Source of the DNA: Bacilli bacterium
GTDB lineage: Bacteria > Bacillota_I > Bacilli_A > JAJDGJ01
Assembly (NCBI GenBank): GCA_031272545.1
Contig: JAISTP010000013.1
Location: 1-55,506 of the forward strand
Direction of reading: 5' to 3'
Length of the DNA stretch: 55,506 nt
Shown here: piece by piece, positions 1 to 55,506 of the stretch
Numbering within the stretch: position 1 is the stretch's first letter
How the letters are laid out: the number at the start of each line of letters is the position of its first letter
Position numbers and translations under genes: made by a program
Notes under the pieces: model-generated
The model's input: the letters and a program-made list of their open reading frames with translations, nothing else
Database searches by the model: none
What the model was told of the DNA's origin: nothing

Positions 1-86
1 CACGCACCGACAATAATCTCTACCATAGAAATAAATACTTGATAAATAGAATCTACTGTTTGAAATGTATTAATAAAATTACTCAT
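1..86 (-). CDS. Partial unknown protein (N-terminus only)
   Basis: An open frame runs from an ATG at 86 off the left edge. It begins MSNFINTFQTVDSIYQVF and becomes hydrophobic, so it may be a membrane protein. It overlaps the end of the upstream transporter gene by 8 bases, which suggests translational coupling in the same operon. The ribosome binding site is weak (GTGGAA). Too little is visible to assign a family. Confidence 0.45.
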   Translation of the reverse strand, partial: MSNFINTFQTVDSIYQVFISMVEIIVGA

Positions 87-1329
87 TTATTTCCACTCGC
101 TTTCTTATTTTTAAATGATAAATAAATACGATTAATCCAAATAAAATAATAATAATAAGACCAACAATACCATTTTTACTATTACCTGTTACATCAGCGG
201 CAATACCCATAATTAAAGCTCCTATAAAAGTAGCTCCTTTACCAAAAATATCATAGATACCAAAATATTCATTACTAACTTCTTTAGGAATAATTTGTGC
301 AAAATAACTTCTTGATAAAGCTTGAATACTACCTTGAAATAAAGCAACACAAACAGCTAAAAACCAAAATTCCCATGGTTTATCTAGTTGCAAAGCAAAT
401 AAAGTAACACCTAAATAACCACAAATACAAATAATAATAACTTGATAATTAGCAATAATCTTAATTATTTTAGTAACAATAATGGTCATTGGAAAAGCAA
501 TAATTTGGGTAAGTAATAAAGCGAGTAAAAGACTATTATCACTAATACCAACATCTTTTCCATAAGAAGTAGCCATTTCAATAATAGTATAAACACCATC
601 GATATATAAAAAGAAGGCAATTAAAAAAGTAAAAACAATTTTATTTTTAATAATATTCTTTATACTTTTAAATAAACGTTTAAAACTTGTTTTTACAAGA
701 TTCTTCTTAGTACTAGCAACATAATATTTTTGATGATAATTCTTCATTAAAGGTAATGTAAAGCATAGCCACCATAAAGCTGTTATTACAAAAGCAATAG
801 TAGTTGCTAGAGTAGTAGATAAACCTAATTTATTAGCATTTAATATTAAAAGTAAACATCCTAGAAAAGGAATACATGAACCAATATAACCCCAAGCATA
901 ACCTAACGAAGAAACATGATCCATTCTTTTTTCATCACTAATATCAGTAAGCATAGCATCATAAAAAATTAATGAAGCATTAAATCCAACACGAGCTATT
1001 AAAATAATAATTAAGAAAATAATCCAATTATTAAATAATCCTAGTAATAAAGTGGCTATCGAACCTAATAAAACAAAGAAAATAAAAAATTTCTTTTTAT
1101 AACCTTTATTATCACCAATACTACCAAGAAATGGCCCAATAAAAGCGACAATTAATGTTGAAAAAGCTAAAACATATCCCCAATAAGCTGTGCTATCAGC
1201 TAAAGAAATATTTGAATTAGAAGCTATATTTTTAAAATAAATAGGAATAATAGTTGATAAAAGCATAACAAATGCGGAATTACCAACATCATATAAAATC
1301 CAATTTTTTTCTAATTTAGTAATTTTCAT
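79..1329 (-). CDS. MFS transporter, UMF1 / Atg22-like family
   Basis: This 416-residue integral membrane protein has about twelve hydrophobic segments. It opens with the family-typical NWILYDVGNSAF stretch and has the MFS loop GSIGDNKGYKKK after the second or third helix. These match the UMF1 (YxiO, vacuole effluxer Atg22-like) branch of the major facilitator superfamily, whose bacterial substrates are mostly unknown; amino-acid efflux is a guess by analogy with Atg22. The start is supported by an AGTAGG site. It lies 8 bases after the phospholipase-like gene and overlaps the partial gene downstream, so the three are probably co-transcribed. Confidence 0.85.
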   Translation of the reverse strand: MKITKLEKNWILYDVGNSAFVMLLSTIIPIYFKNIASNSNISLADSTAYWGYVLAFSTLIVAFIGPFLGSIGDNKGYKKKFFIFFVLLGSIATLLLGLFNNWIIFLIIILIARVGFNASLIFYDAMLTDISDEKRMDHVSSLGYAWGYIGSCIPFLGCLLLILNANKLGLSTTLATTIAFVITALWWLCFTLPLMKNYHQKYYVASTKKNLVKTSFKRLFKSIKNIIKNKIVFTFLIAFFLYIDGVYTIIEMATSYGKDVGISDNSLLLALLLTQIIAFPMTIIVTKIIKIIANYQVIIICICGYLGVTLFALQLDKPWEFWFLAVCVALFQGSIQALSRSYFAQIIPKEVSNEYFGIYDIFGKGATFIGALIMGIAADVTGNSKNGIVGLIIIILFGLIVFIYHLKIRKRVEINE

Positions 1330-1337
1330 ATTTAAAC

Positions 1338-2153
1338 CTACTCAAAATTCTTATTAAAATATTCACTTAATTTAGCTTTACCTAAATAATATTCATATAA
1401 ATTAGTAACATTTTTAACACCAATATCAATAAACTTATCCCAATCATTCATTAAAGCTAAATTAGTTTTATCAAAAGTAGTATCCGGTACTTTTTTAATA
1501 ATCATATTAGAAAAATCATTACCTTTGGCAAATTTCTTACTTAATGTTTTAATAATTGCGCCCTTAATAAAATAAGGAGAATATAATTTAGCCATATAAA
1601 ATCTTGTTTGATATACCGCTTCTTGACATTTCTTAACATCAATTTCAGGATATACAAGATTTAAATAATAACCATATTTTAAAGTAGAATTAATACAATA
1701 TTGACGACGATATCTATGTTCCTTATCTCTAAATCTTGTAATATAACGATGAATAACTTTACGATCTAATTCACTTTCTAAAAGCATATGTTCACTAAAA
1801 TTTTTAGTAGCTTTATTAATAATAGGATGAGCACAACTATCTAAAGTAAAATGATTACATAAACCAAATAAATAAACCATTAACATTTCTCTAGTCCATT
1901 CTTCTTCTTTAGAGACTCTTTCAATAGCATTAACAAATAAATTACGAGCTCTTTTACGATGTAAAGAAGAACCATAACTAGAAATATTATTCTTTTTGTA
2001 AGGTTTATAAAAAAAGAAAATATCTGGTCCTTGAGCTCCTAAATCATAATAATCTACTGATTCTTTATATTTTTTAATTAATTCCTTAATATCTGGACTT
2101 AATTTCTTATATACTTCACGACTAAATACATAATGAGCTGCAAATGCAGGCAT
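1338..2153 (-). CDS. Zinc-dependent phospholipase C family protein
   Basis: The protein opens MPAFAAHYVFSREVY and has GAQGPDIFFFY near residue 40, then several conserved histidines (HRKRAR, CNHFTLDSCAHP), as in the zinc-dependent phospholipase C-like family (PF00882). There is no signal peptide, so it is probably intracellular, and its true substrate is unknown. I prefer the ATG at 2153 over an in-frame GTG at 2162, because the GGAG site lies about 10 bases before the ATG but almost touches the GTG. It is first in an operon with the MFS transporter. Confidence 0.75.
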   Translation of the reverse strand: MPAFAAHYVFSREVYKKLSPDIKELIKKYKESVDYYDLGAQGPDIFFFYKPYKKNNISSYGSSLHRKRARNLFVNAIERVSKEEEWTREMLMVYLFGLCNHFTLDSCAHPIINKATKNFSEHMLLESELDRKVIHRYITRFRDKEHRYRRQYCINSTLKYGYYLNLVYPEIDVKKCQEAVYQTRFYMAKLYSPYFIKGAIIKTLSKKFAKGNDFSNMIIKKVPDTTFDKTNLALMNDWDKFIDIGVKNVTNLYEYYLGKAKLSEYFNKNFE

Positions 2154-2179
2154 AATTATCACACTCCATAACTTTTAAT

Positions 2180-2208
2180 ATTATATCATATCAATTATTA
2201 TATATTAA
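2180..2208 (-). promoter_or_regulatory. Promoter of the phospholipase/MFS operon
   Basis: On the minus strand TTAATA is followed after 17 bases by TATAAT, with a TG one base before the -10 box (extended -10). It lies about 27 bases before the start codon of the phospholipase-like gene. Confidence 0.6.
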
Positions 2209-2240
2209 TAAATATCACAACAATGAAGCTTAATTTATAA

Positions 2241-2268
2241 AGAAAAGAGGATTAATCCTCTTTTTTAT
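2241..2268 (-). terminator. Terminator of the rimP-rbfA operon
   Basis: An inverted repeat (AAAAGAGGAT/ATCCTCTTTT) is centred at about 2252. On the minus strand it ends the six-gene translation operon, and the rbfA stop codon lies within it. The T-rich 3' arm extends towards 2241. Confidence 0.7.
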
Positions 2269-2605
2269 TATTTATTTGTTTAATGATATTTTCAATACGA
2301 TTTCCTTGTTCTAAAGAAGTATCAATTTTAAAGAATAATTCAGGTACTTTTCTCATTTCCATTTCATGAGCTAATCTAGTTCTAATAAAACCTTTAGCTT
2401 TATTTAAAATTTCTAAACCAGCTTGTTCACGATTATCATTACCTAGAAAATTAACATAGATAGTTGCCTGTGATAAATCATTAGTAACTTTTACATCAGT
2501 AATGCTAATGAAACCTAATTTATTATCTTTCATTTCAAATTGAATGATATGCGATAACTTACGTAACATTAAATTTTGAATACGTTCTACTTTTGCACTA
2601 GCCAT
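2252..2605 (-). CDS. rbfA: Ribosome-binding factor A
   Basis: This 117-residue KH-type protein has family-typical length. It has the N-terminal pattern RIQNLMLRKLSHIIQ, the middle VTNDLSQATIYVNFLG and the C-terminal motif KVPELFFKIDTS. RbfA helps mature the 16S 5' end in the 30S subunit and is important in the cold. Its ATG overlaps the infB stop codon by one base (TAATG), so translation is coupled. It is the last gene of the operon, and a terminator hairpin covers its stop codon. Confidence 0.96.
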   Translation of the reverse strand: MASAKVERIQNLMLRKLSHIIQFEMKDNKLGFISITDVKVTNDLSQATIYVNFLGNDNREQAGLEILNKAKGFIRTRLAHEMEMRKVPELFFKIDTSLEQGNRIENIIKQINNKKED

Positions 2606-4443
2606 TAGTATTTACTAACCTCTTCCATGATATATCCTTCCACAACATCGCCTTCTTTAATATCATTATAGTTTTCAATAGTTAAACCACATTCATAACC
2701 TGAAGCAACTTCTTTAACTTCATCTTTAAAACGTTTTAAAGAACCTAATTCACCATCATAAATGACAACACCATCTCTAATTAAACGAACTTGTGAATTA
2801 CGAACAATATTTCCTTCAGTTACATAACATCCAGCAATAGTACCAATCTTACTAACTTTAAATATTTGTCTAACTTCAGCTTGACCAGTAATCTTTTCTA
2901 CAATATCAGGATCTAACATTCCTTTCATAGCATCTTCAAGTTCTTCAACAATTTTATAAATGACATTATGTAATCTGATTTGAACGCCTTCTTCCTCAGC
3001 TTTTTGGCGCACACTTGCTATTGGGCGAACATTAAATCCATAAATAATAGAATTACTTGCTTGAGCTAATAAAACATCAGATTCAGAAATGGCTCCCGCA
3101 CTTGAACGAACTACATTGATACGAACACCTTCAATATTAGTTTTTTCTAGCGTTGCTTTAATAGCTTCCGCACTACCTGCCACATCAGCTTTAACAATAA
3201 CATTAATTTCTTTAATGTCACCTTCTTTAATTTGACGAGATAAATCATCTAAAGATAAAGCAGCACTAGCACGACGTTGATCATCAAGCATTTTCGCATA
3301 TCTTTTTTCACCAATAGTACGAGCTTCTTTTTCAGTTTCAAAAGCCATAAACTTTTCACCAGCTTCTGGAACATCATTTAAACCAGTGATTTCAACTGGC
3401 ATACTAGGACTAGCAACTTTAACTAATTTATAATCATCATCATACATTTGTCTAACACGTCCAAAGGTATTACCAACAACTATTGGATCTCCAACTCTTA
3501 ATGTACCATTTTCAACTAATAAGGTTGCAACAACCCCTTTTCCTTTATCAAGCTTAGCTTCAATAACGGTTCCATATGCATGACGTTTAGGATTAGCTTT
3601 TAATTCTTGAATTTCAGCTACTAATAATAAAGTTTCTAATAATTCATTAATCCCAATCCCTTTTTTGGCAGAAATGTTATTGTAAATGGTATCGCCACCC
3701 CATTCTTCAGGCATTAAACCATGTTCAGCCATTTCAGCTATTACTTTATCAGGATTAGCTCCTTCTTTATCAATTTTATTAACAGCTACAACAATAGGAA
3801 CTTTTGCATCTTTCGCATGATCGATAGCTTCTAATGTTTGTGGCATAACTCCATCATCTGCCGCAACAACTATAACAACAATATCAGTTACACTAGCTCC
3901 ACGCGCACGCATTGCAGTAAAAGCTTCATGCCCTGGTGTATCTAAGAAAGTAAGTTTTTGACCCTTAATACTTACTTGATAAGCTCCAATATGTTGCGTG
4001 ATACCACCAAATTCACCTTCAATAACTTTTGTTTTTCTAATAGTATCTAATAAAGTTGTTTTCCCATGATCTACATGTCCCATAATCGTAATTATTGGGC
4101 TTCTTGGAACTAAGTCTTTAGGATCATCTTCAATTTCAAAATCTTCAAACATAATTTCACTATTTTCAACTTGTTTACTAGCTTCAATATTATATTCTAA
4201 ACAAATCAATTCAACCATTTCATCATTTAAAGATGAATTAATAGTTGCCATATGACCTAATAAAAATAATATTTTAATTAATTCAGCAGGTTGTTTATTT
4301 AATTTACTTGCTAATTCACCTACTGTAATTCCTTCATAATACTCTACAACACCATCTTCTACTTTTTCATGATGATGTTCTTGAGTAGTTGGAATATTAG
4401 ATATTAGTCCACTATCTTTTTTCTTATGGTGTTTCTTTGCCAT
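2605..4443 (-). CDS. infB: Translation initiation factor IF-2
   Basis: IF-2 is a GTPase that brings fMet-tRNA to the 30S subunit. The 612-residue protein has a short His/Lys-rich start and an IF2_N domain at about residues 35-85. The G domain starts near 115 with G1 [10 protein letters not shown]3 DTPGHEAF and G4 NKID, followed by domains II, III and the fMet-binding C-terminal domain. It is much shorter than Bacillus or E. coli IF-2 because the long N-terminal linker is missing, as in many compact genomes. An AGGAGG site lies before the ATG. It follows ylxQ by 10 bases. Confidence 0.98.
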
Positions 4444-4453
4444 AATATTCCTC

Positions 4454-4747
4454 CTATCTTAATTTATTTATAATTAACTTTTTAAAATTACTATCAATTA
4501 TACTAAAATATAAACGATTAACTTTACCTGTTGCCTTGAAAATATCTTCCATACTTAGCATTTCAAGATAATCAATTCCATAATAATTACATTTATCAAT
4601 TAAACGCTTCTTAGTATTATCACTAGCATCAATACTAATAATTACTAATTGAGCTTGTTTTTTTTGAATACTAAGGATTACTTTTTCACCAAAAACTAAT
4701 TTATTAGCTTTCATTGCTAATCCAATAACACTTAATAAATTATTCAT
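4454..4747 (-). CDS. ylxQ: YlxQ, L7Ae-family RNA-binding protein
   Basis: The small 97-residue protein has L7Ae/L30e fold features: [17 protein letters not shown] at the start, [16 protein letters not shown] in the middle and a short C-terminal helix. Its place between ylxR and infB is the standard Bacillota arrangement. The family binds kink-turn RNA, but its cellular role is not settled. It overlaps the end of ylxR by 8 bases. Confidence 0.88.
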
Positions 4748-5003
4748 TAATAAGTCCAGCTAATTCTTGATAAATATCATCAATATTAGTAATTTTAAAA
4801 GCTTTTTCAAAAACTTTTCTTTTTTTCGCTAATTCAACATTTTCTTTGGTAAGCTTAATATAAGCTCCTCGACCATTCATTTTCCCTGTTTGATCAACTT
4901 TAATCTCATTATCTTTATTCAAAACAATTCTAATCATTTCTTTTTTAGGATATTGTTCATTAGTAATCAAACACTTACGAAGTGGAATCTTTTTTTGTTT
5001 CAA
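4740..5003 (-). CDS. ylxR: YlxR / RnpM, RNase P modulator
   Basis: The family signature is clear: KKIPLRKCLITNEQ at the start, KKEMIRIV, then GRGAYIKL. YlxR (RnpM) binds RNA and has been reported to modulate RNase P. The open frame also allows a GTG start at 5012. I choose the TTG at 5003, because it gives the typical MKQKKIPLRKC start and lies about 9 bases after AAGG. It sits 11 bases downstream of nusA. Confidence 0.9.
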   Translation of the reverse strand: MKQKKIPLRKCLITNEQYPKKEMIRIVLNKDNEIKVDQTGKMNGRGAYIKLTKENVELAKKRKVFEKAFKITNIDDIYQELAGLINE

Positions 5004-5014
5004 ATTAATCACCC

Positions 5015-6508
5015 TTATTCATCATAGTATTTATCATACTCATCGTAATCAACTTCATCATAATATTCTTCTTCTTCTTCTTTTTCTTTTTCTTCCTCAG
5101 CTCTAATAGCAGCTAATTCTTCTTCTGTATAAATCGGAACAACTGGTTTTTCTTCAGGTTTTTCAACATCTAAAAAAGTTATTTCTTCTTCTTTTTCTTG
5201 TTCTTCATTAGTTTCTTCCACTACTTCTTTTTTAATCTTCTTCTTTGTTACTGGAGTAGCTCCTGCTTCTCTAATATCTTGTAATAAAGTTTCTAAATCA
5301 ATAACTGGCTTACTATCTTCATCATTATCTTCTTCTTCATAAATTGGATAATAATCATTAACAACAGGACGTGGCTTTTTAATAATTTTCTTAGGCTTAT
5401 TTTCATTATCTAAAACAACTTCTTCTTGTCCTTGATAAACACTACCATTATTAAGTAAAGTTAAATTCATTTCTTCAGCTTGTGATAATGATTTAATATC
5501 AATTTTATAACCAGTAAGTAGATGAGCTAATTTAACATTTTGACCTCTTTTACCAATAGCTAGACTTAATTGATCATTAGGAACAATAACAATAGCTTCA
5601 TTGCTTTCAGCATCATAATCAATAGATAAAGTTTTTGCTGGAGCTAAAGCATTAGCAATATAAACAACTGGATCTTTACTATATTCAATAATATCAATCT
5701 TTTCATTATTTACTTCACTAGATACTGCTTGTACTCGCATTCCTTTAGGGCCAATACAAGCTCCGATAGGATCAAAATTTTCCTCAGTAGTTGAAACAGC
5801 CATCTTAGCACGATCACCTGCTTCTCTAGCAATAGAATCAATAATAACACGACCAGTTTGAATATCAGGAACTTCTGCTTCAAATAATCTCTTTAAGAAA
5901 TTATTATCACTTCTTGATAAAGTAATATTAGCCCCTTTCGCATTACTATCAACATCGACAACATAAACTTTAATACGATCGCCAACTTTTAATCTCTCAT
6001 TAGGAATTTGATTTTTAGCTTGTAAAATACCACCAGTTCTACCTAAATTAATAATGGCATAATTTTTTTCAACCATATCAATAGTTCCAACAATTATTTC
6101 ATCTTTCTTTTCCGCAAACTCATCATAAACTAAAGATTTTTCTATTTCTCTAATTTTTTGTTTAACAACTTGTTTAGCTTGAATAGCAGCTAATCTCCCA
6201 AAATCATCAACATTTACTTCATTATAAACAATATCATTTTCTTGATATTCACTATTAATTTTATGAGCATCTTCTAAAGAAATCTCTAATTCATCATCCT
6301 CTACTTCTTTAACAACAGTATACTTTTCAAATAATCTTATTGTTCCTTCATTAACATCAATTTGAACTTCAACAGGTGTTTCTTTTTGTTTCTCTTTTTT
6401 ATAAGCTCTTTCTAATGCTTCTTTTAAAGAATCAATAATTACTTCTTTAGGTATACCTCTTTCATTTTCTAAAATACTTAAAGCGTCTAAAAAATCATTT
6501 GCTTTCAT
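5015..6508 (-). CDS. nusA: Transcription termination/antitermination factor NusA
   Basis: The 497-residue protein shows the NusA N-terminal RNA-polymerase-binding domain (about 1-125), an S1 domain (about 135-200, GTIDMVEKNYAIINLG) and tandem KH domains (about 230-345; ACIGPKGMRVQAV and AIGKRGQNVKLA). The last 150 residues are a low-complexity, very acidic Glu/Asp/Lys tail, longer than in Bacillus NusA and of unknown role. NusA controls pausing, termination and antitermination. It lies between rimP and ylxR as usual. Confidence 0.97.
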   Translation of the reverse strand: MKANDFLDALSILENERGIPKEVIIDSLKEALERAYKKEKQKETPVEVQIDVNEGTIRLFEKYTVVKEVEDDELEISLEDAHKINSEYQENDIVYNEVNVDDFGRLAAIQAKQVVKQKIREIEKSLVYDEFAEKKDEIIVGTIDMVEKNYAIINLGRTGGILQAKNQIPNERLKVGDRIKVYVVDVDSNAKGANITLSRSDNNFLKRLFEAEVPDIQTGRVIIDSIAREAGDRAKMAVSTTEENFDPIGACIGPKGMRVQAVSSEVNNEKIDIIEYSKDPVVYIANALAPAKTLSIDYDAESNEAIVIVPNDQLSLAIGKRGQNVKLAHLLTGYKIDIKSLSQAEEMNLTLLNNGSVYQGQEEVVLDNENKPKKIIKKPRPVVNDYYPIYEEEDNDEDSKPVIDLETLLQDIREAGATPVTKKKIKKEVVEETNEEQEKEEEITFLDVEKPEEKPVVPIYTEEELAAIRAEEEKEKEEEEEYYDEVDYDEYDKYYDE

Positions 6509-6526
6509 TATTCTTATCTAACCTTT

Positions 6527-6985
6527 CTAGAATTTTATAGCTTGTCGAGCTAATTTTATATTATCCCAGTTAATACTAATTTGTTTCTTAACTGCCTTTA
6601 CTAAATATTGAATAGTAATACCTTCATCATTAACATCAAGAAGATATCCTTCAACATCATTCATCCCTTTTAGTGGATTAATAAATTTCACATAGACAAA
6701 TTCATTAATATTATCTTCAAAGTGAGTTCTATTCTTGAAAACTTTTTCCGCCCCAGGTGAAGAAATTTCTAATAAATATTCATTTTTTATAATATCAATT
6801 TCATCCATTAAATCAGATATAAGTGGTGTTACTTCCACAATATCATCTAAACTAATGCCACCCTTTTTATCAATAAATATTCTTAGAATATTTTCATTAT
6901 GTTCTTTAACATATTCCACATCATACAATTCTAAATTATATTCATTAATTATTGGTAAAATACTTTCTTTTATTTTTTCAAACAT
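6527..6985 (-). CDS. rimP: Ribosome maturation factor RimP
   Basis: This 152-residue protein has RimP hallmarks: an N-terminal alpha/beta domain with LYDVEYVKEHNENILRIFID and LEISSPGAEK, and a C-terminal SH3-like barrel. RimP assists 30S assembly. A GAGGTGAG site precedes the ATG. It is the first gene of the operon, 18 bases before nusA, behind a mapped promoter and leader hairpin. Confidence 0.95.
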   Translation of the reverse strand: MFEKIKESILPIINEYNLELYDVEYVKEHNENILRIFIDKKGGISLDDIVEVTPLISDLMDEIDIIKNEYLLEISSPGAEKVFKNRTHFEDNINEFVYVKFINPLKGMNDVEGYLLDVNDEGITIQYLVKAVKKQISINWDNIKLARQAIKF

Positions 6986-7008
6986 TTACTCACCTCAATA
7001 AATAATAA

Positions 7009-7031
7009 TGAGAGGTTTGCACCTCTCATAC
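7009..7031 (-). promoter_or_regulatory. Leader hairpin of the rimP operon
   Basis: A perfect stem (ATGAGAGGT/ACCTCTCAT with a short loop) forms at the very 5' end of the predicted rimP-operon RNA, starting within about 10 bases of the expected transcription start. It is followed by an A/T-rich stretch and the rimP ribosome binding site. It could protect the 5' end from degradation, bind an operon product, or act as a weak attenuator; the sequence alone does not decide. Confidence 0.5.
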
Positions 7032-7038
7032 TTTAATT

Positions 7039-7067
7039 ATTATATACTTTTATTTATATAATGTAAA
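7039..7067 (-). promoter_or_regulatory. Promoter of the rimP-nusA-infB operon
   Basis: On the minus strand TTTACA is followed after exactly 17 bases by a consensus TATAAT, about 55 bases before the rimP start. Confidence 0.75.
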
Positions 7068-7118
7068 GTATATGTCCAAAGAACTACTTATTAATATTTC
7101 TAAAATAAAATACTTAAA

Positions 7119-7148
7119 TTGTTTAATAATAAAGATTAATGCTATAAT
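7119..7148 (+). promoter_or_regulatory. Promoter of hslO
   Basis: TTGTTT, an 18-base spacer and TATAAT lie 22 bases before the hslO start codon. No CIRCE or CtsR-like repeat is visible nearby. Confidence 0.6.
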
Positions 7149-7170
7149 ACTAAAGAAATGAGGAAGATAT

Positions 7171-8049
7171 ATGGCAATAAGAGGTTTAGCTTTAAATAAT
7201 GAAGTAAGAGTTTATGGTATTAATAGTACTGAAATTGTAAGAACAGCCCAACAAAAACTAAATACTAGTGCTTGTGCTAGTGCTGCTTTAGGACGTGTTT
7301 TGTCAATTGTTTCTTTAATGGGAATAATGTCTAATGATCAAGAACAAATCATTGTTACTATCGATGGAAATGGTCCCTTAAAAAAAATACATGCCCATTA
7401 TATGGCCAATCATACCATTAGAGGATATGTTGATAATCCACAAGTTGAAGTTTTGATAAATGATCAAAAGAAATTAAATGTTAAAGAAATAGTAGGTACT
7501 CAAGGAACATTATCAGTAATGATAAAATATGGTTTAAAACAAGATTACTTTGGCATGACCAATTTAATTAGTGGTGAAATAAGTGAAGATTTTGCTTATT
7601 ATTTTGCATCAAGCGAACAAATCCCTTCAGTAGTTAGTGCAGGTGTTTTAGTAGATAAAGATGGAACGATAATAAGTGCTGGAGCCATCATCTTTCAATT
7701 ATTACCGCAAGCTAGTGAAACAACAATTCAATATTTAGAAAATTGTATTGATAAAATAAGTAATATCTCTTCAAAATTAAAAGAAGATAATGATATAATG
7801 CATGTTATTAATAATGTTTTTGAAGATTTTACTTTATTAGAAAAAACTAATGTTACTTATAATTGCCCTTGTACTAAAGAAGAATTTTATTATAAAATAG
7901 CAACTCTTTCAATTAAAGATTTAAAACAAATAAAAGAAGAAGATCATCAAATAGAAGCAATATGCCCTTGGTGTAATACAAAATATCATTTTAATGAACA
8001 AGAAATAGACCAAATAATAAAAGATAAACTAAAAGCCAAAAAAGATTAG
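7171..8049 (+). CDS. hslO: Redox-regulated chaperone Hsp33
   Basis: Hsp33 is a cytoplasmic holdase that is activated when its zinc-binding cysteines are oxidized. The 292-residue length matches the family. The N-terminal domain contains ALGRVLSIVSLMG and IDGNGPLKKIHA. The C-terminal zinc switch is complete: CPC near residue 230 and CPWC near 265. The ATG follows GAGGAAG at good spacing. Its stop codon lies inside a bidirectional terminator shared with the converging LtrA-like gene. Confidence 0.96.
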   Translation: MAIRGLALNNEVRVYGINSTEIVRTAQQKLNTSACASAALGRVLSIVSLMGIMSNDQEQIIVTIDGNGPLKKIHAHYMANHTIRGYVDNPQVEVLINDQKKLNVKEIVGTQGTLSVMIKYGLKQDYFGMTNLISGEISEDFAYYFASSEQIPSVVSAGVLVDKDGTIISAGAIIFQLLPQASETTIQYLENCIDKISNISSKLKEDNDIMHVINNVFEDFTLLEKTNVTYNCPCTKEEFYYKIATLSIKDLKQIKEEDHQIEAICPWCNTKYHFNEQEIDQIIKDKLKAKKD

Positions 8050-8074
8050 TATTAATTAAACTAATCTTTTTTAT
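8038..8074. terminator. Bidirectional terminator between hslO and the LtrA-like gene
   Basis: The inverted repeat AAAAGATTAGT/ACTAATCTTTT has A-rich and T-rich flanks on both sides, so it can work for both converging genes. Both stop codons lie within the arms. Confidence 0.8.
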
Positions 8075-9173
8075 TTACTCTACTATTTTTTAAAACAATA
8101 ATATCAATAATAGAAGTAATTACTATCAATATAATATAATAAACAAAGTAATGTTCTTTAAAAATCAAACCAAATATTCCTAAACCAATAATAACTATTA
8201 TTAAAATAAATATTCTTTTAAAAGCTATCTTTTCTTTAAGATAATCATAATATTCAAAAATAATATTTTTAAAGAAAATAAAACAAACTAATGCGACAAA
8301 ACCAATAAGATATAATAATAAACTTTCATTAATAAAGAAACCAATATGAATTAAACAAGCTATCAGCATAATCGAACTAATAATAAATAAATGTGAATAT
8401 AATAACAATTGTCCACTACCTTGATGTCTTTTATTTATAATATCATCATATTCACTATAATAAGAAAGAAATAATAAAATTAAAGCTAATAACATAGCTA
8501 ATAAAAAACAAATATTATTAAAACTAAAACTATTATTTTCTATAAAAGATACAACTGAAACAATTGCTTCACCAAAACTTATCATTACTAATAATCCTAA
8601 ACGTTCAGCTAAATGGCCAATATGCACAGGAACTAATTTTAATTTAGAATGATATATTAAAGGTAGAATTAAATCAAGAAAAATACCTAAATACATAATT
8701 ACATATCTTAAAGGTGATGGAATAAATAAAGATAATAATGTTATTAATAATCCAACACTTAAACAGCTAGCTAATGTCTTTGAAACAATACTATTATTAC
8801 TATCATCATTACGTTTATAAGTAATAATATATTCAATAATAGTTACTAAACGAGATAAAGCATAACCTAAGATAAAAGTAAAATAAGTTTTATCAAAATC
8901 AAGATTAAAACTAGCACACATAATAACAATCGCTAGAATTTGTAATCCCATAAAAATAATAGGAACTTTTAAATATTTATCAAAACGATTGTAAAACATA
9001 GTTTGACCAGTCCAAGCCCACCATAAAGGAATAACCATTAAAAAATATTTAAATAATATTTCTAAAGATTGTTCTTCTTCAATATTTAATAACCAATGAT
9101 TGGTACTGGCAATCGCAACCACAAAAATTAAATCAAAAAATAATTCTAACCAAGTAACTTTCTTTTCTATCAT
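8061..9173 (-). CDS. LtrA-like low-temperature-requirement membrane protein
   Basis: The start VTWLELFFDLIFVVAIAS is the signature of the LtrA family (named for low-temperature growth in Listeria). The 370-residue protein is almost entirely made of hydrophobic helices, about ten. An AERLGLLVMISFGEAI stretch near residue 190 is also typical. The biochemical function of the family is unknown. The start is supported by GGAG. It appears to be a single-gene unit. Confidence 0.85.
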   Translation of the reverse strand: MIEKKVTWLELFFDLIFVVAIASTNHWLLNIEEEQSLEILFKYFLMVIPLWWAWTGQTMFYNRFDKYLKVPIIFMGLQILAIVIMCASFNLDFDKTYFTFILGYALSRLVTIIEYIITYKRNDDSNNSIVSKTLASCLSVGLLITLLSLFIPSPLRYVIMYLGIFLDLILPLIYHSKLKLVPVHIGHLAERLGLLVMISFGEAIVSVVSFIENNSFSFNNICFLLAMLLALILLFLSYYSEYDDIINKRHQGSGQLLLYSHLFIISSIMLIACLIHIGFFINESLLLYLIGFVALVCFIFFKNIIFEYYDYLKEKIAFKRIFILIIVIIGLGIFGLIFKEHYFVYYIILIVITSIIDIIVLKNSRVNKKD

Positions 9174-9247
9174 TAAATCAACTCCAATAAACTTATATAA
9201 TTATATCATAACAATAAATACAACTAATAAGTGATAATAATTCAATA

Positions 9248-9751
9248 TTAATAATATTTAGTTACATAATTAATTAATTCAATAATTTGATTTTTAGAAG
9301 TATAATCTACTTTATTATTATATGTTTCTAATATTATTTTTTCACTAGCACTAATATTATCCTTACTCTTTTTATTGATCATCTTAAATAATAATTTAAT
9401 TAAAATCTTATGATTTATTTTTAAATTATCATAATCACAAGCCCCTCTAAAATAAAAAAACTTCTTTACATCACTACTATAAGTATCATTTAATTTATTT
9501 AAATCAGTATCATTAACATCGCTTAATCCTACATAAAAGATAATAATATTATTTACTTTATTAAATCTTTTACCAATACTCTTACTAGCATAAATAGGAT
9601 TACCATAAATAATTAAATCATATTTTAATAAATCTTTTTCATCAATATTATCACTATCAAACATATCACATTTTAAAGCATCTTTAATCCATAAAGCATA
9701 CCTTTTAGTACAACCATATTTAGACTTATATATTACTACAATATTCTTCAT
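9248..9751 (-). CDS. Flavodoxin-domain protein
   Basis: The 167-residue protein starts MKNIVVIYKSKYGCTKRYA, the phosphate-binding loop of flavodoxins of the HemG/flavodoxin_5 type. A second FMN-loop-like segment is YDLIIYGNPIYASKS. FMN-based electron transfer in the cytosol is likely; the partner is unknown. It lies 14 bases after the FMN-binding-domain gene and belongs to a TetR-headed operon, which suggests a regulated flavin redox module. A strong GGGGGA site precedes the ATG. Confidence 0.8.
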   Translation of the reverse strand: MKNIVVIYKSKYGCTKRYALWIKDALKCDMFDSDNIDEKDLLKYDLIIYGNPIYASKSIGKRFNKVNNIIIFYVGLSDVNDTDLNKLNDTYSSDVKKFFYFRGACDYDNLKINHKILIKLLFKMINKKSKDNISASEKIILETYNNKVDYTSKNQIIELINYVTKYY

Positions 9752-9765
9752 TTTATCCCCCTACT

Positions 9766-10161
9766 TTATTTAACATTTAATAATGCTTGTTCAATTGCTT
9801 TTAATATACATTTACTACTTACACTAGCATTACTTATCACATCAACATTTAATGATTGTTTCTCAACAACATCATTAATTATCTTATTAGCCTTATTACC
9901 TAAACCATTTTGATGTTTAATTAACTTAATTTCTTTAATATGATGATTATTTACTAAAACACTTAACTTAACTTCTACTAAAGACACTTTGGCTTCACCA
10001 TAATAAATTCCATCTTTAACATTTTTAAGATTCATATTATTAATACTAATGTTATTTGCTAATGCTTTACCTTCTTCTATTACTTTATTAAACATAAATA
10101 AATTTATTAATATAAATATAATAAAACATATAATAAATACTTTAACTTTTCTATTTTTCAT
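9766..10161 (-). CDS. Membrane-anchored FMN-binding-domain protein
   Basis: One N-terminal membrane helix (VKVFIICFIIFILINLFMF) is followed by an FMN-binding domain (PF04205 type): DGIYYGEAKV, then IKEIKLIKHQNGLG and the covalent-flavin region DVISNASVSSK. In such domains ApbE attaches FMN to a Ser/Thr in a D-x-x-S/T-G-A-S/T motif; here the glycine is replaced by asparagine, so flavinylation is plausible but not certain. I choose the ATG at 10161 because a GGAG lies 10 bases before it; an upstream in-frame ATG at 10188 has no such support. It overlaps the end of the TetR gene. Confidence 0.78.
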   Translation of the reverse strand: MKNRKVKVFIICFIIFILINLFMFNKVIEEGKALANNISINNMNLKNVKDGIYYGEAKVSLVEVKLSVLVNNHHIKEIKLIKHQNGLGNKANKIINDVVEKQSLNVDVISNASVSSKCILKAIEQALLNVK

Positions 10162-10723
10162 CAATAAATTTCTCCATAAAATAATCAATATGAGTTTCTA
10201 ACATAATTAATAATTTCTTTTTATCATACTTTTGATCATACATATTCATTAACATATAAATAACTGAGAAATATTCTAATGCTAAAACATTACTATCATA
10301 ATTATTTATTTTAGATGAATATTTATTAATTACTGTTTGAGCATTACCAATTATTCCACCCATTAAATATTCATTTAATAAAGATGCCATCTTAGGATTA
10401 CGATATTGTTCTAAAGTGAGCATTTTTCTAAAATTTGATGCCATTTTGTCTTCCGTCCAATATTTATACATCATCATACTAAAATCTTTAATTTTATTTA
10501 ATGATAGATTATTATTAAAATCATTAACTTTCTTCTTATTTTTATCATTCATAAGTAAAATGATATTATCAAAAATATCTTTTTTACTATCATAATGTTT
10601 ATATAAAGCAGCTTTACTAATATTTAATTGATCTGCAATATCTTTCATTGAAACTCCTTCATAACCATCTCTAGCAAATAAAGTTAAAGCAATTACTAAT
10701 ATCTTATCTTTTGTTTCATACAT
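10151..10723 (-). CDS. TetR-family transcriptional regulator
   Basis: The 190-residue protein has an N-terminal TetR helix-turn-helix at about residues 10-55 (GVSMKDIADQLNISKAALY, then KHYDSKKDIFD). The C-terminal ligand domain is divergent, so the ligand is unknown. It is the first gene of an operon with the FMN-binding and flavodoxin genes. The two palindromic GTTAAC sites overlapping the promoter just upstream make autorepression very likely. Confidence 0.92.
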   Translation of the reverse strand: MYETKDKILVIALTLFARDGYEGVSMKDIADQLNISKAALYKHYDSKKDIFDNIILLMNDKNKKKVNDFNNNLSLNKIKDFSMMMYKYWTEDKMASNFRKMLTLEQYRNPKMASLLNEYLMGGIIGNAQTVINKYSSKINNYDSNVLALEYFSVIYMLMNMYDQKYDKKKLLIMLETHIDYFMEKFIDEK

Positions 10724-10735
10724 ATTATCACCATT

Positions 10736-10753
10736 AGTTACCTTTCGTTAACC
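10736..10753. promoter_or_regulatory. Second, imperfect TetR operator
   Basis: AGTTACC-TTTC-GTTAACC resembles the perfect operator at 10761-10778. Its centre is 25 bases away and it lies just downstream of the -10 box, where a bound repressor would also block transcription. Confidence 0.55.
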
Positions 10754-10755
10754 TA

Positions 10756-10784
10756 ATTATAGTTAACACTCGTTAACTTGTCAA
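10756..10784 (-). promoter_or_regulatory. Consensus promoter of the TetR-flavodoxin operon
   Basis: On the minus strand a perfect TTGACA is followed after exactly 17 bases by a perfect TATAAT. The spacer is the operator palindrome itself, so the promoter should be strong and fully repressible. Confidence 0.85.
10761..10778. promoter_or_regulatory. Perfect TetR-type operator
   Basis: AGTTAAC-N4-GTTAACT is an exact inverted repeat that fills the -35/-10 spacer of the divergent TetR promoter. The adjacent tetR gene is the obvious candidate for its binding protein. Confidence 0.75.
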
Positions 10785-10869
10785 TATATTTTTCATAATT
10801 GATATTTATATCATTAATTTTGTTATAAATAAAAAATAATTATTTACTTTAAAGTAGGAGTGTGATAAA

Positions 10870-11109
10870 TTGGATATAGTTAAATATGATGCAAAAGAGT
10901 TATGCAAAGAGATTAAGCTAGCTTGTAGTGATTATGGCATTAAATTAAGACCATTATGTAAAGAACTAGGCATATCTCAATATAGCTATAACATTATTGT
11001 TAACAGTAGTAATCAAATAACAGTTAAAAACACTTCAAAATTAGGAAAAGCAATTATAGAGTTATGTAATTATTTAGATATAAGATATTGGATGTATGAG
11101 GAGTATTGA
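10870..11109 (+). CDS. Small putative helix-turn-helix protein
   Basis: This 79-residue protein is not assigned to a named family. The stretch IKLRPLCKELGISQYSYNII resembles a helix-turn-helix. The start is TTG at 10870, 9 bases after TAGGAG. The gene runs directly into a small membrane-protein gene with only two bases between. A regulator or antitoxin role for the pair is possible but unproven. Confidence 0.6.
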   Translation: MDIVKYDAKELCKEIKLACSDYGIKLRPLCKELGISQYSYNIIVNSSNQITVKNTSKLGKAIIELCNYLDIRYWMYEEY

Positions 11110-11111
11110 TA

Positions 11112-11483
11112 ATGGAAGATGATAAATTTAAAAATATAGCAACTAAAGGTTATATGAATATTAAAGCAAATATTGATATTAATAATATTGATAATAATAA
11201 AGATAAATTTAGTGAATATAAACTTAACGAAAATAAAATTAATAATGATGAAGTATATATTTATAAAGGCAGAGAATTTACTAAAGATACAATAAAAACA
11301 TTAAATGCAATGACTAAAGTAGCTAATATAATTATATTTATTATAAGATGGATTTTTCCATTATGGACATGGTATTTATTAGAATTTACTGTATACTTTA
11401 TTCCAGTTATACTGATATGGTGGTTAGGTTGGTTTATAATTATGAAAATTATTGATTTTGTATTTGATTGGTTAAACAAATAA
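11112..11483 (+). CDS. Small tryptophan-rich membrane protein
   Basis: This protein of about 123 residues has a hydrophilic Asn/Asp/Lys-rich N-terminal half and two C-terminal membrane segments unusually rich in tryptophan and aromatics (IIRWIFPLWTWYLLEF and ILIWWLGWFIIMKI). No family is recognised. The ATG at 11112 lies 8 bases after GAGGAG; an in-frame TTG at 11106 overlaps the upstream stop and is less likely. It forms a two-gene unit with the HTH-like gene and is followed by a strong terminator. Confidence 0.6.
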   Translation: MEDDKFKNIATKGYMNIKANIDINNIDNNKDKFSEYKLNENKINNDEVYIYKGREFTKDTIKTLNAMTKVANIIIFIIRWIFPLWTWYLLEFTVYFIPVILIWWLGWFIIMKIIDFVFDWLNK

Positions 11484-11534
11484 ACATATATATTAACATC
11501 TAAAACATCTTTTTTTAATTTGACAAACAATTAT

Positions 11535-11582
11535 AATCATGTTAGATAGGTACGATTAGTGCTTATCTGACATGATTTTTTC
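11535..11582 (+). terminator. Strong terminator after the HTH/membrane pair
   Basis: A 16-base-pair stem with two G-U pairs (AATCATGTTAGATAGG with CTTATCTGACATGATT) and an 11-base loop is followed by a T run. Confidence 0.8.
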
Positions 11583-11613
11583 ATAGTTGTTATTTACTAT
11601 TAAAATAATTATT

Positions 11614-11817
11614 TTATTTATCATAATACTTAGCATTGTTTCTTTTAGCATAGTATATAGCACTAATCCCATTTAAAAAATATTCCTTAGCATCAGTATT
11701 ACTAAAGTTCTCCATTAGACTAACTGATAGTTTAGCATTACTTGAACGTTGTAATAACACTTTATTATTACCATAAGTATAATAACTTCTAATACTACAC
11801 TTGCATTTATAAATAAA
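11614..11817 (-). pseudogene. Orphan open frame or gene remnant
   Basis: A stop-to-stop frame of 67 codons encodes a protein-like sequence (SNAKLSVSLMENFSNTDAKE, then YFLNGISAIYYAKRNNAKY). It has no start codon before an internal methionine and no clear ribosome binding site. It could be the tail of a decayed gene. I do not recognise a family. The rest of the 400-base gap holds only terminators. Confidence 0.3.
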
Positions 11818-11828
11818 TTAATAGATAA

Positions 11829-11864
11829 TAAAAACATCACTTCAAATAATGAGTGATGTTTTAA
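11829..11864 (-). terminator. Terminator after queT
   Basis: AAAACATCACT pairs with AGTGATGTTTT over a 10-base loop, with a T-rich tail on the minus strand just past the queT stop codon. Confidence 0.75.
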
Positions 11865-11881
11865 TTTATTATATTTATTAA

Positions 11882-12358
11882 TTAAATATCTAATAACTTA
11901 ATTAATGGATGATCGTTTTTAATTAAATAGTAAAAGATAATTACTCCGATAAAAACAGCAACCAATTCGCCTACTCCAACTGTGAACATCGTGAAAAATA
12001 ATGGTAATTGAAATACTAAATTTAATTCAACTCCGACAATAATACCATTAACTAATGCAGCTGGTATTAAAACTAAAAAGATATTTCTACATAAGCCAAT
12101 TAACAAACATGCACACAATGTAGCACAAGTTCCAAAAGCTACATCAACTAAACCAAGTGGACTAAACAAATTCACAATGAAACATCCTAATGTTAATGAA
12201 ATAGTATATTTACGATTAATAAAAGGTAATACCATTAATGCTTCACCTAATCTCATTTGAATTTGTCCATAACTTAAAGGTTGAATCATCACCGATAAAG
12301 CAACATAAATAGCAGCAACAACCCCTAATTTAACAATTGTTTGTGTAATATTATTCAT
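11882..12358 (-). CDS. queT: QueT-family transporter, queuosine-precursor ECF S component
   Basis: The 158-residue membrane protein matches QueT: IQPLSYGQIQMRLGEALMVLPF, then GCFIVNLFSPLG and DVAFGTCATLCACLL. QueT is the substrate-binding S component of ECF transporters that import queuosine precursors, and it needs a shared energizing module; one candidate, ecfA1-ecfA2-ecfT, lies 7 kb away. GGAG precedes the ATG, which overlaps the upstream citXG gene by 8 bases. No preQ1 riboswitch is visible, and pairing with a citrate lyase gene is unusual. Confidence 0.88.
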   Translation of the reverse strand: MNNITQTIVKLGVVAAIYVALSVMIQPLSYGQIQMRLGEALMVLPFINRKYTISLTLGCFIVNLFSPLGLVDVAFGTCATLCACLLIGLCRNIFLVLIPAALVNGIIVGVELNLVFQLPLFFTMFTVGVGELVAVFIGVIIFYYLIKNDHPLIKLLDI

Positions 12359-13601
12359 TTCTATTCTCCTTAAATTGATAATTTTCTTTAATAATATTTA
12401 ATATTAAAGCTATACCATAAATATCTGCGCTGCCACCACAACTTATGTTATTAGCTAAACAATACTCGTTAATTTTATCATAATCTTCCTTATTTTTTGC
12501 ATTTTTTAGCATTAATTTTAAATAATTATATTTATCAATACCACCTCGATTAATAATATTAGTATCTTCAATATTATTCATAATACTAATCATAATTTTA
12601 TTAAGATCATTTAAATTAATATCATCTACTATTTTAAAAATAGATTGATAACCATTTAATGCCAATCCTCTAATTCCTTTAATATTTAGTAAATAATATT
12701 CATAACTATTATTAGTAATATTTCTATGATCAATAAAATCATTAATTATTGGTTTAGAAAATTCTTTAATTTTATCACTTATTTGATAATAATTATTACT
12801 AAGTAACATACCACAATATATTAAAATTAATGAAAAGATAGCACCTTTATGAGTATTAATATTATTTGTATTATTAAACATTGCTTGTTCTAATTTTAAG
12901 CCATATTTTCTTAAATTATTAAAAGATAATTCTTGTTTATTAAAATTAATAAATTCTTTACTTATAATATCAATACTATCAATAAAAGTATAATAGTCCA
13001 TATCTTGATGAGCTCCACTATCTTTAAAAGATACTGTACCATAAGCAATAGGTTTATTTAATTCATTACTTAAAGCATAAATAGTTAAATTTTTAAAGAT
13101 TAATTCTTTATCAAAAATATCATTAATTACTAAATTATTAAAATATTGTTGTAATTCTTGATAAGAATGTCTTTGCATACGATTACATATTTTAGCATCT
13201 TCATCACAAATAAAACATTTTCTAGCACTATATCCTATTTTTTTTCTTGATATTAAATTTAGCTTAGTATCAATAACATCTAAATCTAATAAACGATTAA
13301 CATCTTTACTATTTTCATAATTAATCATTTCTTTTTTTAAATTATTAACTTCTTGATTAACAATAGTTAAAATAACTAATCCTTCACTTGTACTTATTAT
13401 TTGATAATATTCTATTTTTATTAATTCTCTTAATTCTAAAAAGGCTTTAATTACTAAATAAGTAGTCATAAGATTATTTTTATATAAGCCAGGATAATTA
13501 GCTTTAATACTTAATAATGGTAAATGATATTGGTTTATTAATTTATTTTGTAGTAAAACTCTTTTTTCTTTGTCATTTAAAATTTGTTCTTCATAAATCA
13601 T
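12351..13601 (-). CDS. citXG: CitX-CitG fusion for the citrate lyase prosthetic group
   Basis: Residues 1 to about 170 are CitX-like (holo-ACP synthase), with the cysteine-rich motif ARKCFICDEDAKICNRMQRH. The remainder is CitG-like (triphosphoribosyl-dephospho-CoA synthase), with NTHKGAIFSLIL and CGGSADIYGIAL. Together they make the citrate lyase prosthetic group and transfer it to the acyl carrier subunit. Such fusions are known, but citC, citD, citE and citF are absent here, so the partner enzyme must be encoded elsewhere or lost. The ribosome binding site is weak. It overlaps queT. Confidence 0.9.
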   Translation of the reverse strand: MIYEEQILNDKEKRVLLQNKLINQYHLPLLSIKANYPGLYKNNLMTTYLVIKAFLELRELIKIEYYQIISTSEGLVILTIVNQEVNNLKKEMINYENSKDVNRLLDLDVIDTKLNLISRKKIGYSARKCFICDEDAKICNRMQRHSYQELQQYFNNLVINDIFDKELIFKNLTIYALSNELNKPIAYGTVSFKDSGAHQDMDYYTFIDSIDIISKEFINFNKQELSFNNLRKYGLKLEQAMFNNTNNINTHKGAIFSLILIYCGMLLSNNYYQISDKIKEFSKPIINDFIDHRNITNNSYEYYLLNIKGIRGLALNGYQSIFKIVDDINLNDLNKIMISIMNNIEDTNIINRGGIDKYNYLKLMLKNAKNKEDYDKINEYCLANNISCGGSADIYGIALILNIIKENYQFKENRNE

Positions 13602-13643
13602 ATTATAATTCTCATTTCTATTAAATTAAATATTCATATTCAT

Positions 13644-13668
13644 AAAAAAAAGCTAGTCAGCTTTTTTT
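13644..13668 (-). terminator. Terminator after the CNNM-like gene
   Basis: AAAAAAAGCT and AGCTTTTTTT form a stem at the end of the CNNM-like gene on the minus strand, with its TAG stop codon in the loop region. Confidence 0.7.
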
Positions 13669-14993
13669 TCATCTTCTTTTTTAAAGATTAACTTTACTAA
13701 AGAGATAGTATTATCTTCTACTTTTTCAACTTTAAATACCATGTTATCAATTACAACAGTATTAGTTTCTACATTATCAGGTAAATCTCCTAAATAATGA
13801 ATCATTAAACCAGCTATTGTATCATATTCTTCACTATCTTCTTCAATTTCTGTATCAAGTTCTTCATTGATATCCGCTACAGTTACATAACCTTTGATTA
13901 AATATGTATATTCATTAATTTTCTTAATATCATCATCTTCATCATCATATTCATCTTCAATTTCACCAACAATTTCTTCAATTAAATCTTCAATAGTGAC
14001 AATACCAGCTACCCCACCATATTCATCAATCAAAATAGCGATATGTTTTTTATTCTCTTGTAATTCCGCAAATAATTTATCAATATTTCTTCGTTCACTA
14101 GTGAAATAAGGTTCTTGAATTATTTTCTTTAAATCTATTTTATCAAAACCAACTTTATAAGCTTCTATCATTAAATCTTTCATATAAAGAATACCAATTA
14201 CATTATCAATATCATCTTGATAAACAGGAACTCGTGAATACATATTTTCAAAATACTCATCATAATATTCAATAAAAGGTTTATCAATATCAATAAAAAA
14301 GACATTGGTACGAGGAGTCATAACATCTTTAGCAAGCTTATCATCAAATAAAAAAACCGACTCAATCATTTCCTTACCAGTTTCATTAATAAGACCATGC
14401 TTAGTACCTATTTCTAATAATTGATTAATTTCTTCTTCTGTTACTTTTTCTTCAATTTTCTTAGTATCAATTCTAAATAATTTCATAAAGAAATTAGTTG
14501 AAAAAGATAAAAACTTAACAAATAAAGCAGATAATTTCGCAAATATATTAATAGTTTTAATTGATTTTAAAGCAAGTTGTTCAGGTTTTTGTAAAGCAAT
14601 TCTTTTGGGAATTAACTCTCCAAAAACTAAAGTAAAATAAGCTAAAATAAAAGTAATTACAATAATAGCAATTCCATTAGCACTACTTTTATTTAAAAAA
14701 GATAATTTATTCAACAAGTAAGCTAAAGGATTAGCTAAATGACTTGCCGCAAAAGCTGAAGATAAAAATCCTGCTAAAGTAATTCCTACTTGAATAGTAG
14801 AAAGAAAGCGATTAGGATCTTCCATCGTTTTTTCAAGAGTAATAGCTCTTTTATTACCTTGTTCAGCTAAAGTTCTAATTTTTGTTTTATTGCTTGAAAC
14901 AATTGCCATCTCTGCTGCTGAGAAAAAAGCATTAATTGCGGTTAATATAATGATTAATAATATTCCCCAGAGCGAAGCGGGATCAAATTCCAT
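13653..14993 (-). CDS. CNNM/CorC-type membrane protein with CBS domains
   Basis: This 446-residue protein has the classic layout: an N-terminal DUF21/CNNM membrane domain (about 1-200, NAFFSAAEMAIVSSNKTK), two CBS domains (about 215-330; DVMTPRTNVFFID and ILIDEYGGVAGIVTIEDL), and a C-terminal CorC/HlyC domain. Members have been called hemolysin-like, but the better-supported role is magnesium (or other divalent metal) efflux. The ATG follows AAGGAG. It appears to be a single-gene unit. Confidence 0.9.
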   Translation of the reverse strand: MEFDPASLWGILLIIILTAINAFFSAAEMAIVSSNKTKIRTLAEQGNKRAITLEKTMEDPNRFLSTIQVGITLAGFLSSAFAASHLANPLAYLLNKLSFLNKSSANGIAIIVITFILAYFTLVFGELIPKRIALQKPEQLALKSIKTINIFAKLSALFVKFLSFSTNFFMKLFRIDTKKIEEKVTEEEINQLLEIGTKHGLINETGKEMIESVFLFDDKLAKDVMTPRTNVFFIDIDKPFIEYYDEYFENMYSRVPVYQDDIDNVIGILYMKDLMIEAYKVGFDKIDLKKIIQEPYFTSERRNIDKLFAELQENKKHIAILIDEYGGVAGIVTIEDLIEEIVGEIEDEYDDEDDDIKKINEYTYLIKGYVTVADINEELDTEIEEDSEEYDTIAGLMIHYLGDLPDNVETNTVVIDNMVFKVEKVEDNTISLVKLIFKKEDEKKAD

Positions 14994-15073
14994 ATTTTTT
15001 CTACTCCTTAAAAGTAATTTTTATAGACATATCTTATCATATGTTATCATATTTGACAATTGAATAACATATT

Positions 15074-15934
15074 CTAAAGATGCTTAATTTTAAGATGAAA
15101 ATCACCATTATTTAAATAGTTATCTATTTTATTTATAAGTAATTGTTTATCTTTATTTAAATTACCTTTTAAAAATAAATAATTTGAATTATGAGCACTA
15201 CTAAAGAAAGTATTTACTAAGTCTAAATGTTCTAAAATCATTCTTGTTTCCATAATTTCTTCTTTACTATCTAAAATTTCAAATTTATGATTAATAACAT
15301 CTTGATAAAGAGGTGTATTAGGTTCTACCATTAAAGATAAAACCGCAAAATACTTAGGTTGAATTTTATTAATTAATTGAGCACTTGCCATAGCATGTTC
15401 TTTACTTAAAGCTTTAGAAGCTATTCCAATAATAATCATAATACTTAAATCAAATCCACAAGCTTTAGCTTTTAAACAAGCTTCGATAATTTCATCAGAA
15501 GTTACTCCTTTATTAATATTTTTTAAAATTTTATCACTACCACTTTCAGCACCTAAATATAACAATGATAAACCATTATCTTTTAATAATTTAAGTTCTT
15601 CATCACTTTTTCTTAATACATCTTGAAATGTCGCATAACTACTTATTTGTTTAACATTTACAAAAAGCTCTTTAATTTTTTGTAATACTCTTATTAAGTC
15701 ATCTGTCTTAACTACTAAAGCATCACCATCACATAAGAATATTTTTTCAATATAGTCTTTATGTTCAAAATTTTCTAATTCATTAATTACCTCATTAATA
15801 TCTCTAACATAAAATTGTTTATCTTTATACATACTACAAAAAGTACATTTATTATGTGAACATCCAACTGTTAATTGAACCAATAAACTTCTAGCTTCAC
15901 TTGGTGGTCTAAATATATTGCCAATATATTGCAT
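15074..15934 (-). CDS. Radical SAM protein
   Basis: The start GNIFRPPSEARSLLVQLTVG leads into the iron-sulfur motif CSHNKCTFC, with spacing C-x4-C-x2-C, instead of the usual C-x3-C. Downstream are FLCDGDALVV and LYLGAESGSDKIL, as in an Elp3-like (COG1032-like) group common in Clostridia whose substrate is unknown. A GGAGGG site supports the start. It stands alone just past the terminator of the tRNA cluster. Confidence 0.82.
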   Translation of the reverse strand: MQYIGNIFRPPSEARSLLVQLTVGCSHNKCTFCSMYKDKQFYVRDINEVINELENFEHKDYIEKIFLCDGDALVVKTDDLIRVLQKIKELFVNVKQISSYATFQDVLRKSDEELKLLKDNGLSLLYLGAESGSDKILKNINKGVTSDEIIEACLKAKACGFDLSIMIIIGIASKALSKEHAMASAQLINKIQPKYFAVLSLMVEPNTPLYQDVINHKFEILDSKEEIMETRMILEHLDLVNTFFSSAHNSNYLFLKGNLNKDKQLLINKIDNYLNNGDFHLKIKHL

Positions 15935-15953
15935 AATTACCCTCCTATAAATA

Positions 15954-15976
15954 TAAAAAAACTGGTATACACCAGT
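15954..15976 (-). terminator. Terminator of the tRNA cluster
   Basis: On the minus strand ACTGGT-GTAT-ACCAGT is followed by a run of T, just past tRNA-Asp. Confidence 0.8.
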
Positions 15977-15986
15977 AATATTTTAA

Positions 15987-16062
15987 TGGCGGTCCAGACG
16001 AGACTCGAACTCGCGATCTCCGCTGTGACAGAGCGGCATGTTAACCACTACACCACTGGACC
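15987..16062 (-). tRNA. tRNA-Asp (GTC)
   Basis: A 76-base cloverleaf: acceptor GGTCCAG/CTGGACC, anticodon loop CTGTCAC, T loop TTCGAGT, encoded CCA. Last tRNA of the nine-gene cluster. Confidence 0.97.
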
Positions 16063-16069
16063 TAATCAA

Positions 16070-16145
<76 letters not shown>

Positions 16146-16148
16146 ATT

Positions 16149-16225
<77 letters not shown>

Positions 16226-16241
16226 ATATATAATTTTTTAA

Positions 16242-16334
16242 TGGCGGAGGAAGAGGGATTCGAACCCCCGCGACCTTTAACAGCCCTGTCGGTTTTCAAG
16301 ACCGATCCCTTCAGCCAGACTTGGGTATTCCTCC
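16242..16334 (-). tRNA. tRNA-Ser (TGA)
   Basis: A 93-base class II tRNA with a long variable arm (ACAGGGCTGTTAAAGGTCGC), anticodon loop CTTGAAA and encoded CCA. Confidence 0.96.
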
Positions 16335-16357
16335 GTATGATAATAAAAATATTTAAT

Positions 16358-16434
16358 TGGTGGACCCAGCAGGACTCGAACCTGCGACCGACCGGTTATG
16401 AGCCGGTAGCTCTAACCAACTGAGCTATGGGTCC
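16358..16434 (-). tRNA. tRNA-Ile2 (CAT, lysidine-type) by sequence
   Basis: A 77-base tRNA with a CAT anticodon, acceptor GGACCCA/TGGGTCC and anticodon stem ACCGG/CCGGT. Its body resembles Bacillota tRNA-Ile2, whose C34 is changed to lysidine by TilS so that it reads ATA, rather than either methionine tRNA. Other annotation tools may call it Met. Confidence 0.8.
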
Positions 16435-16446
16435 TTGTAATTTAAT

Positions 16447-16523
16447 TGGTAGCGGAGGAGGGACTTGAACCCCCGACCTTTCGGGTATGAACCGAACGCT
16501 CTAGCCAACTAAGCTACTCCGCC
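16447..16523 (-). tRNA. Elongator tRNA-Met (CAT)
   Basis: A 77-base tRNA starting GGCGGAGTAGCTTAG with anticodon loop TTCATAC and encoded CCA, close to Bacillus elongator tRNA-Met. Confidence 0.9.
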
Positions 16524-16545
16524 CAGTGTTAGGGTTTTTAAATAA

Positions 16546-16621
16546 TGGTGGAGAATAGCGGGATCGAACCGCTGACCCCCTGCGTGCAAGGCAGGTGCTC
16601 TCCCAGCTGAGCTAATTCCCC
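16546..16621 (-). tRNA. tRNA-Ala (TGC)
   Basis: A 76-base cloverleaf with acceptor GGGGAAT/ATTCTCC (one G-U pair), anticodon loop CTTGCAC and encoded CCA. Confidence 0.96.
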
Positions 16622-16626
16622 ATCAA

Positions 16627-16703
16627 TGGTCGGGAAGACAGGATTCGAACCTGCGACCCCCTGGTCCCAAACCAGGTGCACTACCAAGCTGTGCTACTTC
16701 CCG
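16627..16703 (-). tRNA. tRNA-Pro (TGG)
   Basis: A 77-base cloverleaf with acceptor CGGGAAG/CTTCCCG, anticodon loop TTTGGGA and encoded CCA. Confidence 0.97.
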
Positions 16704-16727
16704 AAAATAAACTTTTAATAATTTTAA

Positions 16728-16804
16728 TGGCGCGCCCAGCAGGAGTCGAACCCACAACCTCTTGATCCGTAGTCAAGCACTCTATCCAGTTGAGCTATGG
16801 GCGC
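16728..16804 (-). tRNA. tRNA-Arg (ACG)
   Basis: A 77-base cloverleaf with acceptor GCGCCCA/TGGGCGC, anticodon loop CTACGGA and encoded CCA. A34 would be converted to inosine by TadA. First tRNA of the cluster. Confidence 0.97.
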
Positions 16805-16819
16805 ATCGTCAACGTTAAT

Positions 16820-16848
16820 ATTATAGCAAGAATACATATTTAATTCAA
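16820..16848 (-). promoter_or_regulatory. Promoter of the nine-tRNA operon
   Basis: On the minus strand TTGAAT is followed after 17 bases by TATAAT, about 15 bases before tRNA-Arg. The tRNA gaps are short, so one transcript ending at the terminator at 15954-15976 is likely. Confidence 0.8.
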
Positions 16849-16994
16849 GTGGTTTTTAGCATTAATTTCTTTAAAAGCTGCATCTATTATTATACTTTAC
16901 TATTTTTAAAAGTCAATAGAGTAATATTTATGATCAATAATAATTGACTATAAAATATAATGATGATGTGTATGTTTAAAATAATTATCAAACA

Positions 16995-17022
16995 AAAGAC
17001 TATGTAATATCATAGTCTTTTA
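16995..17022 (-). terminator. Terminator of the pgi-ecf-truA-LRR operon
   Basis: AAAAGACTATG/CATAGTCTTTT with a six-base loop lies just past the LRR gene on the minus strand. Confidence 0.75.
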
Positions 17023-17025
17023 ATA

Positions 17026-18489
17026 TTATTTTATTTTTGTTTTACTAGCTCTTTTTCTTTGACTAATAAATTCTTTATCAAGATTAACTTTTTTAGTACG
17101 TGCACGACCTGAAACATTAGAATCAATATCTTCTTCCATAAATAATTCTTCAACTTCATCATTATTACTATCCTTAAAGATAACCCCCTCTTCTACTTCA
17201 TCATCAATATCGTTATTATTTAATAATTCTTGATTTTTAACAAATTCTTCCTCATTAATACCATCTTTAGTTTCATCAATACTTTCTTCATCATCTTTAA
17301 TAGCACTAATGTCAGTATAATCAATATTAACACTATCAGCATCTGATACCGAACTATCATTATTATATTCAACCTTATTCTTCTTCTTTTTAACATTTAC
17401 TACTATTAATACAATGATTAGTATTAAAATAATTAAACATACGCCTATTATTGGTAATAACTCTTTAAAATTAAAGCTATTAGTTGTGGTATTAGTAGTA
17501 TCTTCCTTTTGACAAGATTGATCTTTTTCATCATTACATTCTTCTTCACTTGAAGATTGTTTATTAGGATTATTTATTTCATATAAAGATTTTAAATTAT
17601 CATTTAAAGCTGAAGTATCACCTATATCACTATAATCAAGAATTAAAACACTTAATTTAGTTAAAGAATTTAAGGCATCAATATTAGAAATATTATTATT
17701 ACTAATATCAAGATAAGTAAGATTAGTATCACTGCTTAAAAAATTAGCACTACTTAATCCATCATTATTTAAATCTAAGTAGGTTAATTTCTTTAAATTA
17801 CTAAGACCATTTATTTGTTTTAAAGGATTATTACTAGCAACTAAGACATTAATATTAGTAGGAATATTAGTTAAATTATTAATGTTATTATATGATATAT
17901 CTAATTGAGTAATACTTTTTAATTTACTTAAAAATGAAACGCTACTAATTTTATTATGAGCGATATTTAATTTTGTTAGACTAGATAAATTACTTAAATA
18001 ATCAACACTACTTAAATCATTATTAGATAAATCAACATCTTTTAAAGCACTAAATTCACTAATGATAATCATATCACTATATTTAGTATTACTCATATTC
18101 AAAGTACTTAAATTGCGATTATAATATAATAAATTAACATTACTTAAATTACTATTATTTGAAATATCTAAAGATTTTAATTTAGATAAAGCTGATATTT
18201 CACTAACATCTTTTAAATTAGTATTTGATAAAGATAAAATTTCAAGATTAGCCATTTTATCAATGTTAGCTAAAGAATTAATTTTAGTATCATTACAACT
18301 TAAATAAGTTATTTTCTTTAATTCATCACTAGTAACACTAGCACTTACTTCTTTATTTAAAGTTTTCGCAACACAAGTTGCTAGATTTTGATCTGTAAAA
18401 CTACTTTTAAATGTTGCAGCATTAATATTAATATTAAGAATACTAATAAATATGAACGAGATAAAAAGTAAATTAATTTTTTTAATCAT
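17026..18489 (-). CDS. LRR surface protein with C-terminal membrane anchor
   Basis: A signal peptide (residues 1-24, ending NINAA) leads into an internalin-like leucine-rich repeat region at about 60-310 (units of the type L-x-x-L-x-I-S-N-N). A low-complexity linker with Cys residues, one membrane helix (about 345-370) and a long, very acidic cytoplasmic tail ending in basic residues follow. Unlike internalins it has no LPxTG motif, so it is predicted to be a single-pass membrane protein facing outwards. The function is unknown. GGAGG precedes the ATG, which overlaps truA by 8 bases. Confidence 0.82.
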   Translation of the reverse strand: MIKKINLLFISFIFISILNININAATFKSSFTDQNLATCVAKTLNKEVSASVTSDELKKITYLSCNDTKINSLANIDKMANLEILSLSNTNLKDVSEISALSKLKSLDISNNSNLSNVNLLYYNRNLSTLNMSNTKYSDMIIISEFSALKDVDLSNNDLSSVDYLSNLSSLTKLNIAHNKISSVSFLSKLKSITQLDISYNNINNLTNIPTNINVLVASNNPLKQINGLSNLKKLTYLDLNNDGLSSANFLSSDTNLTYLDISNNNISNIDALNSLTKLSVLILDYSDIGDTSALNDNLKSLYEINNPNKQSSSEEECNDEKDQSCQKEDTTNTTTNSFNFKELLPIIGVCLIILILIIVLIVVNVKKKKNKVEYNNDSSVSDADSVNIDYTDISAIKDDEESIDETKDGINEEEFVKNQELLNNNDIDDEVEEGVIFKDSNNDEVEELFMEEDIDSNVSGRARTKKVNLDKEFISQRKRASKTKIK

Positions 18490-19216
18490 AGTATACCTCC
18501 ATTAAGTATAATCCAATACTAGGTACTATTTTAGAATAAGCACTAATATCTTTTTTTTCAAATAATTCATTGATATCATCAAGGCTTTTTTTATTCAAAG
18601 ATACATCAATTAAAATACTAACAATTTTTCTTATCATATATCTTAAAAAGCCATTGCCATAAAAATCTATTGTAATGATATTATTATCATTAGCAATAAT
18701 TATATCATAAATTTCTCTTACACTCTCTTTATTTTTTGGAACTGAACTAAAAGAACGAAAATCTTTTTTACCAATAAATAATTTACTAGCTTCTTGCATT
18801 AAGTTAATATTTAATTCTTTATTGATAAATAACATTCTATTTCTTAATAAAGGATCATATTCATTTAAATTTATTATATATTGATAATGTTTGCCCTTAG
18901 CCTGATAACGAGGATGAAAATTATCATCGACTAATTCCATACTTTTAATATGGATATCTTTAGGTAAAGCTAAGTTAGTCGCATATAAAAAATGATAAAT
19001 ATTTAATTCTTTATTACTTTTAATAATAGCAACTTGATTTAAAGCATGAACTTTTTTATCAGTACGACTAGCGTAAATAAGTTTAATTTCTTGGTTAGCG
19101 ATTCTTGATAAGACTTTTTCCATTTCTTCTTGAACAGTCCTACCCGAAGTTTGCTTTTCCATTCCTAGAAAATCAGAACCATCATAACTAAAAATTAATT
19201 TATAACTAAATAACAT
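18482..19216 (-). CDS. truA: tRNA pseudouridine(38-40) synthase TruA
   Basis: TruA makes pseudouridine at tRNA positions 38-40. The catalytic aspartate lies in YASRTDKKVHAL, a divergent form of the usual GRTD motif. The start LFSYKLIFSYDGSDFLG and the later KGKHYQYIIN are typical. The ORF extends to 19240, but the ATG at 19216 lies 7 bases after GGAG and gives the usual N-terminus. It overlaps the end of ecfT by 22 bases. Its place behind the ECF module is common in Bacillota. Confidence 0.94.
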   Translation of the reverse strand: MLFSYKLIFSYDGSDFLGMEKQTSGRTVQEEMEKVLSRIANQEIKLIYASRTDKKVHALNQVAIIKSNKELNIYHFLYATNLALPKDIHIKSMELVDDNFHPRYQAKGKHYQYIINLNEYDPLLRNRMLFINKELNINLMQEASKLFIGKKDFRSFSSVPKNKESVREIYDIIIANDNNIITIDFYGNGFLRYMIRKIVSILIDVSLNKKSLDDINELFEKKDISAYSKIVPSIGLYLMEVYYD

Positions 19217-19998
19217 ATAATAGCTCCTAAATATAAACATGAAATAATAATAGCAACACTATCTTTACTCATCCAAGCATGTTGAATAAATCTTGTCCTA
19301 GTAGCACTAGGATTATAACCACGAGCCTCCATAGCATTAGCTAATTCTTCTGCTCTTTTAAAAGCTGAAACAAATAAAGGAATTAATAAAGCAATAACTG
19401 CTTTAATTTTAATGCTTAATTTTTTTGCTTTAAAATCAACACCACGAGAAGTTTGGGCAATCATTATTTTATTTGTTTCTTCAATTAAAGTTGGAATAAA
19501 ACGCAAAGCAATTGAAATCATCATTGCAATTTCATGTGCTGGAAAATGAAATCTTTTTAAAGGTGAAAAACATTGTTCAATTCCTAAAGTTAAATCTAAT
19601 GGTTTAGTAGACATTGTTAAAATTGATGAAAGAATAACCATTGATATTAAACGAAATAAAATAATAACCGTTTGATTAATGGCTTGCCAATAAACTATAA
19701 AACTACCAATATTAAAAGCAACTGGTCCTGTTCTTAGCATAAAAATATTTAAAATAAATAGGAAAACAAACATAAAATAAAGTATCTTTATTTGTTTTAA
19801 CATTCTTAAAGGACTTAATTTAGCAATCAATATTAAAATTATAATAAAAATAGTACTTATCGCATAAACTAAAATATCATTTATTAAAAAGACTCCTATT
19901 AACAAGATAAACAAACATATTATTTTTGAAAGAGGATGCATGCGATGAATAATGGAATTAGTTGGAATATATGCTCCTATCGTAATATTATTTAACAT
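19195..19998 (-). CDS. ecfT: ECF transporter transmembrane component EcfT
   Basis: The 267-residue membrane protein couples the ECF ATPases to substrate-binding S components. It has the coupling motifs AQTSRGVDF and AMEARGYNPS, which are the two A-R-G-type helices that contact the ATPases. The start PTNSIIHRMHPLSKI is typical. It overlaps ecfA2 by 11 bases. As the general module it can serve several unlinked S components, for example QueT at 12 kb. Confidence 0.95.
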   Translation of the reverse strand: MLNNITIGAYIPTNSIIHRMHPLSKIICLFILLIGVFLINDILVYAISTIFIIILILIAKLSPLRMLKQIKILYFMFVFLFILNIFMLRTGPVAFNIGSFIVYWQAINQTVIILFRLISMVILSSILTMSTKPLDLTLGIEQCFSPLKRFHFPAHEIAMMISIALRFIPTLIEETNKIMIAQTSRGVDFKAKKLSIKIKAVIALLIPLFVSAFKRAEELANAMEARGYNPSATRTRFIQHAWMSKDSVAIIISCLYLGAIICYLVIN

Positions 19999-20836
19999 TA
20001 TTTATAGCCTCCACTAACAAATTAATTAATGTATCATAGTTAACAAAATACTCAGCTTTTTTATTAAAGACATTTTCATATAAAGCTAGTATTTGTGGTT
20101 TTTCAATACCATATTGATAAACATGATCATTATTAAAAAATGAAACGGTATCTTGATGAAAAATTTTCTTACCGCCACTAAGTAAAATCACTTCATCGGC
20201 ATACTTATAAACAAAATCCATATCATGAGAAACAATAATTAATGTTTTATTAAAATCATTTTTTAATTCTAAAAACATTTGCATCATTTCATTAGCACCT
20301 TGTGGATCAAGGCCAGCAGTCGGTTCATCTAAAACAATAATATCAGGTTCCATAGCTAAAACTCCTGCAATCGCAACTCTTCTTTTTTGACCGCCACTTA
20401 AATCAAAAGGTGATTTTTCAAATAATTCATCTTTAATACCTACTAAATTTAAATATGTCTTAGCTAATTCTTTAGCTTTATCTTCTTCTACATCAAAATT
20501 TAAAGGTCCAAACATTACATCTTTTAAAATAGTTTCTTCAAATAGTTGATATTCACTAAATTGAAAAACTAAACCTATATGTTGTCTTAAATTTTTATAA
20601 CTAGTTTTTGTATCTTGTGGTGTTATTTTGTATTCATCTACTTCAATTGTTCCTTCATCTGGTAATAAAATAGCATTTAAATGTTGAATTAAAGTAGATT
20701 TGCCACTACCAGTTTTCCCAATAATAGCCACAAAGGAATTATCTTTAATTTCTAAAGAAATACCATCTAAAGCTTTATATTCAAAAGGAGTTTTTTTAGA
20801 ATAAGTATGAAAAACATTATTTATATTAATTGACAT
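19988..20836 (-). CDS. ecfA2: ECF transporter ATPase EcfA2
   Basis: The 282-residue ABC ATPase has Walker A GKTGSGKST, signature LSGGQKRRVAIAGVLAMEP, Walker B IIVLDEPTAGLDP and the switch histidine in IIVSHDMDFV. It pairs with EcfA1 and EcfT to drive vitamin and micronutrient uptake. It overlaps ecfA1 by 16 bases and ecfT by 11. Confidence 0.95.
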   Translation of the reverse strand: MSININNVFHTYSKKTPFEYKALDGISLEIKDNSFVAIIGKTGSGKSTLIQHLNAILLPDEGTIEVDEYKITPQDTKTSYKNLRQHIGLVFQFSEYQLFEETILKDVMFGPLNFDVEEDKAKELAKTYLNLVGIKDELFEKSPFDLSGGQKRRVAIAGVLAMEPDIIVLDEPTAGLDPQGANEMMQMFLELKNDFNKTLIIVSHDMDFVYKYADEVILLSGGKKIFHQDTVSFFNNDHVYQYGIEKPQILALYENVFNKKAEYFVNYDTLINLLVEAINNVK

Positions 20837-21645
20837 AATTTATCTTCTAACTCCTTCATGCTTAAATAATCATCAATTTCAATACCTTTTTCTTGTAATG
20901 AATTAGATATTTTTAATGCTAAAGGAATATCTAAACCAATAGCACTTAATTTCTTTGCTTCTTTAAAAATATCTTTAGGTAATCCTTCCATAATAATTTT
21001 ACCTTTTTCTAAAACAATAACATAATCAGCTTTTAAAACATAATCAATATCATGAGTAATACTAATAATAGTAACTTCTTTACGCTCTTGTAAAACATCA
21101 ATTAAATGATTAATTTCATTAACACCAGTTGGATCTAACATACTAGTAGCTTCATCAAAAATCATAATATCAGGATGCATTGCTAGAATACCAGCTAAAG
21201 CAACTCTTTGTTTTTGACCTCCACTTAAACGAGAAGGTTCATGATTTAAATACTCTTCCATTCCAACTTTTTGAGCATATTCTTTAACAATAGGCATCAT
21301 TTCATTACTAGGAACACATTTGTTTTCCAAACCAAAAGCAATATCATCTTGGACACTAGCTCCGATAAATTGATTGTCAGGATTTTGAAAAACAATACCT
21401 ACTTTATCTCTGATATCATAAACACTTTCTTCATTCATTAATAGTCCATCAACCATAATAGTCCCTTTTTTAGCTTCCAACAAACCAATAATTAATTTAG
21501 CTATAGTCGATTTACCACTACCATTATGCCCTAATATTACCGTATGACTACCTTTTTTAATTTTTAAATTAATATTTTCTAAAGTCCATTTTTTAGTATT
21601 ATCATTATTATCATAACTAAAATACAAATCTTTTATCTCAATCAT
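20821..21645 (-). CDS. ecfA1: ECF transporter ATPase EcfA1
   Basis: The ABC ATPase starts MIEIKDLYFSYD and has Walker A GHNGSGKST, signature LSGGQKQRVALAGILAMHP and Walker B IMIFDEATSMLDP. The ATG at 21645, behind AGAGGG, is preferred over the ORF start at 21717, which would add 24 residues foreign to the family. It forms the energizing module with ecfA2 and ecfT. Confidence 0.95.
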   Translation of the reverse strand: MIEIKDLYFSYDNNDNTKKWTLENINLKIKKGSHTVILGHNGSGKSTIAKLIIGLLEAKKGTIMVDGLLMNEESVYDIRDKVGIVFQNPDNQFIGASVQDDIAFGLENKCVPSNEMMPIVKEYAQKVGMEEYLNHEPSRLSGGQKQRVALAGILAMHPDIMIFDEATSMLDPTGVNEINHLIDVLQERKEVTIISITHDIDYVLKADYVIVLEKGKIIMEGLPKDIFKEAKKLSAIGLDIPLALKISNSLQEKGIEIDDYLSMKELEDKLCQLI

Positions 21646-21655
21646 ATTTTCCCTC

Positions 21656-22891
21656 TTATAGAACTTTCTTAATTTCTTTTTTATAAACTTCAACACCAGG
21701 TTGATTAAAAGGATCAACTTTTAACAACATAGCACTATAAGCACAACTATACATCATAAAAGCCATTAAATAAGCTAAATTATATTCATTTAATAAACCA
21801 TTATTAATAAGATAATTATTTACTTTACCACTATTATAATGAGCTTTAATAACACTATCTTTTACAATATTATTTACTTCACTTAAATTATATTTACTTA
21901 AATAACTAAAATCATCATTATCTTTAAAACTTGCTAGATTAATATCTTTATTATTATCAAAAAGAACATTAGTTTCAAACAATAAAGGCGTTCCCTCTTG
22001 CACAAATTGCCCTAAAGAATGTAAATCAGTTGAATAAATCATTCCAATTGGTAATAAACCTTTCTTATCCTTACCTTCACTTTCCGCAAATAATTGCTTA
22101 TACCATTCAATCAAACCTCTTAAATTAGGTTTATAAGTAATTAAAGCTTCAACTTTTTTTCCAGCAAGATATTCTAAATAACGAATACTACCATACTTAA
22201 AAGCAACATTAATATCATCACTATAAAAATCAATACTTGCTTGATTAGCACCAGCTAATAACTTAGTAATATCTAAACCAGTAAAAGCTAAAGGAATTAA
22301 ACCAACTGGGGTAAATACTGAATATCTACCACCAATATCATCATTTATAATATAAGATTTAATATCATTTTTATTTACAAATTCCCTTAGTATTCCATGA
22401 TGAGCATCAGTTGTGATAATCGTTCTTTTTTTAAATTCATCAAAACCATATTTATCAATCATTAATTCTTTAATAATTTCAAAAGCAATACTCGGTTCTA
22501 AAGTAGTACCTGATTTTGATATTACATTTAAAACAAAATCATTTTTATTACAATATTCTAATACATTATTAAAATAATCACTATCTAAATTATTACCTAA
22601 ATAAATTAAACGATACTCTTTATTAAAATTACTATTTAACGCTCTATCAATAGCAACACTTCCTAAGTAAGAGCCTCCTATACCAACAACAATCATCGTT
22701 TTCGCAAGCATTCTTAATTCTTTAATATCTTTATTTATTGAACTAATTAGTTCTTGTTTATTACTACTAGCATATTTATGCCAACCAAACATTTCACTTT
22801 TTAATAAATCTTCTTTGATAGTAGGATAAAGACTTTCTAAATCTTTAATATTCTTATCTAAGATACTACTTTTCATTTCAAAATTGATCAT
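21656..22891 (-). CDS. pgi: Glucose-6-phosphate isomerase
   Basis: Pgi interconverts glucose 6-phosphate and fructose 6-phosphate. Motifs are GIGGSYLGSVAIDRAL, SKSGTTLEPSIAF, GGRYSVFTPVGLIPLAFTG and HSLGQFVQEG. At about 411 residues it is slightly short for the family. The ATG at 22891 lies behind TAGGTGA; the in-frame GTG at 22900 falls inside that site. It overlaps the S1 gene closely and precedes the ECF genes. Confidence 0.96.
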   Translation of the reverse strand: MINFEMKSSILDKNIKDLESLYPTIKEDLLKSEMFGWHKYASSNKQELISSINKDIKELRMLAKTMIVVGIGGSYLGSVAIDRALNSNFNKEYRLIYLGNNLDSDYFNNVLEYCNKNDFVLNVISKSGTTLEPSIAFEIIKELMIDKYGFDEFKKRTIITTDAHHGILREFVNKNDIKSYIINDDIGGRYSVFTPVGLIPLAFTGLDITKLLAGANQASIDFYSDDINVAFKYGSIRYLEYLAGKKVEALITYKPNLRGLIEWYKQLFAESEGKDKKGLLPIGMIYSTDLHSLGQFVQEGTPLLFETNVLFDNNKDINLASFKDNDDFSYLSKYNLSEVNNIVKDSVIKAHYNSGKVNNYLINNGLLNEYNLAYLMAFMMYSCAYSAMLLKVDPFNQPGVEVYKKEIKKVL

Positions 22892-22892
22892 T

Positions 22893-23174
22893 TTAATCAC
22901 CTATCTTTTCTACCCAATTTTTCATAGCTTTTTCTAAACTTTTAAATCCTATCTTATTTTCTAATTTTAAAGAAAGAATATTTTGTGAATTATTTTTTAA
23001 ATTCTTAATTTTCTTAAATTTCATCTCTTTGTAAAATTGAATATCTCTATTTTGATAATCAATTTGTGAATTAGGCACAAAGCCCATTTCTTTATTACTT
23101 AACTTAACTACAAGTCCATATTTATTTTTATTAATAACTTGCCCCTTTATTATTTCATTATTATCAGCTGGCAC
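22893..23174 (-). CDS. Small S1-domain RNA-binding protein
   Basis: A protein of about 93 residues with an N-terminal S1 RNA-binding fold (IIKGQVINKNKYGLVVKLSN, then MGFVPNSQI) and a basic helical tail. It resembles the YugI-like small S1 proteins often placed before pgi in Bacillota. Translation probably starts at a GTG at 23174 (8 bases after GAGG) rather than the GTG at 23183. It is the first gene of the pgi-ecf-truA-LRR operon. Confidence 0.75.
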   Translation of the reverse strand: MPADNNEIIKGQVINKNKYGLVVKLSNKEMGFVPNSQIDYQNRDIQFYKEMKFKKIKNLKNNSQNILSLKLENKIGFKSLEKAMKNWVEKIGD

Positions 23175-23192
23175 TTTTAACACCTCGCATGT

Positions 23193-23201
23193 ATTATATC
23201 A
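23193..23201 (-). promoter_or_regulatory. Extended -10 promoter of the S1-pgi-ecf operon
   Basis: TGATATAAT on the minus strand is an extended -10 element about 20 bases before the S1 gene. No convincing -35 box is seen. Confidence 0.5.
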
Positions 23202-23260
23202 TAAAAAGATAATCCTTAATATGTACATTTATCAAAGCCTTATTAGTTACGTGATTAATG

Positions 23261-23269
23261 TGCTATAAT
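23261..23269 (+). promoter_or_regulatory. Extended -10 promoter of the YuiD-NifU-reductase genes
   Basis: TGCTATAAT lies 20 bases before the start codon at 23289, without a clear -35 box. Confidence 0.55.
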
Positions 23270-23288
23270 AGGTAAAAGGAGTTTTTAT

Positions 23289-23753
23289 ATGATGGATTTT
23301 TTACCATTAATTGCCGCAATTATCGCAAATGTAATTGCTCAATTAATGAAACCTTTTACAAAATATTTTAAAACAAAGAAGTTTGACTTACTTGAGGTAC
23401 TATCTAGTGGTGGATTCCCTAGTTCACATACTTCAACTGTTTCAGCTTTAACTTTTTCTTTTGCTTTTCGTGATGGAATAAATAGTAATGCCTTTATGAT
23501 ATCATTTATTCTTATGTTAATTGTTTCATACGATGCTATGAATGTTAGATTATATACAGGAAGAAACATATCAGTTACAAATCAATTGATTAATGATTTA
23601 AGAGATTTGCTTGGTTTAAGATTAGATGATCCAATCTATTTTACTAAATTAAAGAAAATTATTGGTCATGAACGAGTAGAAGTATTTGGTGGATTCGTTT
23701 TAGGAATCTTAGTTAGTTTAATATTATTTACATTAATGGGAGGTAAATTATAA
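23289..23753 (+). CDS. YuiD-like divergent PAP2-family membrane protein
   Basis: The 154-residue membrane protein has the family motif SSGGFPSSHTSTVSAL and the later DAMNVRLYTGR, typical of the DUF212/YuiD group related to acid phosphatases. The phosphatase activity has not been clearly shown for the group. AAGGAG precedes the ATG. It overlaps the NifU-like gene by one base. Confidence 0.88.
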   Translation: MMDFLPLIAAIIANVIAQLMKPFTKYFKTKKFDLLEVLSSGGFPSSHTSTVSALTFSFAFRDGINSNAFMISFILMLIVSYDAMNVRLYTGRNISVTNQLINDLRDLLGLRLDDPIYFTKLKKIIGHERVEVFGGFVLGILVSLILFTLMGGKL

Positions 23754-23977
23754 TGAGTGATATTGAAAAACAAATTATTGAATTTAGTGATACTGTAAGA
23801 CCATATCTAAGAAGAGATGGTGGCGATTTTGAATATATTGGTTTTAAAGATGGAATTGTCTATATTAAAATGTTAGGACAATGTGCGGGATGTGGTAGTT
23901 CTAAAGTAACACTATCATATATTGAAGATATGATGTGTGAAGAAATACCTGGTGTTATTGGAGTAGAAGAAATATAA
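23753..23977 (+). CDS. NifU-type iron-sulfur scaffold (Nfu domain only)
   Basis: This 74-residue protein is a single NifU C-terminal domain: RPYLRRDGGDFEYIGF and the cluster-binding CAGC motif in GQCAGCGSSKVTL. Such proteins carry or deliver 4Fe-4S clusters. It lies between the YuiD-like and reductase genes, overlapping the former by one base and followed after one base by the latter. Confidence 0.92.
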   Translation: MSDIEKQIIEFSDTVRPYLRRDGGDFEYIGFKDGIVYIKMLGQCAGCGSSKVTLSYIEDMMCEEIPGVIGVEEI

Positions 23978-23978
23978 A

Positions 23979-24464
23979 ATGAATAAAATATTAGTTATAG
24001 CAGGAAGTAATGCTAGTGATTCGATAAATCAAGATTTAGCTAAAAAAATAGCTTTAAATGAAAATGTTGATTATATCGATACTAGAACATTAAATATTCC
24101 TTTACATAATAGAGATTTAGAAATAAATTTTCCAAGTAGCGTAATAGATTTCTATCATAAAATAAAAGAATATCAAAATTTAATTATCGTAACACCAGAA
24201 TACAATGGTAACCTTTCTTCATTCTTTAAAAGTATTCTCGATTGGTTAAGTCGCCATGATCGTTTCTATTTAGATAATATTAATGTTATTATTCTAAGTG
24301 CTAGTCCTGGACAAACAGGTGGTGCTAGCGTCAGAGAAAGTCTTAAGAATATGTTAAGCTTTACTAATGCAAACATTATTGGTACTATAGGCTTTAAAGA
24401 ATATGATATTACCAAAGATTATTCAAAAGAAATTAAAAAAATAATTAACTTATTTAATCACTAA
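23979..24464 (+). CDS. NADPH-dependent FMN reductase-like protein
   Basis: The 161-residue flavodoxin-like protein has ILVIAGSNASDSINQD, VTPEYNGNLSSFFKSILDWL and SASPGQTGGASVRESL, as in NADPH:FMN reductases (PF03358). It probably reduces flavin or quinones in the cytosol. Next to the NifU-like gene it may serve iron-sulfur or redox metabolism, but this is only inference from neighbourhood. Confidence 0.85.
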   Translation: MNKILVIAGSNASDSINQDLAKKIALNENVDYIDTRTLNIPLHNRDLEINFPSSVIDFYHKIKEYQNLIIVTPEYNGNLSSFFKSILDWLSRHDRFYLDNINVIILSASPGQTGGASVRESLKNMLSFTNANIIGTIGFKEYDITKDYSKEIKKIINLFNH

Positions 24465-24473
24465 CAAACATAT

Positions 24474-24503
24474 AAAAAGTATGTCTTAAGACATACTTTT
24501 TTT
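24474..24503 (+). terminator. Terminator after the FMN reductase gene
   Basis: AAAAAGTATGTC/GACATACTTTTT, a perfect repeat followed by a T run. I see no gene or clear signal in the remaining bases up to about 24720. Confidence 0.85.
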
Positions 24504-24720
24504 ATTAATATCATTTTAATAACTTAACCTAATTATTATCATCATGACTTTCTTGTGAATAATTATTCATCTTATAAATAGTATAAAATAGTAATCCATA
24601 ATATATTATTGATAAAATAATAATTATCTTTTTTAATGATTCCTATAATACTATTACATATTACTTCTTATTTTTATTTATTAATTATTGTTTTTATTAT
24701 CAATATCACTATTTTAAAGT

Positions 24721-24748
24721 AAAAAAAAAGAATAGTATTAACTATTCT
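24721..24748 (-). terminator. Terminator of the pst-pho operon
   Basis: On the minus strand AGAATAGT-TAAT-ACTATTCT is followed by nine T residues. The histidine kinase stop codon sits in the hairpin. Confidence 0.85.
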
Positions 24749-25844
24749 CATTCTTATTAAATTTAATAGTAAAAGTACTACCTTCATTAACTTTTGATTT
24801 AACATCAATAGTTGCATTTAATTTAACTAAAATACTTTTAACAATGTTTAACCCTAAACCATGACCACCAGTATGCTTATCTCTAGATTTATCAATACGA
24901 TAGAAACGATCAAAAATTAAATCTAATTCTTTACTATCCATCCCAATACCAGTATCTCTAACACTTATATAAATATGATTAATATCTTCATATGCTTTTA
25001 TAGAAACATATCCTTCACTAGTATATTGTAAACCATTATTAATTAAATTAATTATTACTTGTTTTACTAATTTATAATCACTAATTAAATTGTCATTTAC
25101 ATAATTCCTAAAATAAATTTTAATATTAGTATCTCTAGTTTTATAAACATTATTTAAATCATCAAATAAATAATCAATATCTATTAATTCTTTTTTTGTA
25201 TTAGTTTCAAAATTAGCTGTTAAATTATCAATAATACTATTAATTCTTAAAGATTCGTCATTTATTGTATAATATATTTTCTTTAGTTCATCTTGATTAT
25301 CAAAATCAACTCTCATTAATAAATCACTTAAACCAATAATACCACTTATTGGCGTTCTTAATTCATGCTTTAAATCTTTAATAAATTCCTCTTGTTTAAT
25401 ATAAACATTTTTAATTAAACTAATATCAATATATGAAATTATTATTCCTTTAAAAATATCTTTATTACAACGCATCATTTCAACATAGAAATATCTTTCT
25501 TTATAAGTAGTTTCAATAATACGATGAGAATGACCACCAGTAATAAATTTATTCACAAAAATATTATCTTCAACATAATTATCAATATCATTAGTATCAA
25601 ATAAATGAGAAAAAGAATCATTATAATAAATAATATCTCCATCTAAAGATAATAAAATAGTTGGTGAACTTTTATTAGAAATAATTAATTGAACAACATT
25701 CTTATCATTTAATCTTTTAGTTTCTCGAGCCACTAAATCTTTCTTTTTTACTATATTATAAGATATTAAATAGAAAATAATAAATGGCATAATAAATACT
25801 ATTGATAAGAAAAATATTTTTACATTATCATAATCAATCAACAA
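24738..25844 (-). CDS. phoR: Sensor histidine kinase, PhoR-like
   Basis: This 368-residue kinase has one N-terminal membrane helix (about 8-30), a PAS-like domain (about 50-140), the HisKA box FIKDLKHELRTPISGI (phosphorylated His near 158) and an ATPase domain with DTGIGMDSKEL and GGHGLGLNIVKSIL. It lacks a large extracellular sensor, as expected for a PhoR that senses the state of the Pst transporter through PhoU. The start is probably TTG at 25844, overlapping the regulator gene by 11 bases. It is the last gene of the pst operon. Confidence 0.9.
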   Translation of the reverse strand: MLIDYDNVKIFFLSIVFIMPFIIFYLISYNIVKKKDLVARETKRLNDKNVVQLIISNKSSPTILLSLDGDIIYYNDSFSHLFDTNDIDNYVEDNIFVNKFITGGHSHRIIETTYKERYFYVEMMRCNKDIFKGIIISYIDISLIKNVYIKQEEFIKDLKHELRTPISGIIGLSDLLMRVDFDNQDELKKIYYTINDESLRINSIIDNLTANFETNTKKELIDIDYLFDDLNNVYKTRDTNIKIYFRNYVNDNLISDYKLVKQVIINLINNGLQYTSEGYVSIKAYEDINHIYISVRDTGIGMDSKELDLIFDRFYRIDKSRDKHTGGHGLGLNIVKSILVKLNATIDVKSKVNEGSTFTIKFNKNENS

Positions 25845-26493
25845 ACATATAGCCTACCCCTCTTTTAGTAATTAAATTATTTTTTAGCTCAAGTTTTCTT
25901 TTTAAATTAGAAATATGATTATCAATCACTCTTATATTAACATCACTTTCTTCATTCCATAAATAATTAAAAATCATTTCTCTAGTTAAAACTTTATTTT
26001 TATTATCTAGAAAAAATAATAAAATATCAAATTCTAATTTACTAGTATCAATACTAATATCATCTTTCATTACTGATCTTGTATCTAGATTGATAATTAA
26101 ATTATTTATTCTTCTTATATTAGAGTTATGATTAATACGAAGCATTGATTTAACTCTAGCTTTTAATTCTCTTGTGGAAAAAGGTTTAGTTAGATAATCA
26201 TCGGCACCACTATCTAATCCTTCGACAATATCCATTTCATTATCTTTGGCGGTAAGCATAATAATACGAATATTATTATCATCTTTTCTAATTTCTTTAA
26301 TAATATCAATACCACTCATATTAGGAAGCATCCAATCAATAATAGCTAAATCAAAGTTATTACTCTTAAGCAAGTTTAAACCTTCTAAACCATCACTAGC
26401 TACTTCTACTTCATAATCGCAATTTCTTAATTCATATGATAAAACAAGTTGTAATGTATTATCATCTTCAATTATACAAATTTTATTTTTCAT
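25834..26493 (-). CDS. phoP: OmpR/PhoB-type response regulator, PhoP-like
   Basis: The 219-residue regulator has a receiver domain (acidic pocket EDD, phospho-acceptor Asp in LAIIDWMLPNMSG, Lys in DYLTKPFS) and a winged-helix DNA-binding domain (about 125-219, NIRVIDNHISNLKRKL). It overlaps phoU by four bases (ATGA) and lies before the kinase gene. It is the likely activator at the repeats upstream of pstS. Confidence 0.92.
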   Translation of the reverse strand: MKNKICIIEDDNTLQLVLSYELRNCDYEVEVASDGLEGLNLLKSNNFDLAIIDWMLPNMSGIDIIKEIRKDDNNIRIIMLTAKDNEMDIVEGLDSGADDYLTKPFSTRELKARVKSMLRINHNSNIRRINNLIINLDTRSVMKDDISIDTSKLEFDILLFFLDNKNKVLTREMIFNYLWNEESDVNIRVIDNHISNLKRKLELKNNLITKRGVGYMFVD

Positions 26494-27137
26494 AATTCAA
26501 CAAATTCACCATTACCAACAAAAATAGTTGCTTCACAAATATTGGCAATGTGACCTCTAGTTCTCTCTAATGTACGAATAACACCATTTAATAAGATAAA
26601 TGACTCAACATTATTATCTTCTATTTCACTAAAAGGATTACTTTCAATTGTTTCATTTAATAATCTTACTAAATCAGATTCATTTCTTATTAATTCATAT
26701 GCATGATCAACATCAGTATTAATAAAAGCTTTTTTACATTCAGTAAGTAATTCACTAATAATCATACCCATTTCATTAGTATTTTTTAAGAATAAACTAG
26801 TTAAAAAAGTTTTATCACTATTAATAATCGCTGTTTTAGCATTACTTTTTGCATAATCAGCTATTCTTTCGACATCATTTGCGACTTTAATCATACCAAT
26901 TAAAAAACGTAAATCTTTAGCTACAGGCTGATGTTTAGCAATAGCTAACATAACATCATAATTAATATTTTGTTCTAATTGATTTATTTTTTCATCACTC
27001 TCAATTACTTCTAAAGCTTCATTATGATTATTACTAATCAAAGCATCAATAGCTTTATTATGATTTTCAATTGTCTTATCAAACATTAATATAACTTTAT
27101 CTAAGATACTTTCAATTACTTCATCTAAAATAGTCAT
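26490..27137 (-). CDS. phoU: Phosphate transport regulator PhoU
   Basis: The 215-residue all-helical protein has two PhoU repeats, with DVERIADYAKSNAK in the first and a similar RTRGHIANICEATIF in the second. It represses the Pho regulon and restrains phosphate uptake through PstB and PhoR. AGGAGG precedes the ATG. It follows pstB by 12 bases. Confidence 0.95.
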   Translation of the reverse strand: MTILDEVIESILDKVILMFDKTIENHNKAIDALISNNHNEALEVIESDEKINQLEQNINYDVMLAIAKHQPVAKDLRFLIGMIKVANDVERIADYAKSNAKTAIINSDKTFLTSLFLKNTNEMGMIISELLTECKKAFINTDVDHAYELIRNESDLVRLLNETIESNPFSEIEDNNVESFILLNGVIRTLERTRGHIANICEATIFVGNGEFVEL

Positions 27138-27149
27138 TTATATAACCTC

Positions 27150-27908
27150 CTATCCAAATCGACCAGTAATATAATCTTCAGTTTTACTATTCTTTGGATT
27201 AGCAAAAATTACATCAGTCTTATCATATTCAATTAATTCCCCCATTAAGAAGAAAGCAGTATAATCGCTAATACGAGCTGCTTGTTGCATTGAATGAGTA
27301 ACGATAATAATAGTATAATCCTTTTTTAACTCATTAATCAACTCTTCAATTTTAGTTGTTGCTATTGGATCTAAAGCAGAAGTTGGTTCATCCATTAATA
27401 AGACATCTGGCTCCATAGCAATAGCCCTTGCAATACAAAGTCGTTGTTGCTGGCCTCCGCTTAAACCTAAAGCACTGCTATGAAGACGATCTTTAACATC
27501 ATCCCATAAAGCTGCTTTCTTTAAACTATTTTCGACAATACTATCTAATTCTTTTTTATTAGTCAAACCTTGACATTTAGGACCATAAATAACATTTTCA
27601 TATATGCTCATTGGGAAAGGATTAGGTCTTTGAAAAACCATACCAACTTTCTTTCTTAATTCAATTTCATTATAACTATCACTATTAACATTTTCATTAT
27701 TAAAGAGAATACTACCTTCAATACGACAATTAGCAATTAAATCATTCATACGATTAAGACAACGTAAAAAGGTTGATTTACCACAACCTGATGGTCCTAT
27801 TAAAGCTACAACACAATTATCATCAATATTAATACTAATATTTTTTAATGCTTGCTTACTACCATACCATAAATTTAAATTAATTATTTCAAAAATATTA
27901 TTCATCAT
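27150..27908 (-). CDS. pstB: Phosphate ABC transporter ATPase PstB
   Basis: The 252-residue ATPase has Walker [10 protein letters not shown], signature [19 protein letters not shown] and Walker [14 protein letters not shown], with the PstB-specific [11 protein letters not shown] after the P-loop. It powers high-affinity phosphate import. One base separates it from pstA. Confidence 0.98.
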
Positions 27909-27909
27909 C

Positions 27910-28722
27910 TTAACCTCTCTTTTTAAATAAATAATTTACTAACTTAACTAATAAATTCAATAATACCACGATTAATAATAATATTAAAGCAATACCATAG
28001 GCACTCCCAATACCATTACTACTATAAGTAGGTTCTTGAATAATTAAATATAATTTAGTTGCGAGTGTAGAACCTTGATCCATAAAAGAATGAGGAATAA
28101 CACTAGCTGTTCCAATTACAAACATAATAGCGGCAGTTTCACCAACAATCTTACCTATTGCTAGAATAACACCATTAATAATACCATCAATACAATAAGG
28201 AATAATAACACGATTAATCGTTGTAAATTTACTAGCTCCTAAAGCTAAAGAACCTTGTATTTGATCTACTTTAATTGTTTTAATAGCTTCTTCAGTATTT
28301 TTAATTATTAGTGGCAAAACAACAATACTCATAATTAAAGAAGCTGTTAAAATTGATCTGTTTAAACCAATATAATAAATAAAGAAAGATAAAGCAAATA
28401 AACCAAAAATAATTGAAGGTATACCATTTAAACTATCAATACTAAAACGCATAGCTTTTACAAAACGACCATTATTAGTATAGATTTGTAAATAAATAGC
28501 ACTAAAGATACCTAGAGGTAAAGCTATTAATAAAGCTAAACCAACGACCATTAAAGTAGTAATAATTAAAGGAACACTTTCTTTAAATAATTCTTTATTT
28601 AAAAAACCAATACCTTGAATAACAATAAATCCTGCTAAACAAAACACTAAAATAACTAATAATATCGTAGCTAAATAAGTTAATAATTTTATTAAAGTAA
28701 CACCCCATGAACGATTAAGCAT
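27910..28722 (-). CDS. pstA: Phosphate ABC transporter permease PstA
   Basis: A membrane protein of about 270 residues with six helices and the permease motif [18 protein letters not shown], which contacts PstB. The ATG at 28722 overlaps pstC by 8 bases and is preferred over the GTG at 28734, which collides with the AAGG site. Confidence 0.95.
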
Positions 28723-29587
28723 TATCAACACCACCTTTATTTAATAAGACTAATAAGACAATATTAATAATCATAATCATTATAAAGAGAATAATACCAG
28801 AAGCATACAACGCATTTTGATGTAACCCGCTAGCATAAGACATTTCAGTTGCAATATTAGAAGTTAAAGTTCTTGTTGGTTCTAATAAATTCTTAGGTAA
28901 ATTAATGGCATTCCCACTAACTAACATAACAGCCATTGTTTCACCAATAACACGACCAGCACCTAAGACAATAGCCGCAAAAATACCTGAACGAGCAGCT
29001 CTAAGTTCAACTTTATAAATAGTTTGAATCTTATTAGCACCAAGACCTAAACTAGCTTCAGTATACATTGGATCTACTGCTTCTAATGAGTTGACACAAA
29101 CAGTAATAATAGTAGGTAAAGACATTAAAGCTAAAACAAAAATAGCAGCTAACATACTATTACCAGAAACACCAACCATATAATAAAAATGATCATATAA
29201 AAATGATACAACGGTTTTTAGTACAAAAAATCCAACAATAACTGAAGGAATACCAGCTAAAATTTCTACAATAAACATAATAATATTTTTAATTTTAGCA
29301 TTAACCATTCGCACTAAACAAACACTACTTAAAATCCCAATAGGAATCGATATTAATAATGATAGTATCGTACTTACAACAGTTGATAAAATCATATAAA
29401 GTAAACCAAAACTTGGATTTTTTGCAGTTGGTTGCCATTCGCCATTAAATATCATTTTAATAAAACCATATTCTCTTAAAGCAGGAAAACCCTCTAAAAA
29501 AATAAAAATGATAATTAGTAATAATAATAAAGAAGCAAAGATAATACTTAATTTATATAATGTTTCAAAAAAAACTTGTTTTTTCAT
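28715..29587 (-). CDS. pstC: Phosphate ABC transporter permease PstC
   Basis: The 290-residue permease has six hydrophobic helices and the coupling motif EASLGLGANKIQTIYKVELR, followed by GRVIGETMAVMLVSG. It forms the channel with PstA. Its ATG directly follows the pstS stop codon (TAAATG). Confidence 0.96.
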   Translation of the reverse strand: MKKQVFFETLYKLSIIFASLLLLLIIIFIFLEGFPALREYGFIKMIFNGEWQPTAKNPSFGLLYMILSTVVSTILSLLISIPIGILSSVCLVRMVNAKIKNIIMFIVEILAGIPSVIVGFFVLKTVVSFLYDHFYYMVGVSGNSMLAAIFVLALMSLPTIITVCVNSLEAVDPMYTEASLGLGANKIQTIYKVELRAARSGIFAAIVLGAGRVIGETMAVMLVSGNAINLPKNLLEPTRTLTSNIATEMSYASGLHQNALYASGIILFIMIMIINIVLLVLLNKGGVDNA

Positions 29588-30388
29588 TTATTTCACCTTA
29601 ATAAATCCTTCATTTTCCATAATTTGTTGTCCTTTCTTAGACAATATAAAAGATATAAATTCATCTACTTTTTTATTATCTTTTTTACTAACTAAATAAA
29701 AATCTCTAGTAATAGGATATTTTTTATCAATAATTGATTGTTCACTAGGTTCAACACCATTTAATTTGATAGCTTTAATTTCATCATCAACACTACCAAG
29801 TGACATATAACCAATAGCTCCTTCTTTTTGAGCAACATTTTCGATAACAGCACCAGTAGAATTAACAATAACTGGATTATTACTATCTACTAAACTAATC
29901 CCTTGATCTGTTTTAACTTTTATATTTTCTTCAAAAGCATCTCTTGTTCCTGAACCATTTTCACGTGATACTAAAACAATAGGGCGATTGATACCACCAA
30001 AATCTTTCCAATTAGTTTTTTTACCACTATAAATATCATGTAAATCATCTATCGTTAAATTGTCAACACCATTATTTTTATTAACAACAACTACAATAGC
30101 ATCAATACCAATTATATTAACATTTAAATCATCTTTAAGCTCATCTTTAGTTAAAGAACGAGAGCTCATCCCAATATCTGATACACCATCAGTAGCAGCA
30201 GTAATTCCAGCACTAGAACCATCAGCGGTTAAATTGATTTTCACATTGTTATCTTTTTCATAACTAGCAATCAATTTTTCCATTACAGGTGCAATACTAG
30301 TAGAGCCAGAAACTTCTAATTGATTAGAACTTTCTTTACAAGAAGTACATACTAACAAAATTAATACTAAACTTAATATTTTTTTCAA
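29588..30388 (-). CDS. pstS: Phosphate-binding lipoprotein PstS
   Basis: A lipoprotein signal (lipobox LVCTSC, Cys near residue 16 of the chosen start) precedes a phosphate-binding fold with SGSTSIAPVMEKLI, SSRSLTKDEL and SRENGSGTRDAFEE. It captures phosphate outside the membrane for PstCA. I start it at the TTG at 30388, which lies 8 bases after GGAG; the ORF start at 30418 lies at the promoter. It is the first gene of the pst operon. Confidence 0.95.
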   Translation of the reverse strand: MKKILSLVLILLVCTSCKESSNQLEVSGSTSIAPVMEKLIASYEKDNNVKINLTADGSSAGITAATDGVSDIGMSSRSLTKDELKDDLNVNIIGIDAIVVVVNKNNGVDNLTIDDLHDIYSGKKTNWKDFGGINRPIVLVSRENGSGTRDAFEENIKVKTDQGISLVDSNNPVIVNSTGAVIENVAQKEGAIGYMSLGSVDDEIKAIKLNGVEPSEQSIIDKKYPITRDFYLVSKKDNKKVDEFISFILSKKGQQIMENEGFIKVK

Positions 30389-30416
30389 ATAAAATTCTCC
30401 TTTTCTTAACATTAAC

Positions 30417-30470
30417 ATTATATATTATTTTTTTGTCTAATTACTGTAAATTTTATTAATATTATGTTAA
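30417..30470 (-). promoter_or_regulatory. pstS promoter with PhoP-box-like direct repeats
   Basis: On the minus strand TTAACA-N5-TTAATA-N3-TTTACA-N5-TAGACA (30434-30470) lies before TATAAT (30417-30422), with 11 bases between the last repeat and the -10 box. Bacillota PhoP boxes are TT-[ACT]-A-[CT]-A direct repeats, usually found in place of a -35 box, as here. Confidence 0.6.
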
Positions 30471-30507
30471 AAAAAGAGAAATAAAAACATTTATCTCTCT
30501 TATATAT
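30471..30507 (-). terminator. Terminator after the Na/Pi cotransporter
   Basis: AAGAGAGATAAAT pairs imperfectly (three-base bulge) with ATTTCTCTT, followed by seven T on the minus strand. It separates the topoisomerase/Na-Pi transcript from pstS. Confidence 0.6.
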
Positions 30508-30513
30508 CATATT

Positions 30514-32169
30514 TTAAAATAATTTCTTGGTTCTAGTACAAATATTATAACAATGATCTCCTATTCTTTCTAAATCTGAAACAATGTCAATAAAAACAGT
30601 TGTCGCAGTTGCACCCATTGGTTCTTTATTTTTAACACGCTCAATATAACCATTTTTAACAACTATTTCTAAATCATCTAATTGCTCTTCTTCTAAGTCC
30701 ATTGTATTTATTAAATCACGACTAGGATTATTTATTAAAGAAATAGTATTTTTCATAATGCTATCTAATAAATCAAACATTCTCATTAGTTCATCTAAAG
30801 CCATCGGTGTTAATTCTTCTTTAGCATCATAAATCGTATCAAAATACTTAACAACATTAATACATTGATCTCCTATTCTTTCTAAATCTTTTAAAGTATA
30901 GAAAAGATTAGAATGTAAAGTAGCATCTTTTTCAGGTAAAGGATAAGCAACAATTTCTACTAAGTAATCAGCTATACGATCATTAATATCATTAACAATA
31001 TCTTCATAACCTCTAATTTTAGAAACTAAATTATAATCTTTTGTATTAATATACTTTCTTGTTTGAACAATCATCTTTTCACAAATTTGTGCCATTTCAA
31101 TAGTAGCTTTATAAGCAACAGAGACAGCAACTTCAGGTGATTCTTCAATAATTTTCTTGTCTAAAACAACACTAGTTTTAACTTCATCTTCATGATTAGT
31201 ATCACGAATAAGCTTAGTAACTAAAAAGACTAAGCCACCAGCGAAAGGTAATAAAACAATAGTAGTTGTAACATTAAATGAAGCATGGGCAAAAGCAATT
31301 TGCATCATTTTATTTAAATTTAAAGTATGACCTATCCAATCAATATATTGATAGAATAATGGGAAGATAATTAAAAAGATAATTGTACCAATTAGATTAA
31401 AACAAACATGAGCTGCGGCTGCTCTTTTTGCGGCAATACTTCCACCAACAGCCGCTAAAACAGCTGTAATAGTAGTTCCAATATTATCACCAAATAAGAT
31501 TGGTAAAGCACCATGTAAACTTAAAACACCTTCACTATATAAAGTTTGTAAAATACCAATAGTTGCGGATGATGATTGAATAAGTAAAGTCATACACATA
31601 CCTAAACCAACACCAGCAAACTTATTATTTGCTAGACTAACAGCTAAATCTTCTTTAAATAAAGGCATATCAGCTAATACCTTTAAAGAATCACCCATAG
31701 TTGATAAACCAAAGAATAAGGCTCCAAAACCTAATAATAACATTCCATAATTTTCCGTACGTGGTTTTTTAGCCATCATTGCCATAAAAGCACCAACAAT
31801 TAAAAAGTAAGGAGCATAAGCAGAAAGATGAAAACCAATTAAAATTGCTGTTATAGTAGTACCAATATTAGCCCCCATAATAATACCAACAGCTTGTTTT
31901 AAATTCATAATTCCTGAACGTACTAAAGAAATTGTTAAAGCAGTAGTACCCGAACTAGATTGAATTAAACCAGTAACCGTAGCTCCGACAATTACTCCCA
32001 TAACTGGATTAGTTGTATAACGATCAATAAGTTGTTTCATACGATTACCAGCTAATACCTTTAAAGTATCACCCATAACTTTGATACCAAATAAGAATAT
32101 AGCAAGACCAGCTAAGGCTTGTAAGCCATTAAAATTAACAGCTTGTGCTTGACTTATAAATGTTCCCAA
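30514..32169 (-). CDS. Na/Pi cotransporter family protein with PhoU-like domain
   Basis: The 551-residue protein has two NptA/NptII-type inverted membrane repeats (each with a QSSS motif: GLIQSSSGTT and LLIQSSSATI; also GANIGTT and GDNIGTT) followed by a PhoU-like helical domain at about 340-551. It is a predicted sodium-phosphate transporter; the direction of net transport is not known. The start is TTG at 32169, behind GAGG. It lies 15 bases after parC and next to the pst operon, so two phosphate systems are neighbours. Confidence 0.92.
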   Translation of the reverse strand: MGTFISQAQAVNFNGLQALAGLAIFLFGIKVMGDTLKVLAGNRMKQLIDRYTTNPVMGVIVGATVTGLIQSSSGTTALTISLVRSGIMNLKQAVGIIMGANIGTTITAILIGFHLSAYAPYFLIVGAFMAMMAKKPRTENYGMLLLGFGALFFGLSTMGDSLKVLADMPLFKEDLAVSLANNKFAGVGLGMCMTLLIQSSSATIGILQTLYSEGVLSLHGALPILFGDNIGTTITAVLAAVGGSIAAKRAAAAHVCFNLIGTIIFLIIFPLFYQYIDWIGHTLNLNKMMQIAFAHASFNVTTTIVLLPFAGGLVFLVTKLIRDTNHEDEVKTSVVLDKKIIEESPEVAVSVAYKATIEMAQICEKMIVQTRKYINTKDYNLVSKIRGYEDIVNDINDRIADYLVEIVAYPLPEKDATLHSNLFYTLKDLERIGDQCINVVKYFDTIYDAKEELTPMALDELMRMFDLLDSIMKNTISLINNPSRDLINTMDLEEEQLDDLEIVVKNGYIERVKNKEPMGATATTVFIDIVSDLERIGDHCYNICTRTKKLF

Positions 32170-32184
32170 TACAATACCTCATTT

Positions 32185-34749
32185 CTAAAAATCATCAAAA
32201 TCTAAATCAAATTCCATTTGAGAATTAAAATCATCATAATCTAAAATATCATCTTCTTCATTATTATCAGATAATATTTTAGAATTATTATCATTATTAA
32301 TGATACCATTATTGTTAGTCAAGTGTAAATCAAATATTAAACATGCATCAATAATTTGTTGATTATCAGTTAATTCAATAGTCTTTTTCATACCTTCTTG
32401 AATGTTAGATAGTGGTGTATCATATGCTTTAACTAATTTAACACTATAATCATTCTTAGTAATAAAGACATCACTATTATCATTTATTTTTAAAGTTTTT
32501 AAAACATAATCTGGATTAGTCTTCTTTTGTTTAATAACTAATTTACCTTTAGTATTACGATTAGCACTTTCAACTAAACCTAATCCCATTCTTTTAGTTT
32601 GACCATTTTCACAAACAATATAAACTTGTTCTTTGCTGATAGCTTCTAAAGCAAGACAACCAACTAAAATATCATTGTTTAAACGCATTGCTTTAACGCC
32701 ACTAGCTCTTGGTGAAGTAGGTTGAAAATCACTTAAATTAAAACGTAACATATAACCATTACGAGAAGTTAAATTAACATCATTATTAACTAAAGCAATA
32801 TCATTAGCCACAATTTTATCATCATCTTTTAACTTAAAATATTTTAATACTTTACTATAACGAGAAACTTCTAAATCTTTAAGGTAAGTTGTTTTAATTA
32901 AGCCATTTTGTGAAACACTAACTAAGATTTGATTAGTATTAAAATCATTAATTAATAAAGCACTTACCACTTTAGCACTACTACTCATTCCACTAACATA
33001 ATTATTTAAATGTTTACCAAAATCCTTCCATTTAGTTTCAACTAAATCATAAACAGGAATAAAAGCATAATTACCATCATCTAGAAAGACTAATAATTTA
33101 TCTAAAGTACTAGCTTGTGAAATCGCAAAGATAAAATCATCTTCTTTTCTAACAAATTCATTATTATTTGATTGATAAGAACGCATACTACTTCTTTTAA
33201 CATAACCATCTTTTGATATTGAAATCATTACATCTACATCCGCAATTAAATCTTCTTTATCAATATTAATTTCTTCAATATCACTTTCAATAATTGTTTT
33301 TCTTTTTTGTTTAAACTCATCTTTAACTTCATTTAACTTATCAATAATAGTTTGATTTAATAAAGATGGATTATTTAATAATTCATTTAAATGATTAACT
33401 TCAGCTTTTAATTGTTCATCTTCTTCTTTTAAAACATTAATATCAGTATTAGATAAACGATATAATCTTAAATCTACAATTGCTTCAGCTTGAATTTGAC
33501 TAAATTGAAAAGCATTAATTAAATTAGTTATTGAATCACTACGATTAATACTACTTCTAATAATTTGAATTACTTCATCAATAACATCAACTGCTTTAAT
33601 TAATCCCGCAACAATATGAAGTCTATTTTTCGCAATTTCTAATTCATATATACTTAATTTAGTTAAAACATCTTTTTGATGATTAATATAAGCATCTAAT
33701 AGAGGAATAATACCTAAAGTCATAGGTTTACGATTAACGATTGCGACCATATTAAAAGAATAATAAACTTGTAAATCAGTATTTTTATATAAATAATTTA
33801 AGATTAAATTCTCATCCGCATTCTTTTTTAATTCAATAATAATATTAAGACCATTACGATCAGATACATCACTTACACTAACAATACCATCAATAACTTT
33901 ATCTACTTTAATTTCTTCTATTTTTCTAACTAAATCCGCTTTATTAACTTCAAAAGGAATTTCACTTATATTAATTACTTTATAATTACGATTAGTTTCA
34001 ATTGAAAGTTTTGCTCTTACTACAATACGCCCTTTACCAGTTTGATAAGCTTTTTTAATTTGATCTTTTCCTTGAATAATACCACCAGTACAAAAATCAG
34101 GGCCTTTTACAATTTTTAAGATATCTTTTAATTCACAAGTCGGATTAGTAATTCGATAAATACAAGCATCGATAACTTCTTGTAAATTATGAGAAGGAAT
34201 GCTTGTTGAATAACCAACTCCAATACCTTCACAACCATTTACTAATAAGTTAGGATAATAACTAGGTAAAACAGTTGGTTCTAACTCAGTATCATCAAAA
34301 TTAGGCGTAAATAAGACCGTATTTTTATTAACGTTTTCTAATAATTTCATAGCAATTTTTGATAAACGAGCTTCAGTATAACGCATCGCAGCTGCACTAT
34401 CACCATCAATACTTCCATTATTACCTTGCATATCAATTAAAGGATGATTCATTTTAAAATCTTGTGATAATCTAACCATTGCTTCATAAACTGAACTATC
34501 ACCATGAGGATGATAATTACCAATAATTGCACCTACTGATTTAGCACTTTTACGATACGCCTTATTATAAACATTACCTTCTTTAAACATTGCATATAAA
34601 ATTCTTCTTTGAACAGGTTTTAAGCCATCACGAGCATCAGGTAAAGCACGATCTTGAATTACATATTTTGAATAACGTGAAAAGCCATCCCCCATAACAT
34701 CTTCAAGAGTCTCAAAGTAAGTTTCTAATTCTTCATTAAATGACATCAT
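32185..34749 (-). CDS. parC: DNA topoisomerase IV subunit A
   Basis: The 854-residue subunit has the type IIA winged-helix/tower core with catalytic Tyr in [12 protein letters not shown] and the quinolone pocket [17 protein letters not shown] (wild-type-like Ser and Glu). The C-terminal propeller is divergent and ends in an acidic tail. I call it ParC rather than GyrA because of the GDSSVYEAM pattern and because its partner is clearly ParE-like. It overlaps parE by 14 bases. It decatenates daughter chromosomes. Confidence 0.93.
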
Positions 34750-36697
34750 TATTAACTCCTTCTAATATTTTGGTATAGTCATCTTCTAAAGTAAAGACAA
34801 CATTATCATCAATCCATTTTTTTCTTGATTCAGGTTTATCACCCATTAAAACATTAATTCTTTTTTCAGCTGCTGCCATATCTTCAATACCAACTTGAAT
34901 TAATTTTCTTTCTTTAGGATCCATTGTTGTTTCCCATAATTGACTAGCATTCATTTCTCCAAGTCCCTTATATCGTTGAATTTCACCCTTACCATATTCT
35001 TTCATTACTTTTTTTAATTCTTCTTCATCATAAGCATATAATAAAATATCTTTTTTACCTTGTTTTTTATGATATTTATATAAAGGTGGACAAGCTAAAT
35101 AAATCTTTCCTTTTAAAAATAAATCTTTCATATAAATGTAAAAGAAAGTTAATAATAAGTTTTGAATATGAGCTCCATCAACATCCGCATCAGTCATGAT
35201 AATTACTTTACCATAATTACAATCTTCTGCATCAAATTCATTACCAATTTCGCCACCTATAGTATTAATTAAAGTCGCTATTTCTTCATTTTTTAAAATA
35301 TCAGCTAATTTAGCTTTTTGTGTATTAATAACTTTACCACGTAAAGGTAAAATAGCTTGATGTTTACGATCACGCCCTTGTTTAGCACTTCCACCAGCTG
35401 AATCACCTTCGACAATAAATAATTCATTTAATTCTATATTTTTAGATTGAGCTGGCGTTAATTTCCCACCTAAAATTTTATTCTTTGCATTATCTTTTCC
35501 TTTACGTACATTTTCTCTAGCTTTACGAGCAGCTTCACGAGCTTGTTGGGCACGTAATGCTTTCTTACATAAGTTTTGCGCAAATTCTTTATGTTCTTCA
35601 AGATAAAAATACATTTTGTCATAAACTAAATTTTCAACACTAGCACGAGCAATAGGAGTTCCTAATTTACCTTTGGTTTGACCTTCAAATTGTAAAATAC
35701 CTTCCGGTACTCTAATTGAAATAATAGCACATAAACCTTCTCTTATATCAGAACCCTCTAAGTTTTTATCTTTTTGTTTTAAAATATTTTGAGCACGAGC
35801 ATAATCATTAAATACTTTAGTTAAACCAGATTTGAAGCCAGCTTCATGTGAACCACCATCAACTGTTTTAACATTATTAACAAAACTTAAAATATTTTCA
35901 GAATAACCATCACTATATTGCATTGCAATTTCAATTTCAATATCATTATTTTCACCATCAAAATCAATTATATCGCCATAAGCATGTTTTTCTTCATTTA
36001 GATACTCCACAAAAGAAATAATACCTTTGTCATAACAATAACTAACTTCTTTAATTTCATCTTCACGTAAATCTTTTAAATTAATATGTAATCCCTTATT
36101 TAAAAAAGCTGATTCTTGTAATCTTTGAGCTATCGCATTAAAGTTAAAATCAATATTATTAAAAATCTCTTCATCAGGATAAAAAGTTACTTTAGTTCCA
36201 GTACTCTTACTAGTTCCTACTTGTTTTAAATTTTTATCTAAAATACCACCATCTTTAAAAGATATTTCATATTCTTTATTATCACGATAAATATTAACTA
36301 AAACTTTCTTAGATAAGAAATTTACAACACTAGCACCAACACCATGAAGACCACCAGCACTTTTATAAGCTCCATCTTGCGAGAACTTTCCACCAGCATG
36401 AAGAATAGTAAAAATAACTTCTGGAGTACTCTTCCCACTTTCGTGTTTACCAACAGGGATACCACGGCCATGATCAGTTATTGAAATACTTCCATCTTTA
36501 TTTATTTGAACATCAATAACATTACCATAACCAGCTAATCTTTCATCAATCGCATTATCAACAATTTCCCATACTAAATGATGTAGACCTCTACTATCAG
36601 TACTACCAATATACATTCCAGGTCTTTTTCTTACCGCATCTCTATCTTCAAGAATCTTAATACTTGCGGCTGTATAATTAGTATTTTGATTACTCAT
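34736..36697 (-). CDS. parE: DNA topoisomerase IV subunit B
   Basis: The 653-residue ATPase subunit has [19 protein letters not shown], the GHKL ATPase motifs ([21 protein letters not shown]), the TOPRIM domain ([29 protein letters not shown]) and the C-terminal RYKGLGEMN. The [17 protein letters not shown] and [10 protein letters not shown] stretches match Gram-positive ParE more closely than GyrB. GGAG precedes the ATG. It is the first gene of parE-parC-Na/Pi. Confidence 0.93.
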
Positions 36698-36722
36698 TTA
36701 ACGAATCACTCCAATCTTATTA

Positions 36723-36731
36723 ATTATAGCA
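36723..36731 (-). promoter_or_regulatory. Extended -10 promoter of parE
   Basis: TGCTATAAT on the minus strand lies about 25 bases before the parE ATG. No good -35 box is seen. Confidence 0.55.
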
Positions 36732-36897
36732 TAAATATATTAAAAAAATGATAGCTAAGAATTTAGAATTTATCTTTTTTAAAACATTTGATACTAACTT
36801 AATTACTAAATAATTAAAATAACCTCTTTATTACCAAAGTTAGTTTCTATTAACATCTTTAAAATTAAAATAAATACTTATATTTTTTATTATCCTA

Positions 36898-36990
36898 TTG
36901 ACTATTACATAATAATATTTATTATATAATTAAGAAATAGGTTAACTTCTAAGGGCACTTGGTCCTGGAGGATAACCTATTTTTATTTTA
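36898..36990 (+). ncRNA. Possible short RNA: promoter, hairpin and T-tract
   Basis: TTGACT (36898) and TATAAT (36925) have a long 21-base spacer. They precede a perfect ten-base stem, AAATAGGTTA (36936-36945) with TAACCTATTT (36973-36982), closed by a 27-base loop with a further short stem (AGGG/TCCT). A T-rich tail follows. It looks like a 50-base transcript ending at a terminator, or an attenuator without a gene. It does not match SRP RNA, preQ1 or other families I know. Confidence 0.35.
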
Positions 36991-37193
36991 TACTTTTAAT
37001 ATATTCTTGTGGTTGTAGCCATAACAATTCATTATTATCAATTTGTAGTATTAGATTATTTATATCGTTAACTCTAGCTCTATAATTATATCGTTAATAA
37101 TTATTCATTTATCCATATAGTATCTGGCCTAAATTCTTTAACTGCATTAATTGTTTTTTGAAGCATACTAGATAAGACGCCAAATCTTTTCTT
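36983..37193 (-). pseudogene. Degraded gene remnants between parE and the KAP-like gene
   Basis: Two stop-bounded fragments on the minus strand read like protein. One (37101-37193) contains RFGVLSSMLQKTINAV and FRPDTIWINE; the other (36983-37093) ends NNELLWLQPQEYIKSIK, which faintly resembles a Nudix C-terminus. Neither has a start site. Together with the hairpin above and a 15-base tandem repeat at 37216-37245, this is what the 690-base gap holds. Confidence 0.3.
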
Positions 37194-37215
37194 TTAATTA
37201 TTCAAGTACTTAGTT

Positions 37216-37245
37216 CTTTTATATCTAATACTTTTATATCTAATA
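37216..37245. repeat. 15-base tandem duplication
   Basis: CTTTTATATCTAATA occurs twice head to tail in a gene-free stretch. Probably replication slippage. Confidence 0.6.
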
Positions 37246-37386
37246 CTTTGTCACTATTTTAATTACTATCCAGTATTCTTAATTTTAAATAACTTAACTC
37301 TAATTTCATAATTTTTTAGATATATCATAGTATTTTACCTTATTATCTTAAACATAATATATTGTATTGATATTATTTAAATAATG

Positions 37387-40056
37387 TCATTTCGCCAATT
37401 TACGATTAATTATATTACTAAGATTTTCAAAAATTATCATTATATCTTTTGTACCTATTTGTTTAAAATAACCATTATTAGTAATATCCAAATAATTTTT
37501 TATAATGCTAATAATATGATTGTTATCTATAAATAGACCTTCCATATATAATTTATTAATTGTCTCAAAAAAACTAACTACCTCAATTTTAACTATAAAT
37601 TTATAATTATTAGCTTTATTTTTGATTTTCTTATTATATATGTTTTTATTATTATTAATATCTTTATTTATTTCATCATAATCATTTAATACTTCAAGTA
37701 TAAATAATAATGAAAATATTTTTAAAATAATATTTTTACTTTCCAATGTAAATTTTATTCTAGATTTTTTAGATTCACACTCTCTGACAAACATAAAAAT
37801 ACTAAACAATTCTTCTAATTTATCTAAGAAAGTTTTACTTATATCGTCAACTTTTTCTTTACAAGTTTCATAACTAGATTGTGCATTATATTCTTCTTTA
37901 TTGACAACATAATAAGACATATTATCATCATTAATATTTGGTTCTATTATATTGGCACTTAAGATTTTAAATTTCTCGTTTAAATCATTTTTATTATTTT
38001 CACTTATACATAGAAAATAATCTTTATTTAGTTTAATAATAAAACCTAGTAATTTTTTAGATTTATTGTCTTTTTCATATAATCCAGAATATCTCATTGA
38101 TTTAATATAATTATTTATTTCAAATAACATAATTAATATTTCATTTATAATATTAATATCATCATTGATATTACTCCAATAACGATTGAGAATTTTATCA
38201 TATCCATTTATAATTTCTTCTTCATTAAAAGAAATTTTTAATAAACTATTGTATTTATTATATCTAATAAGCCTATTTAAAACTCCTAATAAATATAACA
38301 TTCTTAACATTCTAAATATACAAAATGAATCTTTAATTTTATCTAACTTATTATTTCTAAATGTATCTACATGATTATCAAGTTCCATCTTTATCAAATT
38401 ATAGCCATTAAATTTTATATTTTTTTTAATATAGTAATAATTATCACTTTCTTTATTTTGATTATATATTTTACTTAAACTATAATCATATAATATTGGT
38501 ACTTTAGTTAAACCATTACGATTAAATAATTGGATAACATTAGAATTATTAATATTATTTCTTAATATTTGAGATGAATAAAAGTTTATAATATTGTTAC
38601 CTTGTTCTTTTTTACTCTTTATAAATATTTCCTTGAATATATTGTTATGAATTATATTATCACTTTTTTTATTATAAAATAAAGAATAAACTATGTCATG
38701 AAATTTATCATAAAATTGTTCTAATTCAAAATCATAAATAGAATTCCCATATTGATCTGTTCTCTCTATATTTAATTTTTTAAAATGAATTCCCATATAA
38801 TATTCTAGTGAAGAAAATAATATAATATCTGAAGGCATCATATCATTGTAATAATCATTATCCATAATATTCTTTAAATATAGCAAATAACGAACATTAT
38901 AATTAAACATTGTATTAGTGTTAGTAGATAATTTATTAAAAATTAACATTGCAATTTTTATATCTAAATCAGTATATAACTTAGTATTTTCAAATATTTT
39001 AAATAGTTCTTGTGTTATATTTACTCTGCTGTAAATGATTTCAGATTCTAATTTATAATAACTATCTACAATACTATTATCTAACTTACTAAGGTTCATG
39101 GTAAGTATGATAGCTAATCTTTTATGTAAATATTCTAAACAAAAATATTTGTTTAAATTGTTTATAAATCTAAATACCTTTTTTATATCATTTTTATTTA
39201 ATTGATTGATATCTTCTATAATGATAATATTAATTTTTTTATTATCACATTTTTTAAATATTTCTCTATTCATATAATTTTCATAAAGGATACTTGGAAT
39301 AATTTTAAATCTTGAGCACCAAATAATAATTTTAGTAAAAACATTATTGCGCTTATATAAATAAATGCGAAATATTATAATAAATAATGTAAAAATCACA
39401 ATAATCATGATTTCTATTCCTAAAGCTTTAAAATTATTAAAAATATTACTAAATATATTATTAATAATAGTAGACATAAACAAAATAAAAGAAAAAATGA
39501 AAACTAATTGTGGTATTAAGTATCTTTTTTCTTTACTAGTTTCAATATCATTATAATTATTTTCACAAAGTACTTTATCATATATATATATTAACTTATC
39601 TTTTTCAAAGTACTCATTCCATAATTCAATACTACCATTAAAAATTTTAAAATAATTATAAAATTTATCTATTTCTAATTTCTTCAAATTATCTTTAAAA
39701 AGAAATTTTTCTATTTCATCTCTGTTATTATATCTTAATAATTGAATGTTATCTTTATTTTCACTTATGTCTAAAAGCAAAAAACCACCATCGAAATCAT
39801 TAATTCTAACTAAATTTATTTTATTAAATATTATAAAATGTGTTATATTAATTAAGACTAAAGTATTTCCTAAATCATAAAATTTTATACGTTGATCTCT
39901 AACAAATTCCAATACAGTAGTTTTACCAATTCCACAATCACCATTTAATGTAATAATCTTATTATTTAAAATATTAAATGAGTCTTCATCATTAATTAAT
40001 TTAATAATTTTATAAGCATCTATTAATTGTAAATAAGTAATATTCTCTAGATACAT
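37387..40056 (-). CDS. KAP-like membrane P-loop NTPase, function unknown
   Basis: This 889-residue protein has Walker A GDCGIGKTT at about residues 39-47, two membrane helices at about 185-240 (IPQLVFIFSFILFM and IMIIVIFTLFIII) and a Walker B-like INIIIIEDINQL near 283-293. Membrane helices inserted between Walker A and Walker B are the hallmark of KAP-family NTPases. The remaining 550 residues are helical, Asn/Lys/Ile-rich and unrecognised. Several bacterial KAP NTPases are linked to phage exclusion. The ATG at 40056 lies 9 bases after AAGGAG. It stands alone next to gene remnants and is even poorer in G/C than its neighbours, which suggests an accessory gene. Confidence 0.6.
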   Translation of the reverse strand: MYLENITYLQLIDAYKIIKLINDEDSFNILNNKIITLNGDCGIGKTTVLEFVRDQRIKFYDLGNTLVLINITHFIIFNKINLVRINDFDGGFLLLDISENKDNIQLLRYNNRDEIEKFLFKDNLKKLEIDKFYNYFKIFNGSIELWNEYFEKDKLIYIYDKVLCENNYNDIETSKEKRYLIPQLVFIFSFILFMSTIINNIFSNIFNNFKALGIEIMIIVIFTLFIIIFRIYLYKRNNVFTKIIIWCSRFKIIPSILYENYMNREIFKKCDNKKINIIIIEDINQLNKNDIKKVFRFINNLNKYFCLEYLHKRLAIILTMNLSKLDNSIVDSYYKLESEIIYSRVNITQELFKIFENTKLYTDLDIKIAMLIFNKLSTNTNTMFNYNVRYLLYLKNIMDNDYYNDMMPSDIILFSSLEYYMGIHFKKLNIERTDQYGNSIYDFELEQFYDKFHDIVYSLFYNKKSDNIIHNNIFKEIFIKSKKEQGNNIINFYSSQILRNNINNSNVIQLFNRNGLTKVPILYDYSLSKIYNQNKESDNYYYIKKNIKFNGYNLIKMELDNHVDTFRNNKLDKIKDSFCIFRMLRMLYLLGVLNRLIRYNKYNSLLKISFNEEEIINGYDKILNRYWSNINDDINIINEILIMLFEINNYIKSMRYSGLYEKDNKSKKLLGFIIKLNKDYFLCISENNKNDLNEKFKILSANIIEPNINDDNMSYYVVNKEEYNAQSSYETCKEKVDDISKTFLDKLEELFSIFMFVRECESKKSRIKFTLESKNIILKIFSLLFILEVLNDYDEINKDINNNKNIYNKKIKNKANNYKFIVKIEVVSFFETINKLYMEGLFIDNNHIISIIKNYLDITNNGYFKQIGTKDIMIIFENLSNIINRKLAK

Positions 40057-40247
40057 CACCTATATCTCCTTTACCTAAGTGTATTTATCATATCATTTAA
40101 CTTTTTCAATTAAATTTATTAATCACTTTTATCTTAAAAGAACCATCTTTAAAAATAAGATAAGTGATGTCTAATTTACAAATATATTCTATTTTATTTA
40201 AATCTATTACACATTAAAGCAACCTATTCATTCAATATTCGTATTTA

Positions 40248-40916
40248 CTAAAAATACTTTTTCATATTATTAAGAATAACTTCACATCCATTAGGTAAAA
40301 TATGTGCTCCATCGAAAGTATATTCTTTTTTAAGATTACCATTTTCATCCGCAAGTCCTTGACTGACATCAATAAAATGAACATTTAATTTTTCAGCCAT
40401 TTCTTTATTAATAAGACTTGCTTCATTAAACAATTCATTATTTCTTGTTTTAAATAATGTCGCTTCATCTTCATCACTACCAAAATCTACATTATTTATC
40501 GGATAATATTTTAAAACATATATTTCAGTATTTGGTAATTTTTGTTTTATTTGCTTAATAATTTCTTCATAGTTATGATGAAATACTTCTTTTGGTACTT
40601 GAAAACCAATATCATTAGTTCCTATATTAATAAATATTTTACTAGGTTCTAAATCAAATATTTGAATATCAATATGATCTAATAAAAACTTAGTAGTGGT
40701 TGCTCGAACAGCACGATTATAAATATATTTATCAAATGATACTTTATGTTCTTCTTGCCATTTTTCTATCGGAAATATTTCCATTATTGAACTGCCAATA
40801 AATAATATCTGCCCCTTCTTAATTGATTTATTCTTTTCTTGATATTCAGCTAAAAGATTATTTTGAAATTCAATTAAGTGAGGATTCAAAGTTAATTCTT
40901 GTGTTTCTTTACTCAT
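40248..40916 (-). CDS. SGNH/GDSL-family hydrolase
   Basis: The 222-residue protein carries the SGNH blocks: FIGSSIME (block I, GSS in place of GDS, with the catalytic Ser), NRAVRA, INIGTNDIGF (block III) and TFDGAHILPNG with the Asp-x-x-His pair. It is a cytoplasmic esterase, lipase or acetylhydrolase of unknown substrate, without a signal peptide. AAGGAAG precedes the ATG. It appears to stand alone. Confidence 0.85.
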   Translation of the reverse strand: MSKETQELTLNPHLIEFQNNLLAEYQEKNKSIKKGQILFIGSSIMEIFPIEKWQEEHKVSFDKYIYNRAVRATTTKFLLDHIDIQIFDLEPSKIFINIGTNDIGFQVPKEVFHHNYEEIIKQIKQKLPNTEIYVLKYYPINNVDFGSDEDEATLFKTRNNELFNEASLINKEMAEKLNVHFIDVSQGLADENGNLKKEYTFDGAHILPNGCEVILNNMKKYF

Positions 40917-41016
40917 AATATTACTTCCTTACATTTAGTATTATAACACTATGAAAACATTAATTAAATAAACTAAAAGCTAATTATAATAATTTTATAT
41001 ATTAAGAATAATATAA

Positions 41017-41046
41017 ATTGAATAATAATTTAAATTATTATTCAAT
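41017..41046 (-). terminator. AT-only palindrome at the end of clpP
   Basis: A perfect 30-base palindrome (ATTGAATAATAATTT and its complement) spans the clpP stop codon. Being A/T-only it would be a weak terminator, with only a modest T-rich tail. Confidence 0.4.
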
Positions 41047-41583
41047 TATTTTATCTACTAAACCATATTCTAATGCTTCTTGTGCATTGAACCATTTATC
41101 GATAATCATATCTTGTTTAATTAAAGATTGTTCTTTATTAGTGACATTAGCTAATATTTCTATTAACTTATCATTATTTCTTTTCGCATGTTCTAAACTA
41201 CTTATTAATGAACTCATAGCCCCTGCTGTATTAGCTTGAATTTCATGAATCATAACTTCACTATGAGGTAAGATATATCTTTTACCTTTAGTGCCACTAG
41301 CTAATAATACAGCAGCCATACTAGCAGCCATACCAATACAAATAGTAGTAACATCACATTTAAGATAATTAATTGTATCATAAATAGCTAGGCCATCACT
41401 TACTGAACCACCTGGACAATTAATATATATAGTTATATCTTTATTACTATCCTCATATGATAATAACAATAATTGTTCAATAATAATACGAGAAGTAATG
41501 GGATTAATTTGTTCATTAAGAAATATTACTCTTTTCTTTAATAATTGATCACTATATCTTGGATTTATTATATTTTCCATCAT
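41038..41583 (-). CDS. clpP: ClpP-family serine protease
   Basis: The 181-residue protease subunit has the full catalytic triad: Ser in GMAASMAAVLL, His in SEVMIHE and Asp in IIDKWFNAQEALEYGLVD. The N-terminus RVIFLNEQI and YINCPGGSVSDGLAIYDTI are typical. It should form the tetradecameric chamber and needs an AAA+ partner. It lies 12 bases after a CbxX-type AAA+ gene, an unusual neighbour for clpP. Whether it is the only ClpP of the genome cannot be told. GGAG precedes the start. Confidence 0.93.
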   Translation of the reverse strand: MMENIINPRYSDQLLKKRVIFLNEQINPITSRIIIEQLLLLSYEDSNKDITIYINCPGGSVSDGLAIYDTINYLKCDVTTICIGMAASMAAVLLASGTKGKRYILPHSEVMIHEIQANTAGAMSSLISSLEHAKRNNDKLIEILANVTNKEQSLIKQDMIIDKWFNAQEALEYGLVDKIIE

Positions 41584-41595
41584 AAAACTCCTTTT

Positions 41596-43263
41596 TTAAA
41601 AACCAAATTTAGTACTACTATATTTATCACTTAATTCTAATTCATTATAGATATCATCAATTACCAAATTAATAGTATCTATTGATACAAGAGAATTAAA
41701 ATCATCATTTTCATTACATTTTGATGCATGTGCAAACAATATTTTTTTTACTAATGAATCCACAAAACGACCATTACCAAAGTTTTCAACATTAGTAACA
41801 TCTTTAAAGAGATTATAAATTGCTTCTAATGAACCATCATCTTTTAAAGATAATTCTTGTTCTGCTAGTTTTAATTCTAAGATTTCTAGTAATTCATTTT
41901 CATTATAATCATCAAAAGTCATATGATAAATAATTCTTGATTTAATACCTGGATTACTATTAATAAAATCTTTCATATTATCAACATATCCTGCAAAGAT
42001 AATTACCACATTTTCTTCTTCCATTTGTTTAATTAATGCGACTAAGGCTTCTTCCATATATGGATTGTTTCCACCACTATATTTTTTATTGCTTAATAAA
42101 TAAGCTTCATCAATAAATAACACACCACCATGTGCTTTTTTAAAGATACTAGCTATTTTAGGACCAGTATGACCAACATATTGACCAATTAAATCATTCG
42201 GAACTATTTCAACTAATTTATCATTTTTTATTAATCCCATCTCATAAAGTTTATGAGCATATATACGAGCAACTGTAGTTTTACCTGTACCAGGATTTCC
42301 TAAAAAAGCTAAATTTAAAGGTATGTTGAATTGATCTTTTCTTTGATAGTTTGTAAATTTAATAATGCTTTCTAATTCATTTAATTGGTTTTTTATATTA
42401 TTTAAACCAATTAAATCATCAATATCATATTTAGATTTTATCTTTTTATCTAAATTGACTTCATTATTAAAATCAATAAAATCATCACTAGTAATTACAT
42501 TACTGTTACGAGCTAAAGCATTAAAAATAATATCATTAAAAATTAAATCATCTTCAATTATTGCATAATATTCAGGGCGTCTATAGAAATGTTTTACTTT
42601 AGAGTCATTATTATCATTTTTTTTACAATCAATGTACCTAGTAAAATAACTAATTATATAATCATCACTAACTTCAAATTTAAATTTATCTAAAGTTATT
42701 TCTTTTAAATTATTAAGATAAAATTTAGCATTTTGAACATCAATTATAATATTATTAGTATTAAATTTCTTTAAAATATATTCATCAAACATCTCAGTAA
42801 AATTAGAAACAAAAATATAATAATTATTATTATCTTTAAATTCATTTATTTTATTTTCAATCTTGGATGAAATTAAATTTCTTTCAAAATAACTTTCTAT
42901 AATTATTACTTTATTTTTATTTTCTTCTATTCTCTCTTTATCAGAATCACGTTTTCTAAAATCACGATAATCATATTTATTATTTGAATTTAGAAATAAA
43001 GTATCATTAACTTTTTCATCATAAAGATTAATTATTTCAATTATTATTTCACATAATTTATTAGCTTCTGTTTTAGAATTAGTTAGTAAAGCAAAGTTTA
43101 AATTATTTTTAAGATCAATATCGATCTTATTAAATTTCATATGATAAATACTATTTACTAAATTTATTATTTTTTGTTTGCCATTATCTTCAATATTTAA
43201 TTCTTCTATTCTTTGAATAATATTATCTGTTTTAACCTTTAACTCTTCAATATTTAATTGCAT
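41596..43263 (-). CDS. CbxX/SpoVK-type AAA+ ATPase with unknown N-terminal domain
   Basis: This 555-residue protein has an unrecognised 280-residue N-terminal region and a CbxX/CfqX-like AAA+ domain: Walker A GNPGTGKTT (near 325), pore-loop segment IGQYVGHTG (near 362-370), Walker B LFIDEAYLL and sensor/arginine-finger region NPGIKSRI. The C-terminus is helical and ends KFGF. The domain matches Rubisco-activase/SpoVK-like ATPases, not ClpX or ClpC. The ATG at 43263 follows AAGGAAG; the ORF's GTG at 43272 overlaps the site. It sits directly upstream of clpP. Confidence 0.85.
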   Translation of the reverse strand: MQLNIEELKVKTDNIIQRIEELNIEDNGKQKIINLVNSIYHMKFNKIDIDLKNNLNFALLTNSKTEANKLCEIIIEIINLYDEKVNDTLFLNSNNKYDYRDFRKRDSDKERIEENKNKVIIIESYFERNLISSKIENKINEFKDNNNYYIFVSNFTEMFDEYILKKFNTNNIIIDVQNAKFYLNNLKEITLDKFKFEVSDDYIISYFTRYIDCKKNDNNDSKVKHFYRRPEYYAIIEDDLIFNDIIFNALARNSNVITSDDFIDFNNEVNLDKKIKSKYDIDDLIGLNNIKNQLNELESIIKFTNYQRKDQFNIPLNLAFLGNPGTGKTTVARIYAHKLYEMGLIKNDKLVEIVPNDLIGQYVGHTGPKIASIFKKAHGGVLFIDEAYLLSNKKYSGGNNPYMEEALVALIKQMEEENVVIIFAGYVDNMKDFINSNPGIKSRIIYHMTFDDYNENELLEILELKLAEQELSLKDDGSLEAIYNLFKDVTNVENFGNGRFVDSLVKKILFAHASKCNENDDFNSLVSIDTINLVIDDIYNELELSDKYSSTKFGF

Positions 43264-43321
43264 ATTAATCACTTCCTTATCTATATAATAACAAAGTATA
43301 TTACATTAAATATGATAGAAA

Positions 43322-43358
43322 AAATAAAAAAATCCAATAACATTTAAGTTATTGGATT
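43322..43358 (-). terminator. Terminator after hpf
   Basis: AATCCAATAAC/GTTATTGGATT with a six-base loop and a T run on the minus strand. Confidence 0.85.
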
Positions 43359-43375
43359 ATATTTAATATAATAAT

Positions 43376-43939
43376 TTATTTGGTTTCAATTACACCATAT
43401 CCGCCATCTTTTCTTTTATAGATAACGCTAATATTTTCAGTATCCATATCACGATAAATATAGAAACTATGATTTAACATTTCCATTTCTAGAATTGCAG
43501 TATCAATATCTTTAGCTTCTGGTACTATTTCCTTAGTTCTAACTACTTCACTATCATCATAATCATCAGATACTGGACTAGATAAGTCATCAAGCATTTC
43601 AATATTGAACGCATGTCCTAATTTTTCTTTTCCACGATAAGAAGCTCTATGATCCTTAATCTTAGTTTTATGTTTTCTAATTTGAGCTTCTAATTTATCC
43701 ACAACACTATCAATAGCATTGTATAAATCTTTATCTCTTGCTTCAGCTCTAAGTATTCCAAATTTTGTTGGAATAGTTGTTTCAATTCTTTGTTGATCGT
43801 TATAAATTTTGATTAATACCTTAGCTACCGTATCATCATCAATAACAAAGAATTTGTCTAATAAACTAATTCTTGATTCAATATATTTTTCAATTGCATC
43901 AGTAATTTCAATGTTTTTAGACTTTATTGAATATTTCAT
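43376..43939 (-). CDS. hpf: Ribosome hibernation-promoting factor, long form
   Basis: The protein of about 187 residues has the HPF/RaiA N-terminal domain (IKSKNIEITDAIEKYIESRI; KVLIKIYNDQQRIETTIP) and a long-HPF C-terminal dimerization domain (LEMEMLNHSFYIYRD; VIYKRKDGGYGVIE). It joins two 70S ribosomes into inactive 100S dimers in slow growth. I choose the third of the clustered ATGs (43939), 8 bases after the AAGGA site. Confidence 0.95.
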   Translation of the reverse strand: MKYSIKSKNIEITDAIEKYIESRISLLDKFFVIDDDTVAKVLIKIYNDQQRIETTIPTKFGILRAEARDKDLYNAIDSVVDKLEAQIRKHKTKIKDHRASYRGKEKLGHAFNIEMLDDLSSPVSDDYDDSEVVRTKEIVPEAKDIDTAILEMEMLNHSFYIYRDMDTENISVIYKRKDGGYGVIETK

Positions 43940-44042
43940 CATAATCATCCTTTCATTATGTTGCTTTAATTATACATGATATCCTTATTTATTACTTATC
44001 ATTACATAAAATTTCTATAATTTTTTTTAATTTTCACTAATA

Positions 44043-44993
44043 TTAAACTCTACTCATTTTTTCACGAAATATTTTTAATAACTCAGGATTTTCATTTACA
44101 TTTCTTAAAGCACGATGTTTAACATTAGGAATACCATATTCTTTATATATTTCATCAAGAATTGGTTTAATTTTTCTAACTTTATCATGATAAACAATTA
44201 AATCTACTGTTTGGAACGATTTCTTGATAATGTCAATAATTAATTCTTTACTATTATTTAAATAATCAATATCTTCTAACATCATTTGACATAAATGATT
44301 GTCATAGTAAATAGGATAAGTATTACGAAGAATTGCTTCAGTATAAGTATTTTCAAAGAAAGGTCCACCTAAATAAATAACATTTAATCTTGTTTCAAAA
44401 TTCTTATCAAAAATACGCATCGCACTTTCACATAAAGCAATGATCGCTTTTTTATTTTCATAAGCTTGAGTAGTACTACCAATTTCTAAATCATAAGTAG
44501 GTTTTTTAAATTCATAAAGTTCTTTAGGATCACTTCCACTTGCGACCCCACTATAATGAGTTGTTTCTGTAGTAATAGTAAAACCTAAATTTAATTCATC
44601 ATTATATTTTTTTAAGGATAATAATAATCTTGTTGCTTCCATCGGCATTGATGGAAGAAAAGTTGCACTAGCTATATCACCAACTTTATGAACCGTTAAA
44701 ATGTTATCTAATGCATTAGCACCAGCATGATAATTAATATGAACAACAATATCCACATCATTGAAATTATCATTTAAAAAATTAACATATTTTTTTAAAT
44801 GATGCATCACATGATCACAAGTTAATAAGAAATAATATTCATTATCATCTTTTTTATATTTATATGTTTTAACATTAAGTTCATCATCAATTTTATCAAG
44901 CATTAAAAGATAATGTTCTTTAAAATAATTAAAAGCATGATATCCAACTAAATCAAAATTTGGATTATTACAAATAATAAATAAGGCCTTCAT
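44043..44993 (-). CDS. D-aminoacyl-tRNA deacylase of DTD2/GEK1 type
   Basis: The 316-residue protein aligns by eye with the archaeal/plant DTD2 (GEK1, PF04414) family: HINYHAGANA, SATFLPSMPMEATRLLL, TTETTHYSGV, YDLEIGSTTQAYENKKA and YLGGPFFENTYTEAIL correspond to its conserved blocks. DTD2 removes D-amino acids from mischarged tRNA and is otherwise rare in bacteria. Family conservation at the catalytic blocks supports activity but does not prove it. The start has GAGATG nearby. It appears to be a single-gene unit behind hpf. Confidence 0.7.
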   Translation of the reverse strand: MKALFIICNNPNFDLVGYHAFNYFKEHYLLMLDKIDDELNVKTYKYKKDDNEYYFLLTCDHVMHHLKKYVNFLNDNFNDVDIVVHINYHAGANALDNILTVHKVGDIASATFLPSMPMEATRLLLSLKKYNDELNLGFTITTETTHYSGVASGSDPKELYEFKKPTYDLEIGSTTQAYENKKAIIALCESAMRIFDKNFETRLNVIYLGGPFFENTYTEAILRNTYPIYYDNHLCQMMLEDIDYLNNSKELIIDIIKKSFQTVDLIVYHDKVRKIKPILDEIYKEYGIPNVKHRALRNVNENPELLKIFREKMSRV

Positions 44994-45112
44994 ATAATCA
45001 TCTCTTTTCTAACTAAATAATAACAACTATCATTATATATGTAAAGATAATTTTCCAATAGTTATAAAATTTTTATATTAAAGCATATTTTATCATAGTA
45101 GCAAATATTTTT

Positions 45113-45143
45113 ATAAAAAAAATATCCTTGAGTGGATATTCTT
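45113..45143 (-). terminator. Terminator after the M23 hydrolase
   Basis: AATATCC-N6-GGATATT, followed by a T run on the minus strand. Confidence 0.8.
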
Positions 45144-45155
45144 TATTATTTAATT

Positions 45156-46625
45156 TTAATATCTTTCCCTATAGCTTAGTCCCCAATAATTTTGAGGTGC
45201 TAAACGACAAACCGTACTACACTTTCCAATTGTGTTATAACCTAAACCAAAATAATAATCATAACTTTTCTTATATTGAGCTACAACTTGTGATAATGAT
45301 TTGTTATTATGGAAGAATATTTCCACATGAGTATGAGGCCCTGTACTAGCCCCAGTACTTCCCATTAAACCAATTTGTTGGCCTGTTTTAATAACTTGTC
45401 CTTGAGTTACTGATACTTTAGACATATGTGCAAAAATCATTGTATAAGTATCATTGCCTACTTGAAAAGCAGCTACAGCATAACGCCCATAACCATAATT
45501 AGTATTAGCTGTGTATAAAACAATACCATTACCAGGTGAATGTACTACCGTACCAGTATTATTTGCTAAATCAATTCCTGGATGCCATCCACCGCCATAA
45601 TAAGCCCAAGCTGTTGCGGTAACAGTCGCATGATAAATAGGAATAGCTAATTTCTTAGTTGAAGATGAACTACTGCTACTACTTGAACTATTGCTACTTG
45701 AACTTGAACTACTTGAACTACTACTACTTGAACTACTACTTGAGCTATTGCTACTTGAACTTGAACTACTTGAATTACTAGAACTATTATCTTTAGAACT
45801 TGTAGATGAGTTTGAACTACTACTAGAACTTGTAGTAGTTTTATTACTTTCTTTAGTACTAGTACTACTAGTATCATTATTTAAACTATCTTCAATATCT
45901 TTAACATTTAAATTGGCTAATTGCGAATTAATAGTTGTTTGACTTTGTTGTTCTTTAGCAATTTTATCCATAGTACTAGCTTCTTGTTCATTAAAAGATT
46001 TTAAACTACTTTGATATAAAGCTTTAGATTCTTTTAATTGTTTTTGATCACTAATAAGTTGTTTTTGATATTCACTAAGTTTAGTTTCTTGATCCTTTAA
46101 ATCACTTACTAATTGGGTATTAGCATCATTTAAAGCATTAATACCATCCATTTTAATTAAAAAATCATCAATAGATGTACTAGACATTAAAAAATCTATT
46201 GTAAAATTATCATTACCATAACTTTGCATTAATACTAAACGATCCATTAATTCATCTTCTAATTTCTTAATTTCATTTTTAGTATTAATAATATTAGTTT
46301 CATTTAATTTAATACGATTTTCTTTACCTTCAATTAATTTGGAAATATCATTGATAATTTGACTAGTTTTAACAATATCGTTTTTAGTATTAGCTAATTG
46401 CTTTTTATAATCCGCAATATTTTTATCACTATTTTTTGTTAACTTATTTAAATAATCTTGATATTTTACACAAACATCTTTATTAGCATTATAACTACTT
46501 CTTGTAGCACATAATTTTTGATAATAAGAATTGTTTTTAGAAAAATCAATTTCTCCTTTAATACTTGTTTGAACAATTACAAATAAAAATAATAATATTG
46601 GTAAAATAAGTTTTATTTTTTTCAT
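45156..46625 (-). CDS. M23 peptidoglycan hydrolase with coiled coil and serine linker
   Basis: An N-terminal signal peptide (KLILPILLFLFVIVQTS) leads to a long coiled coil at about 40-240, then a Ser-rich low-complexity linker and an M23 metallopeptidase domain. Zinc ligands are present: His and Asp in HPGIDLA and the HxH of GPHTHVEI. The layout matches murein hydrolase or EnvC/NlpD-like activators, but intact ligands suggest real activity. The last 25 residues, with two cysteines, are unusual. The ATG at 46625 follows AGAAGGG; it is preferred over the one 24 bases upstream. Confidence 0.9.
   Translation of the reverse strand: MKKIKLILPILLFLFVIVQTSIKGEIDFSKNNSYYQKLCATRSSYNANKDVCVKYQDYLNKLTKNSDKNIADYKKQLANTKNDIVKTSQIINDISKLIEGKENRIKLNETNIINTKNEIKKLEDELMDRLVLMQSYGNDNFTIDFLMSSTSIDDFLIKMDGINALNDANTQLVSDLKDQETKLSEYQKQLISDQKQLKESKALYQSSLKSFNEQEASTMDKIAKEQQSQTTINSQLANLNVKDIEDSLNNDTSSTSTKESNKTTTSSSSSSNSSTSSKDNSSSNSSSSSSSSNSSSSSSSSSSSSSSSSSSNSSSSSSSSSSTKKLAIPIYHATVTATAWAYYGGGWHPGIDLANNTGTVVHSPGNGIVLYTANTNYGYGRYAVAAFQVGNDTYTMIFAHMSKVSVTQGQVIKTGQQIGLMGSTGASTGPHTHVEIFFHNNKSLSQVVAQYKKSYDYYFGLGYNTIGKCSTVCRLAPQNYWGLSYRERY
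45655..45850 (-). repeat. Serine-codon repeat tract in the M23 gene
   Basis: Repeated AGT/AGC/TCA triplets in short, imperfect tandem units encode the poly-serine linker. Such tracts can change length by slippage, but in multiples of three they would keep the frame. Confidence 0.7.
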
Positions 46626-46650
46626 TTTATCCCTTCTTCTATTCTTCATA

Positions 46651-47085
46651 TTATTTTTTTCTTTTCTTATTCATAACCTTCTTACTTTCTGATAATAATG
46701 TTTTTTGTTTAGATAAATCAATATTCTTAATAGCTAAATAATAAGTTATAAGATTAATAACAAATGAAGCTATACAAAATTTAGTTAACAAGAAAGCATC
46801 AGTTTGAATATGATTGACAATAATATACAAGATATTTGGGATACTAGCAATAAATAACAAAAATGATGCAACAAGTAACAATTTAGGATTATTCTTACGA
46901 TAAGATAAGAAAGTATAAAAAGCGCCTAAAATAGCACAAATTATAAAAAATAAGTAACATAAACTCATAGTTGAACCTATAATTGAAATTCCTTGACTCA
47001 TTGAATAACCTAAAATAATAAAATTAAAGATAATGATAATAATCATTATCGTAACAGACAACATAACAAAAGTACGATTTACCAC
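46651..47085 (-). CDS. Four-helix membrane protein of unknown function
   Basis: A protein of about 144 residues with four hydrophobic segments and a basic C-terminus (SKKVMNKKRKK). No family is recognised. The open frame extends to 47130, but the promoter -10 box (47114-47119) lies inside that extension, so translation must start later; GTG at 47085, 8 bases after GAGG, is the best choice. It lies 25 bases upstream of the M23 hydrolase gene, so they are probably co-transcribed. Confidence 0.65.
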   Translation of the reverse strand: MVNRTFVMLSVTIMIIIIIFNFIILGYSMSQGISIIGSTMSLCYLFFIICAILGAFYTFLSYRKNNPKLLLVASFLLFIASIPNILYIIVNHIQTDAFLLTKFCIASFVINLITYYLAIKNIDLSKQKTLLSESKKVMNKKRKK

Positions 47086-47113
47086 AATATTAACCTCATT
47101 TCTAACCCTAACC

Positions 47114-47142
47114 ATTATACCAAAAAACATCTTGAATGTTAA
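47114..47142 (-). promoter_or_regulatory. Promoter of the membrane protein/M23 operon
   Basis: TTAACA-N17-TATAAT on the minus strand. Its -35 box touches that of the divergent tRNA-Leu promoter. Confidence 0.7.
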
Positions 47143-47160
47143 ATGAACTTTTGATATAAT
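47132..47160 (+). promoter_or_regulatory. Promoter of tRNA-Leu
   Basis: TTGAAT-N17-TATAAT, with the start expected about 13 bases before the tRNA. Confidence 0.8.
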
Positions 47161-47179
47161 AATAGAGCCAGTAAAGCAG

Positions 47180-47268
47180 GCCCAGGTGGCGGAACTGGTA
47201 GACGCACAGGACTTAAAATCCTGCGGATAGTGATATCCGTGCCGGTTCGATTCCGGCTCTGGGCACCA
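47180..47268 (+). tRNA. tRNA-Leu (TAA)
   Basis: An 89-base class II tRNA with acceptor GCCCAGG/TCTGGGC (last pair G-U), anticodon loop CTTAAAA, a long variable arm and encoded CCA. Confidence 0.97.
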
Positions 47269-47275
47269 TATATAA

Positions 47276-47312
47276 AAAATAACTAGTAGCTTAGACTACT
47301 AGTTTTTTATTT
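47276..47312. terminator. Bidirectional terminator between tRNA-Leu and the ECF operon
   Basis: AACTAGTAG/CTACTAGTT has T runs on both strands. It ends tRNA-Leu and the converging cobalamin operon. Confidence 0.85.
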
Positions 47313-47981
47313 AATACCATATTTAACTTTAATTCTCTTTAATTTTTTAGTTAAGGGTTTATATAATAAAATAATAAAAATAATATTAGATAAAGCATAA
47401 TAAATATAAAAAGGACCAGCCGCAATAAGTAAAGCAATAAACTTTTCATTAGTGTACCCTGAACTTAAACAAGTAAGAAAATCCATCATCATTGAGAATA
47501 GAATACCACAAAGTCCAGCATAAATAATTCTTCCTACTATATTATCAATAATACCTTTGATATTTAAAAGACCAGCTAAATAACCAAATAGACCCCAAAT
47601 AAACATTTGATAAATAGTCCACATTCCTTGCCCAAAGAAAAATCCTGATACTAAAGCAGTAAGTGAACCTACTAAAAAGCCAACTTCTTTTTTATAAACA
47701 GCGCCACTTATAATAACAATACAGACAACTGGTTTAAAAGAAGGTAACCATGCAAAAGCAAGACGTGTTAATACCGCAATGGCAACTAATAAAGCGACAA
47801 TTACTACCTCTCTAGCTTCAACTTTTTGATGATCATATTTATAATAAAAAGGAATAATACCTATTATTGCAATAAGCATTGAAGATAAAAGATAATTATC
47901 TACTTTTAATAAGAAAATAGCTAATACTAAAGCAAAGCATAAAGATACTAAAAAAATTACTTGTTTAATTGCTTGTGACAT
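47307..47981 (-). CDS. ECF S component, probably cobalamin-specific (CblS-like)
   Basis: This 224-residue protein has six to seven hydrophobic helices and ECF S-component features (VVIVALLVAIAVLTRLAFAWLP, then GFLVGSLTALVSGFFFGQG). The substrate is assigned as cobalamin only from context: a cobalamin riboswitch heads the operon and DUF4430 genes sit beside it. It resembles predicted CblS components. It overlaps the end of the ATPase gene by 25 bases and is last in the operon. Confidence 0.78.
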   Translation of the reverse strand: MSQAIKQVIFLVSLCFALVLAIFLLKVDNYLLSSMLIAIIGIIPFYYKYDHQKVEAREVVIVALLVAIAVLTRLAFAWLPSFKPVVCIVIISGAVYKKEVGFLVGSLTALVSGFFFGQGMWTIYQMFIWGLFGYLAGLLNIKGIIDNIVGRIIYAGLCGILFSMMMDFLTCLSSGYTNEKFIALLIAAGPFYIYYALSNIIFIILLYKPLTKKLKRIKVKYGIK

Positions 47982-49588
47982 AGTGCTAACACATCCTTAT
48001 AAATAATAGTATTATCAAAAATATTTCTTGTTAGTTTAACAGTAGCTGTGGTATAGAAATTATTATCTTTAAAGAAGGTACGAGCATCTTCTTGTGAAAC
48101 AATTTCACCATCAAATAACATGGCACATTCATCACCAAAATTAGCACAAAATTCAATATCATGAGAAACCATAATAATAGTTAATCCTTGTTTAATCAAT
48201 TTCTTTAAAACATAAGCTAAATATCTTTTATTAACATAATCTAAACCTTTAGTTGGTTCATCTAAAATTAATATTTCTGGTTCTAATAATAATAACTTTA
48301 CTAAAGCAAGTTTTTGTTGCTGACCACCTGAAATATCATAAGGATGTTGTTCAAGTAAAGGGATTAATTCAAAAGCTTCCGCATAAGACATAATAGTATT
48401 ATTATTAGCTTTACTTTGATAAGTTAATTCTTCCAAGACACTATCTTTTGAAAATAATAAAGTTGGATTTTGTGGTAAATAAGCCATTTTAGTCTTACTT
48501 TTTGCTAAAGGAATATTATCTATTTTAACTTGTCCACGATAAGGTTTACTAATACCAACTAAACAATTAATTAAAGTAGATTTACCAGCACCATTATTAC
48601 CAAGTAAACAAAATAATTGATGTTCATATATTTTTAAAGAAGTCTTTCTTAAAATATCATTATCTTTTTTATCATATCTAAAATAAAGATTTTTTAATTC
48701 AACTTTAACTTTTTTACTTAATATTTCTTTCTCTTCTTCTTCAAAACAATCATATTTAAAATTATCTCTCAATAATTTCTTACCTTCTTTAATATTTAAA
48801 GGTAAGGAAGAAGTAATATCTAAATCTAAAGCTAAACGCATTGAAGTTGGTAAAGCTTGTAAAAAAGTATGTTTAGAATCAATTTCTTTAATATCAAAAG
48901 CAATTTTAGTTGGTGAATTAAGACCAATAATTTTACCTTTATCCATAACCACTACCTTACTTGCAATACTCAAAACTTGTTCTAAACGATGTTCAACCAT
49001 AATAATAGTTGTTGATAATTCTTCATTAACTTTACGAAGACATTCTAAAAAATCACTAACAGCTAAAGGATCTAATTGAGAAGTTGGTTCGTCTAAAACT
49101 AAAACTTTTGGATTTAATAAAAGAATAGTTGCTAAATTAACTATTTGCTTTTGACCACCACTTAAAGTTGTAGTTTCTTGTCTAAATAAATCTTGAATCC
49201 CAAAGAAATTACTCGTTTCTGCCACTTTTCTTCTAATAACACTAGCCTTAGTACCAATATTTTCTAAACCAAAAGCTAATTGATGCCATACTTTATCACT
49301 AATAATTTGGGCATCAGGATTTTGCATTAAATAACCAATATTGATTGCACTTTGAAATTTATCCATATCTTTAATAGCTTCACTATAAAATAAAACTTCA
49401 CCACTAGATTCACCTACAGGAATTAATTCTTTTTTTAAGTGAGATAATAAAGTTGTTTTACCACAACCACTACTTCCACAAATTAAAACAAAATCACCTT
49501 CATCAATACTAAGATTAATATTATCTAAAGCTAATTTATTAGAATGAGGATATTTAAAACTTAAATTTTTGATATTGATAAGCGCCAT
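47957..49588 (-). CDS. ECF transporter fused double ATPase
   Basis: This 543-residue protein is two ABC ATPases in one chain. The first has GSSGCGKTT and LSGGQKQIVNL; the second has GNNGAGKST (about residue 335) and ISGGQQQKLALVKLLL, each with a Walker B (VLVLDEPTSQLDP, ILILDEPTKGLDY). Fused A1-A2 subunits are typical of dedicated ECF transporters. AGGAGG precedes the ATG. It overlaps both neighbours. Confidence 0.93.
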   Translation of the reverse strand: MALINIKNLSFKYPHSNKLALDNINLSIDEGDFVLICGSSGCGKTTLLSHLKKELIPVGESSGEVLFYSEAIKDMDKFQSAINIGYLMQNPDAQIISDKVWHQLAFGLENIGTKASVIRRKVAETSNFFGIQDLFRQETTTLSGGQKQIVNLATILLLNPKVLVLDEPTSQLDPLAVSDFLECLRKVNEELSTTIIMVEHRLEQVLSIASKVVVMDKGKIIGLNSPTKIAFDIKEIDSKHTFLQALPTSMRLALDLDITSSLPLNIKEGKKLLRDNFKYDCFEEEEKEILSKKVKVELKNLYFRYDKKDNDILRKTSLKIYEHQLFCLLGNNGAGKSTLINCLVGISKPYRGQVKIDNIPLAKSKTKMAYLPQNPTLLFSKDSVLEELTYQSKANNNTIMSYAEAFELIPLLEQHPYDISGGQQQKLALVKLLLLEPEILILDEPTKGLDYVNKRYLAYVLKKLIKQGLTIIMVSHDIEFCANFGDECAMLFDGEIVSQEDARTFFKDNNFYTTATVKLTRNIFDNTIIYKDVLALCHKQLNK

Positions 49589-50442
49589 CTTATTTCCTCC
49601 TCTATTTCAAAAATTAATGGTAGAATTAAAAACAATAAAAACATCATATAACTAATAATACTTAAACTATCTAGAGAAACAATTGCTATTTTAGGATAAT
49701 AATAAAAAGATAAATTATGATAGAAATAAATAAATATAGTTAAACCCATACAAATAAATAACAATACTAAAGCAAATAAATCCCTTTTTTCAAAATGATA
49801 TAGATGATAATTAGTTCTTTTTCTACTACCATATCCTAAAGAATTAATTGAATTAACACTATCTAATGAATTTTCAAAAGCAAAACTAACAAGAGCTAAA
49901 AAACAATGAATACTACTCTTTAATTTATCAAATAAATTTCTATTTTTAATATCATAATTAATCTTGTGAAAATCTTTAATTTTATGATAATAATCTTGTA
50001 AATAAGGAATATATCTTAATACTAATGAAATTATAAAAGCAAGTAAAGGACTAATTCTTCCTAATAAATAGACAACTTTATCACTATCCATAATTAAACT
50101 TAAATTCTTAAACCATATTAAAGTAGCACTTATCATTAATGCAAAACTTAATCCAAAGATAATCGATTCTAAAGTAATAGGATTATCATTCATAAAGAAA
50201 AGAATAGTAAATCCTTGATGAACAAACATTGCATTAATAATCATACAAACAAGCACAAAAAGGATAACTAAAAATATTATCCTTTTAAAGCTAATAATTG
50301 AAGTTAATTTAACATTAATAATAATTGCCATTAATAATGAAATACTTAAGTAGATTGGATTCATACTAAACATACTAAATCCAATACAACCAATAAAATA
50401 TAAAGCAATTATTAATGGATGAAAAGTTTTCATTTCTTTCAT
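49561..50442 (-). CDS. ECF transmembrane T component, probably cobalamin (CblT-like)
   Basis: The 293-residue membrane protein is a divergent EcfT: HPLIIALYFIGCIG at the start, helices through 130 and a cytoplasmic coupling region with SINSLGYGSRKR in place of the usual A-R-G motif. Its ATG immediately follows the DUF4430 stop codon (TAAATG), so translation is coupled. It serves the dedicated cobalamin-type transporter, separate from the general ecfA1-ecfA2-ecfT module at 20 kb. Confidence 0.85.
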   Translation of the reverse strand: MKEMKTFHPLIIALYFIGCIGFSMFSMNPIYLSISLLMAIIINVKLTSIISFKRIIFLVILFVLVCMIINAMFVHQGFTILFFMNDNPITLESIIFGLSFALMISATLIWFKNLSLIMDSDKVVYLLGRISPLLAFIISLVLRYIPYLQDYYHKIKDFHKINYDIKNRNLFDKLKSSIHCFLALVSFAFENSLDSVNSINSLGYGSRKRTNYHLYHFEKRDLFALVLLFICMGLTIFIYFYHNLSFYYYPKIAIVSLDSLSIISYMMFLLFLILPLIFEIEEEIRWRLSISKI

Positions 50443-51186
50443 TTAATATCCATTCCCCACATCTTTACCACGATTAGTAGTATATTTAAATTTAATTTTA
50501 TCATTATTTTTTAAATGATATGAACCAACTCCATAATTAGGAAAAGTATTATTTACCATATAAACCCAACCACTTTGTGAACCAGCATCAAATTCACTTA
50601 TATTTCCAATACTTTGAATATATAAATTACTACCACTACCACTATGTTCAACACTAAAACCATATTTTCTTGATGCTTCAATTAAAACATCATAAACACT
50701 AGCATTCTTTTTTACATCAATATCAATATTACTCAATATATAACCATTTTTAGGAATAAATTCCTTAAGATTATCATCAACTTTATCTTTACCTGGACTC
50801 TTTATTAAAACCAAAGTATCAATACTAATACTAATCTTAATATTAGTACTTTCTTTTTTTATAGTACTACTACTTTTATTTGTTACACTCTTTTTTAAAG
50901 AATTATTATCTACTTTATTAGAAATATTAGCATTCTTTTTATTTTCTTTTTTTACATCATCTTTAATTTCTTTTTTAATATCCTTATTTTCTTGATTATT
51001 ATTTTTCTTTTCTTCTTTATTCTGATTAATAATCTTTGAAGTACTAATATCTTCTTTTTTATTTACTACTTCAGGTTCTTGTTCATAATATTGAACTGTT
51101 GTTTTAAAACCACTTACTATTTTGATACAAACTATCAATATAACTAAAATAGTTATTATTGTTATTAAAATCTTTCTCTTCATCAT
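50443..51186 (-). CDS. Membrane-anchored DUF4430 protein, predicted cobalamin binder
   Basis: An uncleaved N-terminal helix (about 5-25) is followed by a Lys/Asn/Glu-rich linker to about residue 115 and a DUF4430 domain (transcobalamin-like C-terminal, PF14478 type). Conserved parts are VYDVLIEASRKYGF, GSQSGWVYMVNN and FPNYGVGSYHLKNNDKI, then KFKYTTNRGKDVG. This resembles the beta domain of intrinsic factor. It probably holds cobalamin at the outer face for the transporter. The alpha-barrel half of the animal carriers is missing. Confidence 0.82.
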   Translation of the reverse strand: MMKRKILITIITILVILIVCIKIVSGFKTTVQYYEQEPEVVNKKEDISTSKIINQNKEEKKNNNQENKDIKKEIKDDVKKENKKNANISNKVDNNSLKKSVTNKSSSTIKKESTNIKISISIDTLVLIKSPGKDKVDDNLKEFIPKNGYILSNIDIDVKKNASVYDVLIEASRKYGFSVEHSGSGSNLYIQSIGNISEFDAGSQSGWVYMVNNTFPNYGVGSYHLKNNDKIKFKYTTNRGKDVGNGY

Positions 51187-51195
51187 ATTTCTTTA

Positions 51196-53346
51196 TCAAT
51201 ATACTTTCTTTTTCTTACCATAGGCATTATAAGTATACTTATGACTTGATTTTATTTTGTTATTTTTATAGATCTTATCATATGAATAAGCTTTACCATA
51301 TTTATTAGATTTTAATACTCCTAAGCTATTATACTTATAATATAAGTTACGTGCAAGTTTACCTTTACTATACCCAAATTTATCATAACTTTTTACTTTA
51401 CCATTGCTATAATAAGTATATTTTTTAATACTAGTATATTGATTATTATTATTTTTATAATAATAATTATTAGTTTTTATTTTTTTATTACTATAATATG
51501 TTTTAGTATTAAAATAAGTAGTAATATATTTATTTTTATATAGATTCATTGTTTTACTTTTAATTAATAATAAATTACTATCATAATAATTATTAACTTT
51601 TTTATTAATTATTTTATTATTATTTCTTGTTATAACATAAGTAGAACTTTTACGTGTACCTTGCCATAAACCACTAACATTTAATTTATTTTTATCATAA
51701 ACATAATTTATTATTGTTTCAACATTACCATTTTGATAACTAGTTTTATAAACATAATAAATATTATTATTTCTTTTTAAATAATAAGTTGTCTTACCAC
51801 TTTTATAAGAATAAGAATTAATTTTATTAAAATCATTTAATACTTTTAGATAATTCATATAAGCACTTGCATAATATTCTTTAATAAATTCTTTTTCATT
51901 ATTAGTAGCTTTTTTATCTAAACTAACAATTTCATTTAATAACTTATAACTACTTTGATATTTATCATATTCTTTATTATTAATAACATTCTCATCAAAT
52001 TGATTTAACTTATTAATAAGCGGTTTACTAATAATCATAAAACTATTACCATTAGTTGGAACAATTAAATTACCCTTATTATCACTAATAATACTAAAAT
52101 AATTATATTTTTTTAAATTAGCATTCGCAAATTCATAATAAATAGGACTTTTATTATTATTATTATCCTGTCCAATTATTAATTTACCAGTGTTATAATC
52201 AATAAAATAAAAATAAGTTTTACCAGAATATCCTTCACTTACTAAAGGAATTGATTGAGTATTATAATTAGTATTAGCTATTAAAGTTAAATCTTTAGTA
52301 TAAACCATTAACCCTTTACCATATTGACCACCACTACTTAAATAAATATTATTAGCACCTAAACCAATACCACCACTAACTTCATTTTTTAATGATACTA
52401 TTTTAAGATCTTTTAAATCAAAAGAATGATTATTTATTTTAAAACGATATAACTTTTTACTTTTTTGCGTTGCTACATACAAATAATTAGTTGCTTCATC
52501 ATATACTAAAGTACTTCTAACATTATTATTACTACCATCCATGTGATAAGTATCATAAACCGTATTATCTTTTAAAGAATGAATAATTACATCACCATTT
52601 TCATTAGCCATAATAAGTGAATCATTAACAATAATGCTATCAGAATAATAATAACCCCATCCTTTGTCAAGATTATCACTTGGATAGGTCCATGCATAAT
52701 CAATAGTATTATTATTTATATTACCATGATTAACATCTATCGCATAAAAGAAACCGTGTGAAGGCTCATTATTAGAAGATGGATTTAATACAACACTATT
52801 ATATAAATAACCATCATAATATAAAGGCTCTGAATTAGATTGACCATAAATTGTTTTTTGTTTACCATTATCTAAAGTTATTTTAAATTTAACTAGTTTA
52901 GTTTCCCATAACTTAGTAAAGCTATTTAAATCTATTGCCATAGTTTTTCCACCATCAATAGAAATAAATAGTTTATTATCACCAGCAGTAAGTTTATTAG
53001 AAACGACTCCAATACTATCTTCATTTAACTTTAAAGTTCTTTTAGTACTAGTTCCATTAAGATTATATTCAAGTAATGAACCACCATCATTAAAAGCTAC
53101 TACCATATAAATTTTATTATGATAAACAATTCTTTCTTTAATACTATTTACATTAGGAATATTAACATTTATCGCATTAATATCGTTATTATTAATTGGT
53201 GTTAATGCTTTAGTAACTTTACTATTAGTTAGATTACCTCCATAACCTACCCAATCATTATCTTCATTAATAGCTTTAATATTTATTTGACATATAAATA
53301 TTAAAATTAATATTAATATCCATAAATAATTATATTTTCTTTTCAT
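51196..53346 (-). CDS. Secreted beta-propeller-like protein with Tyr-rich C-terminal repeats
   Basis: A signal peptide (residues to about 25, ending NIKAI) precedes a PQQ-like beta-propeller region (about 30-440) starting WVGYGGNLTNSKVTKALTP. The last 200 residues carry YwqK/MORN-like repeats (Y-x-N-G-x-x-K-x-x-x-Y), very rich in Tyr, Asn and Lys. No anchor is seen, so it is secreted or held by charge. Its place as the first gene of the riboswitch operon suggests capture of cobalamin or of a cobalamin-bound protein. The ATG at 53346 follows AAGGAG. Confidence 0.68.
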   Translation of the reverse strand: MKRKYNYLWILILILIFICQINIKAINEDNDWVGYGGNLTNSKVTKALTPINNNDINAINVNIPNVNSIKERIVYHNKIYMVVAFNDGGSLLEYNLNGTSTKRTLKLNEDSIGVVSNKLTAGDNKLFISIDGGKTMAIDLNSFTKLWETKLVKFKITLDNGKQKTIYGQSNSEPLYYDGYLYNSVVLNPSSNNEPSHGFFYAIDVNHGNINNNTIDYAWTYPSDNLDKGWGYYYSDSIIVNDSLIMANENGDVIIHSLKDNTVYDTYHMDGSNNNVRSTLVYDEATNYLYVATQKSKKLYRFKINNHSFDLKDLKIVSLKNEVSGGIGLGANNIYLSSGGQYGKGLMVYTKDLTLIANTNYNTQSIPLVSEGYSGKTYFYFIDYNTGKLIIGQDNNNNKSPIYYEFANANLKKYNYFSIISDNKGNLIVPTNGNSFMIISKPLINKLNQFDENVINNKEYDKYQSSYKLLNEIVSLDKKATNNEKEFIKEYYASAYMNYLKVLNDFNKINSYSYKSGKTTYYLKRNNNIYYVYKTSYQNGNVETIINYVYDKNKLNVSGLWQGTRKSSTYVITRNNNKIINKKVNNYYDSNLLLIKSKTMNLYKNKYITTYFNTKTYYSNKKIKTNNYYYKNNNNQYTSIKKYTYYSNGKVKSYDKFGYSKGKLARNLYYKYNSLGVLKSNKYGKAYSYDKIYKNNKIKSSHKYTYNAYGKKKKVY

Positions 53347-53397
53347 CTTATTCTCCTTATAAAAAATCATATTTTTACTATAATTTGTTAACTATTT

Positions 53398-53429
53398 AAA
53401 AAAAGTTAAATTCAAACGAATTTAACTTT
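53398..53429 (-). terminator. Riboswitch 1 terminator hairpin
   Basis: On the minus strand AAGTTAAATTC-GTTT-GAATTTAACTT is followed by a T run, about 50 bases before the propeller gene start. It is the expression platform of the upstream riboswitch. Confidence 0.8.
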
Positions 53430-53532
53430 CTTATAAATCGCGTGAATTAATAATAAATCAATGTTTTCTGGCTTGAGTATTACTCTCTTACAGTGGCGCG
53501 TCCGCTTAGGCTTTTACCTAATTACCATTGAT
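53430..53532 (-). promoter_or_regulatory. Cobalamin riboswitch 1
   Basis: The minus-strand RNA has an outer stem ATCAATG/CATTGAT (53526-53532 with 53457-53463), a GCGGACGCGCCACTGTAA core with the universal GCCACTG, and the B12-box-like CAAGCCAGAAAACA. Downstream, CACGCGAT can make a kissing loop with the core GACGCGCC. The terminator at 53398-53429 follows. The aptamer is compact. It should turn off the propeller-DUF4430-ECF operon when cobalamin is plentiful. Confidence 0.88.
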
Positions 53533-53553
53533 AAAATATTTAATTGTCTTAAC

Positions 53554-53583
53554 ATTATAGCATTTATTAGTTTATTTGCACAA
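53554..53583 (-). promoter_or_regulatory. Promoter of riboswitch 1 and the ECF operon
   Basis: TTGTGC-N18-TATAAT on the minus strand, starting just past the stop codon of the LPxTG-type gene. No terminator separates the two units, so read-through from the upstream gene would also have to pass the riboswitch. Confidence 0.55.
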
Positions 53584-53589
53584 AACTTA

Positions 53590-54813
53590 TTAAATTCTCT
53601 TAGTCATTAGTAATGATGTTCCTAAACTTAAAAATAATATAACAATAACTAATGAATTACTACCAGTATCTGGCATATTACTAACTAATTTAGTATTACT
53701 TTTTTTAACTTGTATATTTTTAATAGGACTATTAGTTACAATATTTGTATTATTTATTACTTGTTTGCCTTGTAAGTTTGATATATTTATCTTTAAATCA
53801 TCAATTGATTTTTTTATTTCTTCATCACTAGCATATGGATTATTAAATATAGCTTTGGCTTTATCAATACTATTACTTAAATTTTGATAAGAAGCATTAG
53901 TATATTTACTTTCTTGATATTTAGAAGCATCTTTAATCGCATTATCTAAAGCTCTAGATTTAACAATTAATTTTAAATGAGCTCTACTTAATTCATTAAT
54001 CATAGGATCATATTCATCCGCATAACCAGCAGTATCAATTCTAGAAGTTACATTATATTCTCCAGGTTGATTAACAATAAAACTAAATTCTCCTTTAATA
54101 TTAGATACATATCCATCATTTGGACTAGTAATCAATGTTCCAGGACCATAATTACTTTCATCTAAAACATTATATGTTCCATCACTTTTTTTCTTTTCTA
54201 GTATAACTAAAGCATCACTAGCAGGACTTATATCTGTTCCCATATTCCAATTCTTATCAAAAATAGCTAATTTATAATTAGTAAGATTAATCATTTCATC
54301 ATCAAAGACTGTAAGCTCTTCTTTATCAAAATAAGAATAAAATTGAGAAATATAATCATAGGTTAAGAACAATACAATCGAATCATTTTCATGTAAAGGT
54401 GCCGCATTTATCGCATATCCATAACCAGTATTTACATCAACTGGATATTTATTATTAATAGTAAACATCCATTCATCCGCATAAGTTCCATTTTTAGAAC
54501 GACTATTATTTAATATTGTACTTAAATAGCTACCAGTAAATCCACAATCAAGAATATTTTTATCACTAAGATCATATCCTTTATCTTGTAATACTTTTAC
54601 TAAAGCATGTAAAACAACAGGATGTTTAGTGTAATCACTACTATTACCACCAACAATATTTGAAATATCAATAGGCGATACATCAACTTTTGTTTTCTCA
54701 ATAAGCGTCTTTTCATTACTTTCAACTCTAATACTAACATTCATTGCTTCTAATTGATTAGATGTTAAAAAAATAAATAATCCTAACATCAATCCATACA
54801 TAATTTTTTTCAT
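53590..54813 (-). CDS. Cell-wall-anchored DUF4430 protein, predicted cobalamin binder
   Basis: A signal peptide (about 1-23, ending NQLEA) precedes a DUF4430-like domain (about 30-160; HPVVLHALVKVLQDKGYDL and ADEWMFTINNKYPV, then NDSIVLFLTYDY), a middle beta-rich region, and a helical FIVAR-like repeat (about 295-355). The C-terminus is a sortase signal: MPDTG near 384, a membrane helix and a basic end (TKRI). The MPDTG motif is a variant of LPxTG. It is predicted to hold cobalamin on the wall. It has its own riboswitch. Confidence 0.82.
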   Translation of the reverse strand: MKKIMYGLMLGLFIFLTSNQLEAMNVSIRVESNEKTLIEKTKVDVSPIDISNIVGGNSSDYTKHPVVLHALVKVLQDKGYDLSDKNILDCGFTGSYLSTILNNSRSKNGTYADEWMFTINNKYPVDVNTGYGYAINAAPLHENDSIVLFLTYDYISQFYSYFDKEELTVFDDEMINLTNYKLAIFDKNWNMGTDISPASDALVILEKKKSDGTYNVLDESNYGPGTLITSPNDGYVSNIKGEFSFIVNQPGEYNVTSRIDTAGYADEYDPMINELSRAHLKLIVKSRALDNAIKDASKYQESKYTNASYQNLSNSIDKAKAIFNNPYASDEEIKKSIDDLKINISNLQGKQVINNTNIVTNSPIKNIQVKKSNTKLVSNMPDTGSNSLVIVILFLSLGTSLLMTKRI

Positions 54814-54841
54814 ATAAACTCTCCTTTTATAAGCAATCTCT

Positions 54842-54870
54842 AAATAAAAGAGCAGTATTCACTGCTCTTT
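54842..54870 (-). terminator. Second hairpin before the wall-anchored DUF4430 gene
   Basis: AAAGAGCAGT-N4-ACTGCTCTTT followed by TATTT on the minus strand, 29 bases before the start codon. It lies downstream of the riboswitch terminator. Confidence 0.55.
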
Positions 54871-54880
54871 AGTTTTTATA

Positions 54881-54909
54881 AAAAAAACTAAATTCAAACG
54901 AATTTAGTC
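54881..54909 (-). terminator. Riboswitch 2 terminator hairpin
   Basis: ACTAAATTC-GTTT-GAATTTAGT with a T run on the minus strand, matching the hairpin behind riboswitch 1 (same loop, same GAATTTA arm). Confidence 0.8.
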
Positions 54910-55016
54910 TCAATAAATAGAAATCGCGTGAATTACAATTAATCAATGTTTTCTGGCTTGAGTATTACTCTTACAGTGGCGCGTCCGCTTAGGATTTTAA
55001 CCTAATTGCCATTGAT
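54910..55016 (-). promoter_or_regulatory. Cobalamin riboswitch 2
   Basis: It shares the outer stem ATCAATG/CATTGAT, the GCGGACGCGCCACTGTAA core, the CTCAAGCCAGAAAACA box and the CACGCGAT kissing partner with riboswitch 1, and differs mainly in loops and spacers. It controls the wall-anchored DUF4430 gene. Confidence 0.88.
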
Positions 55017-55036
55017 AAATATTAAATTGTGTAATT

Positions 55037-55065
55037 ATTATATCATTAAAATAACTAGTTACAAA
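55037..55065 (-). promoter_or_regulatory. Promoter of riboswitch 2
   Basis: TTTGTA-N17-TATAAT on the minus strand, about 20 bases before the aptamer. The remaining gap to about 55390 is plain A/T-rich DNA with no gene that I can see. Confidence 0.55.
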
Positions 55066-55390
55066 CAAATTAATGTTAAAAAATAAAATATATTAAAAGT
55101 AAGTTAATTTATAATAAATAAATAATAAAGTTATAATAAATTCCCTAAATTATAATATCTAGTTAGCTACTAATCTATAATAAATAAATTTCTTCAATTA
55201 AAATAAAAAATAGTCTACTAATTTACAATAAATGTAAATACATATTCAATAGAATAATCATCATTATAAACAAGAAATTTTAAGTTCTTAAAAATTAAAA
55301 ATTTAAAGAAATATATGATAAGCTTTATTATAAAATAAAAATTAAAAATAAAGATATGGTAATCAATATATAAATAAAAATTAAAACAAA

Positions 55391-55414
55391 AAAAGATAGC
55401 TATAGCTATCTTTT
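55391..55414 (-). terminator. Terminator of the rRNA operon
   Basis: AAAAGATAGC-TATA-GCTATCTTTT followed by a T run on the minus strand, just past the 5S 3' end. Confidence 0.85.
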
Positions 55415-55417
55415 AAA

Positions 55418-55506
55418 CATGCCTGGCAATGTCCTAGTCTTGCACAATGTACTACATTTGGCGCTAAGATGCTTAACTTCTGTGTTCGGCATGGGTACAG
55501 GTGTGT
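55418..55506 (-). rRNA. rrf: 5S rRNA, 3' part, cut by the window edge
   Basis: The minus strand reads TACCCATGCCGAACACAGAA, then GTTAAGCATCTTAGCGCC and ACTAGGACATTGCCAGGCA, as in bacterial 5S rRNA. The 5' end is outside the window. An rRNA operon therefore lies to the right on the minus strand. Confidence 0.93.

Follow-up and report, generated by a model that had tools for sequence, protein, structure and literature searches.

A riboswitch-controlled Bacilli operon with DUF4430 and propeller surface proteins and a CbrT-type ECF transporter, a candidate system for cobalamin uptake

Introduction

The surface capture of vitamin B12 by Bacteroides, through BtuG and BtuH, is well studied. For Gram-positive bacteria the open-licence literature yielded no experimental study of such capture, and no paper was found there that tested binding by bacterial DUF4430 proteins or described a propeller partner for them, a result which is not proof of absence. 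Among importers, the CbrT-type system is called CbrUVT when complete. CbrT has been proven to bind and import both cobalamin and cobinamide (PMC5997447), CbrUVT has been named among the B12 transporters of gut microbes (PMC6593275), and BtuG of Bacteroides is a surface propeller with femtomolar affinity (PMC6143338). In transcobalamin, B12 is sandwiched by a toroid and a beta-grasp domain (PMC1796856). For secreted, transcobalamin-like beta-grasp proteins of low-GC Gram-positives, a role as B12 scavengers was predicted by Burroughs et al. (2007). Such proteins often have a wall anchor, a paralogous partner or a fusion to a FIVAR, toroid or propeller domain, and often share an operon with CbiO/CbiQ; one propeller fusion was named, and the FIVAR and propeller domains were taken as possible surface tethers (PMC1796856). 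The annotation name 'Additional lipoprotein component of putative cobalamin ECF transporter' is in use as well (PMC9963975).

Here we describe a locus of this kind from a Bacilli bacterium, located in the window, by which we mean the whole 55,506-nucleotide stretch of DNA that was analysed. It is similar to ECF-CbrT in the family of its S-component, in the logic of an ECF T component and ATPase and in its link to cobalamin; whereas CbrT of L. delbrueckii uses a shared general ECF module, a T component and a fused ATPase of its own sit here beside S, and surface DUF4430 and propeller proteins are co-encoded. With the SLBB/DUF4430 systems of Burroughs et al. (2007) it shares paralogous secreted beta-grasp proteins, a wall anchor, FIVAR, a CbiO/CbiQ operon and a host without a B12 synthesis marker; in contrast to them, its propeller is a separate gene, whose link to the CbrT-type S is documented by a panel of genomes. 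The C-terminal beta-grasp domain of animal transcobalamin and intrinsic factor is homologous to DUF4430, but no alpha/alpha barrel was found here with the probes used, a propeller occupies the equivalent place, and the proteins are anchored rather than soluble. BtuG offers a parallel in the way it works, being a propeller on the cell surface whose B12 uptake locus is under riboswitch control; it is, however, a seven-bladed lipoprotein sitting on the outer-membrane BtuB, whereas the propeller protein described here is PQQ/BamB-like and encoded in an ECF operon without BtuB.

An initial annotation of the locus had regarded its surface set as little described. This was too generous, as a 2007 paper had already reported surface DUF4430 proteins from CbiO/CbiQ operons together with their wall anchors, their occurrence as paralogous pairs and their fusion to propellers, and the concept of secreted DUF4430 B12 scavengers in such operons, predicted at that time, is already known (PMC1796856). 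What is new here, as read from sequence comparisons, is the linkage of the propeller protein to S on the genome panel, two arrangements of DUF4430-propeller fusion, and toroid-like proteins in the equivalent place elsewhere.

Results and Discussion

Operon organization and riboswitches

Six open reading frames (D1, P, D2, T, A and S) are present on the minus strand; with two leaders they span 55064 to 47281, and all features of the operon given below are on that strand. The first leader lies upstream of D1 (53590..54813) and the second upstream of P (51196..53346), D2 (50443..51186), T (49561..50442), A (47957..49588) and S (47307..47981), whose frames overlap or almost touch; a bidirectional, terminator-like hairpin (47281..47304) is found at the operon end. 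P likely starts at 53346, as supported by a ribosome-binding site (AAGGAG, read by eye), and not at 53370, where its frame could also begin.

With permissive Rfam settings, both leaders were recovered as cobalamin aptamers. Riboswitch 1 (AdoCbl-type, 54889..55033) matched RF01482 with 40.3 bits (E 8e-5) and riboswitch 2 (53442..53564) matched RF00174 with 25.6 bits (E 0.002), neither reaching its Rfam gathering score (50 and 31.5, respectively). Both contain the canonical full B12 box (GCCACUGUAAGAG...CUCAAGCCAGAA), and each closes with a strong terminator hairpin and U run, at 54884..54911 for the first (a perfect stem, shuffle z -4.9) and at 53398..53426 for the second (z -4.1 for the 29-nt stem, -3.9 for the 53-nt leader). 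Since, in addition, the leaders 5' of the equivalent genes in the relatives G001, G003 and G026 score above threshold (47 to 101 bits), both were accepted as real, divergent riboswitches, in agreement with the initial annotation; in more distant genomes, leaders at these genes reach 50 to 128 bits.

That annotation had also placed the gene set as a whole under the two riboswitches. Both leaders are indeed there, but they probably head two transcription units, D1 alone under the first and P-D2-T-A-S under the second. The first unit is preceded by a promoter-like element at 55037..55064, a match to consensus only (TTGTAA, 16 nt, TATAAT with TG extension), and for the second a separate TG-n-TATAAT box was spotted by eye. 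An early reading, with both riboswitches on one transcript, was given up for two units. Leaders of this type usually act by ligand-driven termination, and we infer that both would terminate upon B12 binding. A candidate loop-loop contact, suggestive only, was seen as CGCG/CGCG in three of this genome's four leaders, riboswitch 1 among them, and as UCC/GGA in G001.

The ECF transporter and the B12 need of its host

For S, a small membrane protein, a profile was built from four members and compared to the PDB by hmmsearch. The best match was 6FNP_A, the CbrT of the L. delbrueckii ECF-CbrT complex (E 4.9e-12, profile positions 58-224), and the second and only other one was another ECF S-component (E 5e-5). 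Given the 6FNP match, CblT/CblS, the S family to which the importer had been assigned earlier, was dropped for CbrT, for which transport is proven (PMC5997447). The T and ATPase components that a CbrT-type transporter requires are provided by T (the transmembrane component, CbiQ/CbrV-like; PF02361, E 6e-6) and by A, a fused CbiO-CbiO double ATPase with two ABC domains in a single open reading frame (TIGR04520, E 4e-96), which bears out the complete transporter initially described. Elsewhere in the window there are an apparent general EcfT-A-A' set, at 19195-21717, and an apparent QueT-type S gene; the module beside S is thus a second one, apparently dedicated.

The host looks B12-dependent. 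Its genome (1.3 Mb, 98% complete) encodes the B12-dependent D-ornithine 4,5-aminomutase (OraSE), lysine 5,6-aminomutase (KamDE) and a MetH-type methionine synthase, as well as a PduO-type cobalamin adenosyltransferase, and neither the synthesis marker CbiC nor a FecCD/BtuC-type permease was found in it. Four cobalamin riboswitches were detected genome-wide; besides the two of the operon, the third lies 5' of D3, a further, distant DUF4430 protein whose signal marks it as a lipoprotein, and the fourth 5' of the anaerobic ribonucleotide reductase gene nrdD, right behind metH. Corrinoid uptake is strongly supported by the kinship of S to CbrT, the conservation of the riboswitches, and a genome that looks dependent on B12 and in which neither a synthesis marker nor an importer of the BtuC type was found, and the cobalamin acquisition system originally envisaged is upheld: we estimate a probability of roughly 0.85 for the predicted import of cobalamin/corrinoid by this operon via a CbrT-type ECF transporter. 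Such operons are a concrete candidate for B12 scavenging by low-GC Gram-positives that need B12.

The surface proteins

D2, which has an N-terminal hydrophobic segment, is a clear DUF4430 protein (PF14478, 68.7 bits, E 6e-19, above the curated cut-off), and D3 also exceeds the Pfam cut-off with 48.1 bits. DUF4430 matches in 'Bacteriophage sp.' records were discounted, these being apparently bacterial contigs with the T/A/S genes. The secreted, 407 aa long D1 is far more divergent, scoring 16.4-17.5 bits (E 0.006 to 0.013) against a Pfam cut-off of 23.8, with 12 of 5000 shuffles scoring equally well; hhalign of the D1 and D2 profiles aligned the signal peptides alone, so that the assignment of D1 to DUF4430 rests on Pfam and the shuffles. 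Among D1-like regions of relatives, that of G153 outscores all 5000 shuffles and that of G256, scored with the local D2-type profile, does not rise above its shuffles; the G256 result and the sub-threshold score of D1 itself count against the capture model. D1 also contains a FIVAR-like repeat, and at its C-terminus MPDTG, a hydrophobic stretch and KR form a putative sorting-type wall signal (read by eye).

P itself had no match in Pfam or NCBIfam. It belongs to a PQQ/BamB-type propeller family, relatives of which are recognised by Pfam as PQQ_2, and carries a C-terminal repeat region. The AlphaFold model of P has a mean pLDDT of 65, with the propeller region mostly at ~70-85, and Foldseek placed it among YxaL, BamB and YncE propellers, BamB and YxaL being the top matches. 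This type of fold serves many functions, which counts against a B12-specific reading of P. When the profile of the P family was compared to the PDB, PQQ and BamB-type proteins were returned and no BtuG (3DSM) at E <= 1; lacking a sequence match, and with BamB/YxaL best in Foldseek, P was rejected as a BtuG homologue. An aromatic loop (W227, Y229 and G239-Y241; W..GYY) is kept in 7 or 8 of the 8 P proteins, relatives of about 25% identity included, and is put outside the strands by the AlphaFold model; it is the first candidate for a contact.

The secreted propeller and the membrane-anchored DUF4430 protein of the initial annotation were thus recovered as P and D2; of its wall-anchored DUF4430 protein, D1, the sorting-type signal stands, but the DUF4430 domain is sub-threshold.

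Linkage and fusions in related genomes

Among the 296 genomes of the class that formed our panel, a strong relative of S (E < 1e-40) is present in 22 and P in eight. All eight P genomes also carry a strong S, at a distance of 78 to 10388 bases (Fisher p 2.4e-10, a value that ignores kinship, four of the eight being of one family). The gene-order search in related genomes that had been suggested as a check found D2-T-A-S-P kept in G001, of the same genus, and in G026, of another family; D2 precedes T in relatives as well, and most strong-S genomes examined have the order T-A-S behind a cobalamin riboswitch. In G026, a second T-A-S copy is located near a BtuR adenosyltransferase. Some genomes have a strong S without P or DUF4430 alongside, and a capture layer is therefore not generally required for import.

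In several relatives, these parts are joined. G153 and G256 encode a D1-like region and a propeller as a single protein directly after S, while G052 has one lipoprotein in which DUF4430 comes after the propeller, and the differing domain order indicates separate fusion events. In G040, G107 and G279, which are without P, a toroid-like protein is encoded ahead of D2, and in several other families a lipoprotein consisting of DUF4430 and then a toroid-like region adjoins a DUF4430 protein and an S-like gene. G052 carries both a toroid-like protein and a propeller, showing that the two are not strictly exclusive. Foldseek matched the toroid-like family weakly to alpha/alpha-toroid enzymes (best E 1.3e-3, none below 1e-3); in the top 18, intrinsic factor is the 11th match and transcobalamin first appears as the 14th (E 0.006-0.013). 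As Pfam and PDB sequence searches gave no match and no Foldseek E fell below 1e-3, we call it toroid-like only. Neither a homologue of it nor any alpha/alpha barrel was found in the host genome with the probes used; the earlier statement that the system does without the barrel of the animal carriers thus applies to this genome but not to the class of systems, given the toroid-like proteins beside DUF4430 and S in relatives.

A possible two-part carrier and its alternatives

At low cobalamin, both leaders would be read through and the system made, as expected of B12-repressed corrinoid scavenging. D1, with its wall-type anchor and divergent transcobalamin-like beta-grasp domain, and the propeller P would then form a surface capture layer in which cobalamin is held between a beta-grasp domain and the propeller face, the beta-grasp half opposite P being supplied by D1 or D2. 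D2, a membrane-tethered beta-grasp domain, would take the corrinoid and present it to the CbrT-type S, with the dedicated T and fused double ATPase supplying the power. A relay from wall to membrane to cytosol is plausible, judging from the positions predicted from the sequences (a wall-type anchor on D1, secretion of P, membrane location of D2 and S); that D1, P and D2 bind cobalamin, and in which order they would pass it on, is what we infer beyond this.

The simplest reading of the exchange between toroid and propeller among relatives is that P stands in the toroid's place. We therefore propose, tentatively, that P and DUF4430 may constitute a two-part cobalamin carrier in which the propeller substitutes for the alpha/alpha barrel of the transcobalamin architecture. 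That this would be a Gram-positive capture complex convergent with both transcobalamin (by its sandwich) and Bacteroides BtuG (by its propeller) is possible rather than probable, and binding by the propeller, taken as a single step, is likewise a suggestion that falls short of an even chance. Should the propeller indeed act as the barrel does, a single small domain would have teamed up, for one and the same ligand, with partners of two unrelated folds. The operons also bear on the proposal that animals took the transcobalamin beta-grasp domain from such bacteria.

One could also suppose that the transporter and D2 import B12 while P and D1 do not bind it and act as tethers that hold the complex on the wall, or on polysaccharides of the host or the wall; tethering is the role that Burroughs et al. 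(2007) suggested for FIVAR and propeller domains (PMC1796856). This has a real though less than even claim: D1 carries a FIVAR-like sequence, the propeller fold is generic, and the long C-terminal repeat region of P recurs in other proteins of the family. P is, however, confined to this system (8/8) and under a B12 riboswitch, whereas a tether of general use should turn up in other settings as well; it is the propeller domain, rather than the repeat tail, that has been conserved and that G052, G153 and G256 carry fused to DUF4430; and W..GYY is kept in all or almost all of the eight P proteins.

Whichever role P has, the ligand might differ. A cobinamide user would need the genes of lower-ligand assembly (cobU/S/T). 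CbrT takes cobinamide as well as cobalamin (PMC5997447), but a preference for a corrinoid precursor (cobinamide), or for another cobamide, over cobalamin itself is unlikely, as nothing here favours a precursor, CbiC being the one synthesis gene checked. Transport of something else, such as riboflavin or cobalt, with incidental B12 control is very improbable: S does match PF07155 (ECF-ribofla_trS, E 2e-6) and DUF6580 (E 2e-9), and T and A bear CbiQ/CbiO names, yet CbrT is the best solved match of the S profile, far ahead of the sole other one, the CbiM/CbiN that a cobalt transporter needs were not seen in the operon, on which ground that candidate was rejected, and in most of the genomes examined the module lies behind a B12 riboswitch.

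Other features of the genome and its relatives

In the operon itself, a second perfect hairpin (AAAGAGCAGT/ACTGCTCTTT, window 54847-54870) was found between the terminator of riboswitch 1, the cobalamin leader, and the start of D1, the gene for a putative, divergent DUF4430 protein. Elsewhere in the same genome, a third DUF4430 protein, a lipoprotein as judged by its signal, is encoded on the minus strand of contig C50 (L001:880-1425); its gene is solitary and has a cobalamin riboswitch of its own (L001:1501-1613). Another cobalamin riboswitch was located on the minus strand of contig C15, in the metH-nrdD intergenic region (L002:1501-1626), and nrdD, which encodes the B12-independent anaerobic ribonucleotide reductase, is apparently under B12 control in this genome.

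The CbrT-type module shares the window with an apparent general-purpose ECF module (predicted EcfT and two EcfA, 19195-21717) and a predicted QueT-type S-component (11882-12358). An 890-aa protein (window 37387-40059) displays a P-loop-like N-terminus and hydrophobic segments; Pfam gave no match for it.

In relatives, the interval between the S-component and propeller genes encodes large surface proteins: one has Big_2/DUF4430 domains and a sorting-type C-terminus, NTPNTGTTE (L027:13263-16496), and another combines a PI-PLC-X domain with weak similarity to ricin-type lectins (L070:7836-11001).

DUF4430 genes were also observed in two unverified GenBank records from human faeces labelled 'Bacteriophage sp.', together with ECF T, A and S genes in MT835727.1 and with an ECF T gene in MT837027.1; both are probably bacterial contigs misfiled as phage.
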